Origin: a bacterium
GTDB lineage: Bacteria > Lernaellota > Lernaellaia > JACKCT01
Reading direction: 5' to 3'
Assembly: GCA_019912885.1 (NCBI GenBank)
Contig: JAIOHV010000121.1
Span: forward strand, 1 to 46,121
DNA length: 46,121 nt
Under the pieces are notes generated by a model. It was not told the DNA's origin. It worked only from the letters and a program-made list of their open reading frames with translations, and did no database searches. The translations under genes and the position numbers were made by a program. Shown here piece after piece: positions 1-46,121 of this stretch (the stretch's first letter is position 1; every line of letters begins with the position of its first letter).

Positions 1-306
1 GCGTTGTGGCGATCGGATCGCGCGACGACGCGCCCGGTCACCGCCGCGACGCTCGCGACCGACGGCGATGGCGCGGTTTCGGTCCTCGCCGCCGCGGAAG
101 ACGTCGGCATTATCGCGACGCGCCTTACGGACGGCGCGTCCGAGAGTGTGCGCGAGGGCCTGCCGCTGGTTCGCGTCACGGCGCTCGCGACGCTCGGCGA
201 CGCGCTCTACGTGGCCACCGCCGGTCAGGGCGTTTTCCGCCGGCCGCACCCGGCCGCGCGCGCGTTCGAGCCGTTTAACAACGGTCTGCTGTTTCTGGCG
301 CCGTGA
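1..306 (+). CDS. C-terminal fragment of a beta-propeller-like protein (5' end outside window)
   Basis: The reading frame is already open at base 1 and ends with TGA at 304-306, so only the last 101 codons are visible. The segment VTALATLGDALYVATAGQGV looks like one blade of a BNR or two-component-regulator type propeller, in which a short strand is followed by a 'LYVAT.GQGVFR' strand. No catalytic motif is visible and the biological role cannot be assigned. The stop overlaps the GTG start of the next gene by 4 nt (GTGA), which suggests that the two are co-translated. The propeller assignment rests on a single blade and is weak. Confidence 0.55.
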   Translation, partial: ALWRSDRATTRPVTAATLATDGDGAVSVLAAAEDVGIIATRLTDGASESVREGLPLVRVTALATLGDALYVATAGQGVFRRPHPAARAFEPFNNGLLFLAP

Positions 307-1103
307 CCGCGTTGAAGCCGGTTGCGATGGTTGCCGCCGCCCTCTTTCTGGCCGGGGCCGCCGCCGTGATCGCGTACCGGATGACAGGCCTTGGCGTCGA
401 TAAAGCCGGTGACGCGCCCGGCCGCGAGTTCGCCGGGCAGTTCGATTCAGGATACGCCTCCCATGCGACGCTTCGCTTTCGGGCGTATATCGGCCCGCAC
501 GCGGCCGGCGATACCGCTCCGCTCCTGATCCTGCCGACGCTGACCGAAACGCCGGCAACGCCGGAAATTCCTGATCGCTGGCGGCGTCTCGCGAACGAGC
601 GCCGCCTCGCGATCGCGATGCCCGTCTTTCGCTCCGTGAACGCGCGCCTGTGGGACGATTATCTCGACGGCGATACGGACTGGATGAACCGCATCGCGGA
701 TCGGCTCGTTTCCGAACTGGCCCGGCATCCCGAAATCGACGTGCATCGAGTCGGCGTCGCGGGCGTGGAGATGACCGCGGATATCGCGCTGCGCCTCGGC
801 GTCGCGATCGACGGGGCACGCGTCGCCGTCGTGGCGCCGACGATCGGCCCGCCGCCTCGGTTGCCGACGAAACGCGACGCCCGATACCTTGTGTTCGCGC
901 GCGAGGCCGAAGCCGCGCGCGTGACGGCGGCAAGCGACATCTATCACGCGCTCGGCCACGCCGCCGAAATCCGGATTCGCCCGGAATCGCAGCCGATCGA
1001 CGCGGCGGCGCTCGAACGGATCGGGCTCGCCTTCGTGCTTGGCGACGATCCGGAAAGCGGGCGCTTTGCAATCGGACCGGACGAGGACGCCGCGGCCCGT
1101 TGA
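303..1103 (+). CDS. membrane-anchored alpha/beta-hydrolase-like protein of unknown function
   Basis: This 266-aa protein starts at a GTG overlapping the previous stop by 4 nt. Residues 7-25 form a hydrophobic segment that could be a signal anchor, so the rest is probably periplasmic. The body alternates strands and helices like an alpha/beta hydrolase: a LLILPTLTETP strand and loop, a helical stretch, then HRVGVAGVEMTADIALRLG where the nucleophile elbow would be. A working elbow reads G-x-S-x-G; here it is G-V-E-M-T, so the Ser nucleophile is missing. I infer a non-catalytic or divergent family member. The remaining 111 bases before hflK show no clear terminator. Confidence 0.6.
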   Translation: MTALKPVAMVAAALFLAGAAAVIAYRMTGLGVDKAGDAPGREFAGQFDSGYASHATLRFRAYIGPHAAGDTAPLLILPTLTETPATPEIPDRWRRLANERRLAIAMPVFRSVNARLWDDYLDGDTDWMNRIADRLVSELARHPEIDVHRVGVAGVEMTADIALRLGVAIDGARVAVVAPTIGPPPRLPTKRDARYLVFAREAEAARVTAASDIYHALGHAAEIRIRPESQPIDAAALERIGLAFVLGDDPESGRFAIGPDEDAAAR

Positions 1104-1214
1104 CCGGCCGGACCATAAGGGCAACACTCCCTGAGGGCAGCGTCAAAAAATCGGCCTTCCAGGATTTCAGGCAGAAGCGGCACGCACGGTCGTGAACACG
1201 AGAGGAGCATCCGC

Positions 1215-2282
1215 ATGTCATCGCAACGAGGAAACGGAGACCCGGGCGACCCCGCGGGTGGTTGGGACGAGGTCGTTTCCGCGATCGAACCGGTCGTCCG
1301 GAAAGTGACGGACCGGTTCCGGAAAATCTCGCCGGATTTCAACCCGGGTCGAGCTGTCGGGATCGTTCTCCTTGTGCTCGTCGGACTTTTCGCGCTCGTG
1401 ACGGCTTTTTATACCGTTCCGAGCGACTCGGTCGCCGTCGTGCAGCGTTTCGGCAAGTATCTAAAAGACGTTCCGCCTGGGCTGCACTTCAAGATACCGC
1501 TTGGCATCGACGCGGCGACGATCGTTCCCGTCAAAAGGCAATTGAAGCAGGAATTCGGGTTCGCGACCCCCGGCGCCACCGATCCGTATCAGAGCCAGAG
1601 TCCCGCCGACCAGACGCGGGAGACGCAGATGGTGACGGGCGATCTGAATGCCGCCCTGGTGGAATGGGTGGTTCAGTACCGCATTTCCGAGCCGGCCAAA
1701 TACCTTTTCGCGGTCCGTGAACCGGCCCAAACCCTTCGCCACGTCTCCGAATCCGTCATGCGGGAAGTCGTCGGCGATCGCACGGTGGACGAGGTGATCA
1801 CCATCGGCCGGCAGGAGATCGAGGCCGAATCGCTGACCAAGATGCAGGAGCTTTCGAGCAAATACGCCATGGGCATCAGCATCGACCAGGTGCAGTTGAA
1901 AAACATCAACCCGCCGGAGCCGGTGCAATCGTCGTTCAACGAAGTCAATCAGGCGCAGCAGGAAAAGGAGAAGTTGATCAACGAGGCCCGGCGCGAATAC
2001 AACAAGGTGATTCCGCTTGCCGAGGGAGAGAAGGACCAGCGCATCCGCGAGGCCGACGGCTATCGCCTCAAGCGTATCAATGAAGCGGAAGGCGATGTCG
2101 CCCGGTTCAACGCGCTGCTGGCGGAATACGTCAAGGCGCCCGAAGTCACCCGCCGGCGTATCTACGTCGAGACCCTGCAAGAGGTTCTGCCGAGCCTGCA
2201 ATCCAAGATCATCATCGACGACGAGGCGCGCGGCATCCTTCCGCTATTGAATCTCGACTCCAAGATCGGAGGGCAGCCATGA
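1215..2282 (+). CDS. hflK: HflK, SPFH-domain regulator of the FtsH protease
   Basis: The 355-aa product has a soluble N-terminus, one transmembrane segment near residues 47-69 (GIVLLVLVGLFALVTAFYTV), and a Band 7/SPFH domain beginning with VPSDSVAVVQRFGKY. It also has the Ala/Glu-rich coiled coil typical of HflK (NEVNQAQQEKEKLINEARRE). In known systems HflK and HflC form a large membrane cage around FtsH and restrict access of membrane-protein substrates. The ATG is preceded by GAGAGGAG at a suitable distance. The stop overlaps the hflC start by 4 nt (ATGA), as expected for an obligate pair. The usual Gly-rich N-terminal tail is short here. Confidence 0.93.
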   Translation: MSSQRGNGDPGDPAGGWDEVVSAIEPVVRKVTDRFRKISPDFNPGRAVGIVLLVLVGLFALVTAFYTVPSDSVAVVQRFGKYLKDVPPGLHFKIPLGIDAATIVPVKRQLKQEFGFATPGATDPYQSQSPADQTRETQMVTGDLNAALVEWVVQYRISEPAKYLFAVREPAQTLRHVSESVMREVVGDRTVDEVITIGRQEIEAESLTKMQELSSKYAMGISIDQVQLKNINPPEPVQSSFNEVNQAQQEKEKLINEARREYNKVIPLAEGEKDQRIREADGYRLKRINEAEGDVARFNALLAEYVKAPEVTRRRIYVETLQEVLPSLQSKIIIDDEARGILPLLNLDSKIGGQP

Positions 2283-3238
2283 ACCGCATCACCCGGATCC
2301 TTCTCGGCGCATTCGTGGCCATCGCGGCGTTCGTCCTGATGAACGCGATCTACGTGGTAAGCGAAGTCGAACAGATGATCATCACGCAATTCGGCAAGCC
2401 CGTCGGCACGCCGGTGACGACCGCCGGGCTGAAGCTCAAGGTGCCGTTCATCCAGGAGGTCAATCCCATCGACAAGCGGATCCTGGAGTGGGACGGCAGC
2501 CCGTCGGACATGCCGACCAAGGACAAGCTCTACATCTCGGTCGATCTTTTCGCCCGGTGGATCATCACGGACCCCCTTCAATATTTCCTGAGACTGCGCG
2601 ACGAAAGAAGCGCGCAGTCGCGCCTGGACGACATCCTCGGCAGCGAAACCCGCAACGCGGTGGCCAAGCACGAATTGATCGAGATCATCCGCACCACCAA
2701 GGATCGCACGCCGCTTCGCGACGCCCTTTTGACCGACGCGGAAAAGGCGCTGGACATGGGATCGCTGGTGCCGATCCACAAGGGGCGTAAACTGGTCGAG
2801 CAGGAAATCTTCGCGGCGGCGGCCGAAAAGGTTCGGGTGTTCGGCATCGAATTGCTCGATATCCGTTTCAAGCGGATCAACTACAACGAAAGCGTGCGTC
2901 CCAAGATTTACGACCGCATGATCAGCGAACGCCGGCAGATCGCGGAGCGTTTTTTGTCGGAAGGCAACGGCGAGGCCGCCCGTATCCGCGGCAACCGCGT
3001 GCGCGACCTGAACAAAATCCAGTCGGAAGCCTACCGGCAGGTGGAGGAGATCCGGGGCGAGGCGGACGCGAAAGCCAGCGAGATCTATGCGCGCTCGTAC
3101 AACCAGAGCCGGGAAGCGGTCGCGTTCTACGAATTCACGCGGACGATGCAGGCCTACAAGACCATCATCGCCGAGAACACGACGCTCGTGCTCTCGACGG
3201 ACAGCGATTTATTCAAGTTCCTGAAGGCCTACGAATAG
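2279..3238 (+). CDS. hflC: HflC, SPFH-domain partner of HflK
   Basis: The 319-aa protein has an N-terminal transmembrane segment (residues about 5-25) followed by an SPFH domain containing VSEVEQMIITQFGKPVGTPV and LKLKVPFIQEVNPIDKRILE. Late in the protein come the HflC hallmarks EGNGEAARIRGNRVRDLNKI and a C-terminal helix ending in FYEFTRTMQAYKTI. Length and order match the family. It starts inside the stop of hflK (ATGA), so translation is coupled and equimolar production is likely. It acts at the inner membrane with FtsH. The convergent queD gene ends 36 bases downstream. Confidence 0.93.
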   Translation: MNRITRILLGAFVAIAAFVLMNAIYVVSEVEQMIITQFGKPVGTPVTTAGLKLKVPFIQEVNPIDKRILEWDGSPSDMPTKDKLYISVDLFARWIITDPLQYFLRLRDERSAQSRLDDILGSETRNAVAKHELIEIIRTTKDRTPLRDALLTDAEKALDMGSLVPIHKGRKLVEQEIFAAAAEKVRVFGIELLDIRFKRINYNESVRPKIYDRMISERRQIAERFLSEGNGEAARIRGNRVRDLNKIQSEAYRQVEEIRGEADAKASEIYARSYNQSREAVAFYEFTRTMQAYKTIIAENTTLVLSTDSDLFKFLKAYE

Positions 3239-3246
3239 ACAGCGAT

Positions 3247-3267
3247 GCCGCCGGACCGGCCGGCGGC
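3247..3267. terminator. GC-rich hairpin between convergent hflC and queD
   Basis: GCCGCCGG (3247-3254) and CCGGCGGC (3260-3267) form an 8-bp perfect stem with a 5-nt loop. It sits in the 36-bp gap between two convergent stop codons. There is no T tract on either side, so it is at best a weak or factor-assisted bidirectional terminator. Confidence 0.35.
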
Positions 3268-3274
3268 CGGCTCC

Positions 3275-3649
3275 TTATTGGTCACGGAAATACGACGCGC
3301 GGTTCGTCGGCGTTTCCCACACATCAACGCGCACGACCTTGACGCGATCGTCGTCAAGGCGCCCGGCGAGCCTTTCAAAAAGCACGCGCGCCATGTTTTC
3401 GCTCGACGGATTGACGTCGTCGAACGGCGGCAGCTCGTTGAGGTATTTGTGATCCCAACGCTCGAGTTCCTCGACGAGCGCCTTTTTCATGTCCACGAAA
3501 TCCAGCGCGATACCGATGTCGTCCAGCTCGCGCGCGCGGCAGGTGAGCTCCACGGTCCAGTTGTGGCCGTGCAGATTCTCGCACTTGCCCTTGTAGTTGC
3601 GCAGATTGTGCGCCGCGGCGAATTCCTTGATGACCTTCACTTCGTACAT
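3275..3649 (-). CDS. queD: QueD / 6-pyruvoyltetrahydropterin synthase family protein
   Basis: The 124-aa protein makes 6-carboxy-tetrahydropterin from dihydroneopterin triphosphate in queuosine synthesis, or acts as the related pyruvoyl-tetrahydropterin synthase. The zinc ligands appear as H14, H27 and H29 (the latter two in CENLHGHNW), the catalytic Cys as C23, the Asp-His pair as D66-H67 (WDHKYLNE) and the substrate-anchoring Glu as E112 in WETPTNRASY. I chose the ATG at 3649 because GGAGGT lies 5 nt upstream; a longer in-frame start at 3679 has no such site. queA, which acts later in the same pathway, is in the minus-strand operon at 9988-11028. A role in queuosine rather than biopterin is therefore the better reading. 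Confidence 0.88.
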   Translation of the reverse strand: MYEVKVIKEFAAAHNLRNYKGKCENLHGHNWTVELTCRARELDDIGIALDFVDMKKALVEELERWDHKYLNELPPFDDVNPSSENMARVLFERLAGRLDDDRVKVVRVDVWETPTNRASYFRDQ

Positions 3650-3708
3650 ATTCGACCTCCGCCGCAAAGCGTAGCACAAAGGCCGTTGCGACCGTATCGC
3701 GCCGGGCC

Positions 3709-3738
3709 AAAAAAAACGGAGCGCCGGCGAGCGCTCCG
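3709..3738 (-). terminator. intrinsic terminator of the phasin gene pair
   Basis: On the minus strand CGGAGCGC (3738-3731) pairs with GCGCTCCG (3724-3717) across a 6-nt loop, giving an 8-bp stem followed directly by eight T (3716-3709). It lies 22 bases beyond the stop of the phasin-like gene at 3761 and separates it from queD. Confidence 0.85.
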
Positions 3739-3760
3739 ATACGCGGAAAAAGGCGTCTTG

Positions 3761-4108
3761 TTACGCCTGAAGCTCTTTTTTCAATGCGGCCACCTTGCGG
3801 GAAAGCGTCTTCACGCGCGCGTCCAGGCGTGTGACCTCGTCGCGCGTCGGGACATTCAGAACCCACAGGGCCTTGCGCGTGCCCTCATCGAACTTCTTGT
3901 CGAAGTCCGTTCGTCCCTTGTGCACGGTGGCGACGATCTCGTCGTAGAGGCGCTGCGCCTCCCTGGTCGAAACGCGGCCCTTTTCGACAAGGTAGTTGAC
4001 GAAACTTTTGACCTCCGCCTCGGCGTGGGCGGCCACGTCGGTCGAATCGTCGATCAGCCGCTTGGCGAAATCGACCACCTGCGTGGAAATGGTTTTGCGG
4101 TTCGTCAT
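3761..4108 (-). CDS. phasin-like protein (PhaI-type, short form)
   Basis: The 115-aa, largely helical protein resembles the PhaI/PhaF phasin superfamily that coats polyhydroxyalkanoate granules. It has an N-terminal amphipathic helix region (TQVVDFAKRLIDDSTDVAAH), a central charged helix, the junction LWVLNVPTRDEVTRLDARV, and a heptad-like C-terminal coil ending KVAALKKELQA. The 'NVPTRDEV..L..RV..L' block is shared with the next gene, and in known phasins it precedes the oligomerisation coil. It lacks the basic tail of its neighbour, so the pair mirrors PhaI plus PhaF. No PHA synthase lies in this window, so granule association is inferred; a general membrane- or granule-coating role remains possible. 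Confidence 0.72.
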   Translation of the reverse strand: MTNRKTISTQVVDFAKRLIDDSTDVAAHAEAEVKSFVNYLVEKGRVSTREAQRLYDEIVATVHKGRTDFDKKFDEGTRKALWVLNVPTRDEVTRLDARVKTLSRKVAALKKELQA

Positions 4109-4163
4109 CGGAATCCCTCCTTGCCCGGGCGGGGCGTCCGCTCACCGCGGACGCGCGCCCGAA

Positions 4164-4577
4164 TTATTTGCGGCGCGCCGCCGTCTTGCGGGCCGGCTTG
4201 CGGGTGGCCGCCTTTTTCGGAGCGGCCTTCTTGACCGTGCGCTTGGCCGCGGGCTTTTTCGCCGCGCCGTCCGGGTTGAGCTTGCGAAGCTCGGCCTGCA
4301 GATTGTCGACGCGCCGCGCGATCTTCTCGACATCCGTGCGGGTCGGGAGATTCAGGACCGCGAACGCGCGTCCGGCGCCTTCCTGCACGAACTTGCGGGC
4401 GTCCTTGCGGACCTTCTCGACGTCCTTGCGCGCCTTGTCCACGTTCTTGCGGAGCTTCGCGAGATCCTTCGTGTAGCGCGTCTTCAGTTCCTTCTCGAAC
4501 GTCTCGAACGTCGATTTCGCGTCGTTCACGCCGCTCTTGATCACATCGGGAAACGTCTTCATGAAATCCGTGGCCAT
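4164..4577 (-). CDS. PhaF-like phasin with histone H1-like Lys/Ala-rich tail
   Basis: The 137-aa protein starts at the ATG at 4577, which has AAGAGGAG about 8 nt upstream; longer in-frame starts lack this. Residues 1-80 are a charged amphipathic helix (SGVNDAKSTFETFEKELKTR and following). Next comes the phasin block FAVLNLPTRTDVEKIARRVD. The last 40 or so residues are a basic repeat tail (KKPAAKRTVKKAAPKKAATR and following) like the DNA-binding tail of Pseudomonas PhaF. In PhaF the N-terminus binds the PHA granule and the tail binds DNA, helping granules partition between daughter cells. The same job is the likeliest here, though no PHA synthase gene is in view. It is followed after 55 nt by the PhaI-like gene. 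Confidence 0.74.
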   Translation of the reverse strand: MATDFMKTFPDVIKSGVNDAKSTFETFEKELKTRYTKDLAKLRKNVDKARKDVEKVRKDARKFVQEGAGRAFAVLNLPTRTDVEKIARRVDNLQAELRKLNPDGAAKKPAAKRTVKKAAPKKAATRKPARKTAARRK

Positions 4578-4648
4578 ACCTTGGCTCCTCTTCGTTTCTT
4601 GTTCGGGCGACATGGCCCGGAATGGATAATTCTCAGCGACCCGAGGCA

Positions 4649-4677
4649 AATTTACGCACTGCGTCATAAATTGTCAA
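4649..4677 (-). promoter_or_regulatory. sigma70-type promoter of the phasin genes
   Basis: On the minus strand a perfect TTGACA (4677-4672) is followed by a 17-nt spacer and TAAATT (4654-4649, four of six consensus bases). Transcription would begin near 4642 and leave a leader of about 65 nt before the ATG at 4577. This is the most consensus-like promoter in the window and is AT-rich against a GC-rich background. Confidence 0.7.
4651..4664. promoter_or_regulatory. operator-like palindrome 1 (TTTACGC-N3-GCGT)
   Basis: TTTACGCACTGCGT contains inverted ACGC and GCGT arms three bases apart, with ACGCA and TGCGT pairing if the spacer is one base. It overlaps the -10 element and spacer of the phasin promoter, the position expected of a repressor site. 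A second copy lies 34 bp away, centre to centre. Confidence 0.5.
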
Positions 4678-4684
4678 GAATTAT

Positions 4685-4701
4685 TTGACGCACCGCGTAA
4701 A
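4685..4701. promoter_or_regulatory. operator-like palindrome 2 (ACGC-N3-GCGTAAA)
   Basis: TTGACGCACCGCGTAAA repeats the ACGC-N3-GCGT core of the first site, with the TAAA flank on the opposite side. It lies just upstream of the -35 element. The spacing of 34 bp between centres, close to three helical turns, would let two dimers bind on roughly the same DNA face. A PhaR/PhaD-like granule-responsive regulator is a reasonable guess, but no such gene is in the window. Confidence 0.45.
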
Positions 4702-4874
4702 AATAATCGCGATGACGGAATTCCGTAGGATTATCAGGAAGATACGCCATCCTCCGGCGGGATGGGCTCCGGCGAACGGCGAAGGACGAACGGAAGCGAT
4801 TGGGCGCGACGCCGGTCTGTCGCGTTACGCCGGTCCATCCCGTCCTATCTGTCCAAACCGTCGCGGGCGCCGCG
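4702..4874. other. gene-free spacer between kdsA end and the phasin promoter
   Basis: I see no gene here. The stretch holds a short direct repeat (ACGCCGGTC at about 4808 and again at about 4829) and a run of GTC-CAT/CTGTCC-like words around 4836-4858. No hairpin with a T tract follows kdsA, so its transcript may end by Rho. Confidence 0.5.
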
Positions 4875-5708
4875 TCAGGCCACGCCTTGCGCGCGCACGA
4901 TGCGCGACAACTCGACAAGCTGCGGCAACAGCCCTTCGAGCCGATCAAAACGCAACATCGAAACCGCGTCACACTTCGCGCGCGACAGGTCCGTGTGCGT
5001 TTCGATGAACAGCGCGTTCGCCCCCGCCGCGACGCCGACGCGCGAGAGCATCGGCACGTATTGCGGCTCACCGCCGCGCGGGTCGTCCGACGGCACCCCG
5101 TAGATGCGCACGATGTGCGTGGGATCGTAAACGACTGGGCAGCCAAGGTCCTTCATGATCGGCACGCAACGCAGATCCGACACCAGGCGGTTGTAGCCGA
5201 AGCATGTTCCGCGCTCGGTCAGGAGAACGTTTTTGTTGCCGACGCTGTGAAGCTTTCCGACGACGGAATTCATCGTTTCCGGCGCGAGGAACTGGCCTTT
5301 CTTGACGTTGACGCACTTGCCCGCCTCGCCGATCGCCAGCACGAGGCTTGTTTGCTGGCAGAGATACGCGGGGATCTGCAGGACATCGAGTACCTCGGCC
5401 GCCGCGTCGATCTGGTCGATCTGATGCACGTCGGAAAGCACGGGCACCTCGAATGCGCGCTTCACCTCCTCAAGAATACGCAGACCGCCCTCCATGCCCG
5501 GTCCGCGATAGCCCGAAGCGCTGCCGCGATTGTCCTTCTCGAAGCTCGACTTGAAAATCCACGGCACGTCGTGGCGCGCGGTGAGCTCCTTCAGCTTTTC
5601 CGCAATCTCCATGACCGTGTCGCGGTCCTCCACGACGCACGGGCCGGAGATGAGGGCGAGCGGATGCCCGTCGCCGATGACGATATCGCCAACGCGAACG
5701 TCGTTCAT
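4875..5708 (-). CDS. kdsA: KdsA, 3-deoxy-8-phosphooctulonate synthase
   Basis: The 277-aa enzyme condenses phosphoenolpyruvate with arabinose-5-phosphate to make Kdo-8-phosphate for the LPS inner core. Signature stretches are LISGPCVVEDRD, FKSSFEKDNRGSASGYRGPG, LSDVHQIDQ, LTERGTCFGYNRLVSD and the C-terminal FIETHTDLSRAKCD. C24 in SGPCVVE stands where metal-independent enzymes such as that of E. coli have Asn, so this is the metal-dependent class. It is the last gene of the operon and starts within the stop of the upstream Trm112-like gene (overlap 5708-5705). Confidence 0.95.
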   Translation of the reverse strand: MNDVRVGDIVIGDGHPLALISGPCVVEDRDTVMEIAEKLKELTARHDVPWIFKSSFEKDNRGSASGYRGPGMEGGLRILEEVKRAFEVPVLSDVHQIDQIDAAAEVLDVLQIPAYLCQQTSLVLAIGEAGKCVNVKKGQFLAPETMNSVVGKLHSVGNKNVLLTERGTCFGYNRLVSDLRCVPIMKDLGCPVVYDPTHIVRIYGVPSDDPRGGEPQYVPMLSRVGVAAGANALFIETHTDLSRAKCDAVSMLRFDRLEGLLPQLVELSRIVRAQGVA

Positions 5709-5881
5709 GATGCCTCCGTGGACCGCGCCTCGCGCGGGTCGAGATTCAGGATGCCGCTATCCTCGATGGGATAGCGAAGGCGGCACGCGGCGCACTCCAC
5801 CGCGCCTTTGTCGATGCGATCGACAAGCGGGCCGCCGCACAAAGGACAACGCAGCAGGTCGAGGATGTCGGCAAGCGCCAT
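5705..5881 (-). CDS. Trm112-like zinc-ribbon small protein (YcaR family)
   Basis: A 58-aa protein, MALADILDLLRCPLC at the start, with a four-Cys zinc knuckle at C12, C15, C30 and C33 (RCPLCGG and CAACRLRYP), and the family ending YPIEDSGILNL. Trm112-like proteins of bacteria are short and commonly sit beside LPS genes; E. coli ycaR lies between lpxK and kdsB. In eukaryotes and archaea Trm112 activates methyltransferases, but the bacterial role is unsettled. The ATG shares one base with the TGA of the epimerase upstream, and its own stop lies inside the first codons of kdsA. It is therefore translationally coupled on both sides. Its small size makes it easy to miss. Confidence 0.88.
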   Translation of the reverse strand: MALADILDLLRCPLCGGPLVDRIDKGAVECAACRLRYPIEDSGILNLDPREARSTEAS

Positions 5882-6828
5882 CACGCACCGTACAGACGCC
5901 GAATCCAGGCGTATTCCTTTTCAAGCCCGTCCGCCACGGACACGCGGGGTTTGTAATCGAGCAGGCGTTTCGCCCTGGCAACATCGGCGCTCGTGTGGCG
6001 AACGTCGCCGCGCTGTTCGCCGTCGTTTTGCCGTTCGACCTTCGTGCCGTGGATCTCCTCGAGTTTCCTGATGACGTCGTTGACGGAGATTTGCTCGCCG
6101 CCCCCGACGTTGATCGCCTCGCCGACCGCGTCCTTCGCGGTCATTGCGGCGAAGGTCGCGGCCACCGCGTCCGAGACGTAGGTGAAATCGCGCGTCTGCT
6201 TGCCGTCTCCGTAAACGACGATCGGCGCGCCGGTGACCGCCGCCTTGCACCAGCGGTGAAACGCCATGTCGGGCCGCTGGCGCGGGCCAAATACCGTGAA
6301 GTACCTCAGGCTGACCGTCGGTACGCCGTGCGCGACGCGGTAGATGCGGCAAAGATGCTCGCTCGCCAACTTGGTCATGCCGTAGGGCGAGATCGGCGCC
6401 GGCGCCACGTCCTCCGGCGTGGGGAACGATTCCGCGTCGCCGTAAACCGAACTCGATCCCGCGAACACGAAACGCGACAGGCCGATGTCCTTCACGCGCT
6501 CGAGAAGCCGCTGCGTCGCGGTGATGTTGTTGTGCGTGTAGTGGTCGAACTCCGCGCCCCAACTCGCGCGCACGCCCGCCTGCGCCGCGAGGTGAAACAC
6601 CGCGTCGTCTTTCTCAAGCTGCTTGTCGAACGGAAAGTCGGCAACGTCCACGTCGTAAAACGTGAAGCGCGGGTGATCCCGAAACGCGTCGAGGTTTCGC
6701 TCCTTGATCGCGCGCTCGTAGTAGTCCGTGAAGCTGTCGATGCCGATGACGTCGAGCCCCTCCGATAACAGGCGTTCGACGAGCGTACTGCCGATGAATC
6801 CCGCGCAGCCGGTGACTAGCGCCTTCAC
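5881..6828 (-). CDS. NAD-dependent nucleotide-sugar epimerase (UDP-glucose/UDP-glucuronate 4-epimerase type)
   Basis: The 315-aa extended short-chain dehydrogenase has the Rossmann motif TGCAGFIGS (residues 6-14), the serine region FAGSSSVYGD, and the catalytic YxxxK pair Y149 and K153 (SPYGMTKLASEH). The block QAGVRASWG is typical of UDP-glucuronate and UDP-glucose 4-epimerases. It does not look like HldD, the heptose 6-epimerase that the neighbouring heptose genes might suggest. It probably supplies a nucleotide sugar (galactose or galacturonate type) to LPS or capsule. Its start overlaps the stop of rfaE2 by 4 nt and its stop overlaps the Trm112-like start by 1 nt. Exact substrate is not resolvable by eye. 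Confidence 0.88.
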   Translation of the reverse strand: MKALVTGCAGFIGSTLVERLLSEGLDVIGIDSFTDYYERAIKERNLDAFRDHPRFTFYDVDVADFPFDKQLEKDDAVFHLAAQAGVRASWGAEFDHYTHNNITATQRLLERVKDIGLSRFVFAGSSSVYGDAESFPTPEDVAPAPISPYGMTKLASEHLCRIYRVAHGVPTVSLRYFTVFGPRQRPDMAFHRWCKAAVTGAPIVVYGDGKQTRDFTYVSDAVAATFAAMTAKDAVGEAINVGGGEQISVNDVIRKLEEIHGTKVERQNDGEQRGDVRHTSADVARAKRLLDYKPRVSVADGLEKEYAWIRRLYGA

Positions 6829-7310
6829 GCGCCGCTCCCGTACGCCGCGCGAACGCGGGCGATGATGTCCGTGGTGTTGTGGTCCTTCGGATCGCCGGCG
6901 ATGGCGGTGCGTCCGCCGAGCGCGCGCACGGTGGCGACCTCGGGCACGGTGTCCTCGGTGTAATCCGTTCCCTTGGCGTGGATGTCCGGCCGGATGGCGT
7001 GCAACACATTCACCACGTCGTCCTCCTCGAAGGGGGTCACGAAATCAACGCCCTCGATCGCCGCGACAAGCGCGAGGCGTTCGTCGAGCGGCAGAATCGG
7101 CCGCCCCTCGCCCTTGGCGCGCGCGACCGACGCATCCGAATTGACGGCGACGACAAGCACATCGCCAAGCGCCGCGGCGCCGCGCAGATAACGCACGTGA
7201 CCCACGTGCAGCAGATCGAACGCGCCGTTGGCCAGCACGATCGAGGCGCCCTGGGCGCGGCGCGCGGCGACGAGCGGCGCGAGCGCTCCTAGTGTGACAA
7301 TCCGTGCCAC
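6825..7310 (-). CDS. rfaE2: D-glycero-beta-D-manno-heptose 1-phosphate adenylyltransferase (HldE C-terminal domain type)
   Basis: The 161-aa protein is a cytidylyltransferase-fold enzyme with LANGAFDLLHVGHVRYL, where H35 and H38 form the HxGH nucleotide-binding motif, and VVAVNSDASVARAKGEGRPI further on. It transfers AMP to heptose-1-phosphate to give ADP-heptose for the LPS core. In E. coli this activity is fused to the kinase in HldE; here the kinase is a separate upstream gene. The GTG start at 7310 lies 22 nt inside the 3' end of hldA in another frame, the longest overlap in the operon. Later in-frame starts would cut into the nucleotide-binding fold. Confidence 0.9.
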   Translation of the reverse strand: MARIVTLGALAPLVAARRAQGASIVLANGAFDLLHVGHVRYLRGAAALGDVLVVAVNSDASVARAKGEGRPILPLDERLALVAAIEGVDFVTPFEEDDVVNVLHAIRPDIHAKGTDYTEDTVPEVATVRALGGRTAIAGDPKDHNTTDIIARVRAAYGSGA

Positions 7311-8311
7311 GGGTCGCTCCGTTCGATGGCCTCGCGCAGTTCGTCGGCGCTCACCGTCGCGGTGCCGTGTTTCATGACGACAAGCCCGCCCGCGACGTTC
7401 GAGAGCACCATCGCCTCCTTCATCGACGCGCCGGACGCGAGCGCCGCCGCGTAGGTCGCGATGACGGTATCCCCGGCGCCGGTGACGTCGGCGATCTCGT
7501 CCGATCCGAAAATCGGGATCGGCGTCTCGTCGCCGTCTTGCTCGAAAAGCATCATCCCCTGCCGCCCTCGCGTGACCAGCACGCCGCGCGCGGCGGAGCC
7601 GAGCAGGAGTTTGCGTCCCGCCTCGCGCACCGCGTCAACGGAAACCATCGGGATTCCCGTCGCCGCCTCGGCCTCCGGCTCGTTGGGCGTCATCACCGAC
7701 ACGTCGCGAAACAGCGCGAGCTGATAACGCGAATCCACGAGCACCGGCACGATCTCGCTCTTGCCGATCTCGTTGATGGCGTGCACGAGATTTTCGCCGA
7801 TCATCCCATAACCGTAATCCGAGACGATGAGCGCGTCCACGCGGCGCGCCATGTCATCAAGCGACTGCAAAAGCCGCGCACGGGGCTCGCCGCCGATGTA
7901 TTCGCGTTCGCCGCGGTCGATGCGAAGGATCTGCTGAAACGTGGTGTGCAGGCTCGCGCCGGCGATGCGCTGCTTGGCCGTGGTGACGCGGTCGGGAACG
8001 GTGATGACGCCTGCGTGGTCGATGCCGCGATCGGAAAGCGACTTCACGAGTTCGCGGCCGGGAGGATCGTCGCCCACGGCGCCCACCACGGCCACCTGGG
8101 CGCCGAGCGCGCGCGCGTTGCCGGCCGCATTCGCCGCGCCGCCGGGCGACAGGCGCTCCTCGACGTAATCGAGAATCAGCACCGGCGCCTCGCGCGAAAC
8201 GCGGCGCGTCTGGCCGTAAACAAAGATATCCGCGACGAGGTCGCCGATGACGCCGATCTTCACGCGCGAAAATCCGTCGATGATCTCTCGCAAGCGCGCC
8301 TGGTCAGCCAT
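7289..8311 (-). CDS. hldA: D-glycero-beta-D-manno-heptose-7-phosphate kinase (HldE N-terminal domain type)
   Basis: The 340-aa PfkB-family sugar kinase has the N-terminal signature VKIGVIGDLVADIFVYG, the glycine pair region LSPGGAANAAGNARALG, and the catalytic DVTGAGDT motif with D281 as base. It phosphorylates heptose-7-phosphate at C1 for ADP-heptose synthesis. I start it at the ATG at 8311 (MADQARLREI), eight nt inside the end of gmhB; a longer frame reaching 8368 would add an unlikely basic extension. The order gmhB, hldA, rfaE2 gives three consecutive steps of the pathway. gmhA and hldD are not in the window. Confidence 0.92.
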   Translation of the reverse strand: MADQARLREIIDGFSRVKIGVIGDLVADIFVYGQTRRVSREAPVLILDYVEERLSPGGAANAAGNARALGAQVAVVGAVGDDPPGRELVKSLSDRGIDHAGVITVPDRVTTAKQRIAGASLHTTFQQILRIDRGEREYIGGEPRARLLQSLDDMARRVDALIVSDYGYGMIGENLVHAINEIGKSEIVPVLVDSRYQLALFRDVSVMTPNEPEAEAATGIPMVSVDAVREAGRKLLLGSAARGVLVTRGRQGMMLFEQDGDETPIPIFGSDEIADVTGAGDTVIATYAAALASGASMKEAMVLSNVAGGLVVMKHGTATVSADELREAIERSDPWHGLSH

Positions 8312-8888
8312 CGATCCCGAGCCTTTCGAAAACGTGGTCAACGACCTCATCCAGATTTTCGGCGACAAGGTCCGGCGGCCGCTTCCAGCCGGAGGAAAAC
8401 CACTCGACCTCGCCTCGTCCGTATCCCGTCAACACGAGTAGGCCCTCCCCGCCCATCGCAAACCCCAACTCCACGTCCGAATATTTGTCGCCGACCATGA
8501 ACGACCGTTTCGGATCCAGATTAAGATCGGCCGCCGCGCGCTCGATGAGTCCCGTTCGTGGCTTGCGGCAGCCGCAATCGACATCAAGCTCGGGCAGAAC
8601 CGCGCCGCGAAGGTGCGGGCAATAATACACGCCGTCGATCCGCGCGCCCTGCCCGGCAAGCTGCGCAACGAGCGCGGCGTTCACCTGCTCGATCAGATCG
8701 AGCGGAAAATACCCCCGCGCGGCGCCGGCCTGATTGGTCACCATCACCGCCGGCACGCCCGCGCGATTCAGCCGCGCGATCGCGCCGGCCACGCCGGGGA
8801 TCGCGCGGATGCGGCTGACGTGATTCACGTAGCCGACCTCCTCGGACAGGCAGCCGTCGCGGTCGAGAAACACCGCCGGCCGCGTCAC
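8304..8888 (-). CDS. gmhB: GmhB, D-glycero-beta-D-manno-heptose-1,7-bisphosphate 7-phosphatase
   Basis: This 194-aa HAD-superfamily phosphatase has the nucleophile motif DRDG (D9 and D11), the TNQAG motif, and the GmhB zinc cluster seen as YYCPHLRG and DCGCRKP. It then has RKPRTGL and MVGDKYSDVELG as the later HAD motifs. It removes the 7-phosphate from heptose bisphosphate between the two activities encoded next door. I start at GTG 8888, which overlaps the lpxK stop by 4 nt (GTGA) and places the DRDG motif at the usual distance from the N-terminus. The frame stays open to 9089, but that extension runs over lpxK and resembles no HAD sequence. Confidence 0.92.
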   Translation of the reverse strand: MTRPAVFLDRDGCLSEEVGYVNHVSRIRAIPGVAGAIARLNRAGVPAVMVTNQAGAARGYFPLDLIEQVNAALVAQLAGQGARIDGVYYCPHLRGAVLPELDVDCGCRKPRTGLIERAAADLNLDPKRSFMVGDKYSDVELGFAMGGEGLLVLTGYGRGEVEWFSSGWKRPPDLVAENLDEVVDHVFERLGIDG

Positions 8889-9976
8889 GAAACGCTCTTG
8901 ATGAGTTGGTCGATCGTCAATCGATCCTCGTCGGAAAACGCGGGTTGAACGCGCATGACAAGAAAGGGGGATTCGTCCGGCGGCGCCAGACGCCGCAATT
9001 TGACGGCGTCCTTTTCGGTCGTCACATGATACATAACGGCCTCCGACGCGGCAATCGAATCGGGCCTTTTCAGGTCCGCGTCGGTCCACGCGTGATGGTC
9101 CGGGCGCACGGTGCGGCGCACCACGCGAAGCCCCGCCGCTTCAAGCAGGCGAAAGAATTCTTCGGGAAACGCGGTGGCGGCTAATGCGTGGACGGGCTTG
9201 CCGATGACGTAATCGGTGTCGATCTCGAGGCCGTCCTTCAGTAGATAAAACGAAGCGATCTTGTAACGCCAGGAAATGACCGGGCCGGCAAAGCCGTGCG
9301 CGCGCGCGATCGCGGCGATATCCTCGATGGCCGTCGCGCCGTCCTTCACCAGGATCATCGCGCCGCGGGCCAGCGCGGACAAAGGTTCGCGCAGCGGGCC
9401 GATGGGCACGGTGCGATGATTCCCGAATCCCACATTGCCGTTGACGCACACGATATCGACCGCGCGGGAAAGCCCCAGATGCGAGAAGGCGTCGTCGCAC
9501 ACGGCGACGTCGGCCCCGAGCTTTTTCGCCGCGTGCGCGACGGCGTCCGCGCGCCGCGCGCCGATGACGACGGGGATACGCGGAACGCGCACCGCCATCA
9601 TGAACGGCTCGTCGCCGGCCTCCGCGGCCGTCAGCTTCAGCGATTTGCCGTCGCCGACCACGGCGACCGCGCCCTCCTTCGCGCCGCGATACCCGCGCGA
9701 GACGATCGCGGGGCGGCGGCCCATCTCGCGCAGGCGCTCGGCGACGTAATACGCAAGCGGCGTCTTGCCGGTGCCGCCGACGGTGATGTTGCCGACGCTG
9801 ATCGCGGGAATCGCCGGACGCACGCCGGCGAGAATTCCCGCGCGGTACGCCGCCGCACGCACGCGCATCGCCAGGGCGTACACGAACGACGCGGCGCGAA
9901 GAGGCCACAGCGCCGGCTGCCGCTCGATCTCGGCGGGGCGCTTGTAGAACAGTCGTTCGAAATCGCTTTGCTTCAT
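8885..9976 (-). CDS. lpxK: LpxK, tetraacyldisaccharide 4'-kinase
   Basis: The 363-aa inner-membrane kinase phosphorylates the lipid A disaccharide at the 4' position. An N-terminal hydrophobic/amphipathic helix (residues about 25-50) is followed by SVGNITVGGTGKTPLAYYVA (Walker A at 67-72), the LpxK block AIVSRGYRG, and VCDDAFSHLGL at the position of the DDGFQH catalytic motif. The last motif is altered: Ala and Ser replace the usual Gly and Gln, but both Asp and the His remain. It begins 11 nt after queA and overlaps gmhB by 4 nt. It belongs with kdsA and the heptose genes in lipid A-core assembly. Confidence 0.92.
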   Translation of the reverse strand: MKQSDFERLFYKRPAEIERQPALWPLRAASFVYALAMRVRAAAYRAGILAGVRPAIPAISVGNITVGGTGKTPLAYYVAERLREMGRRPAIVSRGYRGAKEGAVAVVGDGKSLKLTAAEAGDEPFMMAVRVPRIPVVIGARRADAVAHAAKKLGADVAVCDDAFSHLGLSRAVDIVCVNGNVGFGNHRTVPIGPLREPLSALARGAMILVKDGATAIEDIAAIARAHGFAGPVISWRYKIASFYLLKDGLEIDTDYVIGKPVHALAATAFPEEFFRLLEAAGLRVVRRTVRPDHHAWTDADLKRPDSIAASEAVMYHVTTEKDAVKLRRLAPPDESPFLVMRVQPAFSDEDRLTIDQLIKSVS

Positions 9977-9987
9977 CGCCCGCGCCG

Positions 9988-11028
9988 TCAGGAAATCAGC
10001 ATGGCGTCGCCATAGCTGTAAAATCGATAGCCTTCGCGAATCGCCTCGTCGTACAGCGACAACACGGCCTCGCGCCCCATGAAGGCGGCGACGAGCATCA
10101 GCAGCGTCGAGCGTGGCAGATGGAAGTTCGTCATCAACTTATCGACGACGCGAAACTCGCTCCCCGGTTTCAGGAAGATCGACGTGCGGGCGTCGCCGAC
10201 GGCGAGCGTCTCGCCGTCCCATGCCGCTTCGAGCGCGCGGCAGACGGTCGTGCCGACGGCGAGCACCGGCCGCCTCTCGCGGCGCGCCGCCGCGACGAGC
10301 GCGGCAAGCTCCTCGCTGATACAAAACGCCTCCTCGTGGATGCGGTGTTCGTCGATCGTCTCCGTGCGCACCGGCAGAAAGGTTCCCAGGCCGACGTGCA
10401 GCGTAAGGTAGCCGATCTGGGCGCCCTTATCGCGAAGCGCGTCGATCAACTCCGGCGTGAAATGCAGGCCCGCCGTGGGCGCCGCCGCCGCGCCGATTCG
10501 CCGCGCGTACACCGTCTGGTAACGCTCGCGGTCGTGCGCGTTGTCCGGGTTGTCGTCCGCGTCGCGCCTGATGTACGGCGGAAGCGGCATCACGCCGATC
10601 TCGTCGATACGCGCCTCCACGTCCCCGGGCGCATCGATGCGCACCACAAACTCGGCCCCGCCCCGATCGACGACCGTCGCGGTCACGTCCGGCGCGAGAC
10701 GAAGGATCTCGCCAAGGCGAAATCCCCGGCGCGCCCGCCCGATGGCGCGAAACGTCGCCGGAGATTCGCCGACGCGCTCGGTGAGGAGCAGCTCGACATG
10801 ACCGCCGGTCGGTCTTTTTCCGAAAAGTCGCGCGGCGCGCACGCGGGTGTCGTTGAAAACCACGAGCGTGCCCGGCGCGACAAACGAAGGCAGATCGCGC
10901 ACGTGCGCGTGCGTCGTCCGGTTTTGCGCCCGGTCAAAAACCAATAGACGCGCGGCGTCGCGCGGCTCGGCGGGCTGCTGCGCGATGCGTTCCGGCGGCA
11001 GCTCGTAATCGAAATCGGCGGTGTTCAT
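9988..11028 (-). CDS. queA: QueA, S-adenosylmethionine:tRNA ribosyltransferase-isomerase
   Basis: The 346-aa enzyme transfers and isomerises the ribosyl group of SAM onto 7-aminomethyl-7-deazaguanine in tRNA, giving epoxyqueuosine. Diagnostic stretches are DFDYELPPERIAQQPAEPRD at the N-terminus, VVFNDTRVRAARLFGKRPTG, AAAPTAGLHFTPELID, LHVGLGTFLPVR, and the C-terminal LMTNFHLPRSTLLMLVAAF. Length is normal. It is embedded between the slipin and lpxK rather than with tgt/yajC as in many genomes; queD is 6 kb away. Confidence 0.95.
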   Translation of the reverse strand: MNTADFDYELPPERIAQQPAEPRDAARLLVFDRAQNRTTHAHVRDLPSFVAPGTLVVFNDTRVRAARLFGKRPTGGHVELLLTERVGESPATFRAIGRARRGFRLGEILRLAPDVTATVVDRGGAEFVVRIDAPGDVEARIDEIGVMPLPPYIRRDADDNPDNAHDRERYQTVYARRIGAAAAPTAGLHFTPELIDALRDKGAQIGYLTLHVGLGTFLPVRTETIDEHRIHEEAFCISEELAALVAAARRERRPVLAVGTTVCRALEAAWDGETLAVGDARTSIFLKPGSEFRVVDKLMTNFHLPRSTLLMLVAAFMGREAVLSLYDEAIREGYRFYSYGDAMLIS

Positions 11029-11055
11029 GCGATCGGACAGGACCGCCTGGCGCCG

Positions 11056-11814
11056 TTAGCGCGCGCCGTCCTTGATGAATCCCCGAAAGATGTCGATGGG
11101 AATCGGAAAGAGCGTCGTCGAATTGTTCTCGGTCGCGATCTCGACGAGCGTCTGCAAATAGCGAAGCTGCAACGCCGCCGGCTGCTCCCCGATGATCTTC
11201 GCCGCGTCCGCGAGGCGCTGCGAAGCCTGGAACTCGCCTTCCGCGGCGATGATCTTCGCCCGCCTCTCGCGTTCGGCCTCCGCCTGGCGGGCCATGGCGC
11301 GCTGCATCTCGGTCGGCAGGTCGATGTGCTTAACCTCAACCGCCGTGACCTTCACGCCCCACGGGTCCGTGCGTTCGTCGATGATGTGTTGCAGGCGTTG
11401 GTTGATCTTTTCGCGATCCGACAGCAGGTCGTCAAGCTCCACCTCGCCGAGCACGCTGCGGAGCGTCGTCTGCGCGAGCTGGCTCGATGCGTAGATGTAG
11501 TTCTCCACCTCGAGCACGGCCTTTAGCGGATCCATCACGCGAAAATAGAAGACCGCGTTGACCTTCACCGTCACGTTGTCGCGCGTGATGACGTCCTGGG
11601 GAGGAATGTCGACGACCACGACGCGCGTGCTGACCTTCAACATCTTGTCGATGCCGGGAATGATCCACTTGAATCCCGCGCCCTTCAGCGGCGTGACGCG
11701 GCCGAGGCGAAAGACCACGCCGCGCTCGTATTCGTTGATGATGCGAATGCCCGAAAAGAAATAGACGAGCGCGAACATGAAAAACAGGCCGACGCCCCCA
11801 AACATCTCCAGCAT
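11056..11814 (-). CDS. slipin / stomatin-like SPFH membrane protein
   Basis: The 252-aa protein has an N-terminal hydrophobic hairpin ([20 protein letters not shown]) followed by an SPFH domain starting [15 protein letters not shown] and containing [20 protein letters not shown]. An Ala/Glu-rich helix ([20 protein letters not shown]) follows. This is the bacterial slipin class that pairs with long NfeD proteases. Archaeal homologues are cut near the C-terminus by the NfeD protease, and the pair is thought to organise membrane microdomains. It lies 24 nt after nfeD in the same operon, which supports that pairing rather than a role with FtsH. Confidence 0.9.
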
Positions 11815-11838
11815 GACAACCCCCTTTTGCCGGCGCGA

Positions 11839-13236
11839 TTACGCCGGCGTAACTTCGATATGAGCGCCCTTCACCGCGACCACGCGAACGATGGCGCCGG
11901 CCTCGACGGGGACGGCGCTTTTCGCGTGCCAGAATTCGCCGGCAAGCTTCACCTGTCCGCCCGCCAACGGGTCGATCGCCGTCGTCACGACACCCGTCGT
12001 CCCGACGATCGACTCCGCGCCCGTTTGCGGACGCCGCCGATGCACGCGCACGACCATCCACGTGATGAGCCCGACCGCCAGCGCAAACCCGACGGTGACC
12101 GGAAGGACAATGGCCGGCGATACGGAAAACGAATAATCGGGATCCACGACTTTCTCCGGGACATCAAACAGGAAAAGCGAACCCAGGGCCAGCGAAATCG
12201 CGCCGCCGAGCGTCAGCAATCCGTAACTCGTGACCTGCACCTCTGCGATGAAAAGCGCAAGCCCGACGACAATGAGGATGACGCCGACGACGTTGATCGG
12301 CAAGATCTGCGTGCTCATGAGGAAAAGCAGGAAACACACCGCGCCGATCACGCCCGGAAAAATCAGCCCCGGGTGTGAAAATTCGGCGTAGATCCCCAGG
12401 AATCCGATCATCATGAAGATGTAGGCCAGGTTTGGATCCGCAAGGCGCATGATGAGCCGATGTTTGAGCCCGGGCGGGCGCCGCATAACGAGTGCGCCTT
12501 TTGTCGCGAGCGTCTTTTCGATACCGCCGCCGAGCGTCACCGTGCGGCCGTCGGCCTTTGCCAGAACGTCGTCGAGATTCGTGGCGACAAAGTCGATGAC
12601 CTTCTTTTCGAGCGCGTCGGTGGCGGTCACGGACACGCTGTCGCGCACGGCCTTGACCGCCCATTCGCGATTCCGTCCGCGTTGCTCGGCGATGCCCTCG
12701 ACCCACGCGACCGTGTCATTTGTGATCTTCTTGTTCATCTCCTCGCCGATTTCCTGGCCGCCGCCGGCGACCGGATGCGCGGCGCCGATATTCGTCCCCG
12801 GCGCCATTGCGGCGATATGCGAGGCAAGCGTGATCATCACACCCGCGCTGCCCGCGCGAGCCCCCGGCGGCGTGACATAAACGATGACCGGCACGGGCGA
12901 GGCGAGGAATTCCTTGACGATGTCGCGCGTCGAATCGACAAGTCCGCCCGGCGTGTCGAGTTCGATGACAAGCGCCTCGCTGCGCCTGGCTTCGGCCTCG
13001 ATGATCGCGGCGCGCAGATAATCCGAGCTGCCCGGGTTGATCGTCATGTTCTCGATCGAAACCACAAGAACGCTGCGCTCGCCCGCGGCAACGGGAGCTT
13101 CGGCGTTTTCGGAAGGTTGCGCCGCCGCGGGCGAAAGCATCGCACCGGTAAGTGCGGCCGCAAGAACGAACGCCGTCGCGAACGCGAGCGGCGCAAGCGC
13201 GCGCGACACGCGGCCCCGGCGCGTCGCCCGTTTCAT
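11839..13236 (-). CDS. nfeD: long-form NfeD membrane serine protease
   Basis: The 465-aa protein has a signal peptide, a ClpP-like periplasmic protease domain (residues about 55-245), a multi-pass membrane region (about 255-370) and a C-terminal OB-fold NfeD domain (about 390-465). Protease motifs are [18 protein letters not shown] and [20 protein letters not shown], with the catalytic Ser in AGSAG; a Lys in the following helix completes the Ser-Lys dyad of the family. The ATG at 13236 overlaps the stop of the upstream glycosylase by 4 nt; the longer open frame to 13302 lacks a ribosome site. Its partner slipin follows immediately. Confidence 0.92.
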
Positions 13237-14135
13237 GGTTGAGCCTTTTTTTCGGGCCGCTTCCAGCCGAGATGATCCATGATGATCTGAAGGTCTTCCC
13301 ATGCCTGCCCCTTGTACTGCGGACTGCGCAGCAGATACGAGGGATGAAAGGTCGGCATCACGGGAATGCCGTCGAGGTCATGAAACCGGCCGCGCATCTT
13401 CGAGATGCCCTGCATCGTGTCGAGCAAAAGCCGCGTCGCGGGATTGCCGAGCGTACAGATGACCTTGGGCCGGATCGCGCGAATCTGCGCGCGCAGAAAC
13501 GGCGAGCAGGCCGCGATCTCGTCCGGCTCGGGCTCGCGATTTTTCGGCGGGCGGCATTTGACGACATTCGCGATGTAAACGTCCTTTCGCGTCACGCCCA
13601 TCGCTTCAATCATCTTTGTCAGAAGCTGCCCCGCGCGGCCGACGAAGGGCTCGCCCTGTTCGTCCTCGTCCGCGCCCGGGCCCTCGCCGACGAACATCAA
13701 ATCCGCGTTCGGGTTGCCGACGCCGAACACGATGTTCTTGCGCGTCGGCGCCAATTTGCAACGCACGCATTCGCCGAGCACTGCGCGCACGTCGTCGAGC
13801 GTGCGCGCCGCGCCAAGCGCCCGGCCTGTGTCATCCGGCGAAAGGCCGCTCATGTCGGTTCCGTACTCCTTCGCGATTTCCGCGAAACTACCGTCGCCCG
13901 CCGCGCGTTCGGCTTGCGTCGCCCCGATGACGATTTCCTCCCGCGCCCGCGGCATGTTCACGGCCGGCGCCGCCTTGGCCTCGTTGGATTCGGCATCGAT
14001 GTCCTCGCCCGGAGGCGGACGGCGGCCGTGCGCGATCTCGATCGCTTCTTCGGAACACGCCATCGTGCGCCGCTGCCGGCGAAGGAACGCAAGCGTGCGG
14101 TCGATCTCGCTCAGGATGTCGGCCGCGTCGCTCAT
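13233..14135 (-). CDS. family 4 (Fe-S) uracil-DNA glycosylase
   Basis: The 300-aa enzyme removes uracil from DNA. The conserved core includes [40 protein letters not shown] (residues 150-169) and HPSYLLR (264-270). Four Cys that can bind the 4Fe-4S cluster are C123, C126, C194 and C210 (ECVRC, KCRPP, ACSPF). The first 110 residues are an extension, partly acidic, that is absent from the shortest homologues; it may hold a protein-interaction site. The ATG overlaps the coaBC stop by 4 nt. Confidence 0.92.
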
Positions 14136-15346
14136 GCGCCGCCCGGCGTTCCCAAAAGACGCGTTTTGAATACGTGTTCAAGAATTTGCCGCGCGACGTC
14201 GCGCTTTGGCGCGCGCGCGATCGATCGGTCATCGCCGTCACGGCCGAGGATCATCACCTCATTTTGCCCGGAATCGAATCCGATCGCCGCGTCGCCGACA
14301 TCGTTGACGACGATGAAATCGAGCCCCTTGTCGGCGAGTTTCTTGCGCGCGCGCCCGGCCGCGCCCTTGCCCGCTTCCGCCGCGAACCCGACCACGAGGC
14401 GATCGCCCTTTTCGCGCGCGAGCGTGGCGACGATGTCGTCGTTCGGCGCAAGCGCGATCGCGTCGCCCAGTTCCGCCTTGGCGATCTTGCCGGCGGCGGG
14501 ATTCGCCGGGCGCACATCCGCGACCGCCGCGCACATGATGAGCGCATTCGCGGCGGCGAAAGCCTCGCGCGTCGCGGTCATCATTTCGGCGGCGGTACGC
14601 ACGCGCACCGTGGCGACACCGGGCGGATCGGCAAGCGCGGTCGGCCCGGAGACAAGCGTAACGGCGGCGCCCATATCGCGCGCGGCCTCGGCAAGCGCGT
14701 AGCCCATCTTGCCGCTCGATCGATTCGTAATCATGCGCGCCGCGTCGATGGGCTCGTGCGTCGGCCCGGCGGTCACCACGACGGCCATCCCCGAAAGCGG
14801 CCCGCCGGCAAGGCGACGCTCGATCGCGGCGACGATGTCCGCGGGCTCGGCGAGCCGCCCGATGCCCTCGGTGCGGCAGGCCAGATCGCCCGCACGCGGA
14901 TCGACGAATTCCACGCCGCGCGCCGCGAGCGTCTGGATGTTGGCCTGCGTCGCGGGGTGCGCCCACATCCGGTCGTTCATCGCGGGACAGACGAGGATGG
15001 GCGCGCTCGTCGCCAGCAGCACGGTTGTCAGCGGATCGTCGGCGAGACCCGCGGCCATCTTCGCGATGACGTTCGCCGTCGCGGGCGCGATGACGGCGAT
15101 GTCCGCGCGGCGCGCGACGGCGATGTGGCCGATCTCGGATTCCTCGATGAGGCTGAACATGTCCGTCAGCACGGGGCGCTGCGACAGGGTTTGCATGGTC
15201 AGCGGCGTGATGAATTCGCGCGCGGATCGGGTCATGACGACGTCGACTCGCGCGCCCGCGCGAACCAGCAGGCGCACAATCTCCGCGGACTTGTAAGCGG
15301 CGATTCCGCCGGTGACGCCGAGAAGGATGGTCTTGCCGGTAAGCAC
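14132..15346 (-). CDS. coaBC: CoaBC, phosphopantothenoylcysteine decarboxylase / phosphopantothenate-cysteine ligase
   Basis: The 404-aa bifunctional enzyme carries out two consecutive steps of coenzyme A synthesis. The N-terminal flavoprotein decarboxylase begins [17 protein letters not shown] and holds the active-site His (H74 in SEIGHIAVA), the PAMNDRMW motif (121-128) and the catalytic Cys C157 in [10 protein letters not shown]. The C-terminal ligase starts near residue 187 with [13 protein letters not shown] and contains [17 protein letters not shown] and later VVGFAAE. It begins with GTG five nt after the stop of the upstream MBL gene. No frameshift is seen. Confidence 0.95.
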
Positions 15347-15351
15347 GTCGG

Positions 15352-15969
15352 TCAGAAAAACGGGTTGAACCGTTTTTCGCGCCCGATGGTGGTGGCGGGG
15401 CCGTGTCCGGGCAGCACGACGGTATCGTCCGGAAGGACGAACAGCTTGGTGCGCACATCCTCGAGAAGGTGTTCCACGTTGCCTCCGTCAAGGTCGGTGC
15501 GCCCGATGGAGCCCGCGAAAAGGATGTCGCCGACGATGGCGACCTTCTGCTTGTCGAAGATGATGCCAAGCGCGCACGGGCTGTGCCCGCGAAGCTCCAC
15601 GCACCGCCCGGTCAGCCCGCCGATCGCGATGGTATCGCCCTCCTTCAGCAGTTTGTCGGGCATGGGGGGCGGCGCGATGCCGCCCGCCGCCGCCTGGGAG
15701 GCGTAGCTGGCCAGGCCCGGCACCTCTTTTTCGTGCACGACGAAGGGCGCGCCGGTCGCGGCCTTCATGTCCGCATTGCCGCCGATGTGGTCCCAGTGCG
15801 TGTGCGTATTGACGATGAGGCGGCAGGTCAGGCCGTTTACCGCCAGCAGCGCGAGAATATCCTCGGCGTCGCCGCCCGGGTCAAAGACGGCCGCGTCGCC
15901 GGTCGATTCATCGCCGACGATATAGCAGTTCACGCCCAGAGGACCGGTTGGAAGGCTCTTCAAAATCAT
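15352..15969 (-). CDS. metallo-beta-lactamase-fold hydrolase (glyoxalase II-like)
   Basis: The 205-aa protein has the metal-binding motif THTHWDHIGG (H56, H58, D60, H61), a later GHSPCALG His, the bridging Asp in VGDILFAGSIGRTDL and LPGHGPATTIG near the C-terminus. This pattern is that of the small glyoxalase II-like or YcbL-type thioesterases, which hydrolyse thioesters such as lactoylglutathione. Without the C-terminal glutathione domain the substrate is uncertain. I start at the ATG at 15969, with GGGGA just upstream, rather than at 15999. It is the promoter-proximal gene of the 13-gene operon. Confidence 0.88.
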   Translation of the reverse strand: MILKSLPTGPLGVNCYIVGDESTGDAAVFDPGGDAEDILALLAVNGLTCRLIVNTHTHWDHIGGNADMKAATGAPFVVHEKEVPGLASYASQAAAGGIAPPPMPDKLLKEGDTIAIGGLTGRCVELRGHSPCALGIIFDKQKVAIVGDILFAGSIGRTDLDGGNVEHLLEDVRTKLFVLPDDTVVLPGHGPATTIGREKRFNPFF

Positions 15970-16010
15970 GCAAATCCCCGCGCCCGACGGCGCCCCCATT
16001 CCCTGTCGAA

Positions 16011-16039
16011 TGTTTATCGGATGGGGGGTACCCGGTCAA
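16011..16039 (-). promoter_or_regulatory. candidate promoter of the 13-gene LPS/CoA operon
   Basis: On the minus strand TTGACC (16039-16034, five of six) precedes TAAACA (16016-16011, three of six) with a 17-nt spacer. Transcription would start near 16004, about 35 nt before the ATG at 15969. The -10 match is modest. A small inverted repeat GGAGC...GCTCC (16040-16059) abuts it and lies between the two divergent promoters. Confidence 0.45.
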
Positions 16040-16078
16040 GGAGCGATCGAAAAAGCTCCGGAAAATCGAAGGCTTTTC

Positions 16079-16106
16079 TTGACAGGTGGGGGTGGGGGAC
16101 CATACT
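16079..16106 (+). promoter_or_regulatory. candidate promoter of the Ser/Thr kinase gene
   Basis: A perfect TTGACA (16079-16084) is followed by a 16-nt G-rich spacer and CATACT (16101-16106, four of six). The start point would be near 16113, only about six bases before the ATG at 16119, so the message may be leaderless or nearly so. Confidence 0.5.
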
Positions 16107-16118
16107 TGTTCGTTGGTC

Positions 16119-18002
16119 ATGAACGAGCCTCAGAACCCACGGAATCCTCAAACTCCGGCGGGGGAAGCCGGAAACGGCAGCCCTCCCGCGTCGGGCTCCA
16201 CCAAAATTTGCCCTTTCTGCGCCGAAGAGGTGAAGGCCGAGGCGCTCAAATGCCGCTATTGCGGCTCCGACCTGACGCAAACCCCCGGTTCGGCGCCGAG
16301 GGAGGAGCAGATTGTCGCGGCGGGCGCCGACGTCGATATCGCGCCGGGCACCGTGCTCGCCGGCAAATACAAGATCCTCCGCCTTGTCGGACAAGGCGGC
16401 ATGGGGCACGTGTTCGAGGCACGAGAGATCGACTTTGACCTGGGGCGAACGGTCGCGATCAAGGTGCTGCCGCGCGCGCTGATGACCAACGAGCGCCTGC
16501 TGCGCCGCTTCGAGGAAGAGGTGCGCATCTCCGCGCGGATGGACCATCCGAACATCGTGCCGATCTACCTGATCGGCAAGCACGGCGCGTGCCTGTTTTT
16601 CGTCATGAAGTACATCCACGGCAAGACCGTCAAGGAGCTTTTGCACGAGACGGGGCCGCTCCCCGAACCGACGCTGATGGATATCGCCCGGCAGATCGCG
16701 CGCGCGGTCGCGCACATCCACCGGGAAGGGACGATCCACCGCGATATCAAGTCGAACAACATCATGATCGATAGTGGCGGCCACGCGATCCTGATGGATT
16801 TCGGCATCGCGAAATCGAATGCGCAGGCGATGCTGACGACCTCGGGCGAGATCCTCGGCACCGCGCCGTACATGAGCCCGGAACAATGGGATGGGCAGAT
16901 CGACCACCGCTCGGACATCTACAGCCTGGGCGTCGTCATGTTCGAGTTGGCGACCGGCTCGCTGCCCTTTCAGGCCGACCGCATCCCTGAACTGATGCAC
17001 GCCGTTCTCTCGGACCCGGTGCCTCGCGTTCGCGAAAGGCGCGGCGACCTGTCCGAAAACATGGCCGGCATCATCGAGCGTTGCCTGCAAAAACGCGCGG
17101 ACGACCGCTTCGCGTCGATGGACGAGATGCGCCGCGCGCTCGGGGACGCGCCCGCGCCGTTGACGACGCCGATCCGCCCGCCGGAGCCGCTCGCGGACAC
17201 GGTTCCGCTTGCCGCGACGCACCCGACGATTTCCGCGGGCGACCTGACCGCTCGCGCCAGGCAGGAGGCCGACGCGGGGCATCTGACAAACGCGCTTCGC
17301 ATCCTGGATCAGGCGCTGGCGCGAACGCCCGCCGACGAGACCGCCGCCGAATTGCGCGCAAGGATCCTCGAGGCGAAAAATGACACCGAAAAGGCCATCG
17401 TGCACGCCCACGAACGGCTAGCCAAGGGCGATCACGACGAGGCGCGCGCCATTCTCGACAGCGCGCTATCGCGGATGCCGTCGAAGAAGGCGCGCGAGAT
17501 GCTTGACCGAATCGACGAAGCGCAAGCGCGCGAACAGGCGGGACGTGCCGCTCCGCCGCGACCCAACACAACAGCGCCGGGCGCGCCCGCGCCGTCTCGC
17601 GCACCCCGCGCGCGCGTGTTGTATATCGCCGCCGGGGCCGCCGCGGGGCTCCTGCTTCTCGCGTTCGTCGTTTTTCCGCTGGCGGCGCCGTACGCGGCAA
17701 GCCGCACGTTGGAGGAAGCGGGCGATCTGTCGTTTCGCGCCGGCATGCTCGCCACGCGCGGCGTCGGCTCGTTCGCCTGGTACGAGCGCGCCAAGCGCCT
17801 GCGTTCGAACGATGGCCCGCTTATGGGCAAGCAGGAGCGCGTCGTGCTGACGTTGAAAGACCAGGCGCGCCGGGCCATGAACGCGGGCGACTACGACCGC
17901 GCGTACAAAATCTACGGCACGCTGTATCGCCTGCGGCCGAACGATTGGGACGTGGCCGTCAACTACAATCGCGCACTCGAGCGCCGCAACAAATCAAAAT
18001 GA
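16119..18002 (+). CDS. zinc-ribbon membrane Ser/Thr protein kinase with TPR-like repeats
   Basis: The 627-aa protein begins with a zinc ribbon (C31, C34, C45, C48 in [20 protein letters not shown]). The PknB-type kinase domain follows, residues 84 to about 350, with glycine loop GQGGMG (91-96), lysine K115 in VAIKVL, catalytic HRDIKSNN (207-214), DFG D227 and the SPEQW activation-segment end. All catalytic residues are present, so it should be active. Residues about 390-470 form degenerate TPR-like helices, then comes a transmembrane helix near 500-525 and a short extracytoplasmic TPR-like tail. I start at ATG 16119; a GTG at 16086 is in frame but lies inside the putative promoter spacer. No Shine-Dalgarno is seen for 16119. 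Confidence 0.9.
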
Positions 18003-18057
18003 CGTCGCCGAGAAAAACCGGCGGCGCGCCCGCGCCGTGCATGCCTCGGAGCCGCGC

Positions 18058-18462
18058 GTGAGCGGGCCACCCAAAACACCATCGCTGACCGTGGACATCA
18101 TCATCCGCCTGCCGGACGACGGCATCGTGCTGATCGAACGCCTGAACCCGCCGAAGGGCTACGCGCTTCCGGGCGGCTTTGTCGATATCGGCGAAACCGT
18201 GGAGCAGGCCGCTGTGCGCGAGGCGAAGGAAGAGGTCGGGCTTTCCGTGACGCTCGTTCGCCAGTTTCACGTGTATTCGGACCCGGCGCGCGATACGCGC
18301 ATGCATACCGCGTCGGTCGTGTTTCTCGCGACCGCCACGGGCACGCCCGTCGCGGCATCGGACGCCAAAAGCGCTCTCGTCGCTTACCGCGATCGCCTTC
18401 CGGCGCCGCTTTGCTTCGATCACGCCCAAATCCTGGATGACTATTTCAACGGGCGTTATTGA
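18058..18462 (+). CDS. NUDIX hydrolase
   Basis: The 134-aa protein carries a complete NUDIX box, [20 protein letters not shown] then EVGL, in which the paired Glu residues bind the metal. Such enzymes hydrolyse nucleoside diphosphates linked to another moiety; substrate cannot be told from sequence, though the N-terminal [16 protein letters not shown] resembles ADP-ribose pyrophosphatase-like members. The start at GTG 18058 has GGAG six nt upstream; an in-frame GTG at 18037 does not. Its TGA stop forms part of the long palindrome that follows. Confidence 0.87.
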
Positions 18463-18534
18463 CCGGGACCGCCGAACCCCAGTTCGGCATGCAATTTTTT
18501 TCATGCCGAACTGGGGTTCGGCGGTCCCAGGTCA
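18460..18534. terminator. perfect 27-bp palindrome shared by two convergent stop codons
   Basis: The left arm at 18465-18491 (GGGACCGCCGAACCCCAGTT then CGGCATG) is exactly complementary to the right arm at 18502-18528, with a 10-nt loop containing seven T. Five more pairs (TGACC 18460-18464 with GGTCA 18530-18534) extend the stem past a single bulged A at 18529. These five include the TGA of the NUDIX gene and, on the other strand, the TGA of the CNNM-type gene. It probably ends transcription both ways or blocks exonucleases, but it lacks a T tract after the stem and is far longer than a typical terminator. Confidence 0.75.
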
Positions 18535-19584
18535 CGGTGCCTTTTTCAATTGCCGCATGAAAGCCTGGGCGCGTTGTTTGGCGACCTCGCGCAGGTTCGT
18601 GTAGCGGTCGGTCTCATCGACGATCTGCGTTCCGATCATCACCTCGATCACATCCTCGAGCGTCACGACCCCTTCGGTGCCGCCGTATTCGTCGACCACA
18701 AGGAACATGTGCGTCTTGCGGGTAACGAATTCTTTCAGCAACACGTGCGCGCGCATCGATTCGGGCACGAAATCGACATCCTGCATCAGGTCGCCGACGC
18801 GCTTGTCGAAATGGTCCTGCGCGATCTCCTCGAGGATCTTGCGCGTCATCACGACGCCGACCGCGTGATCCAGGTCGTTTTCGCGCGCGACCGGGATGCG
18901 GCTGTAATTCCACTGCGGCACGCGCTTCATCACCTCACGCAGGGTGATGTCCTCTTCCACATAAAAGACAACCGGCCTCGGCGTCATGATTTCCTTCACG
19001 GTCAGGTCGTTGAGTTTCAGCATGTTCGCCATCCACTCGACTTCCTCGTGCAGGATCGCGCCGCTGCCCGCAGCCAGACGCGCTTCGGAAAGGATGTCCT
19101 CCTCGGAGTGCGTGAACGCCGATCGCGCGGACGGACGCACGAAACGCACGGTGAGCTCGCAAATCTTTACGAGCGGCCAGAGCACCACGATGAGCACCCA
19201 GATCGGACGCGCGATAAGCGGCGAGATGAGATTGGCGTGAACAACGCCGATGGTCTTCGGCAACACCTCGGAGAGCAGCAGGATGGCCAGCGTGAAGACC
19301 GCGGAAAAAAGGGCGACGCCCGTGCTGTTGGCGACGCTTTGCACGAGTGCGCCGGCGACGGTGGCGCCCACGGTATGCGAGAGCGTGTTAAGAATAAGAA
19401 TCGCGGAGATCGGCCGATCCGGATCGAGCTTCATGCGCATTAACAGTGCGCCCACGGGCTTGCCCGCACGGCGGAGGCTCTCGATGCGCCCCATCGGCGT
19501 CGAAAGAAGCGCCGCCTCCGCCAACGAACAGAAGAAGCTCGTAATAAGCGTCACGGCGACGACGATTCCGATGACGGAAATCAA
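18532..19584 (-). CDS. CNNM/CorC-type (DUF21 plus CBS) membrane transporter
   Basis: The 350-aa protein has an N-terminal DUF21 domain with about four membrane helices (first at residues 2-24, SFFCSLAEAALLS; later SEVLPKTIG, the family signature). A CBS pair covers residues about 195-330, with LDHAVGVVMTRKI and HMFLVVDEYGGTEGVVTLED. Relatives move Mg2+ or Co2+ out of the cell, with nucleotide binding to the CBS pair as the switch. The C-terminal CorC_HlyC domain found in many homologues is absent. The start is a TTG with no clear Shine-Dalgarno; an upstream in-frame stop rules out a much longer form. Its stop is inside the long palindrome. Confidence 0.85.
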   Translation of the reverse strand: MISVIGIVVAVTLITSFFCSLAEAALLSTPMGRIESLRRAGKPVGALLMRMKLDPDRPISAILILNTLSHTVGATVAGALVQSVANSTGVALFSAVFTLAILLLSEVLPKTIGVVHANLISPLIARPIWVLIVVLWPLVKICELTVRFVRPSARSAFTHSEEDILSEARLAAGSGAILHEEVEWMANMLKLNDLTVKEIMTPRPVVFYVEEDITLREVMKRVPQWNYSRIPVARENDLDHAVGVVMTRKILEEIAQDHFDKRVGDLMQDVDFVPESMRAHVLLKEFVTRKTHMFLVVDEYGGTEGVVTLEDVIEVMIGTQIVDETDRYTNLREVAKQRAQAFMRQLKKAP

Positions 19585-19678
19585 GGCGCGGCTCGGCGCG
19601 CGAGACGATTGGCGCGGCGGATGGGAACAGAATCAGGTTTTGAAGGTGATGCTTTGTCCATGAACTCGTCGGCCTATG

Positions 19679-19706
19679 GTTACGGGCAAAGCGTGGTGCG
19701 TGTCAA
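19679..19706 (-). promoter_or_regulatory. weak candidate promoter upstream of the CNNM-type gene
   Basis: On the minus strand a perfect TTGACA (19706-19701) is followed after 16 nt by CGTAAC (19684-19679), a three-of-six match. The remainder of the 178-bp gap between mltD and the transporter gene (19585-19762) shows no gene. Confidence 0.3.
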
Positions 19707-19762
19707 TGAGGAGAAGGCTGGAAGGTCTCGCAACGCCGGGTTCGAGAATCACGTTCGATTCG

Positions 19763-21244
19763 TTACGGCGTTAACGCCGATGAAACGAGTCCCCGTTCGT
19801 GGCGTTGTTTCCACCAATTCACGTTTTCGAGCGACGCGCGCGCCGCGTCGCCGTTGCGCGTCGAGGTCGGGATGTGGATGACAAGGCCCTCCTCGGCGCG
19901 CGCGCCCGGCGTCAGATGGTTTTTCGTCGCGATACGCGCGGGCGAGACGCCGTATTCCGACGCGATCGCGTTCAGCGACTGGTAGTTCGTCACCTTGTGG
20001 CGGTAGATGTACGACACGCGGTAACGCCGCGTCTCGCGAAGGCGCGTGAGGTATTCGTCCACCGGCGCATGCGGCAAACGCACCGTTACGGGCACGCCCT
20101 CGTCCGCGCGGGTCGTCATGATCGAAGGATTCATCGCGCCGACGACGTCCGGATCGAGATCGAGATCGAGCGCCAGCGCGGAAAGGTCGATCTCGCCCTG
20201 CACGTCCACGACGACCGACGGCGCGTCCTTGCTGGGCGGTTCCTCGAAACCGAAGTGCGCGAGGTTCTGATACACGATCGCCGCCGCGAAAAAACGTGCG
20301 ACGTAATCGTAGGTCTCGCGCGGGATCGTCATCCCCTGCGCGGATGAGCCGTGCGGCGACAGATCCCAGAACGAACGGACCGAATCGTCGGATGCGAGCG
20401 CCGACTCGATGAACATCTCGCCGGCGTTGTATCCGGCAAGCGCGGCCTCGATGTCACCGTCGAACATTTCGAGCAGATCGCGCAGATACGCGGCGGCGGC
20501 GTAGGTTTCGAGCGCCGCGTCGAAGCGCTGATCGACCGCGTCCGTGACGACGAGGTTGTAGCGCCGCGCGGTTGACGGGATGAACTGCCACAGGCCCGCG
20601 GCGTTCGCGTGGGAGACGCGCGTGGGATCGACCGCGCTTTCAATCATCGCGACGCACACCAATTCGCGCGGCAGGCCGTATGCGTCAAGGACGGACTCGA
20701 TGTGCCGGCGATACCTGGCGAGCCGCGCGAGATAGATTTCGTACTGGCGGCGGCCGTCGCCGTGCGCGTACCACGCGACGATGCGATCGACGTCGGCGCG
20801 GCGATGCGGCGGCGCGCGATCGAGCCGCGCGGCCAGATCGCCGAACGCGAAATAACGCGCGGGCTTTTCCTCGGCGAGCGGATCGTAGCCCCGATGCACG
20901 ATGACGCGCGGCATGTCTTTGGCCGCAAGCTTGGCGAGGATGATGCGCCCGGCCGCGTCGACCAGGCGCGCGTGGTAGTGCTCCACCATCGGGCGCTTGT
21001 AGAGATTCGCGGTCAGATCGCGCAGGCGCTCGCCCGCTTCGGTGTAGGCGGCGTCGGCCTCTTCGATTTCGAGATCGGCGAGCGCCTCGTCGATTGTCTG
21101 GATGTACGCCTCCAGGTCGCGGTCTTCGCGCAGCGCGAAAACGTCGGTGCCGGGCACGGCGGACGCGCGCGCGCACGCGACCGAAAGGACGAGTGCGCCG
21201 GCAAAAACGACGCCGCGCGGAATCTGGTGGGCGTTAATCAACAT
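19763..21244 (-). CDS. mltD: MltD-type membrane-bound lytic murein transglycosylase
   Basis: The 493-aa protein has an N-terminal signal sequence (VVFAGALVLSVACARASA) whose Cys could be lipidated, a helical region, and a family 1 SLT catalytic domain near residues 185-330. Catalytic E202 is in AMIESAVDPTRVSHANAAGL, followed by WQFIPSTARRYNL and LAGYNAGEMF. A LysM-like peptidoglycan-binding segment lies at about 420-470 (YQSLNAIASEYGVSPARIAT). The enzyme cleaves glycan strands to 1,6-anhydro products. MltD of E. coli has the same order but two LysM copies. The AT-rich TAAAAT at 21269-21264 is a possible -10. There is no good Shine-Dalgarno before the ATG at 21244. Confidence 0.87.
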   Translation of the reverse strand: MLINAHQIPRGVVFAGALVLSVACARASAVPGTDVFALREDRDLEAYIQTIDEALADLEIEEADAAYTEAGERLRDLTANLYKRPMVEHYHARLVDAAGRIILAKLAAKDMPRVIVHRGYDPLAEEKPARYFAFGDLAARLDRAPPHRRADVDRIVAWYAHGDGRRQYEIYLARLARYRRHIESVLDAYGLPRELVCVAMIESAVDPTRVSHANAAGLWQFIPSTARRYNLVVTDAVDQRFDAALETYAAAAYLRDLLEMFDGDIEAALAGYNAGEMFIESALASDDSVRSFWDLSPHGSSAQGMTIPRETYDYVARFFAAAIVYQNLAHFGFEEPPSKDAPSVVVDVQGEIDLSALALDLDLDPDVVGAMNPSIMTTRADEGVPVTVRLPHAPVDEYLTRLRETRRYRVSYIYRHKVTNYQSLNAIASEYGVSPARIATKNHLTPGARAEEGLVIHIPTSTRNGDAARASLENVNWWKQRHERGLVSSALTP

Positions 21245-21297
21245 GGCGCAAGAAAGCCGCGTGATTTTAGCACAACCGCGCGAAACGTCGAATCGCG

Positions 21298-23814
21298 TCA
21301 GGCGGCGGCGCGCTTGCGGTGCGTGATGAATTTCGGCTTGAAGGTGACGACCATCGTGGGCAGCAGAATCAGGCCGCCGAGCATCGAGACGGTCATCCAG
21401 AACGCCAGCAGGATGCCCATCTCCGCCTGAAAGCGCAGGAAGCTGAACGCCCAGAACACGATGCCCGCCACCATCGTCGCGGCTGTGAAAAACACCGCGC
21501 GCCCGGCGGTGAGCATGGCGTGCTGCGTCGCGGCCCGGAGGTCTCCCGTCTGGTCGTAGTATTCCTCCACGCGCCCCAGGACGTAGAGGCCGTAATCGAC
21601 GCCAAGCCCCACGCCGAGGGCCACGACCGGCAGCGCGTTGACGTCAAGGCCGATGCCGAGCGCGCCCATGAGCGCGTAGGTGAGGTAGTTCGAGATCGCA
21701 ATAGGCACCAGGAAATAGACGCCGGCGAAAAACGAACGGTACGCAATCACGCAGCAGAGGAACACAAAGCTAAAGGCGAGGATCGTGACCTTCGCCTCGG
21801 AGACGACGATGGTCTCGTTGACGGCGGCGAGCAAGCCGCCGAGGTTGCCGGCGAGCTTGAATTCGGCGCCCGGCAGCGGATGCGCGTCGATAAATTCCCG
21901 GGCCTTGGCGATGACCGCGCGCAGGGTTTCGCCCTTGTGATCGCGCAGGTACACCGCGATGTTCGCGTCCTGCATGCGGCGGTCAATGAAGCGGTCCAGA
22001 TCGCCGGGCTCCGCGCCCTGATAGAGCATGCCGAGATAGAATCCGGAGTCGCGCAGGTTTTCGGGCAGCAGCTCCCACTTGGGGTGGCTTGAGTGCATGA
22101 TCTTGACGAGCTCGGGCACGAGGTCCGCGATCGAGCTTGTGAACGATACCTCCGGCATCGCCTCGAGCTCGCGCTGGAACGCCTCGATCGTGCGAAGGAT
22201 CTCCGGACTTTTCATGCGGTCGCGCTCGTCGCCCGCGACGACGATCGAAAGGATCTCCGTCTTGCCGAAGCGGTCGAAGATCGCTCGCGTGTCCTTGTTG
22301 TATTCCGATTCCGGCCAGAGCATGGGCGTGCCGGGATGCACGTCGCCGATCACGAGATTGCGCGCGAAAATGATCCCGATGACGAAAACGACGATCGTTA
22401 CGGCGAGAATGGTCTTCTGATGGCGTTCGGTGCTGGCGTGCGACATCGCGCGCAAGATGCGGTCGAGGATGCCCGTTCGCGCGTGGCTCTTTTTCGGCGG
22501 CGGCAGGAACGAGAGCAGCACCGGATTCAGGATCATATCCGTGACGGCGATCGACATGATCCAGAAGCCGCCCATGATCGCGAGCTTTTGCATCAGCGGA
22601 ATCGGCGTTACGGCGACGATGAACACGCCCGCGGCGTCGGTGATGATCGAGACCAGGCCCGGCTTGGACAAGCCGCCCAGCGTGGCGATCGCCGACTCGC
22701 GCCGGTCGTGGTGTTTGTCGAATTCCTCCGTGTAGCGCTCGATGAGCTGAACGGAGTGCGACAGCGCGCGCGCGCTGATGATGAACGGCACGACGATGAC
22801 AAGCGGGTTGAAATGGTAGCTGCCGACGTTGAACAGGTCGATCGCGCGCGTGTCCGCCAGCCAATCGAGGAAGCCAAGGAATCCGAGACCCCAGATCGCG
22901 GAGAGGAAGGCGGTCACAAGCGGAATGACGACGCCCACGACGTTGCGGAAATACAGGATGAGCGCGATAACGATCGCGGCCACCGTCAGGAAAAAGATCC
23001 AGACGAGTTGGGGATACTGGCGCGCGATCCAGCCGAGCATGATCGGCCGCCCGATCATGCGAACGGTGTGATTCGCGTCTTCCTCCGCGGCGGTGATCTT
23101 GTCGATCGCGTCAAATAGCGTGTCACCCGGCTCCCAGACCTCGTCCTTCGAAAATTCCCGGAGTGTCCTTAGCGCCTCCTCCACGTCGCGCCCTTCCGCC
23201 TGGGCCAGGTCGCGGACGACCGTTTCGATGGAATCGCTCGCGCTTTGCAGGCCCTTTTCGAAAAAGCCCGCGATGATCATGAGCGCCTTGTCGTCCGCGG
23301 ACACGAGCGTGCCGTGATAGCGGCCGCTCGCGTAGATCTTCCGGCGCAGTTCGTCGAGTTCCTCTTGCGTCTCGGGGACATCCGGCCACATGACCGGATC
23401 GGACTTGAAGCCCGCGATTTCATCGACGGTCGTGATCTTCGTCTTGCGCTGCGCCAGCGAGAGCACGGAGTAGTTGTTCACCGCGGGCAGCAGTTCGAGC
23501 CCCTTGGTGATGCGCTTGAGCTTGGCAAGCGTCTCGGTATTGAAGACGTCGCCCTCATTCACCTCGAGCGAAAGCACGATGACGTTCGCGCCGCCGAAGA
23601 TTTCCTCGTACGCCACGTACGTTTGCACGTAGGGATGGTTTTTCGGGAAGAGCTCGATCGTCGGCGTCTTCAATTCGACGCGCATCATGAAGTACGAAAA
23701 CACCACCGACAGCGCGGCGATGACGGCCAGCACCGGAACGCGGCGGTGGATGATGAACCGCCCGATGGGGTGCGTCTGCGAGGGAAGACGCGGGGCTTTC
23801 GGATCGGCGCTCAT
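21298..23814 (-). CDS. RND/MMPL-superfamily hydrophobe exporter
   Basis: The 838-aa protein has two repeats of six membrane helices, each with a large periplasmic loop after the first helix. Recognisable stretches are VPVLAVIAALSVVFSYFMMR, the loop start IELFPKNHPYVQTYVAYEEI, and GLGFLGFLDW in the first half, then NALPVVALGVGLGVDYGLYV and MGILLAFWMTVSMLGGLILL in the second. These fit MMPL/HpnN-like exporters of lipids or other hydrophobic cargo driven by the proton gradient. The ATG at 23814 starts 4 nt after the Ycf48-like gene stops. It is the last gene of the four-gene set with DUF1302 and DUF1329 proteins, and its cargo is unknown. Confidence 0.88.
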   Translation of the reverse strand: MSADPKAPRLPSQTHPIGRFIIHRRVPVLAVIAALSVVFSYFMMRVELKTPTIELFPKNHPYVQTYVAYEEIFGGANVIVLSLEVNEGDVFNTETLAKLKRITKGLELLPAVNNYSVLSLAQRKTKITTVDEIAGFKSDPVMWPDVPETQEELDELRRKIYASGRYHGTLVSADDKALMIIAGFFEKGLQSASDSIETVVRDLAQAEGRDVEEALRTLREFSKDEVWEPGDTLFDAIDKITAAEEDANHTVRMIGRPIMLGWIARQYPQLVWIFFLTVAAIVIALILYFRNVVGVVIPLVTAFLSAIWGLGFLGFLDWLADTRAIDLFNVGSYHFNPLVIVVPFIISARALSHSVQLIERYTEEFDKHHDRRESAIATLGGLSKPGLVSIITDAAGVFIVAVTPIPLMQKLAIMGGFWIMSIAVTDMILNPVLLSFLPPPKKSHARTGILDRILRAMSHASTERHQKTILAVTIVVFVIGIIFARNLVIGDVHPGTPMLWPESEYNKDTRAIFDRFGKTEILSIVVAGDERDRMKSPEILRTIEAFQRELEAMPEVSFTSSIADLVPELVKIMHSSHPKWELLPENLRDSGFYLGMLYQGAEPGDLDRFIDRRMQDANIAVYLRDHKGETLRAVIAKAREFIDAHPLPGAEFKLAGNLGGLLAAVNETIVVSEAKVTILAFSFVFLCCVIAYRSFFAGVYFLVPIAISNYLTYALMGALGIGLDVNALPVVALGVGLGVDYGLYVLGRVEEYYDQTGDLRAATQHAMLTAGRAVFFTAATMVAGIVFWAFSFLRFQAEMGILLAFWMTVSMLGGLILLPTMVVTFKPKFITHRKRAAA

Positions 23815-23818
23815 CGCG

Positions 23819-24847
23819 TCACTCCAGGGGCCGCCAGGATTTGCCGGCATCGTCGGATAGCAGGATCATGCCGTGATCGCCGACGGCGACACCGCGGCCT
23901 TTCGCGTTGAAGTCCGCCGCGCCGATCCAGTAAAACTGGTTCGTGGCGACCGTCGAGATCGCGCCTGCCTCGAATCGGGCCGCGGAGCCGGCGTTGCCCA
24001 CGGCGACCGCCGCGCCGCCGGCCAGCGCCGCCACGTCGAGAAGGTGAAACTCGATCTCGCCCGGAATGCGCGCCCAGGTCGCGCCGCCGTCGCGCGTTTC
24101 GAGAAACGTCCCCTTGGTCCCGACCGCGTAACCGATCTCGTTGGTCGCAAACGCGAGCCCGAAGAGGTGCGACGTATCGGGCATCGCGACGCGCTCCCAC
24201 GTCAGCCCGCCGTCCGCGGTCCGGAAGATCGAAGAGAGCGTCTCGGCCTCGACGTCCTCCTCGAGCTGCGCTTCCCAGATGGGGTACTCGCCGGCCAGAA
24301 GCGCGTTGTCCGCGTCGAACATGTGCACCGCGAAGATCGGCGCGGAAACCATGGCCTCGAGCACGGTCGTTTGCCAGGAAGCGCCGCCGTCTTTCGTTGA
24401 CAGGATGCGCCCGAAGTTGCCGACGACGATGCCGTGCGCATCGTCGGCGAAGTGCACCGCGAAAAGGTGTTCTTCGACGCCTGTTGAAAGAAGCGTCCAC
24501 GTTTCGCCCGCGTCGGCCGTCTTCCAGACCTGTCCCTTGCGCGCGGCGATGTATCCGACCGACGGCGAGGGAAAGTCGATTCCGAACAGCGGCTCGTCGG
24601 TGCCGATGGCGACCGGCGCAAATGTGTTGCCCGCGTCCGTCGAGCGAAAGACCTTGCCGGGATATCCGACGGCCACGACCACGTCATCCGACGCGAACGC
24701 GACGTCGTAGAGCCGGTCGCGGAACGCGGTCGGCGACGCGCCCGCCGCCGCGTCCTTCGCGAAGGCGGGCGCGGCGCATGTAAGCAACAGCACAACGGCG
24801 CTCGAAACGGAAAGCCGCCGTGCATTGCGCGCGAACCGATGCGTCAT
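23819..24847 (-). CDS. secreted Ycf48-like/BNR beta-propeller protein
   Basis: The 342-aa protein has a signal peptide (VVLLLTCAAPAFA, cleavage near residue 30) and about six to seven propeller blades of the photosystem II assembly factor Ycf48 type. Each has a 'GYxxGxxGxxxxTxDGGxTW' pattern, for example KVFRSTDAGNTF, GQVWKTADAGETWTL, GRILSTKDGGASW and GTFLETRDGGATWARI. In non-photosynthetic bacteria such proteins often accompany DUF1302, DUF1329 and RND exporter genes, as here. It is probably a periplasmic scaffold or adaptor; no enzymatic residues are evident. It ends 4 nt before the exporter start. Confidence 0.87.
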   Translation of the reverse strand: MTHRFARNARRLSVSSAVVLLLTCAAPAFAKDAAAGASPTAFRDRLYDVAFASDDVVVAVGYPGKVFRSTDAGNTFAPVAIGTDEPLFGIDFPSPSVGYIAARKGQVWKTADAGETWTLLSTGVEEHLFAVHFADDAHGIVVGNFGRILSTKDGGASWQTTVLEAMVSAPIFAVHMFDADNALLAGEYPIWEAQLEEDVEAETLSSIFRTADGGLTWERVAMPDTSHLFGLAFATNEIGYAVGTKGTFLETRDGGATWARIPGEIEFHLLDVAALAGGAAVAVGNAGSAARFEAGAISTVATNQFYWIGAADFNAKGRGVAVGDHGMILLSDDAGKSWRPLE

Positions 24848-24857
24848 ATCGCGGGCG

Positions 24858-26135
24858 TCAGTCGCCGAGTTTGCGAAGTTTGGTGAGTGTGAACTGATCG
24901 GGTTTCAGGCCGACGTTGATCTTGGCCGAGTGCCAGCCGAACGCCGTGGCATGTTCGGACTGCAAGTCCACAACGAGCGACGTTCCGATGGCGGCCGGCT
25001 GCGTGGCGGGATTCTCCGACTTGTTCCACGCGTTGATCAGCACCTTCCAGAGCTGGCCCTTTTTGTCGTACGCATCCTTCACCGCGATGAACGAGGACTC
25101 CGCGTCCACATAAAACACCATGCGGCTGTACGGATAATCCTTGAACTTGGCGGTTGCCTCGACGACGTACACCGGACGCGGCTCCCATTTGGAATTGAAA
25201 TTCCAGTGCGGCGCCGTATCGAAATCGTAAACGCTCCTGGCGGCGTCCTTGCCCCAGGGGATCTCGGAGTTCATCGGAAGCAGCATCGTTTTCTTCTCGA
25301 CGATCTTCCAGTTCATCCACTCGGGATAACCGAGATATCCGCGCACGTCCTCGTAGAGCAGATCCGTGTTGTTCCAGGCGTCGCCGCGCGTGCCGAACGC
25401 GAATCGCGTCGATTTTTTCTGCGCGGGGATATAAATGAAGCCCTGCTGATCCTGCGGCTCGATCATGCGGTAGTACAGCGCCGCGAAGCCCTTCTTGTCC
25501 TGCGGGTACTGCGTGATCGTCACGGAGTAATACTGCTTTCCATCCTTGGCGGCTTCGTCGAACGCGGGGATCGGCGCGATGTCCGTGCGGTTCACGGCGC
25601 GGTTGATATACATCCACCGCCAGATCTCCGATCGCTCGACGCCGGATTTCGCGTCGATCCAGAAAACGGAGAAATAGTTGTCGGCGTCGTCGCCCTGATA
25701 GGAGTAGGTGTAGTTCCAGGCGACCTCGAGCCCGTTTTGCGGCTTCGGGAACGGCAAGCCCGCCGTGTAGCCGGTGAGCCCGAGCTTTCGCGGATTGCCG
25801 CCGTTGTCGACGATTTTGGCCTGGCCGCGGTATTTGTTGGTGGCCTCGATATAGGTATTCGCGGGGGCGATCGGCTCGTAGTCCTTCACGGTGAACTTGT
25901 AGCCGTATTTGGTCATGAGAACCTTGACGCCCTCCGGAATCATCGCCGACCACTCGCCCATGTTGGCGGAATTGACGACCGTTCCGGCCTTGGGCGCGTT
26001 GGACAGGTCCGGCGCGAAACCGACCTCCTTGCCCCAGTTCTCCCGCGTCAGTTTCGACTGCCCGGTCGCGATGGCCGCCAGGGCAAAGAGCGCCACCGTC
26101 AGCGTGGCGACAAGGATGATCGTGCGTCGTTTCAT
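24858..26135 (-). CDS. DUF1329 (LolA-like) periplasmic protein
   Basis: The 425-aa protein begins MKRRTIILVATLTVALFALA, a signal peptide, with the start at 26135 favoured because GGGGGT lies upstream. The mature part matches DUF1329: GYKFTVKDYEPIAPANTYIE, LGLTGYTAGLPFPKP, GDAWNNTDLLYEDVRGYLGY and KWEPRPVYVVEATAK are typical. The family is related to outer-membrane lipoprotein-sorting LolA/LolB folds and is thought to bind a hydrophobic ligand in the periplasm. It lies between the DUF1302 barrel gene and the Ycf48-like gene, so it could carry cargo between the RND pump and the outer membrane. Confidence 0.88.
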   Translation of the reverse strand: MKRRTIILVATLTVALFALAAIATGQSKLTRENWGKEVGFAPDLSNAPKAGTVVNSANMGEWSAMIPEGVKVLMTKYGYKFTVKDYEPIAPANTYIEATNKYRGQAKIVDNGGNPRKLGLTGYTAGLPFPKPQNGLEVAWNYTYSYQGDDADNYFSVFWIDAKSGVERSEIWRWMYINRAVNRTDIAPIPAFDEAAKDGKQYYSVTITQYPQDKKGFAALYYRMIEPQDQQGFIYIPAQKKSTRFAFGTRGDAWNNTDLLYEDVRGYLGYPEWMNWKIVEKKTMLLPMNSEIPWGKDAARSVYDFDTAPHWNFNSKWEPRPVYVVEATAKFKDYPYSRMVFYVDAESSFIAVKDAYDKKGQLWKVLINAWNKSENPATQPAAIGTSLVVDLQSEHATAFGWHSAKINVGLKPDQFTLTKLRKLGD

Positions 26136-26179
26136 GACAATTACCCCCGTACAAGCCGGCGTCATCCGGCGAAAACGAA

Positions 26180-28006
26180 TCAGAACTGGAGCTGAACCTT
26201 GCCGTACACCTCGTCGCGATCGCGGAAGAAGCCGAGATCGTAATACGGATCGGCTCCGAAGATGTAGTTGTATCCCACTTCCACGCGCCAGTAGTCGCCG
26301 ATCGCCCATTTTGTGTACGTGCTGATAAAACCGGAGCCCTTTTCAAAGGCTTCCCAGTCGAACAGGTCGCCCGTGCCCTCGATCTCCGTGCCCGGATCGT
26401 TGATGACGACGCCGGTTTTTGTGGGCTGCGTGATGCTGTCGCTGTCCGTGGGCGGATTGTAGCGCGGGAGGAACACGGCGACGACGCCGGGCGTCAGCAG
26501 GCCGTGGAAATACGTCGTGAACGCCGCAAAGACGAGCGTCGTGCGGATCGGCGGCGCGATCGTCGTGTCGTAACCCGGCGCGTACACGATGTACTGGTTC
26601 TCGTTTCGAACGGTCGAGCCGTCGGACCGCGTGTTGAGAACGTAGGGATTGCCGAGCTTGTATTCGCCGTCCTCGATGTCCTCCGGATTGAAATAAAAAT
26701 TCTGCATCACGCGCAGGACGGTGATCGTGGACGACGTTTTGTTGAGGAAGCGCCACTGATTGGCGCGAAAGAGCTCGAGCGCGTAGTTCAACTCGTGTCG
26801 CTTTTCGCTGTGCAGGTCGGCGATCAACGGTGACGTCCCCGGTGTCGCGGAGGGGTCAACCACCTCCCAGGTCGTGCCCTCGCGCTCGTCCGGCGAGAAA
26901 CCCGCCGACAGGTACGAGTTCACCGGGTACTCAACGTCCGGCGAAAAGGCGGCCTCGAGCTTGACCACGGCGCCGATCGGCGACTCGAACGCGTAGTCCA
27001 GCGAGAGGCCGTAGGTGTCCTGGCGCGGGATGCGCAGATAGACCTGCGCGCGCGAAAAGCCGTCGGCGTCCGGCGTGCCGCTTTTGATGACGTGGTCCGG
27101 AATCGGCGGCGAGAGCTGATGGCCGCGATAATAAACGAACGTATAGGTCATGTTGCCGAGGATGCCCTTCCAGCGCGCGCCGTAGCGGGCCTCGGACAGG
27201 TCGTTGCGCGGGTACACGATGATCTTGTCGTCGATGCGCAGGTCGGAGACGTAGAGGTTTTGCGAGGCCAGCGGCACGCCCCACGCGCCGTAAAACGTGG
27301 CCGGCGTGTTGATCGTATCCTCCGGCTCGTCGACGAGCGGCACGTAAACAAGTTCGAGAGATCCGTCGAGTTCGGGCACGTCGATGAGGAGTTTGACGAG
27401 ATACAGCGGGATTCGCGTGTCCTCGTAGCTCTCGAACGGCGGCAGATGCCAGCTTCCGTCGACCGGATTGATGACGTCGAGCGACCGGACGTTTCCCATC
27501 TCACCCCAACTCACCTGCTGGCGGCCGGCGCGGATGTTGAAGCGTTCGCCCATGTCGGCGTCGACGAAGATCTCGCGCAGTTCGTCCTCGGTGTAGAACT
27601 CGTCGTGCACCCGCGAGATTTTTTCTTCCTGCACGTCGCCGTCGCGGTTGTATTTGGTGTCCGCGACCATGTCGGGCACCTGCGCGAAACGGTCCGCGCG
27701 CAGAGCGCCGGAACGCACGGCGCGAAACACCGCGTGGACGCGGACCATTTCCGCTGGACGCCAATCGGCCTCGAGCAGAAGCGTGTGCCGCGCGGCGGAA
27801 AGCTGGCCGGCAAAATCGCCGTGGTCCTTCGGGAATCCGCGCGAGTCGTTTTCGGTGTGGTAGGCCGTGTTGGTGAACAGGCCGTAGTGCGCCATGAAAT
27901 AGCCGTTGAGCGAAAACGTGTCGTCCTGGGCCATGGCGCTCGTCGCGGCGGCAAGAACCGACAGGAGCGAAAGACCGAACGCCACACCCGCGATGCCCCG
28001 ACGCAT
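26180..28006 (-). CDS. DUF1302 outer-membrane beta-barrel protein
   Basis: The 608-aa protein starts at ATG 28006, with GGAGGTG at the right distance. A signal peptide (LSLLSVLAAATSAMA) leads to a long series of amphipathic strands rich in aromatic residues. It contains INIRAGRQQVSWGE-like text (FNIRAGRQQVSWGEMGNVRS) and YGARWKGILGNMTYTFVYYR, both typical of DUF1302 barrels, and ends with the C-terminal Phe (VYGKVQLQF) used for BAM insertion. It is the first gene of the exporter operon and the likely outer-membrane channel. DUF1302 members have no settled function. Confidence 0.87.
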   Translation of the reverse strand: MRRGIAGVAFGLSLLSVLAAATSAMAQDDTFSLNGYFMAHYGLFTNTAYHTENDSRGFPKDHGDFAGQLSAARHTLLLEADWRPAEMVRVHAVFRAVRSGALRADRFAQVPDMVADTKYNRDGDVQEEKISRVHDEFYTEDELREIFVDADMGERFNIRAGRQQVSWGEMGNVRSLDVINPVDGSWHLPPFESYEDTRIPLYLVKLLIDVPELDGSLELVYVPLVDEPEDTINTPATFYGAWGVPLASQNLYVSDLRIDDKIIVYPRNDLSEARYGARWKGILGNMTYTFVYYRGHQLSPPIPDHVIKSGTPDADGFSRAQVYLRIPRQDTYGLSLDYAFESPIGAVVKLEAAFSPDVEYPVNSYLSAGFSPDEREGTTWEVVDPSATPGTSPLIADLHSEKRHELNYALELFRANQWRFLNKTSSTITVLRVMQNFYFNPEDIEDGEYKLGNPYVLNTRSDGSTVRNENQYIVYAPGYDTTIAPPIRTTLVFAAFTTYFHGLLTPGVVAVFLPRYNPPTDSDSITQPTKTGVVINDPGTEIEGTGDLFDWEAFEKGSGFISTYTKWAIGDYWRVEVGYNYIFGADPYYDLGFFRDRDEVYGKVQLQF

Positions 28007-28105
28007 CAAACACCTCCATCCGAATAGCGGCGCCCGAAAGCCGCCCATCACGAAACGCTGGAGAAATCGAGCGAAAGACTAACCAAATCCGAAAATAAAA
28101 GAAAA

Positions 28106-28123
28106 CCCGGCGCGGGATCCGGG
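28106..28123 (-). terminator. second terminator-like hairpin after lipoprotein gene A
   Basis: On the minus strand CCCGG (28123-28119) pairs with CCGGG (28110-28106) over an 8-nt loop and runs into TTTTCTTTTATTTT. It lies just beyond a stronger hairpin, making a tandem terminator before the DUF1302 gene. Confidence 0.5.
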
Positions 28124-28128
28124 ACAAG

Positions 28129-28156
28129 AAAAAAGCGGCGGGATTTCTCCCGCCGC
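28129..28156 (-). terminator. intrinsic terminator of lipoprotein gene A
   Basis: GCGGCGGGA and TCCCGCCGC form a 9-bp perfect stem with a 4-nt loop (28135-28156), followed on the minus strand by six T (28134-28129). It is 16 bases past the stop of the Asp-rich lipoprotein gene at 28173. Confidence 0.85.
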
Positions 28157-28172
28157 CTTTGTCGTCACGAGA

Positions 28173-29177
28173 TCAGTTCGTGCAGAAGCCGGCGGTCGGA
28201 TTTTCCGTCCAGCCGTCATCCTCGCGATATTCGACGCGCGTGATCGCGACCGAGTCCGCGAACAGGGCTGGGATCGTCGCGGTTTCCTGTTCGCCGTCGA
28301 TATCGGCCGTGATCGTGTAGGCGCCCGGATCGGCGTTGACGCCGACAAAGAAGCTCATCGGGTCGCCTTCGCCGTCGAGCGCGGGGTTCGTGCCCTTGCC
28401 GTTTTCGTCGCCGACGCCGTTGCCGTCCGTGTCGCGCTCATCGGTCGGCAGCACGCCAAGGACGCTCTCCTTGAAGTAGTGCACTTCGGACACGGCCGGG
28501 CTGAACGTCACCTCGGCGCAACCGACCGGCTCGGTGTCTCCGGTTTCCGGAATGTAATAGACCGCGCCGGAGGCAAAACCCTTCGACGGATCGGGCGTGA
28601 TGCCGAGAAGGCCGGACACAAGCGTCACGACCGTGTTCGACACGCCGAGGAACGTATTGTCCGCGACGCCCGTCTGGAAGTGGTACTGATAGGTGTCCTT
28701 GTAGCCGTTCAGCGAAACCTTGATCGCCACGGCGCCCTTGGACTGCGGGATGCCCTCGAGAAGGACATAACCGTCGGAACCGGCCGTCGCGGAGATCGCC
28801 GGGTCGAAGGAAAGGCCGGTCGTGTCATCGACGGCCTCGACGGTCGCGCCGGCCAGCGGCGTGCCTTCCTTGAAGTCGGTCGCGAATCCGCTGATGGCGT
28901 CGGCGGCGATGTCGTCATCGCCCGTGTCGTCATCGGCGTCGTCATCGTCCGCGTCATCGTCGTCCGCGTCGTCGTCATCCGCGTCGTCATCATCCGCGTC
29001 GTCATCGTCCGCGTCGTCGTCGTCCGCGTCGTCGTCGCCCGCATCGTCGTCGGCCGCGTCGTCGTCGTCATCGTCGTCGTCATCGCCGCAGCTGCACGCC
29101 GGGGCGAGCGCACCCGCGGCAACCAGCGCAAGCGCCAGCATCACCATCCACAAAACTCGGGGAAGTTTCTGATTCAT
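28173..29177 (-). CDS. Asp-rich surface lipoprotein A with carboxypeptidase-regulatory-like domain
   Basis: The 334-aa protein starts at ATG 29177 behind AGGAGG. A lipoprotein signal ends in LAPAC, with Cys 28 the likely lipidated residue. Directly after it is a 58-codon tract of Asp interrupted by single Ala, Gly or Thr. Residues about 90-190 resemble a CarboxypepD_reg-like beta-sandwich (ISGFATDFKEGTPLAGATVE and VSLNGYKDTYQYHF). The C-terminal part has GCAEVTF and ends GFCTN, giving two Cys that may pair. It is a paralogue of the next upstream gene, with the same order and the same Cys positions. The acidic tether probably holds the domain away from the outer membrane, perhaps binding Ca2+; no enzymatic motif is seen. 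Confidence 0.8.
   Translation of the reverse strand: MNQKLPRVLWMVMLALALVAAGALAPACSCGDDDDDDDDDAADDDAGDDDADDDDADDDDADDDDADDDDADDDDADDDDADDDTGDDDIAADAISGFATDFKEGTPLAGATVEAVDDTTGLSFDPAISATAGSDGYVLLEGIPQSKGAVAIKVSLNGYKDTYQYHFQTGVADNTFLGVSNTVVTLVSGLLGITPDPSKGFASGAVYYIPETGDTEPVGCAEVTFSPAVSEVHYFKESVLGVLPTDERDTDGNGVGDENGKGTNPALDGEGDPMSFFVGVNADPGAYTITADIDGEQETATIPALFADSVAITRVEYREDDGWTENPTAGFCTN
28911..29084. repeat. in-frame minisatellite encoding the Asp tract of lipoprotein A
   Basis: 58 codons of near-pure GTC/ATC (Asp on the minus strand) are broken every fifth codon by an Ala codon. The result is a 15-bp unit, Ala-Asp-Asp-Asp-Asp, repeated about seven times in the middle. Copies differ at third positions. 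Length changes by whole codons would keep the frame. Confidence 0.85.
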
Positions 29178-29242
29178 TACGAGATCCTCCTGATTCCTTT
29201 CTTGATCGTCGCGCATGGCGCGAACATGTCACTTGGAATAAA

Positions 29243-29266
29243 CGGCCGCGCCTCGGGGCGCGGCCG
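29243..29266 (-). terminator. hairpin after lipoprotein gene B
   Basis: CGGCCGCGCC (29243-29252) pairs with GGCGCGGCCG (29257-29266), a 10-bp stem with a 4-nt loop. On the minus strand it is followed by TTTATT, a weak T tract. It separates the two paralogous lipoprotein genes. Confidence 0.65.
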
Positions 29267-29277
29267 GCAAACACGGG

Positions 29278-30177
<900 letters not shown>

Positions 30178-30284
30178 CGTATCAATTCCTTTCCGTCACC
30201 CGGATTTTTTTGTACCCCTGATCGCATACACAAACACCAAGGCGTCCCCTTCCGGGCACGCACCCGCAGCGTTTGAGATTCGTC

Positions 30285-30314
30285 TTCGTATCAGGAGTTC
30301 CGCGGAAATGTCAA
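30285..30314 (-). promoter_or_regulatory. candidate promoter of lipoprotein gene B
   Basis: On the minus strand a perfect TTGACA (30314-30309) is followed by TACGAA (30290-30285) after 18 nt, or by GATACG after 16 nt; each matches three of six. The leader would be about 100 nt long. The 229-bp gap 30178-30406 otherwise shows no gene. Confidence 0.4.
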
Positions 30315-30406
30315 GGGATTTCGGCGCGGCACCCCCCGGCGCGGGAGGGCTAACTGGCGTTTTTCTTGAATGTTTTCGCTAATTCGACGCGCGCGGGCCG
30401 CGGGGA

Positions 30407-30946
30407 TCACGCCACCTGCGCAATGCCCGGGATTTCGTGCAGAAATCGGCGCAGGTCGCCCATCGCGGCATCCGGCGCGGCGGGCGCGTAGATTCCGAAG
30501 TGCATCGTCATCACCCCCGGGCGGATGCGCCACGGCCAGATCGCGGCAAACAGGCGCGACCCCGAAACCAGATCGCGCGCGTACACCGTCTGCTCGGCCA
30601 TCGCCCCGCCGAGCATGCGAATCAGCGGATCCTCCGCCAGCCTAAACGTCAACGAGACGCCGGCGGGCTTGAGAGGCGGGCCAAAAAATCCGGTCAGCAG
30701 ATCGATGTCGTGGTTCTCGATGCCGTCGAAGATCTCGATCTCCACCGCGGAACGGCAGGCGTCGATCTCCCGGACCTCGAAGCCGCGCTGCGACGAAAAA
30801 TATTCGACGAGCCGGACAAATTCGGGTAACGCGTCGCGAACGTCCCGCGAAAAGTGCCCGAGCCGGGTTTCCACCTGTTTTTTGATCGAAAACGCCGCCG
30901 AATCGACGACATGAAGCGCGCGATACGTTGACGCGTAACTTTCCAT
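30407..30946 (-). CDS. unrecognised 179-aa soluble protein
   Basis: I do not recognise the family. The ATG at 30946 has GGGGG a few bases upstream, and codon use matches the neighbours, so the gene looks real. There is no signal peptide or membrane segment, so it should be cytoplasmic. The sequence alternates helices and strands; notable words are FEVREIDACRSAVEIEIFDG, RLAEDPLIRMLGGAMAEQTV and WPWRIRPGVMTMHFGIYAP. It contains one Cys and no obvious metal or nucleotide motif. It stands alone between lipoprotein gene B and the divergent glyQ, so context gives no role. Confidence 0.65.
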   Translation of the reverse strand: MESYASTYRALHVVDSAAFSIKKQVETRLGHFSRDVRDALPEFVRLVEYFSSQRGFEVREIDACRSAVEIEIFDGIENHDIDLLTGFFGPPLKPAGVSLTFRLAEDPLIRMLGGAMAEQTVYARDLVSGSRLFAAIWPWRIRPGVMTMHFGIYAPAAPDAAMGDLRRFLHEIPGIAQVA

Positions 30947-31128
30947 GTATTCCCCCTTCTCTTCCCTGAATTCTCTTACTTCTCATCGGAAACCTTGGAG
31001 AACCCCTTAACCAAAACTCGTGCACGCCGGGAAACGGCTCGCGGCATTTTCCACCGCCTTTGAACTCCGGCAGGGCGTCTCCCGCGACCCGGCGCGCCCG
31101 GATACCATATGCTGTAGGGCTTTTTCAG

Positions 31129-31158
31129 TTGACAACAACCGGTGGGAAAGGTAGTAAT
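31129..31158 (+). promoter_or_regulatory. candidate promoter of glyQS
   Basis: TTGACA (31129-31134) is perfect; AGTAAT (31153-31158) 18 nt on matches four of six. The leader to the GTG at 31211 would be about 45 nt. The divergent gap 30947-31210 otherwise holds no gene and no T-box-like structure that I can see. Confidence 0.5.
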
Positions 31159-31210
31159 CAGCGCGACCTTTTTTTCCAAATAATCGAAGGATTACGAAAC
31201 GGTAGCTAAA

Positions 31211-32090
<880 letters not shown>

Positions 32091-32101
<11 letters not shown>

Positions 32102-34133
32102 CCTCTTCCTCGAAATCGGCACGGAGGAAATCCCGGCCCGCTTCCTGCCGCCCGCGATGGACGACATCGCGCGCATCCTTGCCGCGCGCCTTTCCGAAGC
32201 GCGCCTCGATCACGGCGAGGTGCGCGCCACCGCGACGCCAAGGCGCCTTGCGGTCGTCGTGCGCGAGGTTGCGGGAAAGCAGCGTAACGAGAAGGTCGAG
32301 CGCCTCGGTCCGCCGTGGGCGAACGCGTTCGACGCGGGCGGCAACCCCACGCCGGCCGCCGCCGGATTCGCCAAGGGCCAGGGCATCGATCCAAAAAAGC
32401 TCATCCGCATCGACACCGACAAAGGCCCGCGCGCGGGCGTGCGCCGCGTGGAAAAAGGCCAGGCGGCCAAAAAGGTGTTGCCCGAACTTCTGACCGGCGT
32501 GCTCGGCCAGCTTCCATGGCCCAAGTCGATGCGCTGGGGATTCGAGCCGACGCGCTTCGTGCGCCCGATTCACTGGATCGTCGCGTTGTACGGGACGTCG
32601 GTCGTGCCGTTTACGTTCGCGGGCATGACGGCCGGCAAAAAGACGCAGGGTCATCGCTTTCACGCACCCAAGCCATTTGCGGTGAAGGACTTCGACGACT
32701 GGCTCGCAAGGTTGCGCGACGCGCACGTCGTCGCGGATTTCGACGAACGCCGCGAGGCGATCGAACGCCGCCTGCGGGAGATCGCCATCGACCGCGGCGG
32801 GCGGCTCGTCCCGGCCGACGACCTGTTGACGCACGTCGCGGGCCTTGTCGAATACCCGGTGCTGAACGTCGGCGCGATCCCCGCGGTGTACATGGACCTG
32901 CCGCGCGACGTTCTGATCACGCCGATGCGCGCGCATCAGAAATATTTCTGTTTCGAAAATCATGAGGGCGATCTGCTGCCGAATTTCGTCGCGGTCGGCA
33001 ACACCGACGTGAAGGACGCAGCCGTCGTGCGCGCGGGGTACGAACGCGTGTTGAACGCCAGACTCGCGGACGCGCGGTTCTTTTTCGAGGAAGACCTGAA
33101 AACGCCGCTCGCGTCGTTCGCCGATCGCCTGTCAGGCATCACGTTTCATCAGAAGATCGGCGACTACAAGGCCAAGGTGCTGCGCGCGCAGGCGCTCGCG
33201 GAATGGCTGGCGGAGCGCGTCGAGCCGGAATTTGCCGACAAGGCGCGGCGTGCGATGTGGTTGGCGAAGGCCGACCTGTTGACGCAGATGGTCGGCGAGT
33301 TCCCGGAATTGCAGGGGACGATGGGGCGCGAATACGCCCTGCGTCAGGGCGAGGACAAAGACGTGGCCGCCGCGATTTTCGAGCACTACCAGCCGCGAAA
33401 CGCCGCGGATACCCTGCCCGCGTCGCCGCTTGGCGCGATTTGCGCCGTGGCCGACAAGATGGAAACGCTCGCCTCGTGCCTTGGCGCGGGGCTGGCCCCC
33501 ACCGGCGCGGGCGATCCCTACGGGTTGCGCCGTCAGGCGCTCGGTGTCGCGCAGATCCTGCTCGAACGCGGGTGGGATCTTGATGTCGGCGAAATTTGCG
33601 CGGAAGCCACGCGCGACCGGGGGCGAGAGACGCTTGCCGGCGAGGTGTTCGATTTCCTGCGGGGGCGCGTCGTCTATTTGCTTGGCCAGCGGGATGTAGC
33701 GACGGAGATCGCGGAGGCCGCGCTGGCGGCGCGTTTTTCGAGCGTCGCCGACGCCGCGCGCCGGGCCCAGGCGATCGCGTGGTTCGCGAAATCCTCCGAA
33801 TACGAGGCTTTCGCCACGGCGTTCAAGCGCGTGGCGAACATCGCGCCCAGGCAGGCGCCCGGGCCGGTCGATCCGGCCGTTTTTGAGGACGAAGCCGAAC
33901 AGGAATTGTGGGGGGCGTTTCAGTCCGTGCGCGAGAGCGTCGATAAGGCGATCGAGACGGCGGACTTTCCGGCGGCGCTCGTTCAGATCGCCCGGATACG
34001 CCCGCAGGTGGATCGGTTCTTCGACAAGGTCCTGGTGATGCACAAGGACGAACGGCTGAAAACGAACCGGCTGTCGATGCTGGCGTCGATCAGCCGGATG
34101 TTTGCGGAAATCGCGGATTTTCGTCGCCTCTGA
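32091..34133 (+). CDS. glyS: glycyl-tRNA synthetase beta subunit
   Basis: The 680-aa beta subunit starts at a GTG overlapping glyQ by 11 nt. The family markers are [20 protein letters not shown] at the N-terminus, [20 protein letters not shown] in the middle and an HD-like region around [20 protein letters not shown]. Near the C-terminus comes [20 protein letters not shown], typical of the anticodon-binding end. It binds tRNA-Gly and completes the alpha2-beta2 enzyme. Length is within the usual range of 680-700 residues. The 98 bases before the next gene contain no clear terminator, so some read-through into the polysaccharide locus is possible. Confidence 0.96.
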
Positions 34134-34231
34134 CCCGACAGGGGGCCGGGGTGACGCGGCGCGGCGTGGTTTACAGGCCCGGTGAGGGCGCGTTAATGTT
34201 TCGCCGCCCATAAGAAAGGAAACGGTCCGGC

Positions 34232-34417
34232 GTGGAATCGCACTACTGCATCGTGTCCATCGCGATCGCCGTCGTGGTGACGATCGTCGTGATCTCGCTG
34301 CTCATCCTTGTCCGCGACATCGCACGATTCGCCAACAAGAGGATCCGGGGCGAGTCGCGCACGAGCCGGTTGCCCGAGGCGGGACGCCCGGCGGAACGTG
34401 AGGAGGAGTCCCGATGA
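34232..34417 (+). CDS. 61-aa single-pass membrane microprotein at head of the polysaccharide locus
   Basis: The protein begins at GTG 34232 with AAAGGAAA upstream. One membrane helix covers residues 7-28 (CIVSIAIAVVVTIVVISLLI), followed by a basic, then mixed-charge cytoplasmic tail. Its stop TGA overlaps the ATG of the degenerate GGDEF gene by 4 nt, so the two are translated together. I know no named family for it. The position and tight coupling suggest a small subunit or assembly partner of the receptor or synthase, in the way BcsF or AcrZ-like microproteins attach to larger membrane complexes; this is inference. Confidence 0.75.
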   Translation: MESHYCIVSIAIAVVVTIVVISLLILVRDIARFANKRIRGESRTSRLPEAGRPAEREEESR

Positions 34418-35268
34418 ATCAGGAAGCGGTCGTGGAGCGCTCCACCGAGTATCGAGACAGCGTCGTCCTTTGCGCTCTCGGCCTCGTGTTCGGCGCCGCC
34501 TTCACCATGTATTTCAAGGTCCGCGGCCTGGACGCGTTCACGTTCATCATCTGCATGCCGATCGCGTTCCTGTCGATCGCGCGCGGGCTGAAATACGGCG
34601 CGCTGACCTCGATCGTCGGGGCGGCGCTCTACGGCTCGTTCGTCCTGTTCAACATCATCCAGGGCGCGGCGGCGGCGGGATTCATCCGCGAGAGCATCGT
34701 CAACATCGCGATCATCGTGTCCGTCGGCTTCATCCTCGGCACGATCTCCGAGACGATGCGCTTCCGCGACGCGAACGTCTTTCAAAACATCACGACCGTG
34801 GAAACCTTCGTTCCCGACGAGGACACGGGCCTTTACAACTTCAAGAGCTTCCGCTGGATGCTCGCCGGCGAAATGCGCCGCGTGCGCCGCTACAACACGC
34901 CGCTGTCGCTCGTGTTCCTGCGCGTGGAAAACCTCGACGAGTTCCAGGCGCGTTACGACTACACCGAAGAAGTCAATCTGTTCCGCGAACTGGGGCGCTT
35001 TTTCCGCGGCCTGATCCGCGACGCGGACTACATCGGCAAATATTCCGACAACGAGATCGGCATCATCCTGTCCGAAACGAATGCGAACGGCGTCAACATC
35101 GTGTTGCACCGCGTGGGGGAGAACCGCGACCGCGTCGTCGGGCACATCGGCGAATCCTGGGACAAGGTTTCGCTTCGGATGTCGGTGGCGTCGGCCAATT
35201 ACCCCAAGGACGCGAGTAATCTCGAGGAACTCGTGGACGTTCTCGACGCACGGTACCGGACGTTCTGA
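34414..35268 (+). CDS. membrane c-di-GMP receptor with degenerate GGDEF domain (YdaK/PssE-like)
   Basis: The 284-aa protein has about four membrane helices (residues 16-110) and a C-terminal GGDEF-fold domain (about 133-275). The active-site GGDEF is replaced by SDNEI (211-215), so cyclase activity is not expected. The inhibitory-site motif RxxD is intact as R202-D203-A204-D205 and stands exactly five residues before SDNEI, the spacing that binds c-di-GMP in true GGDEF proteins. Length and layout match B. subtilis YdaK. I infer a c-di-GMP sensor that switches on the glycosyltransferase encoded two genes on. It could instead be a non-binding scaffold. Confidence 0.83.
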   Translation: MNQEAVVERSTEYRDSVVLCALGLVFGAAFTMYFKVRGLDAFTFIICMPIAFLSIARGLKYGALTSIVGAALYGSFVLFNIIQGAAAAGFIRESIVNIAIIVSVGFILGTISETMRFRDANVFQNITTVETFVPDEDTGLYNFKSFRWMLAGEMRRVRRYNTPLSLVFLRVENLDEFQARYDYTEEVNLFRELGRFFRGLIRDADYIGKYSDNEIGIILSETNANGVNIVLHRVGENRDRVVGHIGESWDKVSLRMSVASANYPKDASNLEELVDVLDARYRTF

Positions 35269-35292
35269 CCCATGGACGGAGCCTGACCCCTC

Positions 35293-37374
35293 ATGCGCGG
35301 CGTGGTGATTCCGCTGGTGCTCCTCGCCCTGATCCTCGGCGTGCTTTACGCCGCATGGATGCAGTTCGGCCGCCACACCACGGGCGTTGGACCCGGCGGC
35401 GAACGCGTGCTCATCGTGTACGACGTGCCGTCGGGCCCCGACGACGCGCCGGCGGAGACCGTCAGCGCCCGGTCACTGGCGCAGCTCCTTTGCCATTTCG
35501 ATGTCGCGATCACACTCGTCTCGACGAAGGACTACGAAAAGGGCATGGCAAACGACGCGAGCTACGTTCTCTACGTCGGAACGAAAACGGGCCAGCCCCT
35601 GCCGAGCGATTTCATCGACGACGTGTTCGGCGCGACCGTTCCCGTGATGTGGATCGGCGCCAACCTCGAGCGCCTCGAGGCGCGTCACAGCATGGAAAAC
35701 TTCGGCTACAAGCTGGCCGACACCGAGGACCGCTTTCTCACAAACGATGTCGAATACAAGAATCATCGCTTCGCGAAGATCGACCTTTCGACGTTCTCCG
35801 TCCGCGTGACGCGCCCCTCGACCGTGCGTGTCCTCGCCAAGGCGCGTTATGTCGACAATCCGCTCAAGCCCGCGCAAGCGGGATTCGAGCCCACGCCGGG
35901 CACTCCCGGCGAGGCCGGCTCGGGCGGATACGGCGGCATGGCGCCGGGCGCAAGCGATGTCGCGCCGACCCCGACCGCGACCCCCGATCCCGAACCCGAC
36001 CTGATGGCCGCCGCGTCCACGCTGGCGCCCGTCGGGACACCGGCCGGCCTGCCGCCCGGCGCGCCTGCGCCGCCGAAGATCGAGGTGCCGTGGATCCTGC
36101 AGGGGAACAATCTGTGGTACGTCGCCAGCGATCCGCTGGCCTTCACCGTCGAGGGCGGCGCGTACGTGGCGTTCGCCGACGTGCTCTACGATTTCCTCGG
36201 CCAGCCGGCCGCGGGCGAACATCCCGCCTTCGTGCGCCTGGAAGACATTCACGCCAAGCGCGACGCGGCGACACTGCGCAAGGCGGCGGACCTGCTCTAT
36301 GAGCGCGGCGTGCCGTTTACGTTCACGATGACGCCCGTCTACAAGAACCCGGCGACCGACGAAACGATTTTCCTGACCGAAGCGCCTCAATTCATCGAGA
36401 CGATCCGCTATCTCATCGCCAGGGGCGGCGCCCCGATCCTCCACGGGTACACGCACCAGTTCAGCGGCGAGACGGCCGTCGATTTTGAGTTCTGGAATCC
36501 GTATTCCGGCGAGCCGATCGAAAGCGCGGACGAAACCTACGCCTCCGAGCGCGTCGAAAAGGCGCTCAACGAATGCTTCCTCGCGCGCATCTTTCCGCTG
36601 GCCTGGACGACGCCCCACTACGCCGCGGGGCAAACACACTACCGGGCGTTCGCCAACTACTTCACCACGGTGGTCGAGCGCCGCATGCCGGTGGAGCTTT
36701 TCGGTTCCGACCAGTTTTTCCCTTACCTCATCAAGCGCGACATGCACGGCCAGATCGTGATCCCCGAGACGCTTGGCTACGTGAATCCCGCCGCCGGGCG
36801 CGCGCCGGCGGATCTGTTGCGCGACGCCGACGCGATGAAGGTCGTGCGCGACGGTTGGGCGAGCTTTTTCTTTCACACGTTCCTCGACCTTGACCTGCTG
36901 GCCGAGATGGTCGACGGCCTGCGCGATCGCGGATTCAAATTCGTATCGCTCACCGAATTCAACAACAAGGTCACCACCGCCTCGCGCGTCGTCGCCTCCG
37001 GCGTCACGGAAGTGCGCCTGACGCTCGACGCGCAGTACAAGCACGAAATGACGCTCGCGGCGGACGGCGAGATGGTCGAGGAAAATTATTCGGTCGGAAC
37101 GATTACTGGCGACGTCGAAAAATACGTGTCGCTTCGTCCCGGGCAGATTCAGGTGGTCGAGGGGGTTTATCGCCGGCCCGCCTTTTCGCTCGCGAACCTC
37201 GGCATGTTCCGCCCGACGCTCTCGGGCGTGACGAGTCCCGTCGCGCTCGCGCTTCTTTTCATCGGACTGATGACGCTTGTCGTCTTCCTCGCGATCTGGG
37301 TTTTTCTCGTCACGCGCAAGACCATGCAGGACGTGCGCGGGTCGGTGACCGGCCCCACGCGGGAGGGGTTCTAG
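35293..37374 (+). CDS. doubly anchored DUF2334 polysaccharide-deacetylase-like protein (YdaL/Pss-like)
   Basis: The 693-aa protein has a membrane helix at each end (residues 4-23 and about 651-676), with the long middle part outside the inner membrane. Residues about 37-190 form a Rossmann-like domain (ERVLIVYDVPSGPDDAPAET), then comes a Pro/Ala/Thr linker (about 195-260, PTPTATPDPEPD), then the DUF2334 domain. Metal-binding residues of that carbohydrate-esterase-4 relative are visible as LEDIH (D318) and HGYTH (H384, H388). A beta-rich segment precedes the last helix. It probably deacetylates or otherwise handles the nascent polysaccharide. Its ATG follows the receptor gene by 24 nt, and the glycosyltransferase ATG directly abuts its TAG. 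Confidence 0.82.
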   Translation: MRGVVIPLVLLALILGVLYAAWMQFGRHTTGVGPGGERVLIVYDVPSGPDDAPAETVSARSLAQLLCHFDVAITLVSTKDYEKGMANDASYVLYVGTKTGQPLPSDFIDDVFGATVPVMWIGANLERLEARHSMENFGYKLADTEDRFLTNDVEYKNHRFAKIDLSTFSVRVTRPSTVRVLAKARYVDNPLKPAQAGFEPTPGTPGEAGSGGYGGMAPGASDVAPTPTATPDPEPDLMAAASTLAPVGTPAGLPPGAPAPPKIEVPWILQGNNLWYVASDPLAFTVEGGAYVAFADVLYDFLGQPAAGEHPAFVRLEDIHAKRDAATLRKAADLLYERGVPFTFTMTPVYKNPATDETIFLTEAPQFIETIRYLIARGGAPILHGYTHQFSGETAVDFEFWNPYSGEPIESADETYASERVEKALNECFLARIFPLAWTTPHYAAGQTHYRAFANYFTTVVERRMPVELFGSDQFFPYLIKRDMHGQIVIPETLGYVNPAAGRAPADLLRDADAMKVVRDGWASFFFHTFLDLDLLAEMVDGLRDRGFKFVSLTEFNNKVTTASRVVASGVTEVRLTLDAQYKHEMTLAADGEMVEENYSVGTITGDVEKYVSLRPGQIQVVEGVYRRPAFSLANLGMFRPTLSGVTSPVALALLFIGLMTLVVFLAIWVFLVTRKTMQDVRGSVTGPTREGF

Positions 37375-38655
37375 ATGCCGTATTCGAATGTCTACATCGA
37401 CCTGGCCTTTCTCTCGGCCGCGATCGGCATCTGGCTGTTCCTGCTTTTCAACGTCGTGCTGACGTTTTACGCCTTCCTGAACGGCCTTTCCGCGGAAAAG
37501 GAACGCAAGCGGATCAAGGACGAGCCTTTCCCGTTCCCGTTCGTGTCGATCCTCATCCCGGCGCATAACGAAGAGGTCGTCATCGACCGCACGGTGCAGG
37601 CGATGCTCGCGCTCAACTATCCGCGCGAGCGCCTGGAGATCATTGTCGTCAACGACGGAAGCTCCGACGCGACCGGCGAGATCGTGCAACGGCTGGCCGC
37701 GCGCCATCGCATCATCAAATACGTGGAAATCCCGCCGGGCGAAGGCGGCAAGGGCAAAAGCCACACGCTGAACGTCGGCCTGCAACACGCGGTCGGCGAT
37801 ATCATCGCCGTTTACGACGCCGACAACCGCCCCGAGCCGGACGCGCTGTTCTACCTCGTCGCGAATCTCGTCGAGGACCAGAAGCTCGCCGCGGTGCTCG
37901 GCAAGGTGCGCACGATCAATCGCGACCGCGGCTACCTGCCGCCGTTCATCAATCTGGAATTCATCGCGTTCCAGTGGCTGATGCAGGGCGGGCGCTACAA
38001 GCTGTTCAACCTCGCGACGCTGCCTGGCACGAACTACGTCATCTGGCGCAAGATTCTCGACAAGGCCGGGCGCTTCGACGAGGAGGCGATCGCCGAGGAC
38101 GCCGAGCTTTCGATCCGCATCTACGAATTCGGCTACCGCATCAAGTTCATTCCCTACTCCGTCACCTGGGAGCAGGAGCCGGAGGACATGCGCACCTTCA
38201 TTCGCCAGCGGACGCGCTGGGCGCAGGGGATGAAATACATCGTCCGCAAGTTCCTTCGCGTCGCGTTTCAGATGCGCAACCGGCGGATCATGTTCGACCT
38301 GTTTTACATGTTCAGCCTGTATTACGTCTTTTTCTTCGCCCTCATCCTGTCGGACATCATCGCGATCCTCGGTCTGCTCGGTGTGGTCAAGCTCGGCCTG
38401 ATCGGGCCGTTCACCTTCATCTGGTTCCTGGCGGCGATGCTGTTTTTCATGCAACAGCTCATCGCGATCAGCCTCGAGGAGGAGGAGTCGTTCAAGAACA
38501 TCGTCCTCTCGATGCTGATGTACGTCACGTATTGCCAGGTCTGGATCGTCGTGATCGTCCGCGCCTTCTGGATGGACATGCTCGCGGGACGAAAGAAAAC
38601 GAAATGGGACAAGACCGTGCGTTACCGCATTCGCGAAAAGGAAGCGGGCTCGTGA
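37375..38655 (+). CDS. processive family 2 glycosyltransferase, polysaccharide synthase (YdaM-like)
   Basis: The 426-aa membrane enzyme has a helix at residues 10-35, a GT-A catalytic domain and three or four C-terminal helices (about 305-395). Catalytic motifs are all present: VNDGSSD (D94), YDADNRPEP (D148, D150), the general base in AIAEDAEL (D242) and the processivity motif QRTRW (Q278, R281, W282). This is the signature of cellulose, hyaluronan and PNAG-type synthases. It lacks a PilZ domain, so regulation by c-di-GMP would have to come through the GGDEF-like protein. It starts without a gap after the DUF2334 gene. The polymer made is unknown. Confidence 0.92.
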   Translation: MPYSNVYIDLAFLSAAIGIWLFLLFNVVLTFYAFLNGLSAEKERKRIKDEPFPFPFVSILIPAHNEEVVIDRTVQAMLALNYPRERLEIIVVNDGSSDATGEIVQRLAARHRIIKYVEIPPGEGGKGKSHTLNVGLQHAVGDIIAVYDADNRPEPDALFYLVANLVEDQKLAAVLGKVRTINRDRGYLPPFINLEFIAFQWLMQGGRYKLFNLATLPGTNYVIWRKILDKAGRFDEEAIAEDAELSIRIYEFGYRIKFIPYSVTWEQEPEDMRTFIRQRTRWAQGMKYIVRKFLRVAFQMRNRRIMFDLFYMFSLYYVFFFALILSDIIAILGLLGVVKLGLIGPFTFIWFLAAMLFFMQQLIAISLEEEESFKNIVLSMLMYVTYCQVWIVVIVRAFWMDMLAGRKKTKWDKTVRYRIREKEAGS

Positions 38656-38670
38656 GCCCGGCGCATCGAC

Positions 38671-39786
38671 GTGCGTTCACGATCCCGGACACGACACGCG
38701 GCGCTTTGCGTGGCGCTGGCCCTTCTTGCCCTCGGCGGGGCCTGCGCGAGCACCGCGGGCGACACGGAAAAGGCGGAGCGGATCGCCCGCCGGTTTCTGG
38801 AGACGCGATTCATGACCGATGAGGGCGGCGTGTTCACATCCTCGACCGTGAGGCGATGGTTGTTCGTTCGCTACCACAATCTCGAGCAGATGCGCCTGTC
38901 CGGCATCCTTTCGGAGTCCGCCGGCCTGTTGATGCGCTACGCCGTGCTCGCGGGCGACCGCGCGATGTTCGATCGCCAGCTCGCGTTCGTGAAGCGCCGC
39001 CTCACCGGGCAGTTCGGCCTGTACTTCTGGAAAATCGGGCACGACGGCGAATTGACCGCCGATTCCTCGGCGAGCGTGGACGATCTGCGCATCATCGGCG
39101 CCTGCCTGGACGCGGCCGAACGATTCGGCGAACCCGCCTATCGGGCGTACGCGCTCGAAATCGCCGCCGCGCTGCGCGAGCACGAGGTGATCGACGATCA
39201 CCTGCGCGATTTCGTGAACTGGCGCGACTGGGGCGAGCCCTCCGTCGCGCGTTCGGTGCAGCTTTCGTATCTCGACCTGCCGACGATCGCGCGCGTCGCG
39301 GATCTGGCTCCGGCGTTTCGCCCGGTCGCCGAGTCGGCCGCGCGCCTTCTGGCCGGCGGGCGCCTGGCGACGGGGCTGTATTACGAGCAATACGACTTCG
39401 CGCGCGCCCGGTACACGGGCACGAAATCCAACACGATCAATCAGCTCTACTGCGGGCTTTTCGATCGCGGCCACGAGGCGTTCGCGGACTTCCTCGCGGG
39501 CAAGCTCGCCGAGGACGGCGTGATCTACGCGGAGTACGACGCCGCGAGCGGCGAGGCGACGAAGTTCTACGAATCGACGAGCGTGTACGCGCTCGCGACG
39601 CGATTTTTTCTGGCCGCCGGCCGCGAGGACGAGGCCGAAACGACCCTGCGGCGGATGCTCGACTTCCAGGGGCGGGCGCCGCTTTCGCCGATGTACGGCG
39701 CGTTCGCCGATGACGAGGTTTATTCGTTCGACAACCTGGAGGCGCTGTTGACGCTGCGCGCGTGGAACGCGCGGGCGGCGAATTGA
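38671..39786 (+). CDS. GH8-like periplasmic glycoside hydrolase (YdaJ/PssZ-like)
   Basis: The 371-aa protein has an N-terminal export signal (ALCVALALLALGGACASTAG), possibly a lipoprotein, and an alpha/alpha barrel. LSESAGLLMRYAVLAGDRAM matches the GH8 block 'SEGxGYGMxxAxxxxD', placing the general acid at E82. DSSASVDDLRIIGACLDAAE (D137, D138) matches the second block with its substrate-binding Asp. GH8 members include BcsZ endoglucanase and the hydrolases of the yda and pss loci, which trim or release the polymer. The motif is altered (SESAGLL rather than SEGQGYG), so activity may differ. The GTG at 38671 is chosen to include the signal; the ribosome site is weak. Confidence 0.76.
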   Translation: MRSRSRTRHAALCVALALLALGGACASTAGDTEKAERIARRFLETRFMTDEGGVFTSSTVRRWLFVRYHNLEQMRLSGILSESAGLLMRYAVLAGDRAMFDRQLAFVKRRLTGQFGLYFWKIGHDGELTADSSASVDDLRIIGACLDAAERFGEPAYRAYALEIAAALREHEVIDDHLRDFVNWRDWGEPSVARSVQLSYLDLPTIARVADLAPAFRPVAESAARLLAGGRLATGLYYEQYDFARARYTGTKSNTINQLYCGLFDRGHEAFADFLAGKLAEDGVIYAEYDAASGEATKFYESTSVYALATRFFLAAGREDEAETTLRRMLDFQGRAPLSPMYGAFADDEVYSFDNLEALLTLRAWNARAAN

Positions 39787-39857
39787 GTCGGAGGTTGGCG
39801 CGGCGTTTTCGGACGCCGCGCATGCAGGCGCAAGCCGATTTTGAGGAGTGGATCGCC

Positions 39858-42800
39858 ATGAGGTGCAAGACGACCGGCATCCTTGTCGCGATCCTGCTGT
39901 CGCTTGGCGCGGGGCCCGTTTTCGCGGGTTCTTACGAGGACGGCCTTGCCTTTTTCGGCAAGGACCAGTTCGGCCATGCGATCGAGGCCTTTCAAAAGGC
40001 GCTCGAGCAGGATCCCGAGAATCTCGACGCCAAACGCAAGCTTGGCGAGAGCTACTACGCTCTCGGCAAGAATTCGGAGGCGGCGAAAATCTTCCGCGAG
40101 GTCCTGGAGCAGGACCCGAACGACGGCGTCACGCGCCTGCATCTGGCGCAGGTGTATCAGTGGCAGAACAACGTCGACGAAGCCGTCGCCGAATACCGGA
40201 AACTCCTCGAACGCGAGCCCGAAAACCTCACCGCCCTGCGCGAGCTCGCCGAGGTCTATTCCTGGAACGCTTCCACCTACGATCAGGCAATCGAAACCGC
40301 CCGCCGGCTCCTTGCGATCGAGCCGCAGGACAAGAAAGGGCTTCTCATCCTGGCCCGCGCGCTCTCCTGGAAAGGCGCGCACGACGAATCCGCCCAGAAC
40401 TACGAAAAGCTTCTTGCGATCGATACGAACAACGACACCGCGCGCATGGAGTATGCGTACGCGCTCATGTACGCCAAGCGCTACGACTCCGCGGTCGAGC
40501 AGTTCAATCTGTTGACCCTGAAGCCCAAGCATCGCGACAAGGCGCTATCGGGCCTCGCCGAGGCTTACACTTACAGCCAGCGCTACGCCGACGCCGTGCT
40601 CACCTACCGCATGCTTATCGATCGCCACGGCGATCACCCGGCCACGTGGCGCGGTCTCGGCGACGCGCTTGCCGCGCAAAAACGCACGCGCGAGGCGATC
40701 GAGGCCTACAAGAAGGCGCTCGAGCTTGAGCCCGACAATCTGGAGACGAAATTCATCCTCGCGAACGTGTACGCTTGGGAAGAAGCCACCTACCCCGAGG
40801 CGATCAGCGCGCTGAAGGAGATCCTCGAAAAGGACGCGAATCACATCGAGGCGCGCAAGCTCCTGTCGCACATTTACACGATGTCCAATAATTTCCGCGA
40901 GGCGGAGGACCAGTTCCGCGCGATCCTCGCCGCCCAGCCCGAAAACCTGGAAGCTCGCATGGACTACGCGCGCACGCTGCGCGAGGCCGGGCGCTACGAC
41001 ACCGCGCTCGCGCAAGTGACCGAGGTGCTCGAGCGCGACGCGCAAAATATCGAGGCCAAACTCCTTCGAGCCGACCTTCTCGCGCTTTCGGGCGATTTCG
41101 ACGCGGCCATCGAAAACTTTGATGCGATCCTGTCGGCCGAACCCAAGAACCTCGACGCGCAGATCGGCCTTGCCGGCGTTTACAACCTGCGGGCGCTCGC
41201 CGAGAAAAAGCGTGGCGAGGAACTCGAAGCCGCCATCCAGACGCAGTGGATCGGCCTGTTCGACCGCATTCGCTGGCTTTGGAGCCGCTACCAGTTGAAC
41301 GTCGCCTACAACAAGGCGATCGGCACGCTCGAGCAGGCGGCGCTGGACCACCCCGGCAGTTCGCGCCCGCATGTTCGCCGCGCGGAGATCTACGCCGACC
41401 ACGGCGAAACGGAGTCCGCGATCCGCGCGTACAACGACGCGATCCAGGCGGACCCGAACGACGTGACGCCGTATCTCGGCCTGTCGGTCATGTACGGAAA
41501 AATGGGCAACCACGAAAAGAGCCTGGACGCCATCCGGCGCGCCGCCGCGATCAACCCGGAAAGCATGGAGGTTCTCGGCACGCTGTCGGACGTGTACGCG
41601 TATCAGCAGGACACGGTCAAGGCGATCGAGACGCTCGAAAAGGCGCTGCAGCTTCGCTTCTCCGACCTGGACCTGCACCGCAAGCTGGCGAACGTCTACG
41701 CGCAGAACAATCGCTATTACGAAAAGGGCATCCAGGAGGCGCGCTTCATCCTCTCGCAGGATCCGGAAGACGACGAGACGCGCCTTCTGCTCGCGCGCCT
41801 TCTGACCTGGACCGACCAATACGGCCGCGCCGTCGACGAATACCGCACGCTCGTCGCCAAGCGTCCCGACGACGAGGATCTCTACGTCGAGTTGACCAAA
41901 ACGCGCATCTACGCCGGCGAGGGACCACAGGTCATCACCGAGCTGAACCAGAAGCTCGACGCCGACCCGAGCCGCACGGAGCTGCGTCTGGCGCTCGCGC
42001 AGGCGTATTACATGGAACAGCAGTACGATCGCGCCGAGGCCATCTACAAGGACATCATCAAGAACGATCCCAAACACGCCAACGCACACCTGGGGCTTGG
42101 CACCGTCTATCGCCTCACGGGGCAATACGACAAGGCGAAGCTCGAATACCGCGAGGTGCTCGCGCTCAATCCCGAATCGGGCGAGGCGTATTACGGCCTT
42201 GGCGTCATCGACCGCAAGAACGGCGATTACCAGCGCGCGGTCGTGATGCAGAAAAAGGTGCTCGAAAACGACCCGACGAACATCAACGCGTTCACCGAGC
42301 TGTCCTACGACCACTACCTGCTCTCCCGACGCTACATCGCGGTGACCGGCGAATATCATCGCGCCTGGTGGCTGCTGACGAACTCGTGGGGGGATCTCTA
42401 CGGCGTGTACGGCGAATATCCGGCGAACATCGAGCAGATGCGCCGCATCCTCGAGGAAGACCCCTGCAATACGCAGGTCCGCTTCCTGCTCGCGGAGGAA
42501 TTCGCCGCTCACAACCGCAACAAGGAAGCGGTCATCGAATATCGCAAGGTGCTCGAGTGCGACCCGAACCACATCGGCGCCCGCCTCGCGCTCGCCGACA
42601 TCTTCAGCTACGACGCGCACACCTACGGCGACGCGATTGCCGAGGCCATCGCCATCCTGCGCGTCGAGCCGGAAAACTACGACGTGCGCCTGCGCCTGGC
42701 GAGGCTCTATTCGTGGACCGGCCGATTCGGCGCCGCGTTGCAGCAATATCAATGGCTGCTCGAACGCCGGCCGAGCAACGTCGATCTGCGTTTCGAGTAC

Positions 42801-45146
42801 GCGCAAACGCTGTCGTACGCCAAGCAATACGACGCCGCGATCCAGCAGCTCGAAGTCATCCTGCAGCAGGATCCGGCGCGCGACGAGGCGCGCATGCTGC
42901 TGGCGCGGCTGTTCTCCTATAACAACCGCATCGAGGATGCGATCCGCGAATACGAAGTCGTCCTGCAGCGCGATCCCTACAACTACGAGGCCTCGTTCGC
43001 GCTCGCCTCGCTTTACTCCTGGGATCGGCGCTACTACGGGCGCGCGATCGATCTGTATCGCAAGCTCTATACGCGCGATCCGCAAAACACCGAGGCGCGC
43101 CTGGAGATGGGGCGCCTGCTGCTGGAACGCGGCGAATTCGCCGAGGCGGAAAAAGCGTATCGCGACGCGATCGAGCTTGAGCCGGACAACGTCGATGCCC
43201 ACATCGCGCTTGGCCGCGTTTACATGGGAATGAAGAAAAACGGCGAGGCCGAGGCCGAGTTCCTGACCGCGCTCGAATACGAGCCGAAGAACGTCGACGC
43301 GCACTTCTATCTGGCGAGCCTGCTTTCGATGAACCCCGACCGCTACGCGGACGCGATCGAGCACGCGGAGTTCGTCGTCGAGGCCGAACCGGACAACGAG
43401 GACGTGCGTCTGTTGTTGGCGCGGCTTTATTCCTACGAGACGCAATACGCCAAGGCCGCGGAGCAGCTGCAATACCTGGTCGAGAAGAATCCCGGCGACG
43501 CCGAGCTCAAACTCGAACTCGCGCGCGCCTACAACTACGGCGAAGATTACGATTCCGCGATCGCGGTGTATCAGGAGCTCGCCGAGGCCGATCCGGAAAA
43601 CACGACCGTGCGCCTGGAACTCGGTCAGGTGTTCCTCGCGATCGGTCAATACGAGGACGCGATCGTGAACCTCGAGTTCGTCGTCGAGAACGATCCCTGG
43701 AATATCGAGGGCCGGCGCGCGCTGGCCCGGTCGTACAAAAACTCGGGCCGCACCGAGGACGCGATCGATCAGTACAAGCGCATCATGGTCGTCGATCCGA
43801 AGGATCAGGAGGCCAAGGAATTCCTCGCGCTTTACTCCATCGAATACGTCAACGGCGCGTTCCTCGACAGCTATTTCTCAAGCGGGGCCAAGGGGGTGCC
43901 CGGCGGTCCACCCCTTGCGGCCTCGCTCGAAATGAGCGAGGCGGAACAGAAGTATCGGGCGCAGCTTGCGACGGAGCTTTACAACCGCCAGCTCTACCAA
44001 AGGGCGCGGCGCGAGTTCGAAAAGCTCGTCGAGGCCGATCCGGACAACGTCTACTACCGCATCGTGCTCGGCAACATCTATCGCGCGTCCGGCATGTGGC
44101 GATCCGCCGCGACGCAATACAACATCGCCCTCGCGCTCGATCCTAACAACGCCGAAGCCAAGGAAGGTCTTCTCCTTGTGTCCTACGAAAGCGCCCCGAC
44201 GCTGGACGTTTTCGCAGGCTACTCGGAGGCCATCCGCTTCAATGACCGCTTCGTGTACGCGATGGGCGGCACGGCGTTCACGTATCGCTTCTGGGACGGC
44301 TGGTCCGCGTTCGCCAAGATCCAGGCGGGCCGTTTCTTCCAGGACGGCGAAACATCCCAAAGCCACGTGTCGCCGAGCGTCGGCATCACCGCCGGGCTGT
44401 TCGGCGATCTCGCCGCGCGCGCGTCGTACACCTACACGATTTACGACAAGACCGTCCCCGCGACGCACAACTGGGAATTCGGCCTCGGCTACAACCTGCT
44501 CGACTTCGCGCTGATCGATGTCTTCTACCATCGCCGCGACATGCGGCAGACGATCCTGTCGATGCGCGAGGAGATCGACACCGACACGCTCGGCGTCGCG
44601 CTCACGCTCGTGTCCATCACCGGCGAGGACTGGGACCGCTTCCGCATCCTCGGCGAATACAACTGGCGCGAAAACAGCGAGTCCGCCGGCGAGCGCGTGG
44701 ATATCGATTCGCAGACGAGCAACCTCGTTCGCGCGGGCCTCGGATACACCTTCCCGGGCGCGTTTGCCGTGCCCGACGCCTCGCTGCTCGTGTCGTACAT
44801 GTTCACGTACATCGACCACGAAACGCGCGCGCCGTACGAACAGGAAGTCTACTGGTCGCCGCTCGACTTCCAGAGCCACGCGATTCCGATCGGCTGGTTC
44901 CACCAGCTCACGCCGGCGTTCGCCTACAACCTCGGCCTCGCGCCGTCGCTGAATATCGAAGAAGGCGATGAGGGCTTCGGCCAGAGCTACTTCGGCGGCT
45001 TCGACTGGCGCATCAACTACAACAACCGCCTCACCTTCGACGCGGACCTCGGCCTCGGCCAGGCGCAGGGCGATCAGTATTACTCCTATCGCCTCTTCCT
45101 GAATTACCGCTACACGTTCGGGGATTTTTCCGGGCTCGAGGAATAA
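39858..45146 (+). CDS. giant TPR/beta-barrel outer-membrane polysaccharide exporter (BcsC/PgaA/PelB-like)
   Basis: The 1762-aa protein starts at ATG 39858 with GAGGAG upstream and has a signal peptide (GILVAILLSLGAGPVFA). Residues about 25-1440 are roughly forty tetratricopeptide repeats, with 'A...Y...L..DPEN..A' periodicity and one non-TPR insert near 815-870. Residues about 1450-1762 form an outer-membrane beta-barrel with YWSPLDFQSHAIPIGW, close to the BcsC motif YYSPQxYxSLxVPVxW, and a terminal RYTFGDFSGLEE. In cellulose, PNAG and Pel systems such proteins carry the polymer across the periplasm and outer membrane. It is far longer than BcsC (about 1150 residues). It is the last gene of the locus. 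Confidence 0.9.
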   Translation: MRCKTTGILVAILLSLGAGPVFAGSYEDGLAFFGKDQFGHAIEAFQKALEQDPENLDAKRKLGESYYALGKNSEAAKIFREVLEQDPNDGVTRLHLAQVYQWQNNVDEAVAEYRKLLEREPENLTALRELAEVYSWNASTYDQAIETARRLLAIEPQDKKGLLILARALSWKGAHDESAQNYEKLLAIDTNNDTARMEYAYALMYAKRYDSAVEQFNLLTLKPKHRDKALSGLAEAYTYSQRYADAVLTYRMLIDRHGDHPATWRGLGDALAAQKRTREAIEAYKKALELEPDNLETKFILANVYAWEEATYPEAISALKEILEKDANHIEARKLLSHIYTMSNNFREAEDQFRAILAAQPENLEARMDYARTLREAGRYDTALAQVTEVLERDAQNIEAKLLRADLLALSGDFDAAIENFDAILSAEPKNLDAQIGLAGVYNLRALAEKKRGEELEAAIQTQWIGLFDRIRWLWSRYQLNVAYNKAIGTLEQAALDHPGSSRPHVRRAEIYADHGETESAIRAYNDAIQADPNDVTPYLGLSVMYGKMGNHEKSLDAIRRAAAINPESMEVLGTLSDVYAYQQDTVKAIETLEKALQLRFSDLDLHRKLANVYAQNNRYYEKGIQEARFILSQDPEDDETRLLLARLLTWTDQYGRAVDEYRTLVAKRPDDEDLYVELTKTRIYAGEGPQVITELNQKLDADPSRTELRLALAQAYYMEQQYDRAEAIYKDIIKNDPKHANAHLGLGTVYRLTGQYDKAKLEYREVLALNPESGEAYYGLGVIDRKNGDYQRAVVMQKKVLENDPTNINAFTELSYDHYLLSRRYIAVTGEYHRAWWLLTNSWGDLYGVYGEYPANIEQMRRILEEDPCNTQVRFLLAEEFAAHNRNKEAVIEYRKVLECDPNHIGARLALADIFSYDAHTYGDAIAEAIAILRVEPENYDVRLRLARLYSWTGRFGAALQQYQWLLERRPSNVDLRFEYAQTLSYAKQYDAAIQQLEVILQQDPARDEARMLLARLFSYNNRIEDAIREYEVVLQRDPYNYEASFALASLYSWDRRYYGRAIDLYRKLYTRDPQNTEARLEMGRLLLERGEFAEAEKAYRDAIELEPDNVDAHIALGRVYMGMKKNGEAEAEFLTALEYEPKNVDAHFYLASLLSMNPDRYADAIEHAEFVVEAEPDNEDVRLLLARLYSYETQYAKAAEQLQYLVEKNPGDAELKLELARAYNYGEDYDSAIAVYQELAEADPENTTVRLELGQVFLAIGQYEDAIVNLEFVVENDPWNIEGRRALARSYKNSGRTEDAIDQYKRIMVVDPKDQEAKEFLALYSIEYVNGAFLDSYFSSGAKGVPGGPPLAASLEMSEAEQKYRAQLATELYNRQLYQRARREFEKLVEADPDNVYYRIVLGNIYRASGMWRSAATQYNIALALDPNNAEAKEGLLLVSYESAPTLDVFAGYSEAIRFNDRFVYAMGGTAFTYRFWDGWSAFAKIQAGRFFQDGETSQSHVSPSVGITAGLFGDLAARASYTYTIYDKTVPATHNWEFGLGYNLLDFALIDVFYHRRDMRQTILSMREEIDTDTLGVALTLVSITGEDWDRFRILGEYNWRENSESAGERVDIDSQTSNLVRAGLGYTFPGAFAVPDASLLVSYMFTYIDHETRAPYEQEVYWSPLDFQSHAIPIGWFHQLTPAFAYNLGLAPSLNIEEGDEGFGQSYFGGFDWRINYNNRLTFDADLGLGQAQGDQYYSYRLFLNYRYTFGDFSGLEE

Positions 45147-45334
45147 CCGGGCGAACGGAGCCGCGCGCTGCCGCGGCGTGTGGCGGACCGCTCGCTGCCG
45201 CTCGCGGCACGGACATCGCGTCCCGCCGTGTCCTCCGTGTCTTCTCCTTGCGCTCGGTGTACCGCCGGATGCGATTCCATTCCGCAATCAACATTCCCAA
45301 TTCCCAATTCCCAATTCCTCCCTAATATGCCGGC
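45147..45334. other. gene-free spacer with low-complexity words
   Basis: No gene is seen. The stretch holds a GC hairpin (GCCGCG...CGCGGC at about 45161-45178) without a T tract, then CGTGTCCTCCGTGTCTTCTC-type text around 45230-45250, then an AT-richer run of ATTCCCA repeats. It follows the exporter gene and precedes the last partial gene. Confidence 0.5.
45293..45320. repeat. ATTCCCA tandem repeat
   Basis: Three exact copies of the 7-bp unit ATTCCCA are followed by a fourth, altered copy (ATTCCTC), just upstream of the ATG at 45335. The AT content contrasts with the surrounding coding sequence. Confidence 0.8.
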
Positions 45335-46121
45335 ATGCGCCGTCTGATCCCGCGTCTTGCGCGACTCGTTCCGCTCGCCATGCTCGCCGCGATCGGCCTG
45401 ACGCTTTTCCTTGGACGCCAACCCGTCGGATCGCCGCTTGCGGTTGTCGCGAAGGACACCGGCATCGGCGTGCGCGGCGGCCGACTGCACCTGCGAGACG
45501 GCGCGCATTTCGCCGTCGCGCTTGATCCCGCGTGGGCACGCCCGATCGAAATTGAGCTTTCGATCAAGCCCGAGTGGGTCGGCCAGGTTTTCTTTGAGCT
45601 TACGACCGACGATGGCGCCGCGTCGCTGTTTTTGACAGCGGAATCGTTTGACCGCGAGTTTCGCGAGTCGCGCACGTTTCGTATCGCCCTTGACGACCGG
45701 GCGTTCGCGCTGCGCGACTGGGGCGGCGATACGATCCGCGAGGTACCCGCGCCCGGCGGCGCACCGCGTTCGGTCACCCTGCGTCTTGTGAGCACCGGAA
45801 TCGTCGCGACACGCGTCGAGGTCCGCTCCGCGGGAAACACGGTTTTTCAGACGAACTTCGGTCCCGCACTATCCGATACCGGCGTCGTGTTCGCGCTGTT
45901 TCTCGCGGTGCTTTTCGTCCTGTATGGCATGAGCCGGATCGACGCGGCCCTCCTGTCGCGCGCGCCGTTTCTTGACCAACAAGCCGTGCGCGACACGTTC
46001 GCCTCCGGCCTCGCGCCGTTTGTCACCGGTCTTGGATTTTTCGATTCCGCGTCGCGCCCCGCAGGCATTGCGTTTCTTCTTCTCGCGACGCTGCCGTGGC
46101 GGCTCGCGCTCGCGTCCGGCC
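45335..46121 (+). CDS. membrane protein of unknown function, 3' end outside window
   Basis: An open frame from ATG 45335 continues past the end of the window without a stop, giving 262 visible codons. There is a hydrophobic segment at residues 10-25 (LVPLAMLAAIGLTLFLG), then a beta-rich extracytoplasmic part of about 155 residues (IEIELSIKPEWVGQVFFELT). A second helix lies near residues 184-202 (GVVFALFLAVLFVLYGM), and a further hydrophobic stretch begins at the edge. I do not recognise the family. A short upstream gap of 188 bp makes membership in the polysaccharide locus possible but unproven. The ribosome site (CCTCC on the plus strand is not usable) is unclear. Confidence 0.65.
   Translation, partial: MRRLIPRLARLVPLAMLAAIGLTLFLGRQPVGSPLAVVAKDTGIGVRGGRLHLRDGAHFAVALDPAWARPIEIELSIKPEWVGQVFFELTTDDGAASLFLTAESFDREFRESRTFRIALDDRAFALRDWGGDTIREVPAPGGAPRSVTLRLVSTGIVATRVEVRSAGNTVFQTNFGPALSDTGVVFALFLAVLFVLYGMSRIDAALLSRAPFLDQQAVRDTFASGLAPFVTGLGFFDSASRPAGIAFLLLATLPWRLALASG

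Follow-up and report, generated by a model that had tools for sequence, protein, structure and literature searches.

A yda/pss-related exopolysaccharide synthase operon lacking BcsB and carrying a candidate deacetylase and a candidate TPR exporter in a predicted two-membrane bacterium

The closest described relatives of the operon analysed here are the Listeria pssA-E genes with PssZ, the B. subtilis ydaJKLMN operon and their clostridial relatives, all of which have a GT2 synthase of the same family, a degenerate GGDEF protein with an I-site, a DUF2334 protein and a GH126 hydrolase. Listeria PssE, whose arrangement is the same as that of the GGDEF protein described below, is a proven I-site receptor (Kd for c-di-GMP near 0.8 uM) and is required for exopolysaccharide (PMC4125290); YdaK has the same role in B. 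subtilis (PMC7064775). The Listeria Pss polymer is beta-1,4-ManNAc with galactose (PMC6307706), and a partly deacetylated, ManNAc-rich polymer has been proposed for a C. difficile relative encoded by a GT2-BcsB-GH113-WecB-deacetylase operon (PMC7710045). At the Firmicutes loci, YdaN/PssD, a protein of the BcsB family (PF03170), comes after the GT2, and Firmicutes relatives have genes for GH126, GGDEF, DUF2334, GT2 and YdaN together, in 37 of the 80 loci that we surveyed, these being the best 80 of one scan.

The operon also has features in common with other polysaccharide systems. E. coli pgaABCD resembles it in its TPR-barrel porin and CE4 deacetylase, for both of which the operon has candidates, and in its PilZ-less GT2 and small membrane subunit, but the GT2 is of a different family, there is neither a GGDEF receptor nor a GH126 enzyme, and PgaD is unrelated to our microprotein (a Pfam search for PgaD gave no match in the operon). 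The bcs system (BcsA, BcsB, BcsC, BcsZ) likewise combines a processive GT2 with a TPR-barrel protein, which has a local motif in common with the operon's candidate, whereas our operon lacks PilZ, BcsB and GH8 and has a predicted deacetylase. In Pel, a degenerate GGDEF receptor (PelD) acts in trans alongside a TPR-barrel protein (PelB) and a deacetylase, as is predicted for the operon; the operon's synthase, however, is a GT2 and not the GT4 PelF, its GGDEF protein differs in architecture, and no PelG, PelE or PelC was seen. The C. difficile operon has a GT2 of the same family and a link to an epimerase, but it is Gram-positive, contains BcsB, has GH113 instead of GH126 and has no TPR protein. 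The predicted pairing of a deacetylase with a TPR porin is that of Pga and Pel, while for synthase, receptor and hydrolase the parallel is yda/pss. Compared with yda/pss itself, the operon is without YdaN/PssD, keeps DUF2334 motifs that are degenerate in Listeria PssB, and adds a candidate TPR-barrel protein and a microprotein in a two-membrane cell.

The operon lies in a window of 46,121 nucleotides (the whole stretch of DNA that was analysed) from a genome of 4.8 Mb in 230 contigs that is 99% complete. Its six genes (Table 1) are separated by gaps of -4, 24, 0, 15 and about 70 bases. A preliminary description of the window had proposed six plus-strand genes related to ydaJKLMN/pss, for a membrane microprotein, an I-site-bearing degenerate GGDEF protein, a DUF2334 protein beside a processive GT2, a GH8-like hydrolase and a BcsC-type TPR barrel. 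All of these open reading frames are present at the places and on the strand it gave, and Pfam bears out the domain calls (GGDEF, 3e-12; DUF2334, 3e-47; GT2, 1e-30; many TPRs), with a GH8 match (2e-6) to which we return below. The identical gene set and order, including the adjacency of DUF2334 and GT2, recur in five of the seven genomes sampled from the phylum, our own included, spread over two families; the other copies are G001/L012, G002/L016, G005/L014 and G006/L013, and the remaining two genomes (G003, G004) have distant GT2s only. Because the order is shared with four other genomes, the association of these genes goes beyond chance. Identity of the GGDEF protein among the copies falls as low as 45%. 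The microprotein is seen in three of the four other copies, the fourth (L016, on contig C23 of G002) containing many frameshifts that are probably sequencing or assembly errors. The flanks are glyQS in our own family (f1) and a divergent UDP-GlcNAc 2-epimerase gene in f3, and since they differ in this way we take the six genes to be the conserved unit. Genes for TamB and for TonB-dependent receptors elsewhere in the genome show that the cell has two membranes (diderm). In the window, no RNA family, riboswitches included, reached the Rfam gathering score. Elsewhere in the window, on the minus strand (28173-30177), two adjacent lipoprotein-like genes encode highly acidic Asp runs and carboxypeptidase-regulatory-like domains.

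Table 1. Features of the operon and its surroundings (positions in the window)
Feature	Position	Strand	Evidence
Six-gene operon	34232-45146	+	tightly spaced, one strand
61-aa one-TM microprotein, GTG start	34232..34417	+	homologues L012, L013, L014; single TM; coding codon-position pattern
YdaK/PssE-like predicted receptor: N-terminal membrane module and degenerate GGDEF (SDNEI), I-site R202xxD205	34414..35268	+	Pfam GGDEF; hydrophobic N-terminus
DUF2334, predicted CE4-type polysaccharide deacetylase, N- and C-terminal membrane anchors	35293..37374	+	Pfam, model, motifs
Processive GT2 synthase, motifs DADN, AEDAE, QRTRW	37375..38655	+	Pfam, motifs, trees
GH126 glycosidase (PssZ/CPF_2247 family), N-terminal hydrophobic segment	38671..39786	+	PDB matches, marker residues
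1762-aa exporter candidate: signal peptide, ~1400-aa TPR superhelix, 320-aa barrel-like C-terminus	39858..45146	+	TPR matches, signal peptide
Barrel-like C-terminal domain of TPR protein	44181-45143	+	sub-threshold BCSC_C, BcsC motif
glyQ/glyS	upstream of operon		named from sequence

Kinship to yda/pss is clearest in the synthase. The GT2 is 43% identical to Listeria PssC over 97% of its length, and 43-45% identical, near full length, to Listeria and Paenibacillus homologues, whereas identity to PgaC (29%) and BcsA is 28-29% over two thirds of the length. In a cleaned tree, which left out odd long rows from Sulfitobacter, E. fergusonii and Natrinema, the phylum clade is sister to the Firmicutes YdaM/PssC proteins (SH-aLRT 97), and PgaC and BcsA sit on long outer branches. 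Judged by sequence, the GT2 thus belongs to the YdaM/PssC family and not with PgaC or BcsA, with a rooting that is not fully resolved: an AU test did not reject joining the phylum GT2s to PgaC, with the root on their branch (p 0.42), because the test mainly asks where the root falls among long branches. The two outcomes that would have told against the preliminary description, a GT2 grouping with BcsA or PgaC and a loss of synteny in related genomes, were thus not borne out, and its reading is partly supported and largely right once corrected. No PilZ domain was found in the GT2 by Pfam, as first described. The operon could alternatively have arrived by convergence at a Pga-like system for poly-beta-1,6-GlcNAc, in which GT2, CE4 protein and TPR porin correspond to PgaC, PgaB and PgaA and the GGDEF protein is an add-on regulator. 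The nearest curated GT2 model is indeed PgaC_IcaA, and PgaABCD has the three matching functions as well as a small membrane subunit in PgaD. However, the GT2 scores 164 bits with that model against a cut-off of 422, its similarity to PgaC is the low and partial one given above, PgaC falls outside the yda/pss group in the tree (with the AU result as stated), GH126 and the I-site GGDEF protein tie the operon to pss, relatives have a UDP-GlcNAc 2-epimerase at the locus, and hhalign gave no match between the barrel-like domain of the TPR protein and the PgaA barrel. We consider a Pga-like origin unlikely.

The clearest break with yda/pss is the BcsB-family subunit. The preliminary description saw no recognisable BcsB in the window, and the absence extends to whole genomes: a PF03170 search gave zero matches genome-wide in all seven phylum genomes, with positive controls in B. 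subtilis and E. coli. For this reason we do not file the locus as a plain yda/pss member. The same absence bears on the possibility that the operon is akin to cellulose synthesis, with a BcsC homologue as its TPR-barrel protein and a glucan as the product of its GT2. Sub-threshold BCSC_C matches, a BcsC motif and the distant similarity of the GT2 to BcsA are in keeping with this. But besides the missing BcsB, the GT2 has no PilZ, the hydrolase is a GH126 enzyme and not the GH8 BcsZ, and plain cellulose is no substrate for a CE4 N-deacetylase; this explanation appears very improbable.

How might such a synthase be controlled? In the GGDEF protein the I-site is retained and the GGDEF motif lost, as had been proposed. 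The RxxD of the I-site is common to four phylum members and Firmicutes homologues in our alignment. The family alignment has 54 rows, one of them a canonical cyclase; of the other 53 proteins, all degenerate, 50 keep the RxxD and none keeps the GGDEF motif. The operon protein is thus predicted to bind c-di-GMP at its I-site. The genome has eight further GGDEF domains, seven of them strong, so a source of c-di-GMP is likely. Degenerate GGDEF proteins and GT2s also occur as minimal two-gene modules without DUF2334, GH126 or BcsB matches (L114:7311-9385, L115:8379-10383).

Upstream of the GGDEF gene, the microprotein is a real coding gene, because the changes among homologues are mostly in third codon positions (18/17/35), dN/dS is about 0.35-0.5, and the four-base overlap with the GGDEF gene is constant in all four intact operon copies. 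The homologues have in common the motif LLILxRDI/V. The single transmembrane segment agrees with the membrane protein first described, which is probably a small accessory subunit of the synthase.

The GH8-like identity that was initially suggested for the hydrolase did not survive. Its PDB matches are 3ren (3e-28) and 6r2m (2e-16), which we take to be CPF_2247 and PssZ, respectively. Both CPF_2247 and PssZ are GH126 enzymes, a family marked by Glu84, Asp136, Arg139, Tyr194 and Tyr307 in CPF_2247 numbering and already known to include proteins from 'Deltaproteobacteria' (PMC7479077). When aligned to 3ren, the corresponding residues E82, D137, R140, Y200 and Y306 are invariant in our alignment of phylum and Firmicutes proteins. 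Against these structures and marker residues the Pfam GH8 match is weak, and we rejected GH8 in favour of GH126.

The DUF2334 protein was modelled with AlphaFold at a pLDDT of 75, and the model matches CE4 esterases/deacetylases in the PDB (7fbw, ArnD, PdaC, PgdA), the best being 7fbw with a TM score of 0.74 normalised by target. RLED, HGYTHQ, TPHYA and FFFHTFLD are intact, the Asp and HxxxH metal-site motifs among them, and because these CE4 motifs are preserved the protein is a candidate active deacetylase. More broadly, RxED, HGxTHQ, TPHY and FFxHxFLD are intact in the phylum and, among Firmicutes, in several Clostridia and a few Bacilli. They are degenerate in most Bacilli and lost in Listeria PssB (L130:5491-6987), in lactobacilli and in the Paenibacillus and Cohnella copies at pss-type loci; these motif-less Gram-positive copies look like pseudoenzymes. 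The label 'deacetylase' given to Listeria PssB (PMC6307706) is unsupported by the motifs of that protein. Our genome encodes three more DUF2334 proteins (C215/L017, C43/L018). Two of their genes are tandem neighbours, and none of the three adjoins a GT2 gene of the operon's family.

What polymer might be made? UDP-GlcNAc 2-epimerase forms UDP-ManNAc. In L013 and L014 its gene and the operon are head-to-head neighbours. Of 32 non-Firmicutes loci 11 contain it, of which 10 are independent, since L013 and L019, the latter from the public record 'Deltaproteobacteria bacterium fen_1099', belong to one genome; of 56 Firmicutes loci 4 contain it. We take L092 to be the C. difficile operon discussed above. 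Our own genome has one copy, which in keeping with the rest of family f1 is not adjacent to the operon. Given this placing of the epimerase gene beside two copies of the operon and close to many loci of related type, and the ManNAc polymers of Listeria and (as proposed) of the C. difficile relative, our best guess is a partly deacetylated ManNAc polymer, for which both sugar and linkage are inferred.

The TPR protein most likely starts at ATG 39858, which gives it a signal peptide. Of the BcsC-type TPR barrel in the preliminary description, the signal peptide and the TPRs stand, and the barrel assignment is marginal. The aromatic-rich C-terminus has sub-threshold BCSC_C and OMP matches (best BCSC_C E value 0.017, with matches in three of five homologues), and its YWSPxxFxSHAIPIGW stretch aligns locally with E. 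coli BcsC YYSPQEYLSFAIPVMW (E 5e-4). Of the 386 genomes searched for this domain, the five that carry the operon have it and the other 381 do not, and a search of a plasmid collection gave no match to it. On these weak matches, it is likely to be an outer-membrane barrel. Alternatively, the TPR protein could be a scaffold or assembly factor for a periplasmic or surface-anchored polymer, with chains exiting by some other way. The structural model of the C-terminus, built from two sequences, has a pLDDT of 36, our home-made transmembrane-strand scan does not rise clearly above shuffles and so does not discriminate, and BcsC and PgaA have much smaller TPR regions. Yet the order of signal peptide, TPRs and an aromatic-rich 320-aa C-terminus is like that of BcsC, the BcsC motif is present, and the C-terminus is confined to genomes that have the operon. 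We therefore regard a scaffold as improbable and a porin as the better reading.

Taken together, we think it likely that the operon encodes a yda/pss-type, synthase-dependent system for exopolysaccharide in a two-membrane cell, working without BcsB and using a CE4 protein and a TPR porin for modification and export. The computation establishes the gene set, its kinship, the intact motifs, the synteny and the lack of BcsB, and the steps that follow are predictions. The inactive GGDEF protein would bind c-di-GMP at its I-site and thereby switch on the inner-membrane GT2. This synthase, with UDP-ManNAc as its most likely substrate, would build and extrude a chain of hexosamines with no BcsB-type subunit. 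On the periplasmic face of the membrane, the anchored DUF2334/CE4 protein would take off some of the acetyl groups, and the GH126 enzyme may trim or clear chains. Finally, the giant TPR protein could collect the now cationic polymer, which would leave through its C-terminal outer-membrane barrel.

Whether this amounts to the distinct Gram-negative class first suggested is a further matter. The diderm context, the absence of BcsB and the added TPR protein speak for it, while its range so far is one small phylum, in five of seven genomes. A separate diderm class, defined by a receptor acting in trans, a GT2 without PilZ, the lack of BcsB, an active CE4 enzyme and a giant TPR-barrel protein, and making partly deacetylated poly-ManNAc, is a tentative proposal to which we give slightly less than even chances. 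A search of openly accessible literature turned up no earlier account of yda/pss machinery paired with a TPR exporter in a diderm. The identical arrangement may nevertheless exist elsewhere, because our survey beyond the phylum was a sample (386 genomes and the best 80 loci). If the proposal is true, it would show how one synthase family is refitted between one- and two-membrane cells, and the need for BcsB in extrusion and for deacetylation in TPR-barrel export would become testable. Poly-ManNAc-type matrices and trans-acting I-site receptors would also reach beyond the Firmicutes; the proven example of a ManNAc polymer made by yda/pss machinery is Gram-positive, and the operon suggests an undescribed export route for an aminosugar polymer.

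The GT2 subfamily is rare, with 11 matches at 1e-100 across the 386 sampled genomes. In a scan of named genomes its kin lie in Firmicutes yda/pss loci, Ignavibacteria, Bacteroidota, Acidobacteriota and others. A two-gene module of this GT2 and a giant DUF2334 protein (1300-1680 aa), without GGDEF or GH126, occurs in Ignavibacteria, Bacteroidota, Acidobacteriota and Desulfobacteraceae (L020-L039, L049, L056, L066) and often adjoins a UDP-GlcNAc 2-epimerase gene. On an archaeal Natrinema plasmid (L131), DUF2334 lies directly upstream of a related GT2. A GT2 42% identical to ours is found on NZ_CP064203.1, a record of 3.97 Mb that is entered as a plasmid of 'Acinetobacter baumannii' and may be mislabelled.
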